From assembly GCA_015063605.1 (NCBI GenBank), contig SVTV01000013.1:1-64000 (forward strand): a stretch of 64,000 bases of DNA, written 5' to 3'. This DNA comes from Oscillospiraceae bacterium (GTDB lineage: Bacteria > Bacillota > Clostridia > Oscillospirales > SIG627). The notes under the pieces are model-generated. The model was given only the letters and a program-made list of their open reading frames with translations. It had not been told where the DNA came from and did no database searches. Shown piece by piece: positions 1 to 64,000 of the stretch; positions within the stretch are counted from its first letter, which is position 1, and the number at the start of each line of letters is the position of its first letter. Both the position numbers and the translations under genes were made by a program.

Positions 1-23
1 TGTTTCCATTATATCATATCTCC

Positions 24-86
24 TTTGTCAAGGTAGTATTGTAAACTTTTCGTTATCGAAAACTTTACAATCTCCACCTTGACAAA
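24..86. repeat. Long imperfect inverted repeat (about 29-bp arms, TTAT loop)
   Basis: TTTGTCAAGGTAGTATTGTAAACTTTTCG-TTAT-CGAAAACTTTACAATCTCCACCTTGACAAA; arms match except at a few positions. Confidence 0.8.
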
Positions 87-157
87 TATCTACTTTCTTT
101 TTGTCACCCATCATTGACAATTATACATCGAAAAGTCGGATTATTTTTTTGTTTTTG

Positions 158-186
158 TTGACAAGCTAATCAAAAAATGTTATAAT
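158..186 (+). promoter_or_regulatory. Sigma-A type promoter for pilin gene
   Basis: TTGACA-17 nt-TATAAT, 31 nt upstream of the ATG. Confidence 0.8.
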
Positions 187-216
187 TTGTTTAAAACATT
201 AAAAAGGAGATATTTC

Positions 217-789
217 ATGAAAATAAGGAACCGCAAAAAAGGTTTTACACTTGTTGAGCTTATAGTTGTACTCGTTATAATCGCTATTCTTGCAGCTATT
301 ACAGTACCTACTATGTCAACATACATTGACAAAGCAAATGAAAAGAAGATCGTCACAGATGCAAGAAGCTTATTTGTGGCGGCACAGACTATATTCACAG
401 AAGCATACGCTGCAGCTCCCGAGGATTTTACTTCTTCCGGTTGTTTGGATACTGTCACTGTACTTGAGAGTGATGACCCTATTGGTTTTTCATCGATCAT
501 GATTGGTACTTATGACATTGAAGTATTCGATGAAAATAAGTTTGTTGAATCATGTACAGCTACATATTATTACACTTCAACACTCACAACATACGAAGCA
601 GAGATCATGAAGCTCGCACAGCTTTCTGTAAGTGAAAGCGAATTTGTTGCGGCTATTCAGTTTAATGTTAATACCTCGGAAATCGTTTCTATGTACTTTG
701 TGTCAGGCACAAACATTGCAGAGTATAAAAAAGAATCGAATACTTGGAATGTTTCCAAAGCAATGTCAAATATCATTACAGGCTTTTAA
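217..789 (+). CDS. Type IV pilin-like / prepilin-type N-terminal methylation domain protein
   Basis: MKIRNRKKGFTLVELIVVLVIIAILAAITVP class III signal; RBS AAGGAGA before ATG 217. Confidence 0.93.
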   Translation: MKIRNRKKGFTLVELIVVLVIIAILAAITVPTMSTYIDKANEKKIVTDARSLFVAAQTIFTEAYAAAPEDFTSSGCLDTVTVLESDDPIGFSSIMIGTYDIEVFDENKFVESCTATYYYTSTLTTYEAEIMKLAQLSVSESEFVAAIQFNVNTSEIVSMYFVSGTNIAEYKKESNTWNVSKAMSNIITGF

Positions 790-808
790 TTGAACGCATA
801 TCTGTTTT

Positions 809-835
809 GAAGGCTGTCCGCATAAGACAGCCTTC
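809..835 (+). terminator. Rho-independent terminator
   Basis: GAAGGCTGTC-N7-GACAGCCTTC. Confidence 0.75.
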
Positions 836-874
836 GTTTATAAACAATTATTTTAAATTAACGGATCAGTTAAC

Positions 875-1954
875 ATGAAAAAAACTTCAAAGATCTCAAA
901 AATCATTTGGTGCATCGTTCGCAGAACGCTGCTTCTCGTATTAACGGCAGTCATTCTTTTCATAACCGGTATCGTTATGCTTATCAATCATATCTTTACA
1001 GGTCCCTTTCCCGAAGCACGAAAGGTTCTTGTCATGTCCCTTGAGGAAGCAAGCGCAACCAAATGGATCGCACCGTTATTTATCGGGGAGGAAGCAGTAT
1101 ACAATATAATACATCATCCGGAAAAAAACTTATTTATAGAAGAAAGCACAAATACCGAGCTTATCCATATAGACCTTTCGGGCAGTATAAGCGGTGTTTC
1201 CGACGAATGGAAAAATGCCGAAGACGGAATCAGAATAGATCACATAAGCGGAGACACCTATAAAGGATATGTTATGCTCATAAGAGACCCGTCTCGTGTC
1301 TACCTTGCAACATCCTCCGAGACTTTTTCGAAGGAGATTCCCGGCAAGCGCATAACCAAGGTGATAAAAGAAGAAAAAGCCTCAGCCGCTATCAATGCGG
1401 GAGCGTTCTTCGATAACGGAACATCCTCTCCTGAGGTTGGAAGCGTTCCCGAAGGACTTACTGTGTCAAAGGGTAAGATAGTATGGGAGGAAGGCGATGC
1501 TCCCGTCGGCAAACAGACAGCTTTTGTGGGCTTTACTTATGATAATAAGCTTATAGTAAGTCAAAATATTAAACCGGAGAACATTGAACAGATGAAAATC
1601 CGTGACGGATGCAGCTTCGGACCTATTCTTGTTGTCAACGGAGCAATAAACGAAGGTGCATATAACGGCAACTCGGGCTTCAACCCCAGGACTGCTATAG
1701 GTCAGCGAGCCGACGGAGCCGTTATATTCCTGTGCGTGGACGGTCGTCAGCCCAATTCTCTCGGAGCTACTTATAAGGATCTTATAGACATTATGGTGGA
1801 ATACGGTGCTGTAAACGCATGCAATCTCGACGGAGGCTCGTCTACCGTAATGCTTCAAAGAAACAAAACCACCGGAGAAGTGAAGATGATAAACAGTTAT
1901 TCGCTTCTTCAGGAAGAACCGCGAAAAATGCCAACGTTTTTCATGGTTAAATAA
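875..1954 (+). CDS. Phosphodiester glycosidase (NAGPA-like) domain membrane protein
   Basis: N-terminal TM; GFNPRTAIGQRADGAVIFLCVDGRQ and NACNLDGGSSTVMLQ motifs. Confidence 0.88.
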   Translation: MKKTSKISKIIWCIVRRTLLLVLTAVILFITGIVMLINHIFTGPFPEARKVLVMSLEEASATKWIAPLFIGEEAVYNIIHHPEKNLFIEESTNTELIHIDLSGSISGVSDEWKNAEDGIRIDHISGDTYKGYVMLIRDPSRVYLATSSETFSKEIPGKRITKVIKEEKASAAINAGAFFDNGTSSPEVGSVPEGLTVSKGKIVWEEGDAPVGKQTAFVGFTYDNKLIVSQNIKPENIEQMKIRDGCSFGPILVVNGAINEGAYNGNSGFNPRTAIGQRADGAVIFLCVDGRQPNSLGATYKDLIDIMVEYGAVNACNLDGGSSTVMLQRNKTTGEVKMINSYSLLQEEPRKMPTFFMVK

Positions 1955-1978
1955 TTACGTCATTAACAAGGAACTTAA

Positions 1979-3343
1979 ATGTTAACTAAACATAAGAGCA
2001 AAAAACTACGCAGACCGAAAATACATACCATTGTGTTTTATGCTCTGTACATTGTATTAATAGTTGTGTTTTTCAAGGGTGTCAATGCACTCATAACTGA
2101 GCTTGATAAATTTCTTATTAAATACGAAGCCTCTCAGCCCGATGTAAAAACAAATGAGATATTCGATAAGCTCTTTTCCGATCCGGATTGGGAAGAAATA
2201 TACGAAATGGCAGGCATTACCGATACTGTGTATGACGGGAAATCATCATTTGCGGTCTATATGAAAGAAATGATCGGAAATACGCCCTTGAAATACGTTG
2301 AGACTTCTGCGGGTCTTTCGGGTGGGAAGAAATTTTTTGTCCGTGCGGATGATATGACAGTTGCTTCTTTTTCCTTGATCGACTCCACCGACGGAAAAGA
2401 AACGATACCGAAATGGGAGCTTTCATCAGTTGAAACCTGGACTACTTATGAAAAGGATATAACCGTATATTCTTACCCTGACTTCACGGTATATGTTAAC
2501 GGGATACCTTTGAATGATTCCCATGTAATCATGTCAACTCAAACACGTGCAGAGGACTATCTTCCCGACGGTATACATGGACAAAGGTCATGCTGTTATT
2601 ACCTCGACGGACTTATGATCCACCCGCAGATCGTAATTAAAGATCAAAAAGGGGTTCCTGTGGAACTTACATATAACGAAAGCACAAATTCATATTCTCA
2701 TACACTTGAAAAGAATTATCTTACTTCCGATCAAAGAAAAGCTTTTGAGGATTCTTCCGAGATATACGGAAGGTACATGATAAAAAATATTAAAAAAAGT
2801 GAACTCGGTAATTACTTCGTCGATGAAAGCTATAATGATATAACAAAAGCAAATGTTGATTGGATGCAGTCATTTACCAAATACGAATTCGGAAATACGC
2901 TTATCACTGAATATTACGGCTACACACCATCATATTGTTCGGCACGTATCGACCGCTCTCTGTTCGTCACAAGAAAAAACGGAACCGTAAAGGAGTATAA
3001 AATATCTTCCACGTTTTTCCTTGAAAAAAGATCGGATGGGTGGAAGGTAGTTAAAATGACAAACGAGAACATGAGCGAGATCATAACAGAAGTTCGCATT
3101 ACGTTTTATTCCGATGATGAAATAGTTCAAAATGAGACGATAAATGCAAACGTTCATGAGCTATATTTTCCGATCATCGACTCAACTGAAGGAAAGACTT
3201 TTTCCGGTTGGTTTACAAAAAGCTTAAACGACAAAGGAGAGACGGTAATGACTCTCACCTTCAAGCCCGATGAAAACGGAAAAGTTACTTTACCGGATGA
3301 TTACACATTGAAACCCATGAAGCTTTACGCCGTATTTGAATGA
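1979..3343 (+). CDS. Membrane-anchored protein with one C-terminal InlB B-repeat-like module
   Basis: N-terminal TM; C-terminal ITFYSDDEIVQNETINAN...TFSGWFTKS...MKLYAVFE. Confidence 0.7.
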   Translation: MLTKHKSKKLRRPKIHTIVFYALYIVLIVVFFKGVNALITELDKFLIKYEASQPDVKTNEIFDKLFSDPDWEEIYEMAGITDTVYDGKSSFAVYMKEMIGNTPLKYVETSAGLSGGKKFFVRADDMTVASFSLIDSTDGKETIPKWELSSVETWTTYEKDITVYSYPDFTVYVNGIPLNDSHVIMSTQTRAEDYLPDGIHGQRSCCYYLDGLMIHPQIVIKDQKGVPVELTYNESTNSYSHTLEKNYLTSDQRKAFEDSSEIYGRYMIKNIKKSELGNYFVDESYNDITKANVDWMQSFTKYEFGNTLITEYYGYTPSYCSARIDRSLFVTRKNGTVKEYKISSTFFLEKRSDGWKVVKMTNENMSEIITEVRITFYSDDEIVQNETINANVHELYFPIIDSTEGKTFSGWFTKSLNDKGETVMTLTFKPDENGKVTLPDDYTLKPMKLYAVFE

Positions 3344-3374
3344 TAATTCATGTTACTTGACACGAAAGGATATG

Positions 3375-3980
3375 ATGCACATGAACAACATACTGAATAT
3401 TATAGCAGAAAAGTTCGATCTTCCCATTCTTGATTGGATCGCCGCGAACATATGGTGTCCTTTCCTTGATATTATTATGCCGTATATCACGCTTCTCGGA
3501 GATGCGGGTATATTCTGGATAGCCTGCGCTCTGATAATGATGCTTATTCCAAAATATCGTAAAGCAGGCTTCAAAATGGGACTTGCTCTGATATTGGGTC
3601 TTCTGTTATGCAATGTAACTTTGAAGCCGCTGGTAGCGAGAATACGCCCGTATGATTATCAATTGGAGCATTTCGGTAAGGAAATTTCTTTGCTGATATC
3701 CGCACAGCATGATTTCTCTTTTCCGTCCGGACACACTATAGCATCATTCGAAGCTGCAACGGCTCTTTATATTTGCCATAAGAAGGAAGGGATAGCCGCT
3801 CTAATCCTTGCCGCCGTAATAGCTTTTTCAAGGATTTATTTGTATGTTCATTATCCTACCGATGTTATAGCTTCTGTTGTTTTCGGTATTGCTTTAGCTT
3901 ATGTGTCTCACAAAATAATAGACATGTTATATTTAAAACTCCAAAAATCCAATACTCTATCGGATAACTTAGATCAATAA
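3375..3980 (+). CDS. Phosphatase PAP2 family protein
   Basis: KPLVARIRPYD...SFPSGHTIASFEAA...SRIYLYVHYPTDVIAS signature. Confidence 0.93.
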   Translation: MHMNNILNIIAEKFDLPILDWIAANIWCPFLDIIMPYITLLGDAGIFWIACALIMMLIPKYRKAGFKMGLALILGLLLCNVTLKPLVARIRPYDYQLEHFGKEISLLISAQHDFSFPSGHTIASFEAATALYICHKKEGIAALILAAVIAFSRIYLYVHYPTDVIASVVFGIALAYVSHKIIDMLYLKLQKSNTLSDNLDQ

Positions 3981-3993
3981 ATGATACATGCTC

Positions 3994-4022
3994 TTGACTA
4001 ACAGAGAAAAATACGGTATAAT
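3994..4022 (+). promoter_or_regulatory. Promoter for folD
   Basis: TTGACT-17-TATAAT. Confidence 0.7.
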
Positions 4023-4064
4023 AAGTACGTCAAACAATTACTACAAACCAAAGGAATATAAACC

Positions 4065-4910
4065 ATGGAAAACCAAATAATACTTGACGGTAAAAAGCTT
4101 GCCGCCGAAATCGAAGCAGATCTTATAGAAAGAGTAAAGAAGATAAAAGAGAAGAGCGGAATAACTCCCAGCCTCGCAACTATCCTTGTCGGCGATAACC
4201 CCGCTTCCGTAACATATGTAAGAATGAAGGGCAATGCCTGCCGCAGAGTAGGTATCGAACCTCTGAAGGTGGAAATGCCCGAGGATACAACAACAGAACA
4301 GCTGCTTGCAAAAATAGATGAACTTAACCGTGATGATACAGTCTGCGGTATACTTCTTCAGCATCCCGTACCCAAGCAGATAGATGAGCAGAAATGCTTC
4401 AATTCCATATCTATGGAAAAGGACGTTGACGGTGTTAATGTAGCAAGCTTCGGTGCCTTCACAATGGGACTCGATGCGTATAAATCCGCAACACCTTTTT
4501 CGATACTCTCCATCCTCAAGAGATATGAAATCCCCCTCGAAGGAAAGAATGTAGTAGTAGTCGGACGAAGCGCTATCCTCGGAAAGCCCGTTGCAATGCT
4601 TCTTCTCAACGAAAATGCAACAGTAACTATTTGCCACTCAAAGACAGTAGATCTTCCTTATTATACAAGACAGGCTGATATAGTTGTTGCCGCTGTCGGT
4701 AAGCCCAAGTTTATTCAGGCAGATTGGGTAAAGGAAGGCGTTGTTCTCGTTGATGCAGGCTACAATAAAGGTAATATCGGCGATATTGATCTTGAAAATG
4801 CCGCTCCCAAATCTTCCGCCTACACACCCGTTCCCGGCGGTGTAGGCCCCGTAACCATCGCAAAGCTTATGGAACAGTCTGTAATAGCGGCAGAAAAGAA
4901 ATTTCTTTAA
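4065..4910 (+). CDS. folD: Bifunctional methylenetetrahydrofolate dehydrogenase/cyclohydrolase
   Basis: VGDNPASVTYVRMKGNACRRVGI, GRSAILGKPVAMLL, TPVPGGVGPVTIAKLM. Confidence 0.96.
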   Translation: MENQIILDGKKLAAEIEADLIERVKKIKEKSGITPSLATILVGDNPASVTYVRMKGNACRRVGIEPLKVEMPEDTTTEQLLAKIDELNRDDTVCGILLQHPVPKQIDEQKCFNSISMEKDVDGVNVASFGAFTMGLDAYKSATPFSILSILKRYEIPLEGKNVVVVGRSAILGKPVAMLLLNENATVTICHSKTVDLPYYTRQADIVVAAVGKPKFIQADWVKEGVVLVDAGYNKGNIGDIDLENAAPKSSAYTPVPGGVGPVTIAKLMEQSVIAAEKKFL

Positions 4911-5045
4911 AAATTAAGTTTATATTTGAATATCACGAGGTTTGTTTCAAGGCTTACACCAAAAGAATTGAAGCAAACCTCAAATGATCCGACTCGCTTA
5001 AAGTTAAGTCGGATCTTCTTAAATATAGGAAAGCTCATAGATTTT

Positions 5046-5771
5046 ATGTATAAAAACGTTATTTCGGCTGTATTTACAGAAAGAATCAACAGATTTATAG
5101 GCAGTGTAAAAGTTGATGGCATAGTTGAAACTGTCCACATAAAGAATACAGGAAGATGTAAAGAGCTTCTTTTGCCCGATTCAACTGTTTATCTGTCAAA
5201 GTCTGATAATCCCAAAAGAAAAACAAAATACGATCTTATTGCAGTTGAAAAGAAACTGACAAATGGTAAAGTACTGCTCATAAACATGGATTCTCAAGCT
5301 CCGAATGTTGCTGTCGGTAAATGGCTTAATGAGGGAAACCTTTTCGGTAAAGATACAAAGATACGTGCCGAAGTACAAAAAGGGAATTCGAGATTTGATT
5401 TTTATGCTGAAAATGGCTGCCGCAGAGCGTTTATAGAGGTGAAAGGTGTTACACTGGAAAATGACGGCATTGCCATGTTTCCCGATGCTCCCACAGAGAG
5501 AGGAGTCAAGCATATCAAAGAGCTTGCAGAATGTGTAAAAGAAGGGTATGAAGCTTATATTATTTTTGTTATTCAGATGAAGGGAATTTCACTGTTTATG
5601 CCAAATACAAATATGCATAAGGAATTTGCCGAAGCATTAGAAACGGCAAATGAATGCGGCGTAAAGATTCTTGCATTTGATTGCATTATTACTCCCGATA
5701 CTATGGCAATTGATAAGCCTATTCCTGTTTCCATTGCCGCCATTACAGAGATCAGCAGCACTAAACTATAA
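5046..5771 (+). CDS. sfsA: DNA/RNA nuclease SfsA family
   Basis: NTGRCKELLLP, RFDFYAE...FIEVKGVTLE, FPDAPTERGVKHIKEL; likely start M41 of the listed ORF. Confidence 0.88.
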   Translation: MYKNVISAVFTERINRFIGSVKVDGIVETVHIKNTGRCKELLLPDSTVYLSKSDNPKRKTKYDLIAVEKKLTNGKVLLINMDSQAPNVAVGKWLNEGNLFGKDTKIRAEVQKGNSRFDFYAENGCRRAFIEVKGVTLENDGIAMFPDAPTERGVKHIKELAECVKEGYEAYIIFVIQMKGISLFMPNTNMHKEFAEALETANECGVKILAFDCIITPDTMAIDKPIPVSIAAITEISSTKL

Positions 5772-5772
5772 T

Positions 5773-6573
5773 ATGATTATTATGTATCTACTTTTTCTGT
5801 ACTTAATCGGCGCATCTATATGGTCGTTCGTATATACAGCTTCAATCAGATATACTCAAGGAAAGAATTTTATAAGCGGTAGAAGTCAATGTCCTAATTG
5901 CGGCAATACATTAAAGCCTTTTCATCTTATACCCGTGATCGGATATCTTATCCTCAAAGGAAAATGTGCCTTTTGTAAAAGCAGAATATCTCTGAAATAT
6001 TTTGCTGCTGAGACCTTCGGCGGTATAATAATTATCGTTTCTGTTTTAAAAGTATTCAAGGACGCTTCCGATGTCATCGATCCGTTAAAAATACTTACAG
6101 CAATATCTTTTTTCCTCCTTCTGACCGTATTGCTTGCGATATCTGTCATTGACGGTATAACAATGGAGATTCCCGACACTTGCATATTCTTGACGCTGAT
6201 CCTTTCCTTACTTTCCTCCAATGTTTATGACCTGACCTTAACAGAGCGGATAGCAGGATTCTTTACTTCATCGTCAGTATATTTAGTCATTTCTTTACTG
6301 GTAAAGGACGCTTTCGGCTTCGGTGATGTAAAGCTGAGTGCAGTACTTGGAATACTTTTCGGCTGGAAGCTCAGCCTCGTTTCGCTTTTCTTTTCAATTT
6401 TATCAGGCGGCGCATACGGTATATTTTTAATTGTATCATCCAAAAAACGAACAAACGAACACTTTGCATTTGCACCTTTTATATCTATATCCGTAATAAT
6501 AACTTTATTCATAGGAGAACCTATCGTTTCTTGGTACGAAAGCATGATCTTAAATCTGCTGTCCTTTATATAA
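5773..6573 (+). CDS. Prepilin peptidase (A24 family)
   Basis: CPNCGNTLKPFHLIPVIGYLILKGKCAFCKSRIS; D-hinge FGFGDVKL. Confidence 0.92.
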   Translation: MIIMYLLFLYLIGASIWSFVYTASIRYTQGKNFISGRSQCPNCGNTLKPFHLIPVIGYLILKGKCAFCKSRISLKYFAAETFGGIIIIVSVLKVFKDASDVIDPLKILTAISFFLLLTVLLAISVIDGITMEIPDTCIFLTLILSLLSSNVYDLTLTERIAGFFTSSSVYLVISLLVKDAFGFGDVKLSAVLGILFGWKLSLVSLFFSILSGGAYGIFLIVSSKKRTNEHFAFAPFISISVIITLFIGEPIVSWYESMILNLLSFI

Positions 6574-6606
6574 GAAACACACATCTTAGAAAGGAGATGC
6601 TTAAAA

Positions 6607-7695
6607 ATGATACAAATAAATAAATCCGGAGCTTTTAAGGAGAAACCGTTATCCGATGAAACACTTGCCGATTTCTCGCTTCAACTGTCATCACTTTTGA
6701 AAGCAGGAATCCCATTGCTTAAAGCATTTGAGATAATTATCAAAAACGACCACAGCAATAAACCTATTTTGAAATATTATAACAGTGTTGCCGATAAGAT
6801 ACGTTCGGGAGTTTCTTTCTCAGATGCTTTACGTTCATTAAACGGAAAATTTCCGGATACTATGATCTGTCTTGTTTCTTCTGCTGAGCATAGCGGAAAT
6901 TTATCACGTGCTATGGCTAAATCATATGACTATTTCAATAAGCAACACGCAATTAAAAGAAAGATATCAAGTGTGTCGGCGTATCCTAAGCTTATTATCT
7001 GTATTTTGTTATTTGTTATCCTTGTGTTATCTGTTGCTGTAATACCCCAATTTGCCGATGTGTTTTCCGACTACGAAGATATTCCCGTCACAACAGAATT
7101 TTTATTCTCAATAAGTTCATTTATACGGAACAATTTATTGTTCATACTCTTTGGTATATTCCTCGTATTTTGTCTTATAAGTATAATACTAAAAAACAAA
7201 CAGGTAATTCTAATTGCAGATAAGTTAAAGGTAATGTTACCGTATATCGGATCTTTGAACCAAACTATATATACCGCAAGATTTACAGATACTTTTTCTT
7301 CGCTTCATTCATGCGGTGTAAGTATTATAAGCTCTTTGGAAGCCGCAAGCCGTACAATAGGGAATGAATATCTTGAATCTCAATTCGACAAAGTCATAGA
7401 TAGAATCTCTTTCGGAGCATCGCTTTCCGATTCTCTTATTCTTGTAGACGGTTTCGACGGAAAACTTTGCGATATGTTAAAGATAGGTGAAGAATCTGGA
7501 GAGATCGAAGAGATGCTTGGCTTTGTATCAGAAAAGCTTAATCTCGATGCCGATACCGCAATAACGAAATTACTGAAGCTTATTGAACCTGCTGTTATAC
7601 TTCTAATCTCATTTGTTATTCTGTTCGTAATGCTGTCTGTGATGATCCCTCTGCTTGATTCTTATGCTCTTCTGGAAAGCAGTATAGGTTTATAA
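6607..7695 (+). CDS. Type II secretion system F / PilC family protein
   Basis: FSLQLSSLLKAGIPLLKAFEII, duplicated T2SSF domain, multiple TM. Confidence 0.9.
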   Translation: MIQINKSGAFKEKPLSDETLADFSLQLSSLLKAGIPLLKAFEIIIKNDHSNKPILKYYNSVADKIRSGVSFSDALRSLNGKFPDTMICLVSSAEHSGNLSRAMAKSYDYFNKQHAIKRKISSVSAYPKLIICILLFVILVLSVAVIPQFADVFSDYEDIPVTTEFLFSISSFIRNNLLFILFGIFLVFCLISIILKNKQVILIADKLKVMLPYIGSLNQTIYTARFTDTFSSLHSCGVSIISSLEAASRTIGNEYLESQFDKVIDRISFGASLSDSLILVDGFDGKLCDMLKIGEESGEIEEMLGFVSEKLNLDADTAITKLLKLIEPAVILLISFVILFVMLSVMIPLLDSYALLESSIGL

Positions 7696-7705
7696 TAGAA
7701 CAAAA

Positions 7706-7750
7706 GGCTTATTACAAGTTTCGGTTTATGACCCAAACTTACAATAAGCC
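7706..7750. terminator. Bidirectional terminator between convergent genes
   Basis: GGCTTATTACAAGTTT / AAACTTACAATAAGCC. Confidence 0.75.
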
Positions 7751-7764
7751 CTTCTTATTTTAAT

Positions 7765-8097
7765 TTACTGTTGGGGAACTACCGCAAAAAATACAAGGTC
7801 TTTGTTTCCCGTATTGACGAGAGAATGAGATGTACCTTTCTTGCAGTAATGACATTCGCCTTCCTTGATAAGAGTCTCACCGTCTTCATAAACCACCTTA
7901 CCGCTTCCCGATAAAATATACAGAATTTCGGATGAAGTCTCGTGTTTATGGAAACCGATAGAAGCACCCGGAATGAGAGTGGCTTTCATAATACGGTTCA
8001 TTTCATCGAGAAACATTGCGGCTGAAAGCTCCTTTTCGCCGCCGTAGAAATTCGGCATTACGGTTTTTTCAATATTTTCAAATTTAATAATCATCAC
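7765..8097 (-). CDS. Cupin domain-containing protein
   Basis: IPGASIGFHKHETSSEILYILSGSGKVVYEDGE. Confidence 0.9.
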   Translation of the reverse strand: MMIIKFENIEKTVMPNFYGGEKELSAAMFLDEMNRIMKATLIPGASIGFHKHETSSEILYILSGSGKVVYEDGETLIKEGECHYCKKGTSHSLVNTGNKDLVFFAVVPQQ

Positions 8098-8252
8098 AAA
8101 AGATCCTTTCCGATACTATTTTCTGTTTCAACAGTCTTATTATACTCCGTTTCACAATATTTTGCAAGTGCCGAAATGATTTTGTGTCATTTTTATCCGA
8201 TTTGCATATGATATAACGTGTGTAAACACAAATAAAAAACGGAGGAAAATGC

Positions 8253-9107
8253 ATGGCAATATTTACAAACCAAGCAACCTTAACATATAATAACACGAGC
8301 ACAAATTCCAATGTTGCAACGGGCACGCTTCTTGAGGTCCTCAGTGCGACAAAGACATCCTTAAGCGGAGAATATGCTGTGAACGACAGAGTTACTTACG
8401 TTATCAGCATATTGAATTCAGGTGCTGCCCCTTTTACGGGACTTACCGTTACGGATGATCTCGGAATGTATACCGTGGATGAAAACGATTACTATCCCTT
8501 GACTTACGTAGAAGGATCATTACAGTACTACGTCAACGGTATTCTTCAGACAACACCTACAGTTACCTCGGGACCTCCCCTTACGGTAGGCGGCATATCT
8601 GTGCCCGCAGGAGGCAATGCGATCCTCGTGTACGAAGCAACCGTAAACAGCTACGCTCCCCTCGGTACAGGCGGTACGATAGAGAACGAAGCTCAGATAA
8701 CCGGCGGCGGTCTTTCCATACCCGTGACAGCATCTGCAACGATAAGTGCGAACAGCGCACCTTATCTTACTATAAGCAAGAGTATCTGTCCTTCTTCCAT
8801 TACCGAGAACAGCAGAGTAACTTATACGTTTATAATCCAGAATCTCGGAAACACAGAAGCAGTTGTTACGGATAATATATCTGTTACGGATATTTTCGAT
8901 CCCATTCTCACCGATATATCCGTTTCGCTCAACGGCAATATACTTTCATCTCCCGACGGCTATACATATGATGAGACAACGGGTACATTTGTTACAACAC
9001 CCGGTATCATCACTGTTCCTGCCGCAACATATACGCAGGACCCGACAACCGGTCAATGGACAGCAACTCCGGGTACAGCAGTATTGACAGTAACAGGTAC
9101 GATCTGA
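8253..9107 (+). CDS. DUF11 (isopeptide/Ig-like repeat) domain protein, no signal peptide
   Basis: Two copies of a VTYVISILNSG..FTGLTVTDDLG / VTYTFIIQNLGN..VTDNISVTDIF module. Confidence 0.82.
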   Translation: MAIFTNQATLTYNNTSTNSNVATGTLLEVLSATKTSLSGEYAVNDRVTYVISILNSGAAPFTGLTVTDDLGMYTVDENDYYPLTYVEGSLQYYVNGILQTTPTVTSGPPLTVGGISVPAGGNAILVYEATVNSYAPLGTGGTIENEAQITGGGLSIPVTASATISANSAPYLTISKSICPSSITENSRVTYTFIIQNLGNTEAVVTDNISVTDIFDPILTDISVSLNGNILSSPDGYTYDETTGTFVTTPGIITVPAATYTQDPTTGQWTATPGTAVLTVTGTI

Positions 9108-9179
9108 ATATAAGCTCAAAGTTTTTGATATGTAAGGGGTCTTCGCGAAAGCGGATACCTCATATTGATAATAGAAAAA

Positions 9180-9209
9180 CCCGCCGCCGAATCAATGCTC
9201 GGCGGCGGG
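9180..9209. terminator. Strong GC-rich hairpin terminator
   Basis: CCCGCCGCCGA-N8-TCGGCGGCGGG flanked by A/T tracts. Confidence 0.8.
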
Positions 9210-9245
9210 CGCATTATTTCAATTCAGAAAACGTCTGCAAATAAA

Positions 9246-10547
9246 TTATTTGCCTTCCTGCATTTCCTTAACGGATTCAAGAACTGCATTTGCCATGTGG
9301 TCAAGCTGTTCCTTTGTAAGACCGTAAAGGGGAAGATGTGTAAATCTCTTGTAGAATACTTCTTCGCAAACGGGGCAGGATGCAGCTGCTGCATCAACAT
9401 CTATGCCCATATCGCTTACTGCCTTGAATCTGTAAAGAGGACCGAAGTGAGGGATGTTTGTAACGCCCTTTTCTTCGAGCTTCTGCTTCAATACCTGAAT
9501 GTCTCCGCCGGCCTTTGCGGGATCGATCTGGAGGAGGTAGAGGTGGAAAGTGGGCTTTGTGTCATCTGTTCCGAGGTCCTGAGTAATGATAGCATCATTT
9601 GCGGAGAGGCGGGAATTGAGATATTCAGCCGCAACTCTTCTGGCCTTGATGATCTCTTCGTTTCTTGCGATCTGGAGCTTCAAGCCGAGAGCCTGGATCT
9701 CTGTAGGAGAATGATTGCCGGCGATGAAGGGACCTTCCTTGCCGGAAATGGGAGATACGTTGTAGAGCCAATTCTTGATAGGAGCGGAGAAATCGAGACC
9801 GAGGAAACGAGCGCGCTTCATTTCGCTGCCGTAGCCGGGAATAGAAGAAACTGCTATACCGCCTTCGCCAAAGGAAGTGATGTTCTTTACTTCGTGGAAG
9901 CTGTAGGAACCGAAGTGTCCTATAGTACCGAGCTTCTTGCCCTTGTATGTTCCGCCGAATCCGTGTGCAGCATCCTCGATAACAACGAGATCGTACTTCT
10001 TAGCTATTTCCATGATAGGATCCATATCAACGGCATAACCGCCTATATGAACGGGAACGATAGCCTTTGTCTTGGATGTGATCTTCTTTTCAACATCCTT
10101 GGGATCCATGTTTATTGTCTTAGGATCGATATCAGCAAAAACGAGCTTGCAGCCGATGGAGAGGGGATATGCTATTGTAGCAACGAATGTGATAGCGGGA
10201 ACGATTACTTCGTCGCCTGCCTTAAGGTTAGCATACTTGTAACCCAATTCAAGACCTGCTGTAGCATTTGTAAGGAATGTGGAAGAATCTGTGTTGAGAT
10301 ATTCGTTGCAGAGCTGCTCCGCTTCTTCAACGAGACGTCCTGTTGTCAATTTTCCGGGAGGTGTGGAGATCTTATCGAGATCCTTAATCTTGTCGTAAAC
10401 GCCCTTGAGCGCTTCGTCATATTCTTTTCCTTCACCCTGCATAAGGAAGCGGATAACTTCCATAACGTCGTTAGCGTTGTAATTCTCACCGACAGCGGCC
10501 CACGGCACTGCTGTATCACCGGTATTGTATCTGAAATCTGTAGGCAT
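9246..10547 (-). CDS. DegT/DnrJ/EryC1/StrS family aminotransferase
   Basis: SSTFLTNATAGLELGYKYA, IEDAAHGFGGTYKGKKLGTIGHFGSYSFHEVKNIT (PLP lysine region). Confidence 0.93.
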   Translation of the reverse strand: MPTDFRYNTGDTAVPWAAVGENYNANDVMEVIRFLMQGEGKEYDEALKGVYDKIKDLDKISTPPGKLTTGRLVEEAEQLCNEYLNTDSSTFLTNATAGLELGYKYANLKAGDEVIVPAITFVATIAYPLSIGCKLVFADIDPKTINMDPKDVEKKITSKTKAIVPVHIGGYAVDMDPIMEIAKKYDLVVIEDAAHGFGGTYKGKKLGTIGHFGSYSFHEVKNITSFGEGGIAVSSIPGYGSEMKRARFLGLDFSAPIKNWLYNVSPISGKEGPFIAGNHSPTEIQALGLKLQIARNEEIIKARRVAAEYLNSRLSANDAIITQDLGTDDTKPTFHLYLLQIDPAKAGGDIQVLKQKLEEKGVTNIPHFGPLYRFKAVSDMGIDVDAAAASCPVCEEVFYKRFTHLPLYGLTKEQLDHMANAVLESVKEMQEGK

Positions 10548-10582
10548 GGTATTTGTCCTTTCATTGGAAAATCAATTAAAAC

Positions 10583-10609
10583 TAATTATTTTAATCGTTA
10601 AAATAATTA
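10583..10609. promoter_or_regulatory. Perfect 12-bp-arm palindromic operator
   Basis: TAATTATTTTAA-TCG-TTAAAATAATTA. Confidence 0.8.
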
Positions 10610-10634
10610 TATCATCAATAAACGTACTTGTCAA
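10606..10634 (-). promoter_or_regulatory. Promoter for the DegT-family gene
   Basis: Minus strand TTGACA-17-TATAAT; -10 overlaps the palindrome. Confidence 0.8.
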
Positions 10635-10642
10635 TAGAGATA

Positions 10643-10671
10643 TTGACATTTTTTTCGTAATATGATATAAT
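10643..10671 (+). promoter_or_regulatory. Promoter for the ROK regulator
   Basis: TTGACA-17-TATAAT. Confidence 0.8.
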
Positions 10672-10739
10672 TTTTCAAGCTTTAAAATAATTCCGTAATT
10701 ATCTGATGCGGCAGAGCGTTTTTGAAAGGTTACCAACAT

Positions 10740-11906
10740 ATGAAAGTTCAGGCAGCAAACGTACATCTCATACAAAAGATGAATAGATCGAAGGTGTTAT
10801 CCTTTATCAGAAAGAACCCGTGGACAACACGTTCGGAAATAGCATATGAGACGGGATTATCCTTGGCGTCTATCACAAATCTTACTTCATATCTTATATC
10901 AAACGGACTTCTCAAAGAAGTGGGCATGGAAGATGCAAACAGAGTTGGAAGAAAGAGGACTCTTCTTAAATTCAATTCGGAAGGCTTCAGGTTGATATGC
11001 GTAATGGTTTATGATGAAACTGCCAATATTTTCATTACCGATCTTGAAGGAAATGTTTTTTCCAATGAATGTGTATCAATAACCGACATTACTCAAACGA
11101 GATCGATAAACGCACTTCTTGATGCTTTAAAAAATGCTTTGGAAAAGAGCGGAAAGGAAATTACTCTCGGCATAGGTGTATTTATTTCCGGTATGATCTT
11201 ATCAAAAAAGAATCTCGCTTTATCATCAAGTCATAAGATCAAAGATCTCGACGTCAAAACGCTTGTCGAAAACGCCACAGGCATTCCCGCATTTGTTGAG
11301 AATCTTTCGGTGATTCGTGCCCAATCATATGTATACAACGAAGATGTATCAAGAGTTGATAATATCATATTTGTTGATATGGATAACGGTATTGGCGCCG
11401 TCCAATGCAGTAACGGTAAGGTAAACAGGTCGATCTTGGGAGAGATAGGACACACCACCGTTAACCCCGATGGTGAAGAATGCTTTTGCGGAAATAAAGG
11501 CTGTCTTGAGGTGATGTGTTCCGCAAAACGTATCATATCCCTGTATAACAGCTGTTCGGACAGCAAGTGTAACAATATCGAAGAAATATCCCATAAGTTA
11601 AGCGAGGATGATCCCAACGCAAACAAAGCTCTGGCCGAGTGCGCAAGATATTTGGGAATAGGTTTTGCCAATCTTATAAATCTTTTCTATCCCTCTGCGT
11701 TGGTAATTAACCGTGCAGGATTTTCCCGATGCAGAGCCATTTTCGACGAAGCGGTATGTGAAATGAAAATGCGTGCATATCCCGCATTGCTGCAAGACCT
11801 TACCATAACAGAGCTTGATGTTTCGGAAGAGGACACCGTCAGAGGCGCCGCATTTGAAATGTGCGAAAGAATATTTGATATTTCTTATGAAAATAGTATA
11901 ATTTAA
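10740..11906 (+). CDS. ROK family transcriptional regulator
   Basis: N-terminal wHTH (RSEIAYETGLSLASITNLTSYLISNGLLKEVG); ROK GEIGHTTVNPDGEECFCGNKGCLEV. Confidence 0.92.
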   Translation: MKVQAANVHLIQKMNRSKVLSFIRKNPWTTRSEIAYETGLSLASITNLTSYLISNGLLKEVGMEDANRVGRKRTLLKFNSEGFRLICVMVYDETANIFITDLEGNVFSNECVSITDITQTRSINALLDALKNALEKSGKEITLGIGVFISGMILSKKNLALSSSHKIKDLDVKTLVENATGIPAFVENLSVIRAQSYVYNEDVSRVDNIIFVDMDNGIGAVQCSNGKVNRSILGEIGHTTVNPDGEECFCGNKGCLEVMCSAKRIISLYNSCSDSKCNNIEEISHKLSEDDPNANKALAECARYLGIGFANLINLFYPSALVINRAGFSRCRAIFDEAVCEMKMRAYPALLQDLTITELDVSEEDTVRGAAFEMCERIFDISYENSII

Positions 11907-11936
11907 TCCATAATATAATATAATATAAAGCAGCTA

Positions 11937-11965
11937 TTGACATATGATACCGAGTATGATATACT
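11937..11965 (+). promoter_or_regulatory. Promoter
   Basis: TTGACA-17-TATACT. Confidence 0.65.
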
Positions 11966-12030
11966 GTAATAAATACACGTCCGTTTCAATGGAACGATGT
12001 ATAAATTTGTATAAAATACGGAGGTATAAT

Positions 12031-13290
12031 ATGAAATATCTGCTTTTAGCGCTTTTATGTGCCGCTTTGATCACCGGTATGTCCGCTTGCTCTTTCACCG
12101 TCATTGATGACCCGATATCGTCAACTCGTGAAAACACAAAAGAAACGATAAACACCCCCGCAACTACGGATAAAAACTACACCTCGGAAACAAATAAGAC
12201 CGAGGAGAATATAAAAGACGATGAAAAGACGTCCGGCAAGGTCGAAATATTATATAAAGCTGATGATATTGAATTAACAAATCTGCAAATGTCAAGCTCA
12301 TTCCGTACTTATGAATTTGATGACTGTATCATTTACGGAACAACCACATACGAAGACGTTCCCAAAGCTTATTCGCAGTTTACAATGTACGATAAGACCG
12401 ACGGAAAGCTGTTGGCACGCTCCGATAAGATCTTTTCCTTAAGTCTTCCTTATTTCTCATCCTTTGAAAACGGAAAATATCTCCTTTCTTTCGATATTGA
12501 ATTTAACAAAGATATAATCGAAATAGAACGTAAAAACGATATACTTACCGTTAACCGTATCACAAACGATAAGGAAGAGGATAATAAAACAGAATATCCT
12601 TATTATAGCACAAAGATCACCTCACAGGACGGAAAATATACAGCGCAAATTATCGAAGAGGATGAAAAAGGTCACGGCGGCATAAACGTTATCACTGACG
12701 GAAAAGGCCATAAAAGAGTTTTAACTGACATTGCTTTCGGAGATTGGATAGCCGATAAAAACAAAAAAGCGGATGAAGGAGATACGCTAAGGCATGATCT
12801 GGTAAGCTTCATAGACAATACCCGCTTCATCTATTTACGAATCGGCTACGAATGGTCATGCGGCTTCGGTATATATGACGTAAAGACGAATAAAAACATT
12901 ATTTTCGAGGATATGCGTATCCCCACGATCTATGATGGTCATATTTACGCAGTATCTGTTTCGGGCGATGATTACGGTTGGTACGATATAAATACTTTCT
13001 TCAAAATAGCTCCCGACGGAACTAAGACAGACCTCGATTTCAATGAAATACCAAGCGGAAGAGTATTATTCCAAAACGGTTATTGGATAATACAATTCGA
13101 CTCAAGATCTATGGCAGATAATTACGGCGTGCCGGAAGGCGAGTATAAAACCTTAATAAGAGTATATACCGATGATCTTGATAAAAAACTCCTTGAAGTA
13201 TCTGTTCCCAAGCAATTTGATGTAGACACACTTCTCGGTAATGGATTTATCACGCTATATAATAACAGGATCTTTATCCCTGCCGATTAA
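12031..13290 (+). CDS. Hypothetical lipoprotein
   Basis: Lipobox LLLALLCAALITGMSAC; RBS GGAGG. Confidence 0.75.
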   Translation: MKYLLLALLCAALITGMSACSFTVIDDPISSTRENTKETINTPATTDKNYTSETNKTEENIKDDEKTSGKVEILYKADDIELTNLQMSSSFRTYEFDDCIIYGTTTYEDVPKAYSQFTMYDKTDGKLLARSDKIFSLSLPYFSSFENGKYLLSFDIEFNKDIIEIERKNDILTVNRITNDKEEDNKTEYPYYSTKITSQDGKYTAQIIEEDEKGHGGINVITDGKGHKRVLTDIAFGDWIADKNKKADEGDTLRHDLVSFIDNTRFIYLRIGYEWSCGFGIYDVKTNKNIIFEDMRIPTIYDGHIYAVSVSGDDYGWYDINTFFKIAPDGTKTDLDFNEIPSGRVLFQNGYWIIQFDSRSMADNYGVPEGEYKTLIRVYTDDLDKKLLEVSVPKQFDVDTLLGNGFITLYNNRIFIPAD

Positions 13291-13337
13291 TCAAGCCTTG
13301 CAAATACCAAATAGTTTGATACTTTCTGTGTAAAACT

Positions 13338-13368
13338 TATCCCGACAGACTTTTGATCTGCCGGGATA
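13338..13368. terminator. Hairpin terminator
   Basis: TATCCCGACAGA...TGCCGGGATA then TCTTTTT. Confidence 0.7.
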
Positions 13369-13393
13369 TCTTTTTGACCGATATGTAATTATT

Positions 13394-13924
13394 CTATTTT
13401 AATCTGCGGCTATAGTTCCCGTTTTTCTCAACTGCTTTCAGAACAGTTATCAGGGGCATGATAAGTATACCGCAGATAAAATTACTCACACCGTGAATAA
13501 GATCAAAGGGAATACCTGCGGCTATCCAAGCGATAGTACCTTTAAGGCTCAAGCCGAACATTACAGCCTGCGCGGGGGAATATAGTATTCCGAATAAGAA
13601 TCCGTGTAATGCACTTACAGCCATATAAATAACGGGAGAAGCTTTTTCGGGCAGCTTTTTCGGAATAAGCATAGTAGCTCCCCAAAGTACAGTCCATACG
13701 TAAAGATACGGTATCCACCACATATTGAAGCCGTGTATAAGACCGTCCAGAAAAACGTATATGTAGATCGGATACAAAGCCTTACTTCTGTACACTACCG
13801 TAAAAGCTACGATAAATACTCCAAGAAGGTGTATATTCGGAAAAACCTCCATAAGAAGCTTTGACAAATACATCAATGCTCCTCCGATACCGAATACAGC
13901 AATTTCCCTTATCGAAATCTTCAC
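13394..13924 (-). CDS. ECF transporter S component (probably cobalamin or precursor)
   Basis: Six-TM small protein; IREIAVFGIGGALMYLSKLLMEVFPNIHLLGVF; second gene downstream of a cobalamin riboswitch. Confidence 0.8.
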   Translation of the reverse strand: MKISIREIAVFGIGGALMYLSKLLMEVFPNIHLLGVFIVAFTVVYRSKALYPIYIYVFLDGLIHGFNMWWIPYLYVWTVLWGATMLIPKKLPEKASPVIYMAVSALHGFLFGILYSPAQAVMFGLSLKGTIAWIAAGIPFDLIHGVSNFICGILIMPLITVLKAVEKNGNYSRRLK

Positions 13925-13927
13925 TTT

Positions 13928-14371
13928 TTATTTTTCAGCCTTAAATGCGTAAACATCCTCTGTATTGATATCGGTAGTATCAACGCCGGATGAAGCGTAT
14001 GCGCCGTTTATATAAAACGCCCAGTACATTCCGTCCTTGTCGTAATCAAGAGTGGTACCGTCTACCGTCTTTACATAAAGACCGTACTGGCCCTCGTCAC
14101 CCGATATCACACCAAGCTCCTGCAAAGCTTCACCTACGATGGTCTTATCTGTGCTGATCTCAAAGCTTTTTGTTGCACCGCTTGCATCGGTCACCTGAAA
14201 AACAAATGTTTTTTCACCTTCGCCGAGCTTTGTCACGCTTGTGATCGCTTGATCTCCGGTTTTCGGAGATTCCTTCTCATCATTGCATCCGAATGTGAAT
14301 ACCGCTATAGCCGCAATAAGCAATACACAAAGGAAGAATGACAAATACTTTTTCAAATTTGTCTTTTTCAT
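13928..14371 (-). CDS. DUF4430 (transcobalamin C-terminal-like) lipoprotein
   Basis: Lipobox IAVFTFGC; GLYVKTVDGTTLDYDKDGMYWAFYINGAYASSGVDTTDI typical of DUF4430. Confidence 0.87.
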   Translation of the reverse strand: MKKTNLKKYLSFFLCVLLIAAIAVFTFGCNDEKESPKTGDQAITSVTKLGEGEKTFVFQVTDASGATKSFEISTDKTIVGEALQELGVISGDEGQYGLYVKTVDGTTLDYDKDGMYWAFYINGAYASSGVDTTDINTEDVYAFKAEK

Positions 14372-14464
14372 TTTGTTTTTTCCTTTCAGAACATATTACG
14401 GAATTTTCCGTTTTTGTGAAATATCACCTCAAGCATCGGCACTCGCAATGCAAAAAGAAGCTTT

Positions 14465-14655
14465 TTCCTTTGAAGATCAAGTATTTCGACTCAACGCACC
14501 GTTTCGTGCCTTCTCGGTATTCCCAATGACTTTTTCTCCGAATTGCGGCTTCGGATAAGAAACGGCTTATTAAATGTCTGTTGACACCTGCTTTCGTTAC
14601 ACGGCGACGGGCTCGTACCGGATTTTCACCGGTTTCCTTGTGTCCCCAAAGCTTT
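14465..14655 (-). promoter_or_regulatory. Cobalamin (B12) riboswitch
   Basis: Minus strand: GGAAACCGGTGAAAATCCGGTACGAGCCCGTCGCCGTGTAACG ... AAGTCATTGGGAATACCGAGAAGGC ... GAGTCGAAATACTTGATC (diverged B12 box). Confidence 0.88.
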
Positions 14656-14666
14656 TTCACCATCAT

Positions 14667-14695
14667 ATTATAGCACCAAACGACTTTCGCGTCAA
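14667..14695 (-). promoter_or_regulatory. Promoter of the riboswitch transcript
   Basis: TTGACG-17-TATAAT on the minus strand. Confidence 0.8.
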
Positions 14696-14813
14696 TAGTT
14701 GACAATTTTCATTTTTAAACGAATTAAAATTCAATTTTTTTCTGAGAGAAAATTCGTTTTTAAGAGTCTAATAAGTGAAAGGTACAAAAAGACCTTTCGG
14801 AAAGGAAAGACCG

Positions 14814-15368
14814 ATGGATAACGGTGCAAGTAGCTACCTCCGTTTTCTTAACGGCGATGATGACGGTTTAACAGATCTTATAAGAGATTATAAAGACGGA
14901 CTTATTCTGTATCTTAACGGAATCCTGAAGGATATTTCATTATCCGAGGAAGTAATGCAGGAGACCTTTGTAAAGCTCGTTATAAAAAAGCCAACCTTCA
15001 GGAATGATTCCAAGTTCAAGACCTGGCTTTATACCATAGCGCGCAACGAAGCTTTTGACTACATCAGACGAAACTCAAAAACGATATCGCTCATGCATGA
15101 GGATATCGATTTTTCAGAGGAAGAAGAGGATATACTTACTTCATACATACGCGAAGAAACAAATATAATTCTTCATAATGCGTTGTACAAGCTCAAGGAT
15201 GATTACCGCCAGGTATTATATCTGTCTTATTTTGAAAATTTCAAGAACGAAGAGATTTCAAAAATAATGAAGATACCAAAGAGGAAGGTCGAAAACCTTC
15301 TGTACAGAGCAAAATCGTCATTGAAAGCAATACTCGAAAAGGAGGGCTTTATATATGAAAACATGTGA
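14814..15368 (+). CDS. ECF-type sigma-70 family RNA polymerase sigma factor
   Basis: LSEEVMQETFVKLVIKKPTFRNDSKFKTWLYTIARNEAFDYIRR; sigma4 LSYFENFKNEEISKIMKIPKRKVENLLYRAKSSLK. Confidence 0.93.
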   Translation: MDNGASSYLRFLNGDDDGLTDLIRDYKDGLILYLNGILKDISLSEEVMQETFVKLVIKKPTFRNDSKFKTWLYTIARNEAFDYIRRNSKTISLMHEDIDFSEEEEDILTSYIREETNIILHNALYKLKDDYRQVLYLSYFENFKNEEISKIMKIPKRKVENLLYRAKSSLKAILEKEGFIYENM

Positions 15369-16215
15369 AGAAATACAAAAAGAAGTTCTGCGGCGCAGGG
15401 ATTCTTATATCATCGAAAAAGCAATAAAGCGAAAAACGATCATGAAAAGGGTATCTGTCGTATCCTGTATCTGCTTTGCAGCGGTCATATTGATTTTTGC
15501 GGACAGAACAGGGCTTTTCAATGGGAATCCCGAAAACTTTACCAATACAAGTCTGCCGGAAAATTCGGAAGTACAAAGCGAGAACGAATATATCTCCAAT
15601 AGCGGTGTCGGCCATGTTACAGTCACCGAAGAGCGTCAGAATAATAACGCCGACAAGGATAAGGAAGGCTCTGAAGACGTTGAAACGGGTTACGATCCCT
15701 CAAAAGAGGACAACGATACAACGCAGAGTATTACTCCTTCTGCAGTAAGAAAAACGGTAAAAGCCAACCTTGATGAAGCCCGAAGGCTTTCGGGAGAAGC
15801 TTTAAAGAAATGCGATCAACCGGACTTTATAGGCTTTACTCTCGGTATGGTTACATTAAACGGCTCAGAAGCTAACGGAGAAAAGGTATGCTCCGACATA
15901 ACTTACGAATTCAAGAAAGGATTCATTTTTATAAACAACGGCAAAGTGTATGACCTTCCTTCGGAGCCGATATATGTCAAGGACATAAACGGAGATCCTT
16001 TTTATAAAAACATGGTATCCGTACCATATAAAGACCGTATATTCTACACAGAGCATACGGAGGACGGAAATATTATGATAATGTATTTTCCGAAAAACAA
16101 GCAATTTGCATACCAAGCCGAATTCAAGCTTTCCGAAAACACATTAAATTCCGACATAAAACTCAAAGCCGAAACCGAATCAATATACGATCTTATTATA
16201 TCAATTGAAATCTGA
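15355..16215 (+). CDS. Single-pass membrane protein, putative anti-sigma factor
   Basis: Overlaps the sigma gene; short cytoplasmic N-terminus, one TM (VVSCICFAAVILIF), long extracellular domain; no recognisable ZAS motif. Confidence 0.65.
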   Translation: MKTCEEIQKEVLRRRDSYIIEKAIKRKTIMKRVSVVSCICFAAVILIFADRTGLFNGNPENFTNTSLPENSEVQSENEYISNSGVGHVTVTEERQNNNADKDKEGSEDVETGYDPSKEDNDTTQSITPSAVRKTVKANLDEARRLSGEALKKCDQPDFIGFTLGMVTLNGSEANGEKVCSDITYEFKKGFIFINNGKVYDLPSEPIYVKDINGDPFYKNMVSVPYKDRIFYTEHTEDGNIMIMYFPKNKQFAYQAEFKLSENTLNSDIKLKAETESIYDLIISIEI

Positions 16216-16229
16216 GAAAGGGTATAAAT

Positions 16230-17495
16230 ATGAACAAACACAATTATAAAACTATTATCATATCTCTTTTACTTCTGTTTTCGATACTTTTTAATGTTTC
16301 ATCCTGCAGCTTACCCGTCGTTAAAGCCGATGATCTGATGGAAGATATCACTCCGCAAAGAGTCTTTGGAAAAGCGATCGATGATGAATTTATAACCGAA
16401 TATCTTCGTTTTTCGCTTGAGCTTTTCGATAAAGCATCAAAAGAATCGTTAAACAAGAATATTCTTATTTCTCCGCTTTCCATTGAATTGGCGCTGGCAA
16501 TGACCGCCAACGGAACGGATACCCAAACAAAAAAAGAATTTGAACAGCTTTTCGGTATAAAGCTCGATGATCTTAACGAATACCTTTATACATTCGCTGC
16601 AGAACTTCCTTCCGAAAGCAAAAGCAAGCTTGAGATAGCCAACTCAATATGGTTCAGAGACTCGGACTATTTTACGGTGTATGAAGATTTTTTGCAAAAG
16701 AATGCGGACTACTACGGTGCCGATGCATACAAGTCTCCTTTTGACGGTCAGACAGTAAACGATATGAATGCGTGGACTGAAAAGAATACCGACGGAATGA
16801 TAAAAAAGATCATCGAAACAATATCACCCGATAACGTAATGTTCCTTTTGAATGCCATCGTTTTCGATTCAGAATGGGAAGAAGCTTATGAGAAGAGTGA
16901 TATATACACGGGCGCCTTTTATCCGATAGAGGGTGACCTTAAAAATGTTGAAATGATGCGTTCGGAAGAAAAAATATATCTTGATGACGGAAGTGCCAAG
17001 GGCTTCATAAAGCCTTACAAAAACAACAATTACAGCTTTGCCGCACTTCTTCCGAATGAAGGTGTGGATCTCTACGAATATATTGATTCTTTGACCGTAC
17101 AAATCATAAAAGAGCTTTTGAACGGAGGAAAGGAATATCGGACCGTTCAGGCTGTAATCCCGAAATTCACCTACGAATTCGAAATAAATATGAATGAAAT
17201 ACTTAATAGTTTGGGAGTGGTATACGCCTTCAATTCCGAGGTATCCGACTTTTCAAAGCTCGGAAAGTCACACAACGGAAATCTTTGCTTGGGAAATGTT
17301 ATTCATAAAACCTTTATATCCCTTGATGAAAAGGGAACAAAAGCTGCTGCGGTAACACGTGTTGATGTAAATACAGAAACGGCTTATGAATACCCTTTAA
17401 AGGTTACGCTTGACAAACCGTTTGTGTATATGATAGTGGATAATGCCTCATCTCTTCCCGTATTCATCGGAACGGTAACCGATATAGTCGCTTGA
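16230..17495 (+). CDS. Serpin family protein (lipoprotein)
   Basis: Lipobox FNVSSC; NILISPLSIELALAMTANG, LLNAIVFDSEWEEAYE, hinge DEKGTKAAAVT, C-terminal KPFVYMIVDNASSLPVFIGTV. Confidence 0.95.
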   Translation: MNKHNYKTIIISLLLLFSILFNVSSCSLPVVKADDLMEDITPQRVFGKAIDDEFITEYLRFSLELFDKASKESLNKNILISPLSIELALAMTANGTDTQTKKEFEQLFGIKLDDLNEYLYTFAAELPSESKSKLEIANSIWFRDSDYFTVYEDFLQKNADYYGADAYKSPFDGQTVNDMNAWTEKNTDGMIKKIIETISPDNVMFLLNAIVFDSEWEEAYEKSDIYTGAFYPIEGDLKNVEMMRSEEKIYLDDGSAKGFIKPYKNNNYSFAALLPNEGVDLYEYIDSLTVQIIKELLNGGKEYRTVQAVIPKFTYEFEINMNEILNSLGVVYAFNSEVSDFSKLGKSHNGNLCLGNVIHKTFISLDEKGTKAAAVTRVDVNTETAYEYPLKVTLDKPFVYMIVDNASSLPVFIGTVTDIVA

Positions 17496-17514
17496 TTTAA
17501 AAATATTTATTAAG

Positions 17515-17550
17515 AAAAATGTCGCATAAACTTGACTTATGCGGCATTTT
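17515..17550 (+). terminator. Rho-independent terminator after serpin
   Basis: AAAATGTCGCATAA...TTATGCGGCATTTTATTTT. Confidence 0.8.
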
Positions 17551-17590
17551 ATTTTATACTATATAGGAATAAAAAAACATGAGGAAGAAA

Positions 17591-18235
17591 ATGCAAACTT
17601 ACGTTATAATTGACTTGGAAATGTGCAAGGTACCTCCCGAAAAGCATGAAGAGACTCCATTGAGAAATGAGCTTATACAGATCGGTGCGGTGCTTTTAGA
17701 TGAAAACCTTGAGATATATGATACCTTCGAAACCTTCGTTTGCCCGGAATTCGGAGTAATAGATGATTTTATAGAACAGCTTACGGGAATAACCAACGAG
17801 GATACAAAGGACGCCCCTTACATAGATGAAGCGATAGATATTTTTCTTGATTGGGTTCCCGAGGATGCGGTTATCGTTTCATGGAGCGATACCGACAGAT
17901 ATCAGATAATGCATGAATTAGATGCAAAGGAAATTTATTTTGACGAGCTCGAGTATTACTTCGATACATGGATGGACTGTCAAAAGACCTTCAGCGAAAA
18001 AATGAACTCCAACAAGGTGTATAAGCTCTCCGAGGCATTGATAATAGCCGATATATATCCCGAGGATGGCGAACACGATGCTCTCGTGGATGCACGCAAC
18101 ACAGCTATTCTGTTTACAAAAATGATGCGTGAGGATAAATTGCAGTTAAGCTCATATTACATAACAGAAGATCAGAATAAGCAGACCACCTATTCACCAT
18201 TCGCTGATCTACTTGAAAAATTCAATAAATCATAA
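17591..18235 (+). CDS. DnaQ-like 3'-5' exonuclease family protein
   Basis: YVIIDLEMCK (ExoI), LIQIGAVLLDE, EHDALVDARNTAILF (ExoIII). Confidence 0.88.
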   Translation: MQTYVIIDLEMCKVPPEKHEETPLRNELIQIGAVLLDENLEIYDTFETFVCPEFGVIDDFIEQLTGITNEDTKDAPYIDEAIDIFLDWVPEDAVIVSWSDTDRYQIMHELDAKEIYFDELEYYFDTWMDCQKTFSEKMNSNKVYKLSEALIIADIYPEDGEHDALVDARNTAILFTKMMREDKLQLSSYYITEDQNKQTTYSPFADLLEKFNKS

Positions 18236-18240
18236 CTAAC

Positions 18241-18270
18241 GGGAGATCCGATCTATTATTTCGGGTCTCC
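18241..18270 (+). terminator. Rho-independent terminator
   Basis: GGGAGATCCG...CGGGTCTCC then TGTTTTTT. Confidence 0.75.
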
Positions 18271-18299
18271 TGTTTTTTATAAATTTTTTTAAAAGCCTA

Positions 18300-18328
18300 T
18301 TGACAACAAACTGTATTAGTGCTATAAT
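18300..18328 (+). promoter_or_regulatory. Promoter of the GntR-ABC operon
   Basis: TTGACA-17-TATAAT. Confidence 0.8.
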
Positions 18329-18332
18329 ACAG
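18311..18332. promoter_or_regulatory. GntR operator 1
   Basis: CTGTATTA-gtgcta-TAATACAG. Confidence 0.75.
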
Positions 18333-18340
18333 TCACAGAA

Positions 18341-18362
18341 CCGTATTACACATATAATACAG
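18341..18362. promoter_or_regulatory. GntR operator 2
   Basis: CCGTATTA-cacata-TAATACAG; centre 30 bp from operator 1. Confidence 0.75.
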
Positions 18363-18387
18363 TTTTATATGAAAGAGAGTAATTGCA

Positions 18388-18759
18388 ATGATCTCATTTG
18401 ATGATTTTAAAATGGAACCGGGTATCCCCATATATCTGCAAATAGTATTATTCATAAAGAGGGGGATAGTTGCCGGCATTATCAAAAGAGGGGATGAGCT
18501 TCCATCCCGCCGAATCCTTTCCGCATTGCTTGGAGTGAATCCGAATACTGTACAAAAAGCATATAAAATGCTGGAGGATGAATTTCTCATTGAGTCTCAT
18601 TCGGGTGCAAAGAGCGAGGTAAGCTTTTCACATGAAAAGATCGTATCTTTAAGACAAGAGCTTATCGGAAATGATACTAAGCTTATAATCACCTCAATGA
18701 AGCAAATGGGACTTACGAAGGAAGAAGCTATATCACTCATTGAAAAGCTTTGGGAATAA
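18388..18759 (+). CDS. GntR family transcriptional regulator (YtrA-like)
   Basis: PIYLQIVLFIKRGIVAGIIKRGDELPSRRILSALLGVNPNTVQKAYKMLEDE. Confidence 0.93.
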   Translation: MISFDDFKMEPGIPIYLQIVLFIKRGIVAGIIKRGDELPSRRILSALLGVNPNTVQKAYKMLEDEFLIESHSGAKSEVSFSHEKIVSLRQELIGNDTKLIITSMKQMGLTKEEAISLIEKLWE

Positions 18760-18811
18760 TAACAAAGCTCTGCAAAAATCGTATTTCTGTCGCAGAAAGG
18801 AAAATACATTT

Positions 18812-19588
18812 ATGAAAAAATACTTATCCGTATTCATGCTTATGACACGAGCCACATTTTATAAAGTATTACTCTTGCTTTTATGTATGGCTATACTGCA
18901 AAGCGGATATTTTTATCTCGTTTTGAATAATGAAATAACCATGTACAACGGCAAAGAGATATCCATGGACTTACCTTCATCGCTTCCCGAGAATTTGATC
19001 GATAATGCACATATCCCTCTGTTTTTCGGAATTGCTTTCATTCTTCTTACATTTATTTTATGCAGAAGCTGGCGCGAAAACGGAAGCAGACCGGGATATA
19101 CATTCAGAAGGCTTAATGTTTCCGAAAAGTATGTAATGGTATGCAACGCAATTTATAATGCAATGTGCTATGGACTTCTTATCCTTGTCGAGATAGTAAT
19201 CTCCTATTTACTATGTCAAATGTATATGGCACAGGTATCTCCGGAACGGACAAGTATACAGACCATTTTCCTTGCATTTTACAGAAACGATCTTCTTCAC
19301 AGTATATTGCCTCTTGATGAGGTATCAGGCTGGATAAGAAATATAATAATGGTGCTTTGCCTCGGTTATGCAAGCGCAGATTTTCCTTACCGCCGAAGAT
19401 ATGGAAATCTCGGATTGAATATCATCATTCTTACGGTCATGAGCCTGATGTTCTTTATTTCCGAGGTGGGATTAATGGGAATGGATGTATTTATATGCGT
19501 TATTTTCCTTGCAAGCGCTGCAGAAATAACAAACTTCCTTATAAACGACAACAAAGAGGATGATGAACATGAAATCGAAACATACTGA
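18812..19588 (+). CDS. Multi-pass membrane protein (ABC permease-like)
   Basis: Multiple TM; operon position. Confidence 0.65.
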   Translation: MKKYLSVFMLMTRATFYKVLLLLLCMAILQSGYFYLVLNNEITMYNGKEISMDLPSSLPENLIDNAHIPLFFGIAFILLTFILCRSWRENGSRPGYTFRRLNVSEKYVMVCNAIYNAMCYGLLILVEIVISYLLCQMYMAQVSPERTSIQTIFLAFYRNDLLHSILPLDEVSGWIRNIIMVLCLGYASADFPYRRRYGNLGLNIIILTVMSLMFFISEVGLMGMDVFICVIFLASAAEITNFLINDNKEDDEHEIETY

Positions 19589-20069
19589 GCTCTCACGTTA
19601 TACACCTCCCGGAATCGATCCGTTATTTGAATTAAAATTCTTTCTCTGCGGAATTATTTGCGCCGCCATTTATTCGCTTTTTGTTTTCCTCATAAGACTG
19701 TTTGCAGCTTTAAATCTCTTATATGACTACGAAACACGTGAATTGATAAGAGGAGCTGTAATGACGGATTATTATCTTCTCACCGAATCTCTTTTCATAG
19801 GCTTTACGATTGTTGCAATATGTATGCTGGCGCTGATAATCTATCATTATGCTTATCACAATCAGCACAGCAAAAGCATATATCTGATGAAAAGACTGCC
19901 GGATCCGTTCGAATTGCATCGCAGATGCATATCTCTACCCATTATTTCAACACTGTTATGCGCCGCTTGTGTGTTTTTATTGACACTTTTGTTTTTCCTG
20001 TTCTATCTGTTGGTGACACCGAAAGAGTGTCTTGCACCGGATCAGATACAAAAGCTTTTGAATATTTGA
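19569..20069 (+). CDS. Membrane protein of unknown function
   Basis: TM-rich ORF overlapping the previous gene by a few codons. Confidence 0.6.
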   Translation: MKSKHTELSRYTPPGIDPLFELKFFLCGIICAAIYSLFVFLIRLFAALNLLYDYETRELIRGAVMTDYYLLTESLFIGFTIVAICMLALIIYHYAYHNQHSKSIYLMKRLPDPFELHRRCISLPIISTLLCAACVFLLTLLFFLFYLLVTPKECLAPDQIQKLLNI

Positions 20070-20098
20070 ATCCATTACACGTTTGATTGGAGAATATT

Positions 20099-20830
20099 AT
20101 GTTAGAAATTAAAAACTTATCAAAAACCTATAATTTAAGACCCGCTCTTGAAAATGTATCTCTTTCTATACCAAGAGGAGAAATAATCGGATTATTCGGC
20201 GAAAACGGTGCCGGTAAGACCACACTTATGAAATCCATATTCAATTTCATTCCTTACGATGGCGAGATCACTCTCGACGGTGAGAAGATCACGAGGAAAA
20301 ACATAGCAAAGCTTTCCTATGCTACAAACGAGCATTCATTTTTCCCCAATCTTTCCCCGAAAGCGCATATGGAATTCTACAAAGAGCATTTTGAAAGCTT
20401 TTCGGAAAAACGATATAAGGGATTGATGGATTTTTTCGATCTTCCCGATCATAAGCTTCTCAAAAACTTCTCAACCGGACAGAAAAATCAGTTTGAGGTG
20501 ATAATGGCACTGTCCCAGGGAGCAGACTATATATTAATGGATGAGCCCTTTGCAGGAAACGATATATTCAACAGGGAAGACTTCTATAAGGTCCTCCTCG
20601 GCATTCTTGAACCGAATGAAACCGTTATGCTTTCCACACATTTGATTGAAGAGGTTTCCGAGTTTATCGGCAGAGCTGTTCTCATAAGAAGAGGAAAGAT
20701 AGTGGGCGATGTATACATGAGCGATCTTGAAGACAGCGGAAAAGACCTTATGACATATATCAAGGAAACGTATCATTACCGCGCCGACAGAGTAAGCAAA
20801 GCATTGAACGACCTTACAAGCGGTGAATAA
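20099..20830 (+). CDS. ABC transporter ATP-binding protein
   Basis: Walker A GENGAGKTTLMK, signature FSTGQKNQ, Walker B YILMDEPFAGND. Confidence 0.95.
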   Translation: MLEIKNLSKTYNLRPALENVSLSIPRGEIIGLFGENGAGKTTLMKSIFNFIPYDGEITLDGEKITRKNIAKLSYATNEHSFFPNLSPKAHMEFYKEHFESFSEKRYKGLMDFFDLPDHKLLKNFSTGQKNQFEVIMALSQGADYILMDEPFAGNDIFNREDFYKVLLGILEPNETVMLSTHLIEEVSEFIGRAVLIRRGKIVGDVYMSDLEDSGKDLMTYIKETYHYRADRVSKALNDLTSGE

Positions 20831-20860
20831 CGACCTTCTTATCAAGAAAGGAACTACAAA

Positions 20861-22297
20861 ATGAAAAAAGCTTTTTTCTCTTTTTGCCTTGCTTTCGCTC
20901 TTGTCGTATCAATCGTAGTATACTGCACGATAGATATTTCATCAAGAAATGACAAGGTAGTCTTTACCGAAAATGTTATAAAGGGAAACAGTAATGTCGC
21001 AAAGGGAGTGAAATTGGATCTGTCCGCAACATACGGAAACTTTCTTGTATGGGACAGCACCGTTTCTTTTGATAACACCATTACCACCGAGAGCGATTAC
21101 AAGTTCTATCCCACAGGCTATAAATATATCTCCGAGAACAATTACACAGGAGTGAATCTTATGAATTATATTGAATACGGCGATCATTGGAACGAAGATT
21201 CAACTACCGGTATAAACAAGGCTTATAAGGAGCTCTACGATTCATTAAAGCCCGGCGAGGAAGGAACAAAGGAGATCACGCTTTCCGATTATTACGATTA
21301 TTATCCCATACATGTGGAGGTACTGCTTCCGGGCTTGAGTTTTCACCATATGGCTTACCGTAATATCGGAAGCTATCCCGAATGGGCGGGAATTATCACC
21401 AAACTCCGTGATTTCTTTAAAATTCCCGTTTTACCGAATGAAAAGCTTGAAATTTCTGTATCAAAGCCCACGGAAAGCTCATATGCTCAAACCATAGGAC
21501 TTGGATCGGGCAGTAACTCAAGCGAAGCATTTAATCTGTATACATTGTCGGCAGTAACCGATGAAGCATGTTATCTCACCTTCGATCCGAAAACAACTTA
21601 CGGAAATATAATTGATACAAGTCTTATACCCGGCGGATTCGGAATATACAGAATTCCCTATATAACCGATGAAAAAACCGGAAATGTCACTTCTTTGACA
21701 GCAGATGATCTGTCTATGGTACATTCCCTCGATCCCTCCGACGAATACATTCACTTTTGCGCAAGCCATGATAAAAGCGAATTGATGCTCTATACATCGG
21801 AGAAGGGTAAGTATTACCTCACTGTATTCGATCTGAATATGAATATACTTCAAAAAACAGAATTATTTAAAGATCACGGAACAGGTGCTTTTGTTGAAAC
21901 AAAAGAGGATTATGTAGTATTTTGGGGAATCGATAAGGAATTCACGGTCCTTGTTAAAAACGATAAGGGTGAGTACACTGTCGATATGCACACAAAACTT
22001 TCCGAAGAGGATTTTTACATCGATGTAAACAATAAAGACACTTACATTGATATCCAGATGTTTGATTCGATCGATTATAAAAACAAGCGCCTTGCCATTG
22101 CAAGAACGCTTTACGATGAAAAGAAATGGATGTCTACCTGCGGATTCACCCTTACAGTTTTCGATGAAAGCGGTGTTGCTTACAGAGGTGATTATACAAG
22201 CTCTCTCGACGCGGGGATCAACGCATCAAATTATGTGGATAGATGCAGAATACTGAATACGGGAGAAAACGGGATAACAGTTAATTTTTCGGAATAG
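20861..22297 (+). CDS. Hypothetical exported/membrane-anchored protein
   Basis: N-terminal TM FFSFCLAFALVVSIVVYCTI; same operon as the ABC genes. Confidence 0.65.
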   Translation: MKKAFFSFCLAFALVVSIVVYCTIDISSRNDKVVFTENVIKGNSNVAKGVKLDLSATYGNFLVWDSTVSFDNTITTESDYKFYPTGYKYISENNYTGVNLMNYIEYGDHWNEDSTTGINKAYKELYDSLKPGEEGTKEITLSDYYDYYPIHVEVLLPGLSFHHMAYRNIGSYPEWAGIITKLRDFFKIPVLPNEKLEISVSKPTESSYAQTIGLGSGSNSSEAFNLYTLSAVTDEACYLTFDPKTTYGNIIDTSLIPGGFGIYRIPYITDEKTGNVTSLTADDLSMVHSLDPSDEYIHFCASHDKSELMLYTSEKGKYYLTVFDLNMNILQKTELFKDHGTGAFVETKEDYVVFWGIDKEFTVLVKNDKGEYTVDMHTKLSEEDFYIDVNNKDTYIDIQMFDSIDYKNKRLAIARTLYDEKKWMSTCGFTLTVFDESGVAYRGDYTSSLDAGINASNYVDRCRILNTGENGITVNFSE

Positions 22298-22445
22298 TTT
22301 TCGTCATGTTGAGTTTTAGAAATTGGCGCTACATTTTAAATAAGATTATTATATGAATAACGTCCTTTTCGAAAAAACTTTATCTATATGCAATGAAATG
22401 CACAATAGTGAAATCTCCTAAAATAAGACGTAAATTGATATAATA

Positions 22446-22505
22446 AAAGCCGCTTCAGGCAAGTTTTAACGAAACATGTTTTCTAACTTAGCTTGAAGCG
22501 GCTAT
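22446..22505. terminator. Stem-loop terminator
   Basis: AAAAGCCGCTTCAGGC...GCTTGAAGCGGCT. Confidence 0.7.
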
Positions 22506-22578
22506 TTGTTATATTTTTTAAAAGGTATTATGAAATTCAAAAAGATCGATTATTGAGATCAAAGTATCAAACGAATTA

Positions 22579-23523
22579 TTATTCTCCGAATCTCTGTTTT
22601 GCAAGCATTGCCGCACCTACTATTCCGGCATCACCGAAAAGTGTTGCGATCTTAAGTTCTGTCTTCGGCATGAACTTATTATAATCATTTTTCTTAAGAT
22701 ATTCCTTTATCGGATCGAGAAGAACACTTCCTTCACGGCTGATTCCTCCTCCGATAGCAAGTACTTGAGGCTGGAAAATATTTATCGTACTGCATATTCC
22801 CGCGGCAACATATTCAATATATTGATCGCGCACAGCGATTGCAGTTTTATCTCCCAAAGCAGCACATGAGAATGACGTTCTTCCGTTAACGGAACCATGT
22901 TCACGCACCCATTCGTGCATCATAGACTCGGGATGCTCCTTCATCGCTTCCTTAGTCTGACGGATAAGAGCAGTTACCGAGGCATATGACTCAAAGCAGC
23001 CTCTCTGACCGCAAGTACAAGGCTCTCCGTTATAAATAAGTGTAAAATGACCGATCTCACCGCCCGCATAGTTGAATCCGCGCAACAGCTTGCCGTCTGT
23101 GATGACTCCGCCGCCGACTCCGGTACCGAGCGTTATAAAGATAAAGCTGTCTACATTTTCACCGCAGGTAACGTATTCGCCGAACGCCGCAGCATTGGCA
23201 TCGTTTTCAATATTTACCGGCAGATCAAGATATGTACGGAAAATGTCCGTCATGGGAACATGATCCATTGCGATATTGTTTGCGTAAACAACCGTTCCGT
23301 TTGACGTATTGATCGTACCGGGACAACCTATACCAACCGCTTTAACATCAGATATCTTGTATCCACCGCTCTCCACAACTTCTCCTGAAAGCAAAGCCAT
23401 GCTCTTTATGATTTCCGCAGGATCCTTCGGTGTGGGAATACTTTTTGAGCATACGATCTTTCCGTTCACATCACAAAGACCTATCGCAATATTTGTACCG
23501 CCGAGATCAATTCCTATATACAT
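22579..23523 (-). CDS. ROK family sugar kinase
   Basis: MYIGIDLGGTNIAIGL, GTGVGGGVI, GGEIGHFTLIYNGEPCTCGQRGCFESYAS. Confidence 0.94.
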   Translation of the reverse strand: MYIGIDLGGTNIAIGLCDVNGKIVCSKSIPTPKDPAEIIKSMALLSGEVVESGGYKISDVKAVGIGCPGTINTSNGTVVYANNIAMDHVPMTDIFRTYLDLPVNIENDANAAAFGEYVTCGENVDSFIFITLGTGVGGGVITDGKLLRGFNYAGGEIGHFTLIYNGEPCTCGQRGCFESYASVTALIRQTKEAMKEHPESMMHEWVREHGSVNGRTSFSCAALGDKTAIAVRDQYIEYVAAGICSTINIFQPQVLAIGGGISREGSVLLDPIKEYLKKNDYNKFMPKTELKIATLFGDAGIVGAAMLAKQRFGE

Positions 23524-23549
23524 TTTATATCTCCTTTTTATTTATAAGA

Positions 23550-24509
23550 TCAATTTACTTTTGATGCGATCAACTCGCACTGTCCGATTAATTTATATTC
23601 CGCATCTGCTGCGGGAATAAATATACTGTCTCCCTTAGAAAGAGAGATCTCTCCGTTGTTGTATATCAGCTTACCCGTTCCTTCGGTCACAAGCAGAGAT
23701 ACAAAACTTTCTGTGTCCGAGCTTATCACAGCTTCATTATTTACAGTAAGCTTACGGACCGAAAAATACTCACACTCCGCAAGTAAAACATCGTCACCCT
23801 TATCCGTATGCAAAGGATCGGATGATCGTTTGAGAGAGGACACCTCAAGTGCTTTTTCTATATGTAGTGGACGAAGATTTCCATTCTTATCACGCCTGTT
23901 ATAATCAAATACTCTGTATGTGGTGTTGGAGTTCTGCTGAATTTCGCAAATAAACAGTCCTGCACCTATTGCATGAACAGTTTTGGCTGGAATAAAAAAT
24001 ACATCGCCTTTTTTTACATCCACCTTTCGGAGCAGATCGCAAAGCTTACCGTCTTCTATCGCTTTTTCATATTCTTCCTTGGTAATATCTCTCTCGAATC
24101 CGTAATACAGACTTGCTCCTTCCTCGCAGTCTATGATATACCACATTTCGGTTTTTCCGTATTCACCCTCGTGAGTCAAGGCGTATTCATCATCCGGATG
24201 GACCTGTACCGAAAGATCGGCTTTAGCATCAATAAGCTTTATAAGAAGAGGAAAATAACTGTACTTTAGTGATCTTGAACCAAGAACATCCTTCCCTGCA
24301 GCCGATATATACTCGGATAAAGTCAATCCTTTAAAAGGTCCGTCGGCAACTTTACTTTCGCCGTCCTTATGTGCAGACAGCTCCCAGCTTTCCGCTATTT
24401 TTTCCATTTTTTCCGAATCTGATTTTTTACCAAACTCTTTTATAAGCTTATCACCGCCCCAAATGTAATCCTTAAACGCGGGAGAAAGCTTTATCGGTGT
24501 ATGATCCAT
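23550..24509 (-). CDS. manA: Type I mannose-6-phosphate isomerase
   Basis: LSPAFKDYIWGGDKL, LSVQVHPDDEYA, GKTEMWYIID. Confidence 0.93.
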   Translation of the reverse strand: MDHTPIKLSPAFKDYIWGGDKLIKEFGKKSDSEKMEKIAESWELSAHKDGESKVADGPFKGLTLSEYISAAGKDVLGSRSLKYSYFPLLIKLIDAKADLSVQVHPDDEYALTHEGEYGKTEMWYIIDCEEGASLYYGFERDITKEEYEKAIEDGKLCDLLRKVDVKKGDVFFIPAKTVHAIGAGLFICEIQQNSNTTYRVFDYNRRDKNGNLRPLHIEKALEVSSLKRSSDPLHTDKGDDVLLAECEYFSVRKLTVNNEAVISSDTESFVSLLVTEGTGKLIYNNGEISLSKGDSIFIPAADAEYKLIGQCELIASKVN

Positions 24510-24622
24510 GTTAATAATCCGATCTTAGTAAGAGAAACTCTCTTATATTTTTCTTATTCTCATTATAACGCAAATACGTAAAAAATACAATACCTTTCTT
24601 GAAATTTCTCAAGCATCATATT

Positions 24623-25516
24623 TCATTGATGAGATAACCCGAACTCCTTCGAATTACGATGTAATTTTCGGTATGCGGAAGGATTCATTTTTTCATACCT
24701 TTTAAAAAACTTTGTCATTGAGTATTCCGTTTGAAATCCGCATATATCAGCAATTTCCGATAATGCAAGAGGTGTAAACATCAAGCAAAAAATAATATAT
24801 CTCAATTTCTTTTCATTGATGATCTCACCGGGAGTCCTACCAACGGTTGACATGCAAATTCTGAAAAGCTGTCTTTCGCTCAGATTGACAAATGCAGCAG
24901 CCTCTGAAACCGAAATCCCGACTCCGTTTTTTTCGCCTACCATTTTAAGAAAGGCTTGTATACGCATTTCATTTTCGGAATAAACACTTTCTTCTTTGTC
25001 TACCCAATCGGGAGCAGCATCATTTGTAAAAGCCGCAAGAAGACTGAAAAGAAGGGAGCACAAGACCGTACTTTCTTTTGAAAGAGCGTTTTCATCCTCG
25101 TACTTATCTATTATTCCGGAAAGACTCTTGACAGTATCACCGGCTTTCATAGATTTAAGCGAAATAAAAGAATTATTGAATACGGAAAAACTTATATCAT
25201 CGGGACGAAAGCCGCATATCAATTTTATTCCTTCGGGATTTGAACCAATGATCTGATGCGGTGTATCCGGAGGTATTATTATAAATTCCCCCTCCGATAG
25301 TCTTACGGCTTCATTTCCGATTTGTATGGTGAGCGGATGCTTCACGGCATATTCTATTTCAAAAACCGTATGTTTTGTATTGATGGTAAGTAAGCTCTCG
25401 CTTTTACCTTTGATTATCCTCGCCCAGTATATACTGCATCTCAGACCGTTCAGTTCCATTGAAATAGGCATATTGATTAATGATCGTGGTACGACAGTGC
25501 TGTCTTCTTTGAACAT
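24623..25516 (-). CDS. AraC family transcriptional regulator
   Basis: Cupin N-terminus, C-terminal double HTH. Confidence 0.9.
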   Translation of the reverse strand: MFKEDSTVVPRSLINMPISMELNGLRCSIYWARIIKGKSESLLTINTKHTVFEIEYAVKHPLTIQIGNEAVRLSEGEFIIIPPDTPHQIIGSNPEGIKLICGFRPDDISFSVFNNSFISLKSMKAGDTVKSLSGIIDKYEDENALSKESTVLCSLLFSLLAAFTNDAAPDWVDKEESVYSENEMRIQAFLKMVGEKNGVGISVSEAAAFVNLSERQLFRICMSTVGRTPGEIINEKKLRYIIFCLMFTPLALSEIADICGFQTEYSMTKFFKRYEKMNPSAYRKLHRNSKEFGLSHQ

Positions 25517-25703
25517 AAGTCGCTTCTTTCTTTCGTTTAGAATTATTACTTAAAATATTATACAATACAGATTATTTAAAAGCAATATATTTTTGATGAA
25601 ATTATGTCCGATTTGGACGGTTATATGTCCGCAAACTATATTGAAAGTAATCAATACGGATGATAAAATAATCTTGTAATAAAATTTATTTACGGAGGCT
25701 AAA

Positions 25704-26792
25704 ATGCTCAATATAGGTGTTTTAGGTTGCGGAAACATAAGCAACCACTATTTCAGGGGACCCAAAAATGTATTTTTTAACAGGTTAAGCTTGGTTTCCT
25801 GCTCGGATATAATACTGGAACGTGCGCAGAATTCGGCAAAAACATATAATATACCTAAAGCTCTCACACCCGAGGAGCTTATGAAAGACGAAGATACACA
25901 GCTTATAGTCAATCTTACAGTCCCTCAGGCTCATTTTGAAATGACAATGAAGGCGATCGAAGCCGGAAAGCATGTTTATACAGAAAAGCCGCTTGCGCTT
26001 ACTCGTGAGAATGCCGCTTTAATGATAGAAGCCGCAGATAAAAAAGGCGTACGCCTCGGCAGCGCACCAGATACATTCATGAGCGCGCCCTTCCAGACTG
26101 CAAAAAAGCTTATTTCCGAAAACGCTATCGGTGATATAGTCGGTGTAAATGCAATATGCCCGTTGAGAGGAAACGAATTCTGGAGACCCGATGCCGATTT
26201 CTTCTACAAAAAGGGTGCGGGACCAATATGGGATATGGCCCCCTACTATTTCAACGTTATGATATCCCTTTTCGGTTCTTTCAAAAGTGTTACTGCCATC
26301 GGAAGAATAACCTGGGAGCAAAGAACATACGAATGCGAAGCCCGCAAAGGAGACAAGATCGATGTTGAAGTTCCGACACATACCGTGGCAATGTTTGAGC
26401 TTGAAAACGGCATAATATTCAATTTCACAAACTCATTCGATATTTATAAATCCGCTTCTCCGTATTTCGAGATCTACGGAGAAAAGGGAACGATCGTTCT
26501 TCCGTTTCCCAACTATTATACAGGAGATGTTCTTTTGAGCGAAAAAGGAGGAGACTTCAAAGCGGTCGAACAGCTTACAGGCTATGAAGGCTTCATGAGA
26601 AGTGCAGGTATCGCGGATATCGAAGCTTGCCTTGCAAACGGAAAGAAGCACCTTGCCTCTGCTGAAATGGCATATCATGTAACCGATGCTATGTGCTCTT
26701 GGGAGGAATCCATGGAAAAGGGATGCACAGTTAAGATCGAGTCAAGATGCAGCCTTCCCGAAGGCATGTGGCTACGCGAAGCTCTCATATAA
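25704..26792 (+). CDS. Gfo/Idh/MocA family oxidoreductase
   Basis: LNIGVLGCGNISNHYF, HVYTEKPLAL. Confidence 0.94.
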   Translation: MLNIGVLGCGNISNHYFRGPKNVFFNRLSLVSCSDIILERAQNSAKTYNIPKALTPEELMKDEDTQLIVNLTVPQAHFEMTMKAIEAGKHVYTEKPLALTRENAALMIEAADKKGVRLGSAPDTFMSAPFQTAKKLISENAIGDIVGVNAICPLRGNEFWRPDADFFYKKGAGPIWDMAPYYFNVMISLFGSFKSVTAIGRITWEQRTYECEARKGDKIDVEVPTHTVAMFELENGIIFNFTNSFDIYKSASPYFEIYGEKGTIVLPFPNYYTGDVLLSEKGGDFKAVEQLTGYEGFMRSAGIADIEACLANGKKHLASAEMAYHVTDAMCSWEESMEKGCTVKIESRCSLPEGMWLREALI

Positions 26793-26812
26793 TTGATCGG
26801 AGGATAATTATC

Positions 26813-27646
26813 ATGAAAAAAGGTTGCGGAACAGTAGTATATCGTCAATATGAAATCGACAGAGTACTTGAGGCAATAAAGAAAGCAGGATATGATTATT
26901 TCGAAACACAATCTACAAATCCCTGGTGTAATCACGTAATAATCGCTCAAGATGATCCCGTAAGGTTTGCCGAGAAAGCAATGTCTCACGGTTTTAAGGG
27001 GATCACATCTCTATGGACAAATGAGGGAGCACTGATTCCCGGAAAGGATACCTGTGTTGATACAATAAAGAGAACGATAGAATGGGCAGCGGCTGCAGGT
27101 ATCCCCGTTGTGGATTTCGGCGACGGACATAAGCCCGCCGATATGACCAAGGAGGACGCCTTCAAGATACTTGCCGACAGAATACTTGATATCCTCGAAA
27201 CCGCTGAAAAATGCAACGTAAAATTTGCTCTCGAGCCTCACGGAACTTTTTCTCTTACAGGTGACGGACTTGAAAAGATTCTTTCTATCTCTTCGTCTCC
27301 ATACCTCGGAATCAATTATGACTGTGCAAATGTTTTCAGAGCAAGCTACGTTGAAACAAAGAACGGCGAAGCGTCATGGAGGAAGGCAGGAAAAGGCGAA
27401 GATGAGGTCAAGGTACTTGAAAGAATAGTATCGAGAGTAGTACACTTCCACGCAAAAGATCTGAATGCAGACAAATCATGCGTTGCTTTGGGTGAAGGAT
27501 GCGTAAAAGTAAAAGAATGCATCGATATTTTAAAAAAAGCAGGATATAACGGGGCTGTTTCTCTTGAAACAGAAGGCGGTATGTCCTTCGAAGACTGCGA
27601 TGAAATAGCAAAGAAGAGCAGCCTTTACCTTGATAAAGTGCTTTAA
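26813..27646 (+). CDS. Sugar phosphate isomerase/epimerase (TIM-barrel AP endonuclease 2-like)
   Basis: FALEPHGTFSL, LGINYDCANVFR, HFHAKD, VSLETEGG. Confidence 0.88.
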   Translation: MKKGCGTVVYRQYEIDRVLEAIKKAGYDYFETQSTNPWCNHVIIAQDDPVRFAEKAMSHGFKGITSLWTNEGALIPGKDTCVDTIKRTIEWAAAAGIPVVDFGDGHKPADMTKEDAFKILADRILDILETAEKCNVKFALEPHGTFSLTGDGLEKILSISSSPYLGINYDCANVFRASYVETKNGEASWRKAGKGEDEVKVLERIVSRVVHFHAKDLNADKSCVALGEGCVKVKECIDILKKAGYNGAVSLETEGGMSFEDCDEIAKKSSLYLDKVL

Positions 27647-27682
27647 GTACAAATACAATTAAATATTTTTATAAAAAACTTA

Positions 27683-27720
27683 AAAAAATCCGAAAAAGTA
27701 CTTTTCTTTTTCGGATTTTT
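27683..27720 (+). terminator. Rho-independent terminator
   Basis: AAAAATCCGAAAAA...TTTTTCGGATTTTT. Confidence 0.8.
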
Positions 27721-27887
27721 ATGCTATAATACATGTGTAACCGAAACACAGATTTATGCATTTTGTAATTTGTATGTATATTTTGTCAGTGTCCATATGC
27801 GAAACAGTTATATTCACCATACAGAAACTGCTTTCACTTTAACGGTTATAAATCATAGATTCAAGGAGGAGAGTTTATAGAACTATC

Positions 27888-27914
27888 GCATATAGTTTAC
27901 TAATTACTATATGC
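27888..27914 (+). other. Perfect hairpin in the hpf 5' leader
   Basis: GCATATAGT-TTACTAATT-ACTATATGC. Confidence 0.55.
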
Positions 27915-27968
27915 AGTGCACTGCTAATAGCGGTAATTAATTCATTTTAACTTAAGGAGAACAGTGTT

Positions 27969-28487
27969 ATGAAAACCAATTTTGTACTTCGCAAATACGA
28001 TCTGTCAGATAAACAGAAAGAAATGATAACAAAGAAAATGAAACGCTTTGATAAGTTCTTTCCCGAAGAAACAGAGGTGATCATCACGCTTTACAAAGAG
28101 GGCAACCGTGAGGTTGCCGAGCTCACCATATATGATACAGGTACATTTTACAGAGCTGAGCAAAAAGCCGGAGATGTTTTGTCGGCTATCGACAATGCCG
28201 TTGATGTAATAGAAGGTCAGATCAGAAAATATAAGACAAAGCTTGAAAAGAGACTTCGTACGGGTGCATATGATTCTTATGTAGACGATGTCCGTGAGGA
28301 AGAAGATCTGAAGATCACCAACGTCAAAAAATTCCTCTACAAGCCGATAAGTCCCGAAGAGGCTGTATTACAGATGAATCTTCTCGGCCATCAGTTCTAT
28401 GTATTCAAAAATGAAGAAAATGATAAGATCTGCGTCGTTTATAAGAGAAACAACGATGAATACGGTCTTATCGAGCCTGTTGAATAA
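27969..28487 (+). CDS. hpf: Long-form ribosome hibernation promoting factor
   Basis: RaiA N-domain plus C-terminal ITNVKKFLYKPISPEEAVLQMNLLGHQFYVFKNEENDKICVVYKRNNDEYGLIEP. Confidence 0.95.
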   Translation: MKTNFVLRKYDLSDKQKEMITKKMKRFDKFFPEETEVIITLYKEGNREVAELTIYDTGTFYRAEQKAGDVLSAIDNAVDVIEGQIRKYKTKLEKRLRTGAYDSYVDDVREEEDLKITNVKKFLYKPISPEEAVLQMNLLGHQFYVFKNEENDKICVVYKRNNDEYGLIEPVE

Positions 28488-28524
28488 AGCAAACTTACAT
28501 TTTTCATCTTAATTAAGCCATAAA

Positions 28525-28567
28525 TATGCGGCAGACAGATTCGCTCCACGGATCTTCTGCCGCATTT
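28525..28567. terminator. Hairpin between convergent genes
   Basis: AATATGCGGCAGA...TCTGCCGCATTT. Confidence 0.7.
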
Positions 28568-28583
28568 CCATATTTAATACTAC

Positions 28584-29432
28584 TTATGATAAATGTGTTG
28601 ACAAACGGTATTCCGTAGGAGAAACTCCGTACATTTCTTTGAATCTGCTGTTAAAATTCGGTAAAGACCCAAAACCCGATGCAAAGCATATCTCCGTTAC
28701 CGACAGATCGGCAGATGACAGAAGTCCCGCCGCAAATCTCAACCTCACAGACTCAAGATATTCCTTAAAGGTTACTCCTACACAGCTTTTAAAGTGTCTG
28801 CTGAAATAGCTTGGAGAAAAATGTACAAAGCCTGATATCTCGTCAAGATCGATCTTACGTCTGAAATTCATATGTATATAAGTCAACGCTGCGGAAATAC
28901 GCTCAGACCCGCTTACCGGTATACCGCTAACGATCTGGTTTTTCTTGCAATAGCAAACAATATCTGACAAGACAGTCTCAAGCAAACATCTTGATACACG
29001 TTCATATGATTCCGTCCCTTCGTAAAAAGCGCCATGTATTCTGCAAAGTTCAAATGTATTGGCGATCATTTCCTTCATACTACCTTCAAGTGTAATATCC
29101 GGTATCGGTATAATTCCGGAAAGCATAGTCAGCATGTCGTTTCCGATGTCCGATTCTTCAAATATTATTTTGATAAATTCCAAAGGCTCTTCCACGGATA
29201 TTGAATGGATATCGGTGGGCATTATAAAATGCAAGCTTCCCGCAACGATCCGAGTGGATATTCCGTTTCTCAGATGAACACCTTTACCGGATAGAAAATA
29301 CACAATTTCATAATGATCGTGCCAATGGATCGGAAATGATGCTTTTATGTATTCGCGTTCAAATATGATGCTCTCGCATTTTCTATAGTCGCTGTGCTCT
29401 ATCTTATGGATCTCAGAAAGATTATCTGTCAT
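28584..29432 (-). CDS. AraC family transcriptional regulator
   Basis: HWHDHYEIVYFLSGKG; FSPSYFSRHFKSCVGVTFKEYLESVRL. Confidence 0.92.
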   Translation of the reverse strand: MTDNLSEIHKIEHSDYRKCESIIFEREYIKASFPIHWHDHYEIVYFLSGKGVHLRNGISTRIVAGSLHFIMPTDIHSISVEEPLEFIKIIFEESDIGNDMLTMLSGIIPIPDITLEGSMKEMIANTFELCRIHGAFYEGTESYERVSRCLLETVLSDIVCYCKKNQIVSGIPVSGSERISAALTYIHMNFRRKIDLDEISGFVHFSPSYFSRHFKSCVGVTFKEYLESVRLRFAAGLLSSADLSVTEICFASGFGSLPNFNSRFKEMYGVSPTEYRLSTHLS

Positions 29433-29552
29433 GTTTTTCTCCTGTACTTGTGTAATAAGACAAATTTAAATAAAAATACCGCAAAAAACAATAAGCCGCA
29501 CCTTGAAGCTTTATTTATAATATAGATATCAGATCAATAGGAGGTTAATATA

Positions 29553-32144
29553 ATGAAACAATTATTATCAGGCAATGATTGGACGGTATCACACTTTTTG
29601 CCGTCCGAGGCGGAAGCTCCCATGGGAATTATCTATCAAATAACAAAAGGGTATTTATACGGCGGAGAATTTATCCCTGCAAAGGTCCCGGGAGATGTAC
29701 AATCAGACGCTCTCGATGCGGGTCTTATAGAAGATATAAATTACGGCTTCAATGCACGTAACGCCGAATGGACGTATCAAAGAGACTGGATATATGTAAA
29801 AAGATTCGTCCCCGAAGATCATGATTGTAAAAAGAAGATGCTTTGTTTTGAAGGTGTTGATGATTCCTGTCAGGTATTTCTTAACGGACAATGGCTCGGA
29901 AATCATGAAACAGCATGGATACCGTTCGAATTCGAGATCACGGATAAGCTCATTCCAAACGCTGAGAACACTCTGATCGTTTTGGTAAAAGCAGCAAAAT
30001 ACAATGAGGGACAATTCGGATACGCCGCAAAGGTACGCCATCTCAAGGCCCGATTTGCTTACGGATGGGATTGGTGTACAAGACTTGTACCTCTCGGTAT
30101 CTGGAAGGATGTCTATATAAGTTACGAACAAAATGTATCAATAGTGGATCTCTTCGCGCACGCCGATGTGGATCACATAAGCAAGAAGGCGAAGATCACG
30201 GCAGAGGCTTCTGTTAAAGGTGAGATCGAAAAAGCAAATATCAGGTTCTCCTTAAAGCACCCGAACGGAACCGTGGAAAGTACATACGGTAACATATTAA
30301 ACAACACAATTAATGCAAATTTCGACATATCCGATGCAAAGCTTTGGTATCCCAACGGAATGGGAGAGCACCCTCTGTACGAGGTTACGGCAGAAATAGA
30401 AGAGTATTCCGAAAAACGCAGTGTGAATATCGGACTTCGTCACATCGAATGGAAACAAACCGACGGAGCAAGTGACGATGCCATCCCTTATCAACCGTAT
30501 ATCAACGGAAGGCGTGTATATCTTCAGGGCTATAACTTCACACCTATACGCCAGCTTTACGGAAGAGTGCATAAAAAGGCTTACGAGAAGCGAATTGAGT
30601 ATATCAAGCGTGCAAATGCCAATTATCTCCGCATATGGGGCGGCGGACTTCTTGAACGGGAAGAATTGTACGATCTCTGCGATCGTAACGGTATACTGAT
30701 AATGCAGGAGCTCTTCCAATCCTCCGGCGGATGCAACAATCATCCTCCGCGTGACGAGGAGTATATAGAAATGATGGTGAATGCCACTCGTTCTGCAGTC
30801 ATACAAAAGCGAAACCATCCAAGCCTTATCTGCTGGTGCGGCGGAAACGAGCTTTGCTTCAGAGGAAAGTATATGGATCGTGACGGTAATATACTTATCG
30901 AAGGAGCAGAGAACATGGAGGGGCTTACCTATAACCTGGAAGGCTATTGGTGGGTACCTTTGGGAGAGGAATACCCCACGCTTAAAGCGATGCAAAAGGT
31001 CGTAAAAGAGCTGCATCCCGGTTGCAAATGGCTTCACACATCGGGATCCGGACCCGTTACACAAAACGCGTCACTGAGCTTCGTCGGAGGCAAGATGCAT
31101 GATGTACACGGCCCTTGGCGGGTATTAGGACCCACCGAGCAATATACACTCTACAATGAGCTTGACATGATGATCCACCACGAATTCGGAACTCAAGGCG
31201 GAGCATCGGTCGAAACTATCGAAGCTATTACACCCAAGAAGTATTTGTGGCCATTGGATGCTCAGAATAAGATGATCAATTACCACGGCAGGATGTATTC
31301 GTACGTATACAATACATTATGCGAATACTTCGGCAAGGATAATATAACAGATCACCGTATCTATTCACTCACAAGCAGATTTCTCCAGTGGGAACAGCTG
31401 AGATACTCTTTGGAAGCACATCACCGTCTTGATAAGAAATGTGCGGGTTCGTGTATCTGGCATCTCGGAGAGCCGTGGCCGAATCTTATAGAAAATTGCA
31501 CTATAGATGCGTATGATCAGGTCAAGCCTGCCTTTTACGGTCAGAAAGCCGCATTTTCTCCGCTTCATCTTTCGGCACATTATTCATCACTTATACACAA
31601 GGATGATTTTCACGTGGAATTTGCACTTCATAATACAACGGAAAATGATTTTGAAGGAAGGATCATCGCCGAGGTATTCGATATCCGGGGAAATAAAACC
31701 GCTGAGTTCACTTCTGTTTGTTGTGCGGAAAAGGACAGCGTAACACACACGGCGGCGGAATACACCTTCAATAAGCACGAGCTTCCTGACGGAGTATTTT
31801 TCTTGAGATACACACTTTATGATTTTCACGGAAAAGCCTTGGAGACAGGTTACAATATTCATTCAACGATGGACATACCATATGAACAGCTTCTCACTCA
31901 GCAGGAATGTGAATTGATCGTAGAGCTTAACGATAATGACATTATTATCAGAAACTGCGGAAATACAGTTGCATCCGGAGTTACTCTGGAATGTGAGAAT
32001 AAAGAAAATGTCATGTTTTCAGACGGATGTATGCTTATCTTACCCGGCGAAGTAAAAACTGTCAAAGCAGAATTTCAGCAGGGAAGAAAGCCGACTCTGA
32101 TGATCTCGGGGTTCGGAGTGCCATATCGGAGGCTCAGTTTATGA
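29553..32144 (+). CDS. Glycoside hydrolase family 2 protein (beta-mannosidase-like)
   Basis: VPGDVQSDALDAGLI, LCFEGVDDSCQVFLNGQWLGNHE, LRIWGGGLLEREELYDLCDRNGILIMQELF, CWCGGNEL. Confidence 0.92.
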   Translation: MKQLLSGNDWTVSHFLPSEAEAPMGIIYQITKGYLYGGEFIPAKVPGDVQSDALDAGLIEDINYGFNARNAEWTYQRDWIYVKRFVPEDHDCKKKMLCFEGVDDSCQVFLNGQWLGNHETAWIPFEFEITDKLIPNAENTLIVLVKAAKYNEGQFGYAAKVRHLKARFAYGWDWCTRLVPLGIWKDVYISYEQNVSIVDLFAHADVDHISKKAKITAEASVKGEIEKANIRFSLKHPNGTVESTYGNILNNTINANFDISDAKLWYPNGMGEHPLYEVTAEIEEYSEKRSVNIGLRHIEWKQTDGASDDAIPYQPYINGRRVYLQGYNFTPIRQLYGRVHKKAYEKRIEYIKRANANYLRIWGGGLLEREELYDLCDRNGILIMQELFQSSGGCNNHPPRDEEYIEMMVNATRSAVIQKRNHPSLICWCGGNELCFRGKYMDRDGNILIEGAENMEGLTYNLEGYWWVPLGEEYPTLKAMQKVVKELHPGCKWLHTSGSGPVTQNASLSFVGGKMHDVHGPWRVLGPTEQYTLYNELDMMIHHEFGTQGGASVETIEAITPKKYLWPLDAQNKMINYHGRMYSYVYNTLCEYFGKDNITDHRIYSLTSRFLQWEQLRYSLEAHHRLDKKCAGSCIWHLGEPWPNLIENCTIDAYDQVKPAFYGQKAAFSPLHLSAHYSSLIHKDDFHVEFALHNTTENDFEGRIIAEVFDIRGNKTAEFTSVCCAEKDSVTHTAAEYTFNKHELPDGVFFLRYTLYDFHGKALETGYNIHSTMDIPYEQLLTQQECELIVELNDNDIIIRNCGNTVASGVTLECENKENVMFSDGCMLILPGEVKTVKAEFQQGRKPTLMISGFGVPYRRLSL

Positions 32145-32224
32145 TAACATGTTTAATACATCGAAAACATTTTACTATAACCAAAAGTTTTTGTCAATCT
32201 TTTTATTAAATTTTACTATATCTA

Positions 32225-32253
32225 TTGACATAAAATACTCGGTGTGTTAAAAT
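32225..32253 (+). promoter_or_regulatory. Promoter
   Basis: TTGACA-17-TAAAAT. Confidence 0.6.
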
Positions 32254-32315
32254 TTTATATTATAAATATGTAGCTTATGCTTCTGCTTTTAACGCAGAAA
32301 CAGAAAGGATATAAA

Positions 32316-33611
32316 ATGAGCAATTATAAAATAAGTACAAAATGCGTTCAGGAAGGATATAAGCCCGGCAACGGTGAGCCCAGAGTTCTTCCTCTTTATC
32401 AGTCGACAACATTCAAATACGATTCCAGCGAACACCTTGGAGATCTTTTTGATCTTAAGGCAGGCGGACATATGTACACCCGTATATCCAATCCAACAAC
32501 GGAATACGTAGAAGAAAAGATCAATGCACTCGAGGGCGGCGTCGGTGCGATGATGACTTCCTCGGGACAGGCAGCTGTTTTTATCTCCGTAATGAACCTT
32601 TGCAAGGCAGGGGATAACTTCCTTTCCAGTATTTCCATATACGGCGGTACTATAAACCTTATGACAGCCGAATTCGCAAGAATGGGCGTTGAGGTTCGTT
32701 ACTTCAATCAGAATGCTCCCATAGAAGAAATCGAAGCACTCATAGATGAAAACACAAAGCTTGTATACGGCGAGACTATCGCAAATCCCGCATTGGATGT
32801 TTTCGATATTGAAAAGTTCGCAGACCTTGCTCATAAGCACAATATCCCTCTTTGCATAGACAATACCTTCGCAACTCCTTATCTCTGCCGTCCCTTCGAA
32901 TTCGGAGCGGATATAGTTGTGCATTCCACAACTAAGTATATGGACGGTCACGCAAGTCAGGTTGGCGGTGTTATAGTGGACAGCGGAAAATTCAATTATG
33001 CCAACGGTAAGTTCCCGGAATTCACAGTTCCCAACGAATCTTATCACGGTGTAGTATTTGCGGAACAATTCGGAGATGCCGCATTCATAGTCAAGGCGAG
33101 AACACTCCTCATGAGGGATTTCGGTATGTCTCCCGCACCCTTCAATGCATATCTCGTGAATACAGGTCTTGAAACACTTGCGCTGAGAATGGAACGTCAT
33201 TGCAGCAATGCAATGAAGGTTGCTTCTTATCTTGAAAGCAGAACGGATAAGATCGCACGCGTAAGCTATCCCGGACTTGCTTCCGACCCCAGAAATGACC
33301 TTGCAAAGAAGTACATCAGAAATGAAAACGGTGAGTTCATCGGAACAAGCGGTGTAGTGTCTTTTGAGATCAAGGGCGGAAGGGAAGCTGCGGTAAGATT
33401 CATGGATTCCTTAAAGCTTGCCGCTTTGGTGGTTCATGTAGCCGATAGTAGAACAAGCGTACTTCATCCTGCAAGCACAACTCACAGACAGCTTTCCGAT
33501 GAACAGCTTGTCCGTGCGGGAATATCCTCGGGACTCATCAGATTCTCCGTAGGTATTGAAAACGCCGATGATATCATAGCTGATATCGAGCAGGCACTTC
33601 AAAACGCTTAA
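32316..33611 (+). CDS. O-acetylhomoserine aminocarboxypropyltransferase / Cys-Met metabolism PLP enzyme
   Basis: PLYQSTTFKY, YTRISNPTTEYVEEKINALEGG, DIVVHSTTKYMDGH, ADSRTSVLHPASTTHRQL. Confidence 0.94.
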   Translation: MSNYKISTKCVQEGYKPGNGEPRVLPLYQSTTFKYDSSEHLGDLFDLKAGGHMYTRISNPTTEYVEEKINALEGGVGAMMTSSGQAAVFISVMNLCKAGDNFLSSISIYGGTINLMTAEFARMGVEVRYFNQNAPIEEIEALIDENTKLVYGETIANPALDVFDIEKFADLAHKHNIPLCIDNTFATPYLCRPFEFGADIVVHSTTKYMDGHASQVGGVIVDSGKFNYANGKFPEFTVPNESYHGVVFAEQFGDAAFIVKARTLLMRDFGMSPAPFNAYLVNTGLETLALRMERHCSNAMKVASYLESRTDKIARVSYPGLASDPRNDLAKKYIRNENGEFIGTSGVVSFEIKGGREAAVRFMDSLKLAALVVHVADSRTSVLHPASTTHRQLSDEQLVRAGISSGLIRFSVGIENADDIIADIEQALQNA

Positions 33612-33628
33612 ACATTTAAATTAAAGGA

Positions 33629-33656
33629 GCGGCGGAAGTGATTTCGCTTCCGCCGC
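33629..33656. terminator. GC-rich hairpin terminator
   Basis: GCGGCGGAAG...CTTCCGCCGC. Confidence 0.75.
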
Positions 33657-33671
33657 ATTTCGATAAGACGA

Positions 33672-34823
33672 TCATCTGTCGGGCATAGTCAATATTCTTT
33701 TATACCATTGATTGCAAATGTAGCTTCCCAGACCCAAATAAGATTTTTTTATTTCATCTGTTACTATAACTTCCGGCATTTTTTTGATGACAAGTGAAAG
33801 TGTTTTTTCAAAATCAATACCTTCGAAAAGCTCCTTTGTTATGTGTGGATTAAGCTCTGAATCATATTCTATAATAAATACATCGGGATCATAAAACCAC
33901 ATAGCATTACAAAAGAAGCTCCTTAAACCGTTTGTCAGCTCTTCTGTGCTCTCTGGAGCCTTGATTATCTGTTCAAGAGTCCTTCCCCTCTCATTAAATA
34001 TAAGTTGTCCCATATCACCGGAAATTTTGTTGGAACCACGTACTATTTGACCGTTAAATGCTATGGCTCCTCCCACACCGTCTCCTATATGGAGATATAG
34101 AAGTTGTTTCTTATCATAGTTCGGGATTGTTTGCATATGCGCATAGATAGAGAGCTTTACATTTTCATCAATAAATGTAACAGGCATTGAAAGACTAAAT
34201 TCAAGTGTTTTTGTTATTGAGATAGTATTCAATTCAGGCATGCGATTGTTTACCGTTTTATCGCTAGTGCTGTCATAAGGCCCGGGAAGAGAAACACCCA
34301 GACAAAACACTCTACTTTTTTCATTGTAATTATCCAAATGATATCTGCTCATAAATAAAAACTTCTTGAGATTGTCCGTGAACCCCAAAGAACTATCATA
34401 TGAATGGATATGCTTCAATATACATTCCCTTTTAATGTTGTATATGCAGAAACCAAAATTATAAGATGACAGATCAATTATTGCATAACTGTTTGTGTAA
34501 TCAATGTAAAGCTGAGTTGCTTTTCTGCCGGCGGTGTTTGGTTTATCACTGTTCAGTTCCTCTGAGAGGGAAGGCTTATCATTTTTATGTTGCAGAATTA
34601 TGCCTTTTCTTGCAAAAGTGTCAATGATCTTGCTGACAGTCATCATTGAAAGATCCGTTAACTCACTTATAGCTCCTCGTGTAATACCGGGATTACGCTC
34701 GATAGCCTCAAACGCAGCACTAACATTTTTCATCTTCACATGATTAGTGTACTGAGATGAAACGACAATATTACATTCAGCCTCTGTCTCGATTGCCGTA
34801 TTAAAGTGTTCTTGTTCTATCAC
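33672..34823 (-). CDS. ROK family transcriptional regulator
   Basis: wHTH GITRGAISELTDLSMMTVSKIIDTFARKGII; ROK ATPase-like C-terminal domain. Confidence 0.85.
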   Translation of the reverse strand: MIEQEHFNTAIETEAECNIVVSSQYTNHVKMKNVSAAFEAIERNPGITRGAISELTDLSMMTVSKIIDTFARKGIILQHKNDKPSLSEELNSDKPNTAGRKATQLYIDYTNSYAIIDLSSYNFGFCIYNIKRECILKHIHSYDSSLGFTDNLKKFLFMSRYHLDNYNEKSRVFCLGVSLPGPYDSTSDKTVNNRMPELNTISITKTLEFSLSMPVTFIDENVKLSIYAHMQTIPNYDKKQLLYLHIGDGVGGAIAFNGQIVRGSNKISGDMGQLIFNERGRTLEQIIKAPESTEELTNGLRSFFCNAMWFYDPDVFIIEYDSELNPHITKELFEGIDFEKTLSLVIKKMPEVIVTDEIKKSYLGLGSYICNQWYKRILTMPDR

Positions 34824-35033
34824 AGTATCCTCCTTAAAAAAGTATGTTTAATACAGATAACACACTTTTTATTAAGAATTATAATTTATTATTTATTATA
34901 CAATTTTTAGTGCCAGATGTCAATAGATCAAAAGCAAATTATGAATTTTATCCAATCTTAACCTTGTTTATTTAGTAAAAAATTACGGCAGTAATTTTCA
35001 ATATACAGGAATTCAAAAAATGAAAGGAGCAGC

Positions 35034-36608
35034 ATGAATATGAGAAATATTCGCGCACTTACCATTGTTCTCATTATTCTCTTTGCATTGACTTCGTGCT
35101 CAACAAACGAACTATTTATTTCTTCGGTTGACGAAAACGGTATGTCAATAGCAAGCAATGAAGACGAGATCAGGGTAAACTTTTTAAAGGATGTCGAGCC
35201 TGTAACAACAGAATCGACCGAAGAGCTCATTGTAAACGTTCTTGATTACGGTGCAGTAGGCGACGGTGTTACAAATGACACCAAAGCTTGCCAGACCGCT
35301 ATAAGAAAAACAAATCAAGGCGGTACATTGTATTTTCCCGCAGGTACTTATTTGTTATCGCGACAGCTGTTTATATACGGCGATAACGTTACCATAAAGG
35401 GCGACGGAAATGCGACCAAGCTCATATACGAGCGTGAACAGAAGACAATAGACGCCATAATCGATGTATCTCTCTTCGGCGCAAGAAACGGCGCCACCAA
35501 TATCACAATAAGAGATATGTATATGGAATACAGGGGAGAGTTTTTCCCTAAGTTCGGCGACAGCTATACAGGAAAGATAAACGGTCTTTACTTCACCGAA
35601 ATCCATGATCTTCTCGTGGAAAATGTTGAGATCACAGGCTTTAACAGCTCAGGAATAAACCTTGCGGGACTCAGCAATGCTTATGCAACAGATATAGTTG
35701 TACGCGATTGCTATCTGCATCATAATAGAGTAGGCGGAGTTCTTTACGGATTCGTCGACGGTCTGCTTATTACAGATTCTATAATGGAGCATATGGGATC
35801 CTCCCTTGACGGCGGCACCGGATACGGTTCCGCAGGATACAGCGGGGCATATCCCAAAAACGTTCGTGTTATTAATAACGAATGCAATTTCAACCAAAGA
35901 AAAGGTATCGACCTTCACGCAGGTGAAAACATCATCATTGAAGGCAACACCTGTAAGGCAAACCGCCTCTACGGCATATACGTAGAAGGGCCGAAATCGA
36001 ATCACGTAATAATCAAAAACAACTTCATAAGTGATATGGACAGGGAAAAGCTCGATATCGGAGCGCCTTATACGTGGAATATGGCTATAAGCATAGGTAC
36101 TGCGAGCAACGACCCAAACAAATTCTTCGATTATCAGGTAGTTGGAAATGTGATCGAGAATTACGGTCTCGGCTCCGGTGCAGCTTACGGCATCTACGGT
36201 TACTTCAGCTTTACAAAGGGTAAGGTCATAATAAAAGACAATATTATGCATTGTAATGAAGTTGATAATTTTATTTCATTCACTGCAGGAAGCGTTTCAA
36301 ATGACACCGATGTAAACTTCGTAATCGAAGGAAACCAGATGTATGCCAAAACACTTGCGAACAACGGTATTCAGGTAAGCTCTTACAACACTTTGTTGAT
36401 GAACAACAACATGTTCAACATTGAACGTCAAAGTTCGGGAAGACCCATTTATGTTGCTCATGATAAAAAGTATTCGTCTACGGTTATAAACCTAAACAAT
36501 ATTGCATGCGGTAACATAAAGCAGAACCTGATAACTCTTTCAAACAGAACCGATGCCGATAGTATAGTATTTGAAAATAATATATATAACGGTGTGGTAC
36601 AGCAGTAG
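35034..36608 (+). CDS. Right-handed parallel beta-helix (pectate_lyase_3-like) lipoprotein, paralog 1
   Basis: Lipobox FALTSC; VLDYGAVGDGVTNDTKACQTAI; repeated NxxI...I.NN coils. Confidence 0.88.
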   Translation: MNMRNIRALTIVLIILFALTSCSTNELFISSVDENGMSIASNEDEIRVNFLKDVEPVTTESTEELIVNVLDYGAVGDGVTNDTKACQTAIRKTNQGGTLYFPAGTYLLSRQLFIYGDNVTIKGDGNATKLIYEREQKTIDAIIDVSLFGARNGATNITIRDMYMEYRGEFFPKFGDSYTGKINGLYFTEIHDLLVENVEITGFNSSGINLAGLSNAYATDIVVRDCYLHHNRVGGVLYGFVDGLLITDSIMEHMGSSLDGGTGYGSAGYSGAYPKNVRVINNECNFNQRKGIDLHAGENIIIEGNTCKANRLYGIYVEGPKSNHVIIKNNFISDMDREKLDIGAPYTWNMAISIGTASNDPNKFFDYQVVGNVIENYGLGSGAAYGIYGYFSFTKGKVIIKDNIMHCNEVDNFISFTAGSVSNDTDVNFVIEGNQMYAKTLANNGIQVSSYNTLLMNNNMFNIERQSSGRPIYVAHDKKYSSTVINLNNIACGNIKQNLITLSNRTDADSIVFENNIYNGVVQQ

Positions 36609-36624
36609 TAGAAAGGACTATAAT

Positions 36625-38217
36625 ATGAATTCATTTACAAAGAATAAAATGATCAAAGCACTATCTTTCACATTGGCACTTGTCTTCACTATATTGTCAA
36701 TATGCTCATGCGAAAAGAATGATTCTCCTTTCAAAATCTCTTCCATCAATGACGACGGTACTGTTACTGTTATTGATGCCGATGGGGTATCACACAATTA
36801 TAAATATGAGATCCCTAAGACCTCGGAAGAAACTACAGAGAAAAGAGACAATTATCTCAACGTCAAAACCTTTGGTGCGGCAGGAGACGGCACTACAGAT
36901 GACACAGAAGCGTTCAAGCAGGCATTTTCCGCTTTGAAAGAAGGCGGTAAGCTTTACATTCCCGCAGGAACTTATCTCATAAAAAAGAATCTGATCCTCA
37001 GATACGGCAATGTAATGATATACGGTGACAAGGGCAGAACAAAGCTGCTTTTTGAGCGTGAGCAGACGAGCAGCGATACGTATGAAAACGCAAGTCTTCT
37101 GACTGTTACAGACAGTGCAAAAAATGTAGATATACGTGACATGACTCTTGAATACAGCGGCAGCTTCTTCGAAGAAGCAGGACAGTCTTATTCGGGAATG
37201 GTATGCGGAATATATGTATCGACGGGCTCTGATATAAAGATCAGCGGAATGGATATATCCAAATTCAACCATTCCGGCATAAACATAGCCGGTTCCTCGG
37301 GAACATATGTAAAGCGGGTAACTATTGAAGATTGCACTCTCCACCACAACAGAGTAGCTGGCATACTCTACGGCTATGTTGACGGTCTTTCCATCTTTTC
37401 AAACTCAATGACCTATAACGGCGCAGAGTCCGACGGCGGTACAGGCTACGGATGTGCAGGATCTTCTGCGGCACACCCGAAAAATATTCAGGTCATAGGA
37501 AATATAGCCAACTACAATTACCGCAAGGGTATTGACCTTCATGCGGGTGAAAGAGCTGTAATAGACGGAAACACTCTCAAAGGAAACAGACTCTACGGTA
37601 TTTATGCGGAAGGGGTTCGTACGTCTGACATTATTATCACAAATAACATCGTGAGTGATATGAGCGGCTCCACGGGACTGGAAAGTCCTTATGCTACTAT
37701 TTATGGTATAGCATTCGGTGTCTACGGAGAAACAAATGATGATTACTATCATAATTTTACTGTTTCTAATAATATCATTCGAGATTTTGATTCCGATACT
37801 GGCGTTTCGCTTCCTTTCTATTGCTATACCGATTTTGACTACGGTTTCGTAAAGATAACAGAAAATACGGTAGAGTGTAAGACGATAGATTATCTGATTT
37901 CAATGAACAGAAACGCAGCAAAAGCCAATTACAACGTATCTCTTGATTTCTCATCAAACAATATTTATATCGAAAATCTTAAAGGCATTGGGTTAATATT
38001 AAGAGCTAAGGATATTCAATTCATCAACAATGCTATTCATATAAATAAGTATGTCGGCGGTGCTATTGTGCATATTTCCGGTGCTTCTAACAGTAGTATC
38101 ATTGCAGCAAATAATATAGCAAGAGTAAATTCCTATACTGCTTCAGGTTCTTTCATTGCAGTTACAGGAAATAAAGTTGTAAGAGAAAACAATATCTTTA
38201 ATGGCAGCGCAGATTGA
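36625..38217 (+). CDS. Right-handed parallel beta-helix lipoprotein, paralog 2
   Basis: Lipobox ILSICSC; VKTFGAAGDGTTDDTEAFKQAF; strong similarity to paralog 1. Confidence 0.88.
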   Translation: MNSFTKNKMIKALSFTLALVFTILSICSCEKNDSPFKISSINDDGTVTVIDADGVSHNYKYEIPKTSEETTEKRDNYLNVKTFGAAGDGTTDDTEAFKQAFSALKEGGKLYIPAGTYLIKKNLILRYGNVMIYGDKGRTKLLFEREQTSSDTYENASLLTVTDSAKNVDIRDMTLEYSGSFFEEAGQSYSGMVCGIYVSTGSDIKISGMDISKFNHSGINIAGSSGTYVKRVTIEDCTLHHNRVAGILYGYVDGLSIFSNSMTYNGAESDGGTGYGCAGSSAAHPKNIQVIGNIANYNYRKGIDLHAGERAVIDGNTLKGNRLYGIYAEGVRTSDIIITNNIVSDMSGSTGLESPYATIYGIAFGVYGETNDDYYHNFTVSNNIIRDFDSDTGVSLPFYCYTDFDYGFVKITENTVECKTIDYLISMNRNAAKANYNVSLDFSSNNIYIENLKGIGLILRAKDIQFINNAIHINKYVGGAIVHISGASNSSIIAANNIARVNSYTASGSFIAVTGNKVVRENNIFNGSAD

Positions 38218-38239
38218 TTGCGGAAAGGAGAAACATATC

Positions 38240-39787
38240 ATGAATAAAAAAATAAGTCTTACTTCATTATTTTTGACGATACTTTTGATCGCTTTCAGCA
38301 TCACTTCCTGCAGCAGCGTTCCCTCGGCAGGTACGATCACCGCAATTAACGAGGACGGCAGTATGATAATTACCGATAACGAAGGTAACACATACACGGT
38401 TCCTCCTTATGTTGCCGAGGAAACAGTTGAGACAGTAAAGACCACAGGCATCGTAAATGTTTACGATCACGGAGCAAAGGGTAACGGCACAGATGATGAT
38501 ACCTCTTCGATTCAGGAGGCCGTAAACGCTCTTAGTACAGGCGGTGTTCTTTATATTCCTTCCGGTACATATAAGATCACAGCCCCCATCTCCTTTGAAA
38601 AGGGTGACATTATTATTGAAGGCAACGGTGCAAGCACTATACTTGTACATTCATTCGCTCCCTCCGATTCCGAATCTGCGGATAAAGCAAGTCTTTTCAG
38701 CTTTGCAGACGGAATAAGCAATGTTCAGATAAGAGACCTGTCCATGACATACGCTGCAGGGTCTGAGAAAAAGGGAAGTACCAACGGAATATATTTCGGT
38801 AAATGCGAAAATGTCTTTGTCGAAGATGTGGATATCAGACAATTCAGCAATTCCGGCATATTATTCTCCGAAACGGCTAAGGATTTTTCAACACATATCA
38901 GTGTAAAAAACTGCATTTTAAGCGATAACTATGCGGCGGGCATCAATATAGGCCACGTAGACGGCATCGCTGTAACCGGATGCGATCTTTACAAAAACGG
39001 TACAGGTAAGGATACCGTAGGATACGGTGTATATGTATCAGAGAACGCTTCTCCCAAGAATATCAGAGTCTTCGGAAACAGAATATATGAAAATTCTGCT
39101 GCAGGTATATATATAACCTCCGGCGAGGATATCGATATTCTCAATAACAACGTTGTTCTTAATAAGCAGTACGGTATTTACGCTTCGGGCGAAAAGATCA
39201 ATTTCGTTGTCATATCAAATAACTTCGTCACCGATATGATCGCGTCCGCTGCTAATAATATCTTCAAGGATAAATATTTCTGTGCGATTTATACGGGAGC
39301 CACATCGGAAAGCACCGATATCGGCTCATTTACCGTGATGAACAATACCGTCAAGAACTTCAATCTTACCACGGGAAGTGCATACGGCTTTGTTGTAGAG
39401 ACTTGCGGTAATACATTTATAAACTTCACGGATAACATATTCGAAGGCAATACGGTAGAAGGTGCAGTTCTTGTTAAGGACAATTCAAAGGATTCTCCCA
39501 AGAATGATATCGTGTTTACAAATAATATGTTCCGCATCAGAAATTCCGCAAAGAACGGTATAGTATTCAACGGAGCGCAGAAGCTGAATATTTCTCAGAA
39601 CAGACTCCAATTTGATAAGATATCCGGTGAAGCTTGTATTTACGTAAATTCAAATGCGGCACAAGTGATTACATCATATAACATCATTCACGATGCAACA
39701 TCTAAAGCAAAGGATATAGCTTTCTCAAAGGATCCCTCTGTTTTGTTGCGTGACGGCGATCTTTTCAATGGAAAAGATATAGCCTGA
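38240..39787 (+). CDS. Right-handed parallel beta-helix lipoprotein, paralog 3
   Basis: Lipobox AFSITSC; VYDHGAKGNGTDDDTSSIQEAV. Confidence 0.88.
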   Translation: MNKKISLTSLFLTILLIAFSITSCSSVPSAGTITAINEDGSMIITDNEGNTYTVPPYVAEETVETVKTTGIVNVYDHGAKGNGTDDDTSSIQEAVNALSTGGVLYIPSGTYKITAPISFEKGDIIIEGNGASTILVHSFAPSDSESADKASLFSFADGISNVQIRDLSMTYAAGSEKKGSTNGIYFGKCENVFVEDVDIRQFSNSGILFSETAKDFSTHISVKNCILSDNYAAGINIGHVDGIAVTGCDLYKNGTGKDTVGYGVYVSENASPKNIRVFGNRIYENSAAGIYITSGEDIDILNNNVVLNKQYGIYASGEKINFVVISNNFVTDMIASAANNIFKDKYFCAIYTGATSESTDIGSFTVMNNTVKNFNLTTGSAYGFVVETCGNTFINFTDNIFEGNTVEGAVLVKDNSKDSPKNDIVFTNNMFRIRNSAKNGIVFNGAQKLNISQNRLQFDKISGEACIYVNSNAAQVITSYNIIHDATSKAKDIAFSKDPSVLLRDGDLFNGKDIA

Positions 39788-39854
39788 AATAATTACAGTC
39801 AATTAAGATCATTTCGATCTGAATTTTAAATCTTTTAACACAAGGAGAAATGTA

Positions 39855-40916
39855 ATGGAAAAGATCAAAATAGCCATTATAGGCTGTGGTACTATTGCCA
39901 ACAGCGCACACATTCCCGCATATTTGAAAAATGATAAGGTAGAGATCAAATATTTCTGCGATATAATTCTTGAAAAGGCTCAGAAGGCAGTTGATAAGTA
40001 CGGCTGCGGTACAGCTATCTCGGATTATAAGATCATTCTTGAAGATGAAGAGGTCAAGGGTGTTTCGGTTTGTACACCCAACAAGATGCACTCTATCATT
40101 TCCTGCGACTGCCTCAGAGCAGGAAAGCAGGTCCTTTGCGAAAAGCCCGCCGCAAGAGTATATTCCGAAGCTCTTGAAATGCAGAAGGTGGCACACGAAA
40201 CCGGAAGAGTTCTCAATATCGGTGTTGTTAACCGCTTCAACACAGCAGTTAATATGATAAAGGATAAGATCGATGCAGGAGAGCTTGGAACAGTTTATCA
40301 GGTAAACGTTAACTTCAGCGTACGCCGTTCCATCCCCGGACTCGGCGGAGCATTCACTACAAAGTCCATCGCAGGCGGCGGAGCCCTCATTGACTGGGGC
40401 GTACATTACCTCGATATCGTTATGTACTGCTGCAACGATCCCGAACCTCTCACAGCATCCGGTAAAGCTTACTGTGTTCTCGGAAAAGATATGGAAAACT
40501 ACGTTTACGAAAGCATGTGGGCAGAGGATACAAAGGACTATAACGGAACTTATGACGTTGATGATAGCGTAACGGCATTCATCAGAACAACAGGTCCTGC
40601 TATCACAGTAAACGGTGCATGGGCAAGAAATATTGGTGTTAATGAGACGTTTATCGACTTCCTCGGTGATAAAGCCGGAATCAGACTTACATACGGCGGA
40701 AATTTCACTATATACGGAACAAAAGACGGAAAGCTTTATTCGGAAACACCCGAATTCACAGCAACATCTCATTTCCAAAATGAAATAGATGCATTTGTTG
40801 AATGTATTGAAACAAATGCAAATATCCGTTCTAATATCGACAAGGCTGTCCTCACCTCTAAGATAATGCAGGGTATTTACGATTCTTCCGAAAGCGGAAA
40901 AGAAATCGTATTCTAA
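39855..40916 (+). CDS. Gfo/Idh/MocA family oxidoreductase
   Basis: IKIAIIGCGTIANSAHIPAY, VLCEKPAAR. Confidence 0.94.
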   Translation: MEKIKIAIIGCGTIANSAHIPAYLKNDKVEIKYFCDIILEKAQKAVDKYGCGTAISDYKIILEDEEVKGVSVCTPNKMHSIISCDCLRAGKQVLCEKPAARVYSEALEMQKVAHETGRVLNIGVVNRFNTAVNMIKDKIDAGELGTVYQVNVNFSVRRSIPGLGGAFTTKSIAGGGALIDWGVHYLDIVMYCCNDPEPLTASGKAYCVLGKDMENYVYESMWAEDTKDYNGTYDVDDSVTAFIRTTGPAITVNGAWARNIGVNETFIDFLGDKAGIRLTYGGNFTIYGTKDGKLYSETPEFTATSHFQNEIDAFVECIETNANIRSNIDKAVLTSKIMQGIYDSSESGKEIVF

Positions 40917-41957
40917 ATGTCAATAGTAACAATTATCGGAGCGGGTATGATGGGCAGTGCCTTGTCATACCCGCTGAAAGATAACGGAAATGAAGTTCGG
41001 ATAGTGGGGACATGTCTTGATGACGATATCGTAACAGCGCTCATTTCAAGCAGATATCATCCGAAAATGAAGCGTTATCTCCCGGAAGGCATTAAATATT
41101 ATTATTACAAGGATATACAGGAAGCTATTACAGGTACGGAATACATAATCGGCGGCGTTTCAAGCTACGGTATAGAATGGTTCTCGGAAAATGTATTACC
41201 CATCATTCCCGATGAAATACCGATTCTTTCTGTAACAAAGGGGCTCGTTCCCGAAAAAGACGGAGAGCTTATAACTATACCCGAATACTATAAAAGACGT
41301 TTGTCCGTAATTTCTCCCGATAAAAAGCTTTCTCTCAACGCCATCGGCGGACCCTGCACAAGCTACGAGCTTTGCGACAGAAATCAGACTTATGTCGCAT
41401 TTTGCGGAGAAGATATCGATATTCTCGACCGCTTCAAAGCTATTATGCAGACAGCCTATTACCATATAAGAACCACCACCGACGTAAACGGTATCGAGTG
41501 CGCTGTCGCAATGAAAAATGCATACGCATTGGCAGTTTCCCTTGCAATAGGTATGGGTAATAAACGTGACGGAAAAGAAGCGCCCGAGCATTATAATTCC
41601 GAGGCGGCACTCTTTGCCCAAAGCGTTCGTGAAATGAAGCGCCTTATCGCTTACATGAACGGGGGAGAAGACAGCCTCATATTCGGTGCGGGAGATCTAT
41701 ACGTAACGATCTTCGGAGGAAGAACACGGAAGATAGGTACTCTGTTAGGCGAAGGAATGAGCTTTTCCGATGCCATGGACACTCTTTCGGGGGTTACCCT
41801 TGAAAGCGTATCCATAACACGCTCATGTACAAAAGCACTCATGGAAGCATCAAAGCACGGCAAAATAGATCTTGATTCTTTTCCGCTTCTGATGCATGTA
41901 AGATCAATAATAGAAGACGGAGCGGCGCCTTGTCCGCCCTGGGATGACTTTCACTGA
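40917..41957 (+). CDS. GpsA-like NAD(P)-dependent glycerol-3-phosphate dehydrogenase family protein
   Basis: VTIIGAGMMGSALSYPL; AMKNAYALAVSLAIGM; GAGDLYVTIFGGRTRKIGTLLGEG. Confidence 0.85.
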   Translation: MSIVTIIGAGMMGSALSYPLKDNGNEVRIVGTCLDDDIVTALISSRYHPKMKRYLPEGIKYYYYKDIQEAITGTEYIIGGVSSYGIEWFSENVLPIIPDEIPILSVTKGLVPEKDGELITIPEYYKRRLSVISPDKKLSLNAIGGPCTSYELCDRNQTYVAFCGEDIDILDRFKAIMQTAYYHIRTTTDVNGIECAVAMKNAYALAVSLAIGMGNKRDGKEAPEHYNSEAALFAQSVREMKRLIAYMNGGEDSLIFGAGDLYVTIFGGRTRKIGTLLGEGMSFSDAMDTLSGVTLESVSITRSCTKALMEASKHGKIDLDSFPLLMHVRSIIEDGAAPCPPWDDFH

Positions 41958-43315
41958 TGAATAAAAACGAAATCTATACCGTTGATATAACGGATATGAA
42001 TAATCTCGGTATGGGTGTTTGCCGTATCGACGGCATCGTTACTTTTGTAAACGGTGCCGTTGTCGGTGATACAGCCGAAATTAAGATCATTAAATGTCAA
42101 AAAGGCTATTCTATAGCAAGGACAGAAAAAATAATCAGATCCTCCGAAATGAGAGAAACCGAACACGTGTGTCAAAAGACCTCTTCATGCGGCGGATGTG
42201 TATACGGGCTTATTAAATATGAGCACGAGCTCGAGATAAAAAGAAATCAAGTACTTTTCGAAATGAAAAAGGCAGGACTTGATATGAAGGTGGAGCCTGT
42301 TTTTTCAACAGGTAAGACCTCGCGCTACAGAAACAAGGCTCAATACCCGGTTTCATCCGATAAAAACGGAAAATTGATATCCGGCTTTTACGCAAGAAAC
42401 ACCCATAGAGTAGTTGAGTGCGATGATTGCCTTCTTGAACCAAAGCTTTTTTCCGACATACTTAAAAGTGCAGTATATAAATTAAATTCTCTCGGACTTT
42501 CAGCTTACGATGAAGAAAGCGGAAAGGGACTTTTACGCCATATTTATTTGCGCCAAGGTCAAAAAACAGGTGAGGTACTTTTGTGCTTCGTTATTAACGG
42601 AAAAAGCATTCCCAACGAAAAACGAATTGCAGAAGATCTGGCGGAAGAATTTCCTCAGATCAAAAGCATTTTTATAAACGTCAACCGTGAAAAAACGAAT
42701 GTAATAAACGGTAAAGAATACAGACTCATATTCGGTAAAGAAACAATAAACGATATTCTTTGCGAAAATATCATATCCATTTCTCCCGATAGCTTCTACC
42801 AAGTCAATCGTGATTGTGCGGAAGAGTTGTATAAAAAAGCCATAACTCTTCTTGATCTCAAAGAGGGAGAAAGCCTTCTCGATCTGTACTGCGGCGCAGG
42901 CACAATAACGCTCGCTGCATCAAGGATCACAAGCCTTAAAAGGATCATAGGTGTTGAGATAGTTCCCGCCGCCATTGAAAATGCAAAGCGAAATGCCGAA
43001 ATGAATAAAATAGATAATGTCGATTTTATTTGCGGCGATGCAGGCGATATAGAAAAGATAATGCGGGATAAAAATATTTCTCTCGATGCGGTCATTCTCG
43101 ATCCGCCTAGAAAAGGATGCTCCGAGGAAACACTGAAATACCTCGTAAAAGCTTCACCTAAGAAGATCTCGTACGTTTCATGCTCACCGGATACATTGGC
43201 AAGGGATGTGGCATTTCTTCTTAAAAACGGCTATACAGCCGACACTGTGTATCCTTTTGATATGTTCCCGAGAACAGGGCATGTTGAAAGTGTTGTTTGT
43301 TTAAGTAGGGAATAG
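41957..43315 (+). CDS. 23S rRNA (uracil-5-)-methyltransferase, RlmD/RumA family
   Basis: TRAM-like N-terminus, C-X-X-C cluster SSCGGCVYG, LLDLYCGAGTITL, ILDPPRKGC, SYVSCSPDTLARD. Confidence 0.93.
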   Translation: MNKNEIYTVDITDMNNLGMGVCRIDGIVTFVNGAVVGDTAEIKIIKCQKGYSIARTEKIIRSSEMRETEHVCQKTSSCGGCVYGLIKYEHELEIKRNQVLFEMKKAGLDMKVEPVFSTGKTSRYRNKAQYPVSSDKNGKLISGFYARNTHRVVECDDCLLEPKLFSDILKSAVYKLNSLGLSAYDEESGKGLLRHIYLRQGQKTGEVLLCFVINGKSIPNEKRIAEDLAEEFPQIKSIFINVNREKTNVINGKEYRLIFGKETINDILCENIISISPDSFYQVNRDCAEELYKKAITLLDLKEGESLLDLYCGAGTITLAASRITSLKRIIGVEIVPAAIENAKRNAEMNKIDNVDFICGDAGDIEKIMRDKNISLDAVILDPPRKGCSEETLKYLVKASPKKISYVSCSPDTLARDVAFLLKNGYTADTVYPFDMFPRTGHVESVVCLSRE

Positions 43316-43342
43316 GTTGACATTTGCAAGGAGAAACACAAA

Positions 43343-43894
43343 ATGATTTCCGATGAAAAGAGCGGATACAAGTCTTGGAGTAATCTAAAAAAGCAGATGC
43401 ATGATTTGCTTTGCGATTCTCTCAAAGATAAAATTTCATATTTCTACACCAGTTACCATGAGGTGCATAATGCCTACGGCAGAGCAACCATCAACTATGA
43501 CAAAAAAGAAATGGTTGCATTCTCATGGGTAGAGATGTATGCACAGGAACGAGAAGTGTCTCAACTTTACGCCGAAGGTAAAAAAGTATCATACGGAGAA
43601 TTAAAAAGAGGAAAATGGATGCCCGAGTGCAAACTGTGTGATGCTGATTTCATCAATTCCATTACCATTTATCTCAAAACCGACATCTCAGTATCCTTGA
43701 ACTCCGACAACTATTTGTTGCGTGTGTTTGCTTTTATGGATAGACGAGTTGGAAAGAGAACCCTTATTAAGATTAAGGACGATGTAGAAAAACTGCCCGA
43801 TTGGGTAAAGCAATTCTATCAAATCCGCTGTGAGGCAGATAGTATTGTTTTCCACCTAAACGAATTACAGACAAGAGTACGGAGTGAGAAATAA
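43343..43894 (+). CDS. SF0329-like conserved hypothetical protein
   Basis: SGYKSWSNLKKQMHDLLCDSLKDKISYFYTSYHEVHNAYGRATI...RRVGKRTL. Confidence 0.6.
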   Translation: MISDEKSGYKSWSNLKKQMHDLLCDSLKDKISYFYTSYHEVHNAYGRATINYDKKEMVAFSWVEMYAQEREVSQLYAEGKKVSYGELKRGKWMPECKLCDADFINSITIYLKTDISVSLNSDNYLLRVFAFMDRRVGKRTLIKIKDDVEKLPDWVKQFYQIRCEADSIVFHLNELQTRVRSEK

Positions 43895-43897
43895 ACA

Positions 43898-44782
43898 ATG
43901 CGTACAGAAACCGAAATACTGTCTTTAATAAAAAATGTGGCTTTGCAGGATGATAATATCCGTGCCGCTTATATCGAAGGTTCTCGTGCCAATCCGGAGG
44001 TTGTAAAGGACATTTTTCAAGATTATGACATTGTATATATTGTGAATTCTACCAAGCCATTTCAAGAGGACAAGAAGTGGGTGAATCGGTTTGGAGAAAT
44101 ATTGTATATGCATTATCCGGAAGACAATGTATTTTATCCTTCTGATGTAAATAACTGCTATGGTTGGCAGTTGCAATTTACTGACGGAAATAGAATGGAC
44201 TTGCATGTTTGCACGAAAGAAAATGCCTTGGCAAATCTGGAAATTTATAAGATTATCGTGGACAAGGATGGAGTTCTGCCAAAGCCTCCGGAAACCGCGG
44301 TAAAGCAATACTATGTGAAGAAACCGCAGGAGATTGAATTCCAGTGTACTTGTTCAAATTTCTGGTGGTGCACAAATAATGTAGCCAAAGGTTTGTGGCG
44401 CAAAGAAATACCATATGCCATGGATGTACTGAATTATGTATTGCGACCACATCTTCTACGTTTGCTAAGTTGGGAAATCGGCTATGAACATGATTTTTCA
44501 GTCAGTACCGGAAAGTCAGGAAAATATATTGAGAAGTATTTGTCAAAGGAAAAATACGATCTCTTTCTAAAAACATACCCTGTCGGTAATGTGGGGGCAC
44601 TCTGGGATGCCGTATTTGAAATGTGTGGTTTGTTTCAAAGTACCGCAGTAGAATTGAGCGGCAATATGAGCTTTGCTTACGATCATGTGAGAGCAAAAAA
44701 TTGTCTGGATTTTTTGGAACATGTAAGACAATTACCGGCAGATGCAGAGGGAGTTTTTTTAGTGAAGAAAAGCTTTGTTTAG
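43898..44782 (+). CDS. Aminoglycoside 6-adenylyltransferase (ANT(6)/AadE-like)
   Basis: EGSRANPEVVKDIFQDYDIVYIV nucleotidyltransferase motif; full-length family layout. Confidence 0.9.
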   Translation: MRTETEILSLIKNVALQDDNIRAAYIEGSRANPEVVKDIFQDYDIVYIVNSTKPFQEDKKWVNRFGEILYMHYPEDNVFYPSDVNNCYGWQLQFTDGNRMDLHVCTKENALANLEIYKIIVDKDGVLPKPPETAVKQYYVKKPQEIEFQCTCSNFWWCTNNVAKGLWRKEIPYAMDVLNYVLRPHLLRLLSWEIGYEHDFSVSTGKSGKYIEKYLSKEKYDLFLKTYPVGNVGALWDAVFEMCGLFQSTAVELSGNMSFAYDHVRAKNCLDFLEHVRQLPADAEGVFLVKKSFV

Positions 44783-44859
44783 CATAGATACAAAATCCAA
44801 TGCATTAAATACCTTGATAGCCTCCCTACCTAAAACAACATATCAAAAATTGAAAAATT

Positions 44860-45912
44860 ATGATTAAAGATAAGAAAAAATTTCCCGAAAGTGATATCAA
44901 AGCCATCTTGAAATTATATGGCTTTGATACAAATTTCAGCGAACAAAAAGAATACATAAATTATCATGAGGAATATGGGTGGAATGTAAAAGTTGTTTTA
45001 TCCGTTCTTCTTGAAAACGGAAAACGAGTTGTCATAAAAATTGTAAATATAAAAGGTGATAACTTGCTTGAAGAACGTGAAAAAACCGACAAACAAAGTG
45101 CATTTTCGGAATTTATGAGGACAAACGGCATCATTACTCCCAAATGCTATATGTCCAACGGAAGATATTGCAATGATTATCTCTATAACGATCTTCCATG
45201 CAATGTAACCGTTGAGGATTGGTGCGGTGAAGAGATCACAGAGATAAGCACAGAGATTTCTTACAAGATCGGTGAACTCATGGCTCGTATGCATATTCTT
45301 TCTCTCGATAATCATTACGAGATTGGATGCGGAACACTCTTTTCGGCTGCGCATCAGAATGATGTTGATGCATATGAGGATTTTTGCAAGATATCTGAAA
45401 ATGAGTATCTTGATCAGGCTGTTGTTGAACAAATAAAGAAACACAGAAATGAAAAGCTAAAAGCGATACGATCCGGGTGGGATAAACTTCCGAAAGCAGC
45501 AGTTCAAGGAGATATCTCCATAAACAATCTTGTTTATGGAGAGGAGGCTCTCACTGTGTTTGACTATAACAATGCCGGAGATGTGGTATTGGTTTCCGAC
45601 CTTGTTTTAGAGGGGCTTTTGACGGCTTATGAGATGGATCTCCCAAAAGAAACAGACATAAGTGTCAGAGAACAGTTCTTTCCTGCACTGTTGAAAGGAT
45701 ATTTGTCTATTAGACAATTGAGCGAGGAAGAGGCTGATATAGCGTGGAGTATTTATACCCTCTATCATTCGTTGTGGTTTTCAAGAATCGTACATAATGC
45801 AGATTCTCTTGAGAAATTAGTGAAAAATGAAGATTATGCGTCGGCAAATCGATTGCTGGTTAAAATGCTTGCAGATATGACCGAAAACGATGACGGAAGA
45901 TTCAGAAAGTGA
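44860..45912 (+). CDS. APH-like phosphotransferase family protein
   Basis: AAVQGDISINNLVYGEEALTVFDYNNAGDVVLVSDLV (catalytic-loop-like HGDxxxxN and D motif, with Gln for His). Confidence 0.8.
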   Translation: MIKDKKKFPESDIKAILKLYGFDTNFSEQKEYINYHEEYGWNVKVVLSVLLENGKRVVIKIVNIKGDNLLEEREKTDKQSAFSEFMRTNGIITPKCYMSNGRYCNDYLYNDLPCNVTVEDWCGEEITEISTEISYKIGELMARMHILSLDNHYEIGCGTLFSAAHQNDVDAYEDFCKISENEYLDQAVVEQIKKHRNEKLKAIRSGWDKLPKAAVQGDISINNLVYGEEALTVFDYNNAGDVVLVSDLVLEGLLTAYEMDLPKETDISVREQFFPALLKGYLSIRQLSEEEADIAWSIYTLYHSLWFSRIVHNADSLEKLVKNEDYASANRLLVKMLADMTENDDGRFRK

Positions 45913-45980
45913 CGCACATAAAATTAGGTAGTTGAGTTTGGACGACGATATATACATACATAAAATTACTAAATCTCATC

Positions 45981-46799
45981 ATGAAAAAATACATAATCCC
46001 CATATCAATATTCCTATTATTTGAAACAATAGCTATAACCCTATGGCTTACAAAAGACAATCTGTTTTATCTGTTTAATTTCAGCTATATTGGTTTTTCA
46101 ATTACACTGGGGCTAATTCTTTTTACAATGAAATACAAGCATGCAAGGCGTATAACTCAATTACTTGTAGGATTATATATGCTTATCTATTTAGGCCTGA
46201 TATGCAATGAAAACATGCAGATAGAAGGCTTTTGGTACTATCTGTTCACGGGCGTTTTCGAAGCAGCAACGATTCATTATGCGGTTGCTAAGATATTAGG
46301 ACCGTTGATCTTCGGAAGAGGCTGGTGCGGATATGCTTGCTGGACTGCTATGGTCTTGGATCTTTTACCGTATAAAACGCCATTACACCCGCGCAAAAGA
46401 ATCGGTTGGATAAGATATATATTTTTTGTAATATCTTTAATTTATGTTTCAACTCTTTTTCTCGCAAATATCGGGAGCTTGGAAAAAATAATGTTTTGGT
46501 CATTCATAATCGGAAATATTCTGTATTATGCACTTGGAATCATCCTTGCGTTTGCACTCAAGGATAACCGCGCTTTTTGCAAATATATATGTCCTGTGGC
46601 TGTTTTCATGAAGCCGATGAGCTATTTTTCAATATTAAGGATAAAATGCGATACAAACAAATGTATATCCTGCGGAAAATGCAAAAAAGTATGTCCGATG
46701 GATGTGGACATAACAGATAATTCGAGAAGCCGTCAAAACGGCACGGATTGCATTTTATGCTTTGAATGTGTAAATGCTTGTCCGAAAAAGGCACTGTAA
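45981..46799 (+). CDS. 4Fe-4S binding membrane protein (NapH/CcoG-like)
   Basis: FGRGWCGYACW, CKYICPVAVF, CISCGKCKKVCPMDV, CILCFECVNACPKKAL. Confidence 0.9.
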   Translation: MKKYIIPISIFLLFETIAITLWLTKDNLFYLFNFSYIGFSITLGLILFTMKYKHARRITQLLVGLYMLIYLGLICNENMQIEGFWYYLFTGVFEAATIHYAVAKILGPLIFGRGWCGYACWTAMVLDLLPYKTPLHPRKRIGWIRYIFFVISLIYVSTLFLANIGSLEKIMFWSFIIGNILYYALGIILAFALKDNRAFCKYICPVAVFMKPMSYFSILRIKCDTNKCISCGKCKKVCPMDVDITDNSRSRQNGTDCILCFECVNACPKKAL

Positions 46800-46841
46800 G
46801 TATATTACTATTAATCGCTCAACAAAAAGGAGAATAATACC

Positions 46842-48410
46842 ATGACAGAACAATTAAAGAAAAAAATAGGTCAGCTTTTTATGACCGGATTTCCCCGAAA
46901 TGGATTCACAAAAGAACTTAAGGATTTCTGCACTAAGTATTACATAGGCAATTTTACCCTGAATGCAAACGATTGTGTTTCAACAGAGGGATTATGTGAT
47001 CTTATAAATGATGTCAGAAAAAGTACTTTTGATGCTACAGGTATTTACCCTCTCATAGAGATCGATCAAGAGGGAGGATGGGTAACAAGATTCTACGAAG
47101 GTGCGACAATGGTTTCGGGAGCTATGTCATTTTCCGCAATGCAAGCAGACGAAAAGAAAATGTATCATGTCGGACAACGAGTAGGCGGTATCCTGCGTGC
47201 ACTCGGTTGTAATGTCTCCACATCCCCCGTGCTCGACGTCAATATAGATCCCAATAATCCCATTATAGGCACAAGATCGTACGGCGAAACTGCAGAAAAG
47301 GTAATAGAGGTTGCAATTCCTTTTATGGAAGGAATGCAGTCACAAAATGTCATTTGTGCTGTTAAACATTTCCCCGGACACGGAAATGTCAGCGGAGATA
47401 CTCACCTTAATGTAGTTCATAATAAGGTTGATGCTGATACACTCCGCAAGACCGAATTTCTTACTTTTAAAAAAGCCTTTGAGGCGGGTGCCGGAGGACT
47501 TATGACAGCTCATGTCGTACATGATGCATTTACAGATCTTCCTGCTACGGTTTCTCACGAAATAATGACAGACCTTTTACGTGAAGAAATGAAATTTGAA
47601 GGAATTGCGGTAACAGATGCCATGGGCATGCGCGGTCTCGAGGATCTTTACCCTAATGGACAAAGTGCCCCCAAAGCGATCCTTGCAGGCTGTGATGTGC
47701 TTCTGTATTATAACTTCAGCTTGGATGCCCTCCAAAAGGCTGTTGATGCTGTGTACAATGCTGTTGATTCCGGAGAAATAACCGAAGACAGAATTAATGA
47801 ATCTTATAACAGATTAATCGCACAAAAGGAAAGATTTAAAATAGCTCTCGCCGAACCCGATATTGAATATGCTAAAAAGCTTATTAATGATAAAGAGGGA
47901 ATAAACGAGAATTTTGCAGACAAGCTTTCATCCGTGACAAAGATCAAAGACGACGGTATACTCGGCACACTTTGCGATAAGAAAATACTTTGCATATCTC
48001 CCGTTTGTGATGCTCTGCGCGGAGTCGAAGAAAAAAGACGTCAGATATTAAGCTTTGCAGATATATTTGCAGAGAATCTCGATAATGTGCATGCTTGCAT
48101 TTCTTCTCTTAAGGGGATAACACCCGAAGTGGAAAATGCAATTTCAGGCGAATACGATGTTGCTGTCATAGGAATATTTGACGCAAGCAGTTATAAAGCT
48201 CAACTTGACATAATGAACGCATTGAAAAATACCGGAAGACCCGTTATCGCAGTATTGCTCAGAACTCCATACGACTACAGATACGTAAAGGATTGCAATG
48301 CTGTAATAACAGGATATGAATACACAACGCTTTCGGCCAAAGCCATAGCCGAGGCTATAAAAAATAACGATTACAGAGGTAAAATGCCGGTAACTCTCCC
48401 CGAGAATTGA
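46842..48410 (+). CDS. Glycoside hydrolase family 3 (NagZ-like)
   Basis: LIEIDQEGGWVTRF, CAVKHFPGHGNVSGDTHLN, AVTDAMGMRGL. Confidence 0.93.
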   Translation: MTEQLKKKIGQLFMTGFPRNGFTKELKDFCTKYYIGNFTLNANDCVSTEGLCDLINDVRKSTFDATGIYPLIEIDQEGGWVTRFYEGATMVSGAMSFSAMQADEKKMYHVGQRVGGILRALGCNVSTSPVLDVNIDPNNPIIGTRSYGETAEKVIEVAIPFMEGMQSQNVICAVKHFPGHGNVSGDTHLNVVHNKVDADTLRKTEFLTFKKAFEAGAGGLMTAHVVHDAFTDLPATVSHEIMTDLLREEMKFEGIAVTDAMGMRGLEDLYPNGQSAPKAILAGCDVLLYYNFSLDALQKAVDAVYNAVDSGEITEDRINESYNRLIAQKERFKIALAEPDIEYAKKLINDKEGINENFADKLSSVTKIKDDGILGTLCDKKILCISPVCDALRGVEEKRRQILSFADIFAENLDNVHACISSLKGITPEVENAISGEYDVAVIGIFDASSYKAQLDIMNALKNTGRPVIAVLLRTPYDYRYVKDCNAVITGYEYTTLSAKAIAEAIKNNDYRGKMPVTLPEN

Positions 48411-48496
48411 TTTTTTTCTTATTATGCTGAGACCGGAAGAGCTGATCGAACAGCTTTTCATTTTTTAAATGAATTCGAAAAGTATTGAGGTTTAAA

Positions 48497-49045
48497 ATGA
48501 AATTCCAAACAAAACGTTGTAAGTATGAAGACTTACGGTACACTGATATCGACGAAGCCGTAAAATTATTTACTAATGAAAAGGTTCGCAAATTCCTCGG
48601 CGGTCCCATTTCGGAGGAAGCTGCGCGCGCTAAATTAAACAGTGTTATTGGTAGTAAGGATATTTGTTATTGCGCTGTCAGATTGATCGAAACGAATGAA
48701 TTAATCGGTCTTATAATCTTTACAACTGCTCATAACGAAGAACGTACAGAAGAATTATCTTATATGTTTCTTCCCGAGTACTGGGGAAAAGGATACGCAT
48801 ATGAAACATTATACCTTTTCATTGACTACGCCATTAACATTCTGGATCTGCACATGCTGTTCGCAGAAACGCAAAGCGCGAACATACGATCATGCAAGCT
48901 TTTGGAAAAGCTTGAGTTTATTTATGATCATACTTTAATCAGATTCGGTGCCGAACAAAAAGTATATAAGCATCTTTTGGAAGAAAAGTATATGGAAATC
49001 GAACCGGATGAGGAGACAGATGAGGAGTTAACGCTTCAATGGTAA
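48497..49045 (+). CDS. GNAT family N-acetyltransferase
   Basis: LSYMFLPEYWGKGYAYETLYLFIDYAI..LHMLFAETQSANIRSCKLLEKLEF. Confidence 0.9.
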   Translation: MKFQTKRCKYEDLRYTDIDEAVKLFTNEKVRKFLGGPISEEAARAKLNSVIGSKDICYCAVRLIETNELIGLIIFTTAHNEERTEELSYMFLPEYWGKGYAYETLYLFIDYAINILDLHMLFAETQSANIRSCKLLEKLEFIYDHTLIRFGAEQKVYKHLLEEKYMEIEPDEETDEELTLQW

Positions 49046-49728
49046 AAGCCGTTATATTCGATATGTTCGAAACTCTGATAACTCACTTTGAAGCCCCGCT
49101 ATATATGGGTAGGCAGATAGCCGAGGATGCAGGAATAAACGAACCTAAGTTCAGAGAAATATGGGATACGACAGAGGTTGGCAGATCATTGGGTCAGCTA
49201 ACATTCGAAGAAGTTATTGAACATATCCTTAAAGTCAATGATCTGTACAGTATTCCGCTTTACAAGCACATTGTTGAAAAGAGATATGCATCCAAATCTG
49301 ACTGCTTCAATCATCTCCACCCGGAGATAATACCTATGCTTTCTTCACTGAAGGATACGGGCATAAAAATCGGATTGATTACCAATTGTTACATCGAAGA
49401 GAAAAAAGCAATCGAAGAAAGTGTTTTGTACAAATATTTTGATTCTGTATGCATGTCGTGTGTGCTTGGCATAAAAAAGCCCGACATCAAAATATTTAAT
49501 CAATGTCTCGCCGATCTTTGCGTTTGTGCCGATGAATGCATTTATGTCGGTGACGGAGGAAGTCTTGAATTGGAAACAGCTCTTTCAATTGGAATGCATC
49601 CTGTTCAGGCAGTATGGTATTTGAAGAATAACGTAGGTCAGCCTGAGAAAAAGAAGGATGGATTTGTTCACGCCCATACACCAATGGTAATTCCTCAATT
49701 ACTTCTTGAGTACAACTTACAAAAATAA
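49039..49728 (+). CDS. HAD family hydrolase
   Basis: VKAVIFDMFETLI; GLITNCY; KKPDIKIFNQ; YVGDGGSLELETALSIGM. Confidence 0.92.
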   Translation: MVKAVIFDMFETLITHFEAPLYMGRQIAEDAGINEPKFREIWDTTEVGRSLGQLTFEEVIEHILKVNDLYSIPLYKHIVEKRYASKSDCFNHLHPEIIPMLSSLKDTGIKIGLITNCYIEEKKAIEESVLYKYFDSVCMSCVLGIKKPDIKIFNQCLADLCVCADECIYVGDGGSLELETALSIGMHPVQAVWYLKNNVGQPEKKKDGFVHAHTPMVIPQLLLEYNLQK

Positions 49729-49754
49729 CTCATTGAAAGGATCTCTGATTTATT

Positions 49755-50399
49755 ATGAAGGTAATCGATCTTTCACACACTATAAAAGAAAATATGCCCG
49801 TTTATCCCGGAACAGAGCCGCCGAAGCTTAATACAGTTAACACTTGTGAAAAAGACTGCTTCAAAGAAACGAGAATTACCATGTGTTCTCATATTGGAAC
49901 ACATATCGATGCTCCCGCGCATGTGATTTCAGACGGATTAACACTTGATGAATTTCCGGCTGAACAATTCATCGGCAAAGCTCTTGTTATTGATTGTCGT
50001 CATATTTCTTCAGGTGAGAATATAATGATTGCCGACATTGAAAGATACGGTGAAAAAGTACTTTCCGCAGAATTCCTTCTTTTTAATACAGGTTGGGATA
50101 GGAAATGGAAAACAAGAGAATACTTCGTTAACTATCCTTGCATAGATGAAGAAGTTCTGGATTTCATTATCAAAAAGAAATATAAAGGAATCGGTTTTGA
50201 CACTTTCGGCCCCGATCCTGTTGATCACGATCAGATAAAACGCCATAAGAAGCTTTTTTTAGCTATCAATATGATCAACATAGAGAATCTATGTAATCTC
50301 GAAGAATGCGGGAATGAGATCTTCAACCTTGCTGCTCTGCCGATAAAAACCGAGAACAGCGATGGAGCGCCGGCAAGAGTAATTGCCATTATTGATTGA
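49755..50399 (+). CDS. Cyclase family protein (kynurenine formamidase-like)
   Basis: DLSHTIKENMPVYPGTEPP, MCSHIGTHIDAPAH, GFDTFGPDPVD. Confidence 0.9.
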   Translation: MKVIDLSHTIKENMPVYPGTEPPKLNTVNTCEKDCFKETRITMCSHIGTHIDAPAHVISDGLTLDEFPAEQFIGKALVIDCRHISSGENIMIADIERYGEKVLSAEFLLFNTGWDRKWKTREYFVNYPCIDEEVLDFIIKKKYKGIGFDTFGPDPVDHDQIKRHKKLFLAINMINIENLCNLEECGNEIFNLAALPIKTENSDGAPARVIAIID

Positions 50400-50427
50400 T
50401 AAAATACTAAAATAACGGAGGCTGATT

Positions 50428-50643
50428 ATGTCGGTGAAAATAAAAGAAATAAAAAAAGAAAGCCATCCTGCCACAGACTTTTATACAATGGAAACACACA
50501 ATATGTGTTTGGATAAATTAAAGATACTTGATTTAAATCGTTACGAAGATCATTGGTGCTTTGAAAGATATCAATGCCCGAGATTTACGTCTCCCGATGA
50601 AAACGGAAATGTGATCCTGGACTACGGAATTTCCATCAAATAA
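50428..50643 (+). CDS. Small conserved-looking hypothetical protein (71 aa)
   Basis: ORF with RBS (GGAGG) between cyclase and metallophosphoesterase. Confidence 0.55.
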   Translation: MSVKIKEIKKESHPATDFYTMETHNMCLDKLKILDLNRYEDHWCFERYQCPRFTSPDENGNVILDYGISIK

Positions 50644-50677
50644 AGCTTTAGAACTCTATATCGGAAAGGTAATTATT

Positions 50678-51769
50678 ATGGATTTTTTATCATGCACTCC
50701 ATCTGTATTCGTCATAGAAAACGAATACGAAATACTGATAAATGTAAAAGAAAAGGGAATAATTGCAATTGAGATCAACGGTGTAAAGTATTACGAGGAT
50801 AATGCAGGAACACTCTCAAGCGAAAAGGTATACTCCAAAGTTCGAATTCCGCAAGATCTTCTCAATGCATCAAGAAAATATACTGTAACATATCGCAGTG
50901 CACCCGAAAGAAAGGCTTATTATACTAAGCTTGGTGAAGAACAGCGGGCAGACTTTTCATTCAAGCCGTTGGAAAAGACCGAAAACATCAATATTTACCA
51001 TATTGCTGATGTGCATTACCGCTTTGATCTCGGTATTTCCGCCGCCGATTATTTTAGAGATGATACCGATTTATTTATATTCAACGGAGACATCGGCGAA
51101 GTAGAGAATTTCAATCATTACTTTGAAGTAGCAAAATTCACCGGTGAAGTATCAAAGGGAATGATACCTGTAGTATTCGTCCGCGGAAATCACGATGCAA
51201 GAGGAAAAATGGCAGAATTTTTCCCCGATTTTTTTCCTGCGGCGGGTAAAAAAACATTTTATAAAGCCGATATCGGTGCTTTGAAAACACTCGTACTCGA
51301 TTGCGGCGAGGATAAACCCGACGGTCAGATAGAATACGGCGGAGTAAACGATTTTTATTCCTTCAGAAGACGCGAGCTTAGCTTTTTGAAAAGTATAGAT
51401 ACAAACAGTAACACAGATCTCGTGATAACACACATCTGTCCCATGCAGACCACAACGGAAGCAGGTGGGCAATTTGATATTGAAAGAGAATTATACACCG
51501 AATGGCACGAAGAGCTTAACAGAATAGGTGTAGATTTTATGCTGTGCGGTCATATGCACAAAGCATATGTACTAAAAAAGAATGATCCCCGCAGTTTGAT
51601 TTCAAACAGCTTCCCCGTGATAGTCGGTTCTGCTTGTTTCGGTGACAAGGATCTTTGGGGTACCGCTATTACGCTTACCTCTGACAAGATATTCGTGAAG
51701 TTTACAGACAAGGATAAAAATATCAAGGAAAGCTTTGTTATCGACAGAAAAACCAAGGAAATACTTTGA
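50678..51769 (+). CDS. Metallophosphoesterase
   Basis: HIADVHY, FNGDIGE, VRGNHDARG, ITHICPMQ, LCGHMHKAY. Confidence 0.92.
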   Translation: MDFLSCTPSVFVIENEYEILINVKEKGIIAIEINGVKYYEDNAGTLSSEKVYSKVRIPQDLLNASRKYTVTYRSAPERKAYYTKLGEEQRADFSFKPLEKTENINIYHIADVHYRFDLGISAADYFRDDTDLFIFNGDIGEVENFNHYFEVAKFTGEVSKGMIPVVFVRGNHDARGKMAEFFPDFFPAAGKKTFYKADIGALKTLVLDCGEDKPDGQIEYGGVNDFYSFRRRELSFLKSIDTNSNTDLVITHICPMQTTTEAGGQFDIERELYTEWHEELNRIGVDFMLCGHMHKAYVLKKNDPRSLISNSFPVIVGSACFGDKDLWGTAITLTSDKIFVKFTDKDKNIKESFVIDRKTKEIL

Positions 51770-51805
51770 TATAATTCAATCAGGTTTGAAAGAAGGTTAA
51801 GATCA

Positions 51806-53011
51806 ATGAATTTGTTTTCAAAGCTCAAAAACACTTTTAAAGACGGAACAAGCTATAAAGTGTTTTTGATATCAATACTTATTACGGGTCTTTCTTATGG
51901 TCTATATAAAGGAATGCTCGATAATTTTCTCGCCGAAGTGGTCAAAATGGGAGAAATGGACAGGGGAATAACGGAATTTTTCAGAGAGATTCCGGGAATT
52001 CTTCTTGTTTTCGTATTAGCGGCTTTTTATATGCTTTCCGTGGAAACCATGTATAAAGCAGGTGCTATAATTATGCTTGTAGGTATGGCAATGCATGCCG
52101 TTCTTCCTCCCACAAAGATACTTGCAACGGTCGCTATTTGTATGTATTCCTTCGGTGAGCACATTCAGCTCGGCATGAAGAATACACTTTCTCTGCAATA
52201 TGCCAAAGATAACAAAGGCGGCGAGGCACTCGGAACACATACATCTGTAACTCAGATAGGAACCTTGGTAGGTTATCTTGTAATTGTATTCGCTTTTTCT
52301 GTCTTTTCTCAAAATTCCCCGTACACTCTTTTCTTTGTTATTGCCGCTTGTCTTTTGGGAATAAGCGCTGTATTCTCATTGAAAATAAAAGGCCAAAGCA
52401 AAACAGATGAAACAAAGCGCAGGTTTTACTTCCACAAGAAATACATAAAGTATTATATGCTCGAAGTGTTTTACGGAGCCAGAAAACAAGTATTCTTTAC
52501 CTTTGGACCTTACGTATTGATACTGTTTTACGGTGCAAATGCCGCAACGATCAGTCTGCTTTTTGCTGTGTCTGCCGTAACATGTTTTTTCGCTTCTCCA
52601 ATAATAGGACGCATAATAGATAAAATAGGATACAAGACTGTAATGGTTGCAGATACCCTTATACTCGTTATAGTATGCTTCTTTTACGGATTTGCGCATC
52701 ATATCTTCTCCAAGGACGTTGCCTTTATAGTATGTTGTATAAACTATGTATTGGATGCGGTAATCTCACTGGCATCAATGGCTTCAAATATATATGTAAA
52801 GGATCTTTCCGATACTCCGGAAGAAGTTAAGGCGACGATCTCAACAGGAGTATCAATAAATCATCTTATAACCATTTTCATAGCACTCTTCGGAGGATGG
52901 ATATGGAAGACTTTGGGCATAGAATTATTGTTTATTGCTTCGGCAGTTCTCGGACTTTGCAACAGTGCATATGCCGCAACGATAAAGACCCGTAAAAAAA
53001 CAAATAATTAA
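51806..53011 (+). CDS. MFS transporter
   Basis: About 12 TM; GYKTVMVADTLILV. Confidence 0.87.
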   Translation: MNLFSKLKNTFKDGTSYKVFLISILITGLSYGLYKGMLDNFLAEVVKMGEMDRGITEFFREIPGILLVFVLAAFYMLSVETMYKAGAIIMLVGMAMHAVLPPTKILATVAICMYSFGEHIQLGMKNTLSLQYAKDNKGGEALGTHTSVTQIGTLVGYLVIVFAFSVFSQNSPYTLFFVIAACLLGISAVFSLKIKGQSKTDETKRRFYFHKKYIKYYMLEVFYGARKQVFFTFGPYVLILFYGANAATISLLFAVSAVTCFFASPIIGRIIDKIGYKTVMVADTLILVIVCFFYGFAHHIFSKDVAFIVCCINYVLDAVISLASMASNIYVKDLSDTPEEVKATISTGVSINHLITIFIALFGGWIWKTLGIELLFIASAVLGLCNSAYAATIKTRKKTNN

Positions 53012-53028
53012 ACTCGGGGAGAATACAC

Positions 53029-53601
53029 ATGGATCAAAGAAATTTTATCGACTTTTTAAAAATTGTAGAAAAATTGAAGTGCAATACGCGTCATTCATGG
53101 ACAACATCCGGAAGACACGAAAGCGTCGCCGAGCATTCTTGGCGTCTTGCTCTCATGGCAATGCTTTGTGCAGATGAATATCCCTCTCTCGACATGAATA
53201 AGGTCATAAAAATGTGCCTGATACATGACTTCGGTGAAGCAATAACCGGCGATATACCGTCTTTTCTCAAAACCGATAAACATGAAGATAAAGAAGACGA
53301 TGCTATTGAAAAAATATTATCTTCACTTCCAAATGATAAGCATGATGAATTGAAAGCTTTGTTTAATGAAATGGAGTTCATGGAAACAGACGAAGCAAAG
53401 CTTGTAAAAGCTCTCGATAATATGGAAGCTGTCATTTCTCACAACGAAGCAGATATTTCAACTTGGATCCCTCTTGAATATGAGGAGAATCTCAGATACG
53501 GTCAAGAAACCGCGTCATTTTCCGAATGGACAAAAGAACTGCGTGAAATCTTAAAACAAGACAGCTTGAAAAAGATATCTGAAAGCAAGTCTCAAAAGTA
53601 A
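53029..53601 (+). CDS. HD domain phosphohydrolase (YfbR-like)
   Basis: RHSWTTSGRHESVAEHSWRLALMAML, MCLIHDFGEAITGDIP. Confidence 0.9.
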   Translation: MDQRNFIDFLKIVEKLKCNTRHSWTTSGRHESVAEHSWRLALMAMLCADEYPSLDMNKVIKMCLIHDFGEAITGDIPSFLKTDKHEDKEDDAIEKILSSLPNDKHDELKALFNEMEFMETDEAKLVKALDNMEAVISHNEADISTWIPLEYEENLRYGQETASFSEWTKELREILKQDSLKKISESKSQK

Positions 53602-53625
53602 TGCGATTTTATCATATGTAAACTT

Positions 53626-54474
53626 TCATGACAAATAAACCTCTCTGTACTGCGTGGGAGAAATGCCGTTCTTTTGCTTGAACATTTTTGAAAATACCAA
53701 CGGATCTTCGTAACCTACGGAATAAGATACATTTCCCACAGAAAGCTCTTTATTCATTAAAAATTCCCGCGCCTTTTCCATTCTGTAATCTATTAGGTAT
53801 TGCTGAGGCGATGATCCGCACTCCTTCTTGAATACTGTATAGAGATATTTTCGGCTCAATCCCACAAAGGATGCTATCTTATCTACCGTAATGTCCTCGG
53901 AAAAATGAGCCTTGATAAAGCGTGTGGCAAGATAAAAATATGAGTTTTCATTAGCCTCGGATAAGTTCCCGCTCTTAGCAGTCATTAACGACATAAACTC
54001 ATATAAGAGGGAAGTAAATTTCAGATTTTCCGACATATCCGCACTGCGTTCCTTTTGCATTGATCTCATAACCGACAATATCTTTTCGCCGTTATGCGGT
54101 TCAAACACGGGATCCTTTATAGACAGCGAAGCTTCGGATAATATTTCCTTCGCCTCATCTCCCGAGAATATCACCCATATATAATGCCAGGGATCCTCTT
54201 TATCCGCTTGATATTTTACTATGTTATGCGGAAACACAGCGAACATCTGACCTTTTGAAAGCTCATATTTTTTTGTTCCGCTGTAAAATACACCTTTTCC
54301 TGAGATAATATAATGCAAGAGATAATACGGTCTGACTCCGGGTCCCCAAAAATGTCCCGATGAGCATTTCTCTTCATTTGAGCTCAAAGGATAAAGGCCA
54401 TGTTTATTATTAGCCGGTATATTTATTATTTCCTCACAGCAATCCTTCATAACAAACCTCACAACCGAATACAT
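53626..54474 (-). CDS. AraC family transcriptional regulator
   Basis: VGLSRKYLYTVFKKECGSSPQQYLIDYRMEKAREFL..VSYSVGYEDPLVFSKMFKQKNGISPTQYR. Confidence 0.93.
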   Translation of the reverse strand: MYSVVRFVMKDCCEEIINIPANNKHGLYPLSSNEEKCSSGHFWGPGVRPYYLLHYIISGKGVFYSGTKKYELSKGQMFAVFPHNIVKYQADKEDPWHYIWVIFSGDEAKEILSEASLSIKDPVFEPHNGEKILSVMRSMQKERSADMSENLKFTSLLYEFMSLMTAKSGNLSEANENSYFYLATRFIKAHFSEDITVDKIASFVGLSRKYLYTVFKKECGSSPQQYLIDYRMEKAREFLMNKELSVGNVSYSVGYEDPLVFSKMFKQKNGISPTQYREVYLS

Positions 54475-54588
54475 TCATTATAAGGACATTATAACATAAA
54501 CAAATGACATAAAGCAATAGACCTGAGCCGTTTTTTTATGTAAAATATAGGCATACGGGTAAAGCCCTTAAACAGAGAGGAATACGAT

Positions 54589-55902
54589 ATGAAAAAATTC
54601 GCTTTTATAGGCGGCGGAAGCTTTGGCTTCACAAGAAGCCTCGTAAGAGACCTTCTTACTTTTCCTGCTTTCAGAGATGCCGAAATAGCTCTGATGGATA
54701 TAGACGAGGAGCGTCTCGGATATATCAAGCAGGCTTGTGACAAAATAGTTGCACAAGGCGGATATCCTGCAACGATAACAGCTACAACCGACAGAGTGGA
54801 AGCACTCAAAAATGCCGACGGTGTAGTATGCACCATCTTATGCGGTGATGTGGATGTATGGCAATATGATATTACTATTCCCAAAAAATACGGTGTTGAT
54901 ATAAATGTAGGCGATACAAGAGGTCCTTCCGGTATATTCAGAGCGCTCCGCACCATTCCCGTTATGCTGGATATATGCGCCGATATAGAAAAATACTGTC
55001 CCGATGCGGTATTTTTGAATTACACCAACCCCATGGCGATGCTTTGCAGAGCTATGCAGGAAAAATATCCCAATCTCAAGATCACAGGCCTTTGCCACAG
55101 CGTTCAGGGTACCGCTGAAATGCTCGCAAAATGGATCGGCGCTGATATAAACGACGTAACATATACTTGTGCCGGAGTTAACCATCAGGCTTTCTATATT
55201 GATCTGAAATGGAAGGGCGAAGATATGTACCCTTACATAAGAGAAGCCTTGAAAGATCCGAAACTCTATAACGAAGAGCTTATCCGCAATAATATGTTCC
55301 GACATCTTGATTATTATGTCACTGAGTCAAGCGGTCATAACAGCGAATATGTAGCATGGTACAGAAAGAGAGCAGATCTTATAGACGAATACTGCAACGG
55401 AGGAAGCTGGAATCCCGGAAAGCACGCCTTCATTCTTAACAGCTACAGAAGCCGTAAGGATACATGGAGAGATGATATAAAGAATTATCTGAACGCCGAA
55501 AAGGTAGATCTCGGAAGAGGTCATGAATATGCAGGATATATTTTCAACGCTGTATTCGGAGATAATACGATCTATAAATTCAACGGTAATGTAAGAAACT
55601 TCAATCTTATCGACAATCTTCCTTACGGATGCTGCGTTGAGGTACCGGTTGTAGCAAGTAAAAACAAGCTCGAATCCGTAGCGGTAGGTAAGCTTCCGGA
55701 TCATTTGGCAGTGCTTGTCAATACTACAGCCCGTTGCGAGGAATTAGCCGTACAAGCCGCTCTTGAAGGCGATGCAAAAAAGGTATTCTGGGCATGTGCA
55801 TACGATCCCCTTACAAGCGCCGTGCTTTCTCTCGACGAAATAGAGAGAATGGTCAAGGAAATGCTTGAACAAAACAAAGAATATATTCCTTGGTATAAAT
55901 AA
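54589..55902 (+). CDS. Glycoside hydrolase family 4 (6-phospho-alpha-glucosidase/alpha-galactosidase-like)
   Basis: [52 protein letters not shown]. Confidence 0.93.
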
Positions 55903-55912
55903 TACATAGTAT

Positions 55913-55956
55913 TGATTCCCAAAGACGTTCCTTATTCCGGAAAACTTTGGGAATCA
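55913..55956 (+). terminator. Stem-loop after the GH4 gene
   Basis: TGATTCCCAAAG...CTTTGGGAATCA. Confidence 0.65.
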
Positions 55957-55981
55957 TTTGAATTCAAATTAAAATTTAATC

Positions 55982-56075
55982 AAAACTATTGACGGTTTTC
56001 ATCGACAGTTTATAGTATTTCACCTAAAAAATTACTTAAAACTATTGACGATTTGCCATCGAAAGTTTATAATAT
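55982..56075 (+). repeat. Two tandem copies of a promoter-like 37-38 bp unit (56-bp period)
   Basis: AAAACTATTGACGGTTTTCATCGACAGTTTATAGTAT and AAAACTATTGACGATTTGCCATCGAAAGTTTATAATAT. Confidence 0.8.
56045..56073 (+). promoter_or_regulatory. Promoter of the nucleotidyltransferase gene
   Basis: TTGACG-17-TATAAT in the downstream repeat copy. Confidence 0.7.
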
Positions 56076-56118
56076 AGCTTATAATATAGTTTATTAAAAA
56101 TTAGTGAGGAAAACAAAA

Positions 56119-57006
56119 ATGGATACAACATTAGTTATATTGGCTGCAGGTCTCGGCAGCCGTTTCGGCGGAAATAAACAGATATCTCACGTAGGTCCCC
56201 ACGATGAGATATTGATGGAATATTCGATCCATGACGCTATAAATGCAGGCTTCACACAGGTAGTGTTTATTTTGAAGCAGGATATGGTCGAGCTTATAAA
56301 AACCACAATAGGAGCTCGCCTTGAAGGAAAGGTACGCGTTGATTACGCCGTTCAGGATGAATCTACCATCCCCGATTGGTACAAGATACCATCTGACAGA
56401 ACAAAGCCCTTCGGAACAGTTCATGCTGTTCTTTGCGCAAAAGACGTAATACAAGCACCTTTTGCTACAGTTAACGCAGATGACTACTACGGAAAAGAAG
56501 CTTTCTCTATTATGCATGATCTTCTCTGCAAGCTCGAAAGTGCAGATGATGCCGCCATGGTGCCTTATATTCTCGGAAATACAATGAGCGAAAACGGCGG
56601 CGTAACAAGAGGAATATGCAAGATCGAAAACGGTATGCTTTCCTTGATCAACGAAACAAAGAATATCCAATATACGGAAAACAAGGAAATAACCAGCGAC
56701 AACGGAAAGCTTTCCGCTGACGAAATGGTTTCAATGAATATGTTCGGCTTCCATAACAAGCTTTTGGAGCGCATGGATGAATATTTCGAAACCTTCCTTA
56801 AAAACATCGCTGAAGGCGACATAAAGGCAGAGTGCCTCCTTCCAATAATGGTAGGCGAATTCCTTGGGTCCGGTAATTTTAAGGTATGTGCAAAATCCTC
56901 TCCCGATAAATGGTTCGGAATAACATATCAGGCAGACCGCGACCTCGTTATTTCAAAATTAAAGGAACTCCACGAAAACGGTACCTATCCCGAAAAGCTC
57001 TTTTGA
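56119..57006 (+). CDS. Nucleotidyltransferase (NTP-transferase) family protein
   Basis: LVILAAGLGSRFGGNKQI, FGTVHAVLCA, VNADDYYGKEAF. Confidence 0.9.
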   Translation: MDTTLVILAAGLGSRFGGNKQISHVGPHDEILMEYSIHDAINAGFTQVVFILKQDMVELIKTTIGARLEGKVRVDYAVQDESTIPDWYKIPSDRTKPFGTVHAVLCAKDVIQAPFATVNADDYYGKEAFSIMHDLLCKLESADDAAMVPYILGNTMSENGGVTRGICKIENGMLSLINETKNIQYTENKEITSDNGKLSADEMVSMNMFGFHNKLLERMDEYFETFLKNIAEGDIKAECLLPIMVGEFLGSGNFKVCAKSSPDKWFGITYQADRDLVISKLKELHENGTYPEKLF

Positions 57007-57016
57007 TAGGATTTGC

Positions 57017-57787
57017 ATGTCTTCTGTAAGAGATTTTAAGTATTACAAAGAACGTTTATCGGATCTTCTTTCAATAGAATATAACTGTTCTAAAAAAGAC
57101 CTTTCGATAAACGAAAATGTTATAACAACATCCTCTTTGAACGAAGGACGAAGGATATACAGCTCTGAAAAAGAATTCTTTCATATGGTAACGACCGGAA
57201 ATAATGCTGTCATTACATCGGATGAGGTGTTACATCCTTTTCTGAAAGAATTCGTCAGGAACAGAACCGGACATTGGTTGTTTGAGATACCGAATCTTCT
57301 TCCTTTGGAAAAGCATTTAAACGAATTCAACTATACATTGACAGGAACATTCCACATGTTCCTGCCATGTACTGACGCTTATCCAAAAAGAACCTATCCG
57401 GTAAAATGGTTCTTCGGGAAAGAAGAGATCGATATATTTTACGGCGATAAGAGATTTCCGAATGCTATATGTTCAAAGTATCTTCCCGAACGTCCCGACA
57501 GAATAGTCATTTGTGCTTATGACAATGACAAAATAATGGGCATTGCAGGATGCAGCGAGGATGCAAAGGGCTGGATGCAGATAGGGATCGACGTAATGCC
57601 CGAATACCGTTCAAAAGGTGTAGGAACATATCTTGTTACCTTACTGAAAAACAAGATAATTGAAAACGGTGATGTTCCGTTTTACGGAACGAGCGTTACG
57701 AATTATCATTCATGGAATATAGCGCTTAACAGCGGATTCAGACCCGCTTGGGTCGAAATAGGCGCTGATAGAATTAAACTTCGATGA
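57017..57787 (+). CDS. GNAT family N-acetyltransferase
   Basis: MQIGIDVMPEYRSKGVGTYLVTLLKNKIIENGDVPFYGTSVTNYHSWNIALNSGFRP. Confidence 0.88.
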   Translation: MSSVRDFKYYKERLSDLLSIEYNCSKKDLSINENVITTSSLNEGRRIYSSEKEFFHMVTTGNNAVITSDEVLHPFLKEFVRNRTGHWLFEIPNLLPLEKHLNEFNYTLTGTFHMFLPCTDAYPKRTYPVKWFFGKEEIDIFYGDKRFPNAICSKYLPERPDRIVICAYDNDKIMGIAGCSEDAKGWMQIGIDVMPEYRSKGVGTYLVTLLKNKIIENGDVPFYGTSVTNYHSWNIALNSGFRPAWVEIGADRIKLR

Positions 57788-57813
57788 GATAATATCGAGA
57801 AGGGAAAACTAAT

Positions 57814-58851
57814 ATGAAAAAAATAGGTTATTGTGTAGTAGGCCTTGGTATAGGTCAGGATCATTTGGCAGCAGCAGCAAAAAATCCCAATGTTGATTAC
57901 CTTGCAGTATGCGACATAGATGAAAACAGACTTGAAAAAGTAAAAGCTAAGTATTCCGATCTCATTTGCTACACCTCCTTTGATGAAATGCTCAAGGATC
58001 CTAAAATAGATATAGTCAGCATTTGTCTTCCCAGCGGAATGCACGCTGATTTTGCAGTTAAGGCACTTGACGCAGGTAAAAACGTTCTGTGTGAAAAGCC
58101 GATCGATATAAGCGTTGAAAAAGCATTGACGATCGAAGAAGCTCGAATCAGATCGGGTAAAAAAGTAGGAGTTATTTTCCAGATAAGAAACAATCCCATA
58201 ATAAGAGAAGCTAAGAAAGCACTTGATGAAGGAAGATTCGGTAAGATTATTCTCGGAAACTTCGCAGTAAAATGGTATCGCGATCAGCCTTACTATGATG
58301 CAGGCGGATGGAGAGGTACATGGGCAATGGACGGAGGCGGTTCATTGATGAACCAGGCAGTACATACCGTTGATATTATGCAGTGGTTTATGGGCGATGT
58401 CGAAAGTGTACAGGGTATTTATACAGTCGCTAACCACAACATTGAAACAGAAGATCTGACCTCATCTGTTATAAGATTCAAGAACGGTGCAACAGCCACC
58501 TTCGTATCCACAACATGCTGCAACCCTTCACGCGGAACATTCATGCAGGTATACGGCGCCGACGGATGCTTTGAGATAACAGGTGAGACATTTGATGCAT
58601 GGAAACCCGCAGGTGTAACACCCGAAGAAGAAAAAGCCATGATCGAAAAATATGCTCACGGTAACACAGCCGCAATTGCTTCCACACCCGGTCTTGTACT
58701 CGGTCATGCGTCTCAGGTAAACGACATGATAGATGCTGTCATAAATGACCGCGATCCTCAGGTCGGTCCTTTGGAGGCAATAAAAGCAGTTCGCATAATC
58801 AATGCAGTATACGAGTCCTCAAGAACCGGAAAGGTCATTTATTTTGATTGA
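57814..58851 (+). CDS. Gfo/Idh/MocA family oxidoreductase
   Basis: YCVVGLGIGQDHLAAA, NVLCEKPIDIS, GGWRGTWAMDGGGSLMNQAVHTVD. Confidence 0.94.
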   Translation: MKKIGYCVVGLGIGQDHLAAAAKNPNVDYLAVCDIDENRLEKVKAKYSDLICYTSFDEMLKDPKIDIVSICLPSGMHADFAVKALDAGKNVLCEKPIDISVEKALTIEEARIRSGKKVGVIFQIRNNPIIREAKKALDEGRFGKIILGNFAVKWYRDQPYYDAGGWRGTWAMDGGGSLMNQAVHTVDIMQWFMGDVESVQGIYTVANHNIETEDLTSSVIRFKNGATATFVSTTCCNPSRGTFMQVYGADGCFEITGETFDAWKPAGVTPEEEKAMIEKYAHGNTAAIASTPGLVLGHASQVNDMIDAVINDRDPQVGPLEAIKAVRIINAVYESSRTGKVIYFD

Positions 58852-59047
58852 CGGGAAAATAACAAAAATTTCGATACAATCATTTTTGTGGCATCTATTC
58901 ATCATATGGATATATAGTTTATTAATTAGTTATATCCCATTTATAAGCTTTTTTACATACCGAATTAAGCCAAAAATTCGGAGCGTAAAACGCCATATTC
59001 GAAAACATGCTACCGCAAAAAAGAGAATGTGAGGTGCAAGTAATATT

Positions 59048-60655
59048 ATGTTCTATAAGCTCATTCGCAATAGGTATCTCATATATTTCATCTGCGTTTC
59101 TTTGACCGGAGGTTTTTTCTATGCATTCCCCATTTCACTTACGCAGCGCATTGTGGATGAACTGAGTGACGGTGGAAGTACGACGGTTTTTGTGTACTGC
59201 ACGATCGGATACATGCTCTGCCGTGGTCTGGGCTGTCTTTTTGATTATCTTGGCGCGATTCTTTCCAAGCATCTGTCCAATCGGCTGCTTGTAGATTTGC
59301 GCAGAAGCTTTTTGGAAAATCTCTATCGCCGCGCTCCGCAAACGGTCTACAGCGAGCGTTTTGAGAGAATATTCTCTCTCTTTTCCTCGGATATTGACAC
59401 CGTTGCAGGAGGCGTCAGCGGTCCGCTTCTGTGGTTCTGCTCCTCGGTCTCTCTTTTTCTTTGGTCATCAACAACGCTTGTCGTTATCCGACCGGAGCTT
59501 GCGGCGATTTATGTGGCGGCGGCAATCCTCATTGCGTTAAACACTGTTGCCAGCGGAAAACGGATTAAGAAAAACCAGCTGAAGACCAAAAAGGTTGAAG
59601 AAAAACGCATCTCTCACGCAAAACTTATTATCGATCAGTATATGAAGCTGCTCATCATGAATCAGGATGCAGCCATGATTCGCATGAATTCGGAAATTGA
59701 TCGGGAAGTGACCGAGTTGTCTCTGCGGGATACGAAGATTGCCTCGCAAAAAACGCTGCTCAACGATAACATATATTATCTTTCCGGCGCGCTTGTGTGG
59801 CTGCTCGGCGGATTTTTGGTGCTCGCGGGCAATATGACCGTGGGTGAAATTACGGCATTCATATCCTTTGCGGGGCTTATCATTTCGCCCATCGTGCGTT
59901 TTTCATCCCAGTGGGTAGCACTGCAAAAAATGCAGGTATCCTTGCAGAGAATTAAAGAATTTCAGAATAATGCCGATGCTGACTGGGGTGACGAATCCGC
60001 AGAGGGTCTTTGCGGAGCTCTTCGCTTTGAAAAGGTAAACTTTTCCTATTCGCCGGATAAGCCGCTGATTGTGGATTTCTCAGCAGATTTTAGGGCAGAC
60101 CGTGTTTACTGTCTCGCAGGAGCCAATGGCAGTGGTAAAAGCACGGTATTCCGCCTGCTGACACGGCTTTTGGACAGCTATACAGGGAATATTTTCTATG
60201 CAGGAAAGAATATCCGGACATTCACAAAGGAATCCCTGTACGGTCTCATTGGATATGAGAACGAAGTTCCCGTGATCGTCAACGGTACGCTGTATGACAA
60301 TCTGATTTTCAGTATTCCTGAGGCGGATCCGTCTGTGGTGGAAGAACTTTATGTCGCAAGCGGACTTTCCGCTATGCTCGGGGCACCGCTTGATCTTGCG
60401 GTGGAAAGTGGAGAAAAACAGTTCTCCCGCGGACAGATGCAGTTGATTGGTATTGTGCGGATGCTTCTGTCCGGGAAAAAGATACTCATTTTTGATGAGA
60501 CCTTTTCCGGTATCGCCGATGATGCGGTAGCTCGTGTTATGAAACTGCTGCGGGAATACTGCCGGGTGAATTTTGCAATCGTCATCTTTGTTTCGCATAA
60601 TAAAGATCATCAAAATATGGCGGAAGAAACGATTTTCGTGGATATGGAACGGTAA
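59048..60655 (+). CDS. ABC exporter (fused permease and ATPase)
   Basis: TM domain; Walker A LAGANGSGKSTVFRL; signature QFSRGQMQLIGIVRML; Walker B KILIFDETFSG. Confidence 0.93.
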   Translation: MFYKLIRNRYLIYFICVSLTGGFFYAFPISLTQRIVDELSDGGSTTVFVYCTIGYMLCRGLGCLFDYLGAILSKHLSNRLLVDLRRSFLENLYRRAPQTVYSERFERIFSLFSSDIDTVAGGVSGPLLWFCSSVSLFLWSSTTLVVIRPELAAIYVAAAILIALNTVASGKRIKKNQLKTKKVEEKRISHAKLIIDQYMKLLIMNQDAAMIRMNSEIDREVTELSLRDTKIASQKTLLNDNIYYLSGALVWLLGGFLVLAGNMTVGEITAFISFAGLIISPIVRFSSQWVALQKMQVSLQRIKEFQNNADADWGDESAEGLCGALRFEKVNFSYSPDKPLIVDFSADFRADRVYCLAGANGSGKSTVFRLLTRLLDSYTGNIFYAGKNIRTFTKESLYGLIGYENEVPVIVNGTLYDNLIFSIPEADPSVVEELYVASGLSAMLGAPLDLAVESGEKQFSRGQMQLIGIVRMLLSGKKILIFDETFSGIADDAVARVMKLLREYCRVNFAIVIFVSHNKDHQNMAEETIFVDMER

Positions 60656-60662
60656 AAACATA

Positions 60663-60704
60663 AAAAGCAGGACCATAAACATTTTTCTTCCGGCCCTGCT
60701 TTTT
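60663..60704 (+). terminator. Terminator after ABC exporter
   Basis: AAAAGCAGG...CCTGCTTTTT. Confidence 0.75.
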
Positions 60705-60872
60705 CTGTATGATACATGCCTATAATGCCTTACAGATATTCCGTAAAGGAGCTGCGTACGCGATAAGGTACAATAAGTTGAGCAGATTAAAAACAACACA
60801 AAAAATAAACACGGCTTGCGGTCTCCGGTAGAAATGAAGTTACGACACTAAATATCCGAAAGGAGACAGCAA

Positions 60873-61034
60873 ACCATCTCCAACAACATTGGACAATTCA
60901 ACGAGGAAATAGTCAGGGAAGAACTCAAGGAATTGGTCCTTAGGTGTGCCGAGGAGCCCCTCAACGAACTGCTGCAGGCCGAAGCGGAAAGACTCACGCA
61001 GTCGGCCCACTACGAACGCAGCATTTTCAATTAG
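60873..61034 (+). pseudogene. Truncated N-terminal remnant of an IS256-type transposase
   Basis: Reading from 60873: TISNNIGQFNEEIVREELKELVLRCAEEPLNELLQAEAERLTQSAHYERSIFN*; no ATG in frame, stops after about 54 codons. Confidence 0.7.
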
Positions 61035-61051
61035 AAAGGGAGGGTGTTTAA

Positions 61052-61609
61052 ATGGAATTCCGGTTAGTTTTTACAGCAGTTGTCATTCTTATTATTCTGT
61101 TTCCACATATACGATGGTTTTCAAAACGACTAATTTTGAAAAACAAGATCAAAAAGCTTTGCATAAGGAATAGTTACATAATTTATCCTACTCATAAATT
61201 GTGGTTTCTCGGAAGTAAAAGTTCAAAGAATTGCGATTTTTATATAGAAACAGAAAATCAAATTTTCTCAGTCAAATTATTTGGTGTACTAAGAAGAAAC
61301 TCTTACTTGATTTTCAAAGAAGAGGGCGGCTATTTTATCAGAGGTTTACTCGCTCTTGTTTCACGAGGCTGGGCACATATTTTGACGTTTGAAGGAAAAC
61401 TAAAACAACTCCCCGTGTACAATTTCAAATACAAATATATGAATGAATGGGAAAATAAATCAATACGACAGATTCTTTTAGTAAATCCTGTTCCTATGGA
61501 TTTTCGATATCAAACCAAACACGGATGCGAGATCAATATAAGTGCCGGTGAGTTCATAAAAGGTATGGAAATCAATTCATTATCTAACTTTTTGAAAGTG
61601 CTGAAATAG
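61052..61609 (+). CDS. Hypothetical membrane-anchored protein
   Basis: N-terminal TM LVFTAVVILIILFPHI; RBS AAGGGAGGG. Confidence 0.6.
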   Translation: MEFRLVFTAVVILIILFPHIRWFSKRLILKNKIKKLCIRNSYIIYPTHKLWFLGSKSSKNCDFYIETENQIFSVKLFGVLRRNSYLIFKEEGGYFIRGLLALVSRGWAHILTFEGKLKQLPVYNFKYKYMNEWENKSIRQILLVNPVPMDFRYQTKHGCEINISAGEFIKGMEINSLSNFLKVLK

Positions 61610-61639
61610 AATAAAAATAGAATAAAAATAGAATAAAAA
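61607..61639 (+). repeat. Three tandem copies of 11-bp TAGAATAAAAA
   Basis: Direct reading; first copy contains the stop codon of the 61052 ORF. Confidence 0.85.
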
Positions 61640-61643
61640 ATAA

Positions 61644-61674
61644 TGCTCCTTATATCGTAATGACATAAGGAGCA
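61644..61674. terminator. Bidirectional terminator
   Basis: TGCTCCTTAT...ATAAGGAGCA. Confidence 0.75.
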
Positions 61675-61697
61675 CATTTTTGTGTTATAAATATTAA

Positions 61698-62117
61698 TTA
61701 TGCATCTGCATTTTTGTCAGCAGCTTCAGCATCGGATTCATCTTCAGCTTCACCTGCATCTTCTTCACCTTCAACAACTACTTCTATTTCGCAATCGTTA
61801 TCGGAGAAGAGCTCGTTTTCTTCGCAGCAATCGCAGCAGCATTCGTCTTCACAATCGCAGCAATCGTCGTCGCAGCAGCAATCGCAGTCGCAATCACAAT
61901 CATCGTCGCAGCAGTCACATTCTGCCTTTTCTGCAAGAGAGAGCTGATATTCGGTGTAAAGCAAATATGCGGAAGAAAGACCGCCTATAACACTGAGTCC
62001 TAAAAATGTCTTGGAAAGGCTCTTATTCTTCTTCAAATGTACAAGAAACATTATGAAGCTTATAAAAGACTGTGCAGCAAGTGCTATTCCGATATAAAAT
62101 TTTGTGGTTTTTTTCAT
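61698..62117 (-). CDS. Membrane protein with a Cys/Asp/Glu-only segment and acidic tail
   Basis: Two hydrophobic N-terminal segments then CDCCDDDCDCDCDCCCDDDCCDCEDECCCDCC (17 Cys in 32) and EEDAGEAEDESDAEAADKNADA. Confidence 0.8.
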   Translation of the reverse strand: MKKTTKFYIGIALAAQSFISFIMFLVHLKKNKSLSKTFLGLSVIGGLSSAYLLYTEYQLSLAEKAECDCCDDDCDCDCDCCCDDDCCDCEDECCCDCCEENELFSDNDCEIEVVVEGEEDAGEAEDESDAEAADKNADA

Positions 62118-62144
62118 GGTATTTCTCCTTTAAAATAATTTTAT

Positions 62145-63251
62145 CTATATAGTTTTTGATTTAAGATAAGCATTCATAAATTCATCAAGATCACCATCCA
62201 TGACCTTGTTGATATCGCCGTCTTCACATCCCGTACGATGATCCTTAACAAGCGTATAAGGCATGAAAACGTAAGATCTTATCTGCGCCCCCCATTCGAT
62301 ATTCATCTTGATACCCTTGATATCATCTATCTTTTCAAGGTGCTCACGCTCTTTGATCTCAAGAAGCTTTGATTTCAGCATCTTCATAGCTACTTCACGG
62401 TTCTGAACCTGGCTTCGCTCATTTTGGCATCCTACAACTATACCGGTAGGAATATGAGTTATACGTATAGCGGAGTCTGTTTTATTAACGTGCTGTCCGC
62501 CGGCACCGCTGGCACGGTGAGCTTCGATCTTAAGATCTTCTTCTCTGATCTCAACCGTTATCTCATCGGAAAACTCAGGTGTAACCTCAACCGATGCAAA
62601 AGAAGTATGTCTTCTTCCGGAAGAATCGAAAGGGGAGACACGGACAAGTCTGTGAACACCGGATTCACTCTTGAAATATCCGTAAGCAAACTCTCCTTCA
62701 ACCAAAAATGTTACACTCTTGATACCTGCTTCATCGCCGTCAAGGTAGTCGAGAGTCTTGAATTTATAGCCGCGTCTTTCAGCAAAACGCATATACATGC
62801 GGAAGAGCATCTCTGCCCAATCCTGAGCTTCAGTACCGCCTGCACCGGGGTGAATGGAAACGATCGCATTTCTCTTATCATATTCTCCGGATAAGAGAAG
62901 CATTATTCGCTGCTCCTCGCAAAGCTTCTGAATCTTTTCAACATCAGCTTCAATATCCTTAGCGAGAGATTCATCATCTTCCTCAATAGCCATAGCCAGA
63001 AGCTCATCGGTGGATTCCAAAAGATCGCTTAATTGCATAAAGGAATCATATTTATCCTTTTTGATCTTCAGTTCTCCCAAAACACTCTGAGACTTCTGAG
63101 AATCATTCCAAAAACCGCTTTCCTGGGTTTGAAGCTCAAGAGCATCAATAGCTTCCTTCAATTCGTTTGGCTTGATAGTATTTGCAAGCTCATCCACATC
63201 AACTCTTAAATTTTTTATCGTTTGTTTTAACTGCTCAAGTAATAAGACCAA
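62145..63251 (-). CDS. prfB: Peptide chain release factor 2 (TTG start proposed)
   Basis: HPGAGGTEAQDWAEML (GGQ-domain context), ASGAGGQHVNKTDSAIRITHIPTGI; GGAGG 8 nt upstream of TTG 63251. Confidence 0.94.
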   Translation of the reverse strand: MVLLLEQLKQTIKNLRVDVDELANTIKPNELKEAIDALELQTQESGFWNDSQKSQSVLGELKIKKDKYDSFMQLSDLLESTDELLAMAIEEDDESLAKDIEADVEKIQKLCEEQRIMLLLSGEYDKRNAIVSIHPGAGGTEAQDWAEMLFRMYMRFAERRGYKFKTLDYLDGDEAGIKSVTFLVEGEFAYGYFKSESGVHRLVRVSPFDSSGRRHTSFASVEVTPEFSDEITVEIREEDLKIEAHRASGAGGQHVNKTDSAIRITHIPTGIVVGCQNERSQVQNREVAMKMLKSKLLEIKEREHLEKIDDIKGIKMNIEWGAQIRSYVFMPYTLVKDHRTGCEDGDINKVMDGDLDEFMNAYLKSKTI

Positions 63252-63283
63252 GGAAATATCCTCCAAAAAATTCATCATTCTAT

Positions 63284-63312
63284 ATTATACTATATTTTTT
63301 CGGTTTTGTAAA
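63284..63312 (-). promoter_or_regulatory. prfB promoter
   Basis: Minus strand TTTACA-17-TATAAT. Confidence 0.65.
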
Positions 63313-63370
63313 TCCCTAAAGGATGAATATTTTGTAAATTATTGAACTTACGATAAAAAAGAAATTATTC

Positions 63371-63724
63371 TTAAAGAGGTTTACTGTTAAACAAAAGTGC
63401 TAATATGAAGCCGAAGAAAATTGCAGTACCCAAACCTACCGCAGCACCGGTAAGCGGTCCCGATAGAATACCTATAAAACCCGATTCATTTATTGACTCA
63501 GCAACACTTACCGCAAGACAATGACCAAATCCGGTCAAAGGAACAGTTGCTCCGCATCCCGCAAAATCAACAAGTTTTTCATATATACCGAATCCCGACA
63601 GTATCACGCCTCCGCATACGTAACCGACCAATATACGGGCAGGTGTCAATTTTGTATGATCGATCAGAATCTGAGCAAAAGCACAAATAAGGCCTCCGAT
63701 CAAAAATGCTTTTAAATACATCAT
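63371..63724 (-). CDS. spoVAE: Stage V sporulation protein AE (SpoVAE/AEB)
   Basis: FLIGGLICAFAQILIDHTKLTPARILVGYVCGGVILSGFGIYEKLVDFAGCGATVPLTGFGH. Confidence 0.94.
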   Translation of the reverse strand: MMYLKAFLIGGLICAFAQILIDHTKLTPARILVGYVCGGVILSGFGIYEKLVDFAGCGATVPLTGFGHCLAVSVAESINESGFIGILSGPLTGAAVGLGTAIFFGFILALLFNSKPL

Positions 63725-63746
63725 AATACTATTCCTTCCTGATCTC

Positions 63747-64000
63747 TTAATCAACCCTTATATTCACAAGATGTGCTATTCCCGGTATAGGCAATCCTTG
63801 CATTACACTCAAAGGGCTGAGGAGAGCTCCCGTTCCGATAAAAAGTATATTCTTTAATACTCTTTGTGATAATTGTTTTATGAAATAACCGCTCATTACT
63901 GTTGCGGAGCATCCACAGCCCGAACCTCCGGCGTGCATATCCTGCTTTTTTGTATCATATATCATGATACCACAGTCAGTAAAGTTTTCACCCGCGTAAA
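63747..64000 (-). CDS. spoVAD: Stage V sporulation protein AD, C-terminal part (runs off window)
   Basis: YAGENFTDCGIMIYDTKKQDMHAGGSGCGCSATVMSGYFIKQL...ILFIGTGALLSPLSVMQGLPIPGIAHLVNI; frame open to window edge. Confidence 0.93.
   Translation of the reverse strand, partial: YAGENFTDCGIMIYDTKKQDMHAGGSGCGCSATVMSGYFIKQLSQRVLKNILFIGTGALLSPLSVMQGLPIPGIAHLVNIRVD

Follow-up and report, generated by a model that had tools for sequence, protein, structure and literature searches.

A gene adjoining prfB, here called gene X, encodes a small inner-membrane protein of a new, previously undescribed family, which is confined to one bacterial order and whose members are predicted to combine a two-helix anchor with a long, disordered acidic tail. 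In the protein studied here, this tail includes 32 consecutive residues consisting only of Cys, Asp, and Glu. We propose, with a probability of roughly 0.45, that this tail binds metal through thiolates and carboxylates in the manner of phytochelatins while tethered to the membrane, probably on the cytoplasmic side, and that it was added to an older prfB-linked protein. The window, i.e., the whole stretch of DNA that was analyzed, comprises 64,000 nucleotides of contig SVTV01000013.1 from an Oscillospiraceae bacterium; the features of interest are compiled in Table 1.

Re-checking of the open reading frame (ORF) of gene X yielded exactly the coordinates and translation of the original prediction. 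The gene is preceded by a Shine-Dalgarno sequence, starts 27 nt past the prfB stop codon, and is followed by an intrinsic terminator, while a promoter-like site of the sigma-70 type, scoring 11/12, lies before prfB. Because of these signals and this spacing, prfB and gene X look like a two-gene operon with gene X in second place. Gene X is a real gene, as seen from its ORF signals and from its relatives in other genomes. For prfB, a TTG codon at 63251 behind GGAGGA is a likelier start than the listed one at 63278 and fits the relatives better; the listed start lies directly behind the −10 box of the promoter. The prfB of the window can be read without a programmed frameshift. Immediately past the terminator of gene X, an 11-nt unit (AAATAGAATAA) is repeated in tandem (3.3 copies; 61604 to 61639), and a convergent ORF of 185 aa is present at 61052 to 61609, without a Pfam match above the cutoff.

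TABLE 1 Positions of gene X, its operon, and its protein segments within the window
Feature	Position	Strand	Basis
Gene X, 139 codons; two-helix membrane protein with acidic Cys-rich tail	61698..62117	-	ORF and translation
Shine-Dalgarno sequence of gene X, AAGGAG	62125..62130	-	Sequence
Intrinsic terminator 3' of gene X, 14 pairs and T-run	61643..61675	-	
Promoter-like site upstream of prfB, TTTACA-17-TATAAT	63284..63312	-	
prfB (release factor 2), operon gene 1	62145..63278	-	Pfam PCRF and RF-1
First transmembrane helix, ~residues 7-28	62034..62099	-	Hydrophobicity, alignment, AlphaFold2 helix 3-29
Second transmembrane helix, ~residues 37-55	61953..62009	-	Alignment, AlphaFold2 helix 32-67
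Block of Cys/Asp/Glu only, residues 67-98	61824..61919	-	Translation
Two imperfect 39-nt direct repeats within block, 77-81% identical	61831..61908	-	In-frame comparison
Acidic/hydrophobic region past block, NDCEIEVVVE	61770..61799	-	Alignments with relatives' [DE][DE][IV]x[CFY]x[FI]

The two N-terminal hydrophobic segments originally proposed as a membrane anchor were predicted to be helices by alignment and AlphaFold2, and the first also by hydrophobicity; the second AlphaFold2 helix extends beyond the membrane span. AlphaFold2 was run with two sequences (mean pLDDT, 51), and its helix prediction alone was used; in this low-confidence model, the tail of the window protein was predicted to be disordered. 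The layout is shared across the family: an MKKxxK start, a helix of ∼22 residues, a conserved lysine-rich loop (KKxSLxK; the short KKNKSLSK between both helices of the window protein), a second helix, and then a tail of 39 to 122 residues with 39% Asp plus Glu. Searches and alignment revealed that the core of the window protein is homologous to the family, including an invariant Gln in helix 1 and the Lys-rich loop. Two motifs recur in the tails. Most members from the bacterial families f1 (that of the window) and f19 contain [DE][DE][IV]x[CFY]x[FI], with which NDCEIEVVV of the window protein aligns while departing from the strict motif, and tails of the f20 branch carry a C-terminal A[ST]Ex[DE]F. 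These recurring motifs suggest that part of the tail may meet a partner independently of its Cys residues. A general C-terminal EADF[EQ] tag was rejected, with 6 pattern matches in 147 genomes, 1 of them in the prfB-linked family and none in other small anchored proteins.

Whole-genome searches detected the gene X family in 12 of 58 related genomes, and matches were obtained in 54 of 295 genomes of the window's order. The weakest of these (e.g., L057, L058, L061, and L062) had no prfB adjacent and were left out of the member count, which stands at 46 loci, with that of the window included. A sample of the class gave only two weak matches outside the order, and a scan of genome collections for named relatives returned one locus, from the "uncultured Clostridia" MAG Lapin-001. 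That the protein belongs to no named family, as first noted, was borne out by profile searches, in which no convincing Pfam or NCBIfam model was found for the window protein or its relatives; no solved structure was similar to them by sequence. Between close relatives, dN/dS was ∼0.01 to 0.3 in core and tail (pairs for which dS could be estimated), with the tail of gene X evolving faster than the core. Close pairs thus show the signature of purifying selection, indicating that gene X is translated and kept.

The 32-residue block (CDCCDDDCDCDCDCCCDDDCCDCEDECCCDCC) was confirmed with its reported 17 Cys and 15 Asp/Glu residues, the latter being 13 Asp and 2 Glu. One further Cys past the block, at residue 109, brings the tail of the window protein to 18 Cys. 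Given the residue frequencies in the long ORFs of the window (Cys, 2.0%; Asp, 6.0%; Glu, 6.8%; sum, ∼15%), the probability that 32 consecutive residues are all drawn from these three is ∼3 × 10^−27. Compared in frame, the two repeat copies within the block exhibit 3 synonymous and 3 nonsynonymous codon differences and one inserted TGC, all within C/D/E; of 256 possible nonsynonymous single-base changes, only 30 would stay within this set. The block thus grew via duplication of a pre-existing Cys/Asp tail and later diverged with its composition kept. With numbers this small, the pattern hints at selection acting on the block rather than proving it. A recent trinucleotide expansion as the sole cause of the block, a possibility raised with the original prediction, is ruled out by the diverged, imperfect 39-nt repeat with its synonymous and C/D/E-preserving differences.

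Conserved Cys-rich tails in orthologs at a dN/dS of <1 had been named beforehand as potential support. The dN/dS of close pairs is low and prfB is present in all 46 loci, but the extreme block itself is not conserved: tails of relatives contain only 0 to 7 Cys, compared to 18 in the window protein, and several orthologs retain gene X without any tail Cys. Orthologs lacking the block had been named beforehand as counting against the original reading. Given the orthologs whose tails are free of Cys, metal binding would be an add-on rather than the core function of the family. The Cys share is 4.3% in the tails of relatives, versus 1.5% in the two-helix core and ∼2% in the proteins of the window. 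Neighboring Cys in relatives' tails are no more than 3 residues apart in 28 of 55 pairs, versus 13.1 in shuffled tails; clustering as high as that observed occurred in 0 of 2,000 shuffles, and the flanking residues are mostly D, C, and E. On a prfB tree, Cys-rich tails recur in separate clades, and tails with at least 4 Cys imply that this state was gained or lost 7 times, with well-supported branches accounting for at least 5 of these changes.

These data bear directly on a competing explanation, in which the block is a near-neutral elaboration of a tandem-duplicated acidic disordered tail, with function confined to the two helices and the short acidic motif that follows the block. Block size varies widely, relatives occur without the block, a 39-nt repeat is present, and a conserved motif lies outside the block, all as expected from such a history. 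However, Cys is enriched and clustered in the tails of many relatives, the repeat copies differ only synonymously or within C/D/E (albeit in small numbers), and runs of free Cys are costly and usually avoided. We consider near-neutral growth possible but rather unlikely.

The tail is still most reasonably read as having a metal- or thiol-related role. In lineages with Cys clusters, and in that of the window above all, it would act as a membrane-tethered ligand for a soft metal (Zn, Cu(I), Cd, or Fe), which would be bound by the Cys thiolates, and Asp/Glu would contribute charge and additional ligands. Such a tail would represent a genetically encoded counterpart of (Glu-Cys)n metal-binding peptides and, probably facing the reducing cytoplasm, might buffer metal or hand it over at the membrane. 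A flexible, strongly acidic, thiol-rich, membrane-held tail in a probable anaerobe is most readily explained as a ligand for soft metals. Counting against this reading, the profiled neighbors in the window included neither a metal transporter nor a metal regulator.

With respect to topology, lysines flank both helices alike, at the N terminus, in the loop, and past helix 2, with family means of 3.8 positive charges ahead of helix 1, 3.4 within the loop, and 2.9 directly past helix 2. This pattern weakly favors both termini being inside the cell; a tail on the outside would also be compatible with it. An outside tail, or one cycling in its oxidation state, could instead serve as a redox or disulfide device that forms crosslinks or detects oxidants at the envelope or on the spore surface. 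In favor of such a device are the 17 Cys within 32 residues, the spoVA genes located upstream in some members of the window's family, and the positive loop between the helices, which would permit an outside tail. Yet Gram-positive bacteria tend to keep Cys out of exported proteins (discussed in PMC4628341), no disulfide-type oxidoreductase adjoins gene X, and the other families checked show no linkage to spoVA, which makes a redox function improbable. A Cys-Asp thioether (ranthipeptide-type) RiPP precursor was rejected, as no radical SAM domain, and thus no such maturase, was found among the neighbors profiled between 53.6 and 64.0 kb.

The constant partner of gene X is prfB, not spoVA. In each of the 46 loci, including that of the window, prfB is adjacent on the same strand, at a distance of ≤232 nt in 45 loci and 596 nt in one, and in 18 genomes from families without gene X, a variety of other genes follow prfB. 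The gene X family is thus an invention confined to this order and fixed beside prfB. In contrast, spoVA is found directly upstream of prfB in 7 of 10 f1 genomes (window included), near but divergent in 1, and is absent from the stretches of the remaining 2, as it is from the stretches examined in all 8 f19/f20 genomes. Of the two associations originally put forward, that with prfB now extends far beyond guilt by association, whereas that with spoVA is confined to part of f1. A spore role via spoVA, which had been thought possible, is thus little supported, and the constant linkage expected of a spoVA operon component was not observed.

The adjacency to prfB in 46 of 46 loci and several bacterial families could also mean that the gene X protein works with RF2 or membrane-bound ribosomes, its acidic tail binding a translation factor and its Cys being incidental or regulatory. 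In five f19 genomes, moreover, the next gene is one that we take to be htpG-like by its start sequence (sequence recognition rather than a profile). On the other hand, operon neighbors can be inherited passively, and no motif ties the tail to RF2 or the ribosome; we judge a role of this kind to be quite unlikely.

Within the window's bacterial family, 12 of 22 genomes (G002, G004, G008 to G011, and G015 to G020) had neither gene X nor a prfB match at E ≤ 1e-80, and seven of those 12 contained one PCRF-domain gene, which was prfA-like. UGA recoding with loss of RF2 was rejected for these genomes: rpoB matches were free of in-frame TGA, and TGA is a normal stop codon in those sampled, just as it is where prfB is present. 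The absence of prfB is likelier to reflect missing or unassembled sequence. In G017:C29, a PCRF-domain gene and rpoB each occur twice at mirrored positions with equal scores, which looks like a palindromic assembly artifact.

Cys/acid tails were also found on unrelated one-helix anchors of the same order (L154, L155, L057, and L058). A search for the pattern C[DE]CC[DE][DE]C in 394 genomes of the order produced two matches, L153 and L152. The L153 match is the one-helix protein of L057, and that in L152 is a one-helix protein adjoining a biotin-ligase-like gene, with a Cys/Glu tail ending in ASEADFEG; the only homolog found for it, from that same genus, has likewise retained a Cys/acid tail with EADFEG at its end. 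Cys/acid tails on unrelated small membrane anchors have thus arisen more than once. In both L152 (1315 to 1677) and L155 (651 to 923), a one-helix protein with a Cys/Glu/Asp-rich tail is encoded beside a biotin-ligase-like gene, and its conserved EADFEG C terminus resembles the motif with which tails end in the f20 branch of the prfB-linked proteins. The one-helix membrane proteins of L057 (1444 to 1830) and L058 (1471 to 1776) have Cys/Asp clusters directly past the helix and weak similarity, below cutoffs, to YtxH and FeoB-associated profiles.

One might speculate that the tethered C/D/E polymer is a metal sink that arose repeatedly on small anchors within one clostridial order, here in a prfB operon, a generalization that we put forward only tentatively and with some doubt. 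There is a modest chance that the window protein, as the extreme member of the new prfB-linked family, represents a distinct class of tethered metal-binding polymer. If the proposed metal-binding function is true, metal handling at the membrane would be co-expressed with translation termination, and the tail would provide a ready-made minimal peptide for soft-metal capture, with the same chemistry originating repeatedly. The prfB-locked family, spanning several bacterial families, offers a tangible starting point for explaining why release factor 2 has this gene as a partner, and an acidic, predicted disordered tail on a bacterial anchor can evidently reach 53% Cys over 32 residues.

Known systems resemble the window protein in part. 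In Lactococcus, membrane proteins bind Zn through a cluster of just four Cys (PMC4628341). Llmg_0524 and Llmg_0526 of Lactococcus lactis are likewise functionally unassigned Gram-positive membrane proteins from small operons with clustered Cys in their soluble portion; their Zn binding has been shown (PMC4628341), and their four Cys form a CX2CX10CX2C motif in the N-terminal part in place of a C/D/E-only polymer. Cys-rich small membrane proteins also accompany FeoB in Firmicutes (PMC8749426). These FeoB-associated proteins (PF12669), common in Firmicutes, share a short anchor and a Cys-rich tail as putative metal ligand (PMC8749426), but have far fewer Cys and are encoded beside feoB rather than prfB; PF12669 was matched neither by the window protein (E up to 1) nor by 12 members (E up to 0.1). 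Bacterial metallothioneins of the SmtA type are similarly small and dense in Cys and, by analogy, soft-metal ligands, but SmtA has no membrane anchor, and the block of the window protein consists of Cys/Asp/Glu only, without His. No metallothionein profile was matched by the window protein, which gave only nonsignificant, unrelated Pfam/NCBIfam matches. Phytochelatins are peptides of alternating acidic residues and Cys that bind Cd and Zn. Together with the synthetic (Glu-Cys)n peptide EC20, they share with the window tail the acidic/Cys alternation, the unstructured state (predicted for the window tail), and, putatively, the role of soft-metal ligand; however, phytochelatins are gamma-linked and made enzymatically, EC20 is man-made, and neither is membrane anchored in nature, whereas the window tail is genetically encoded.
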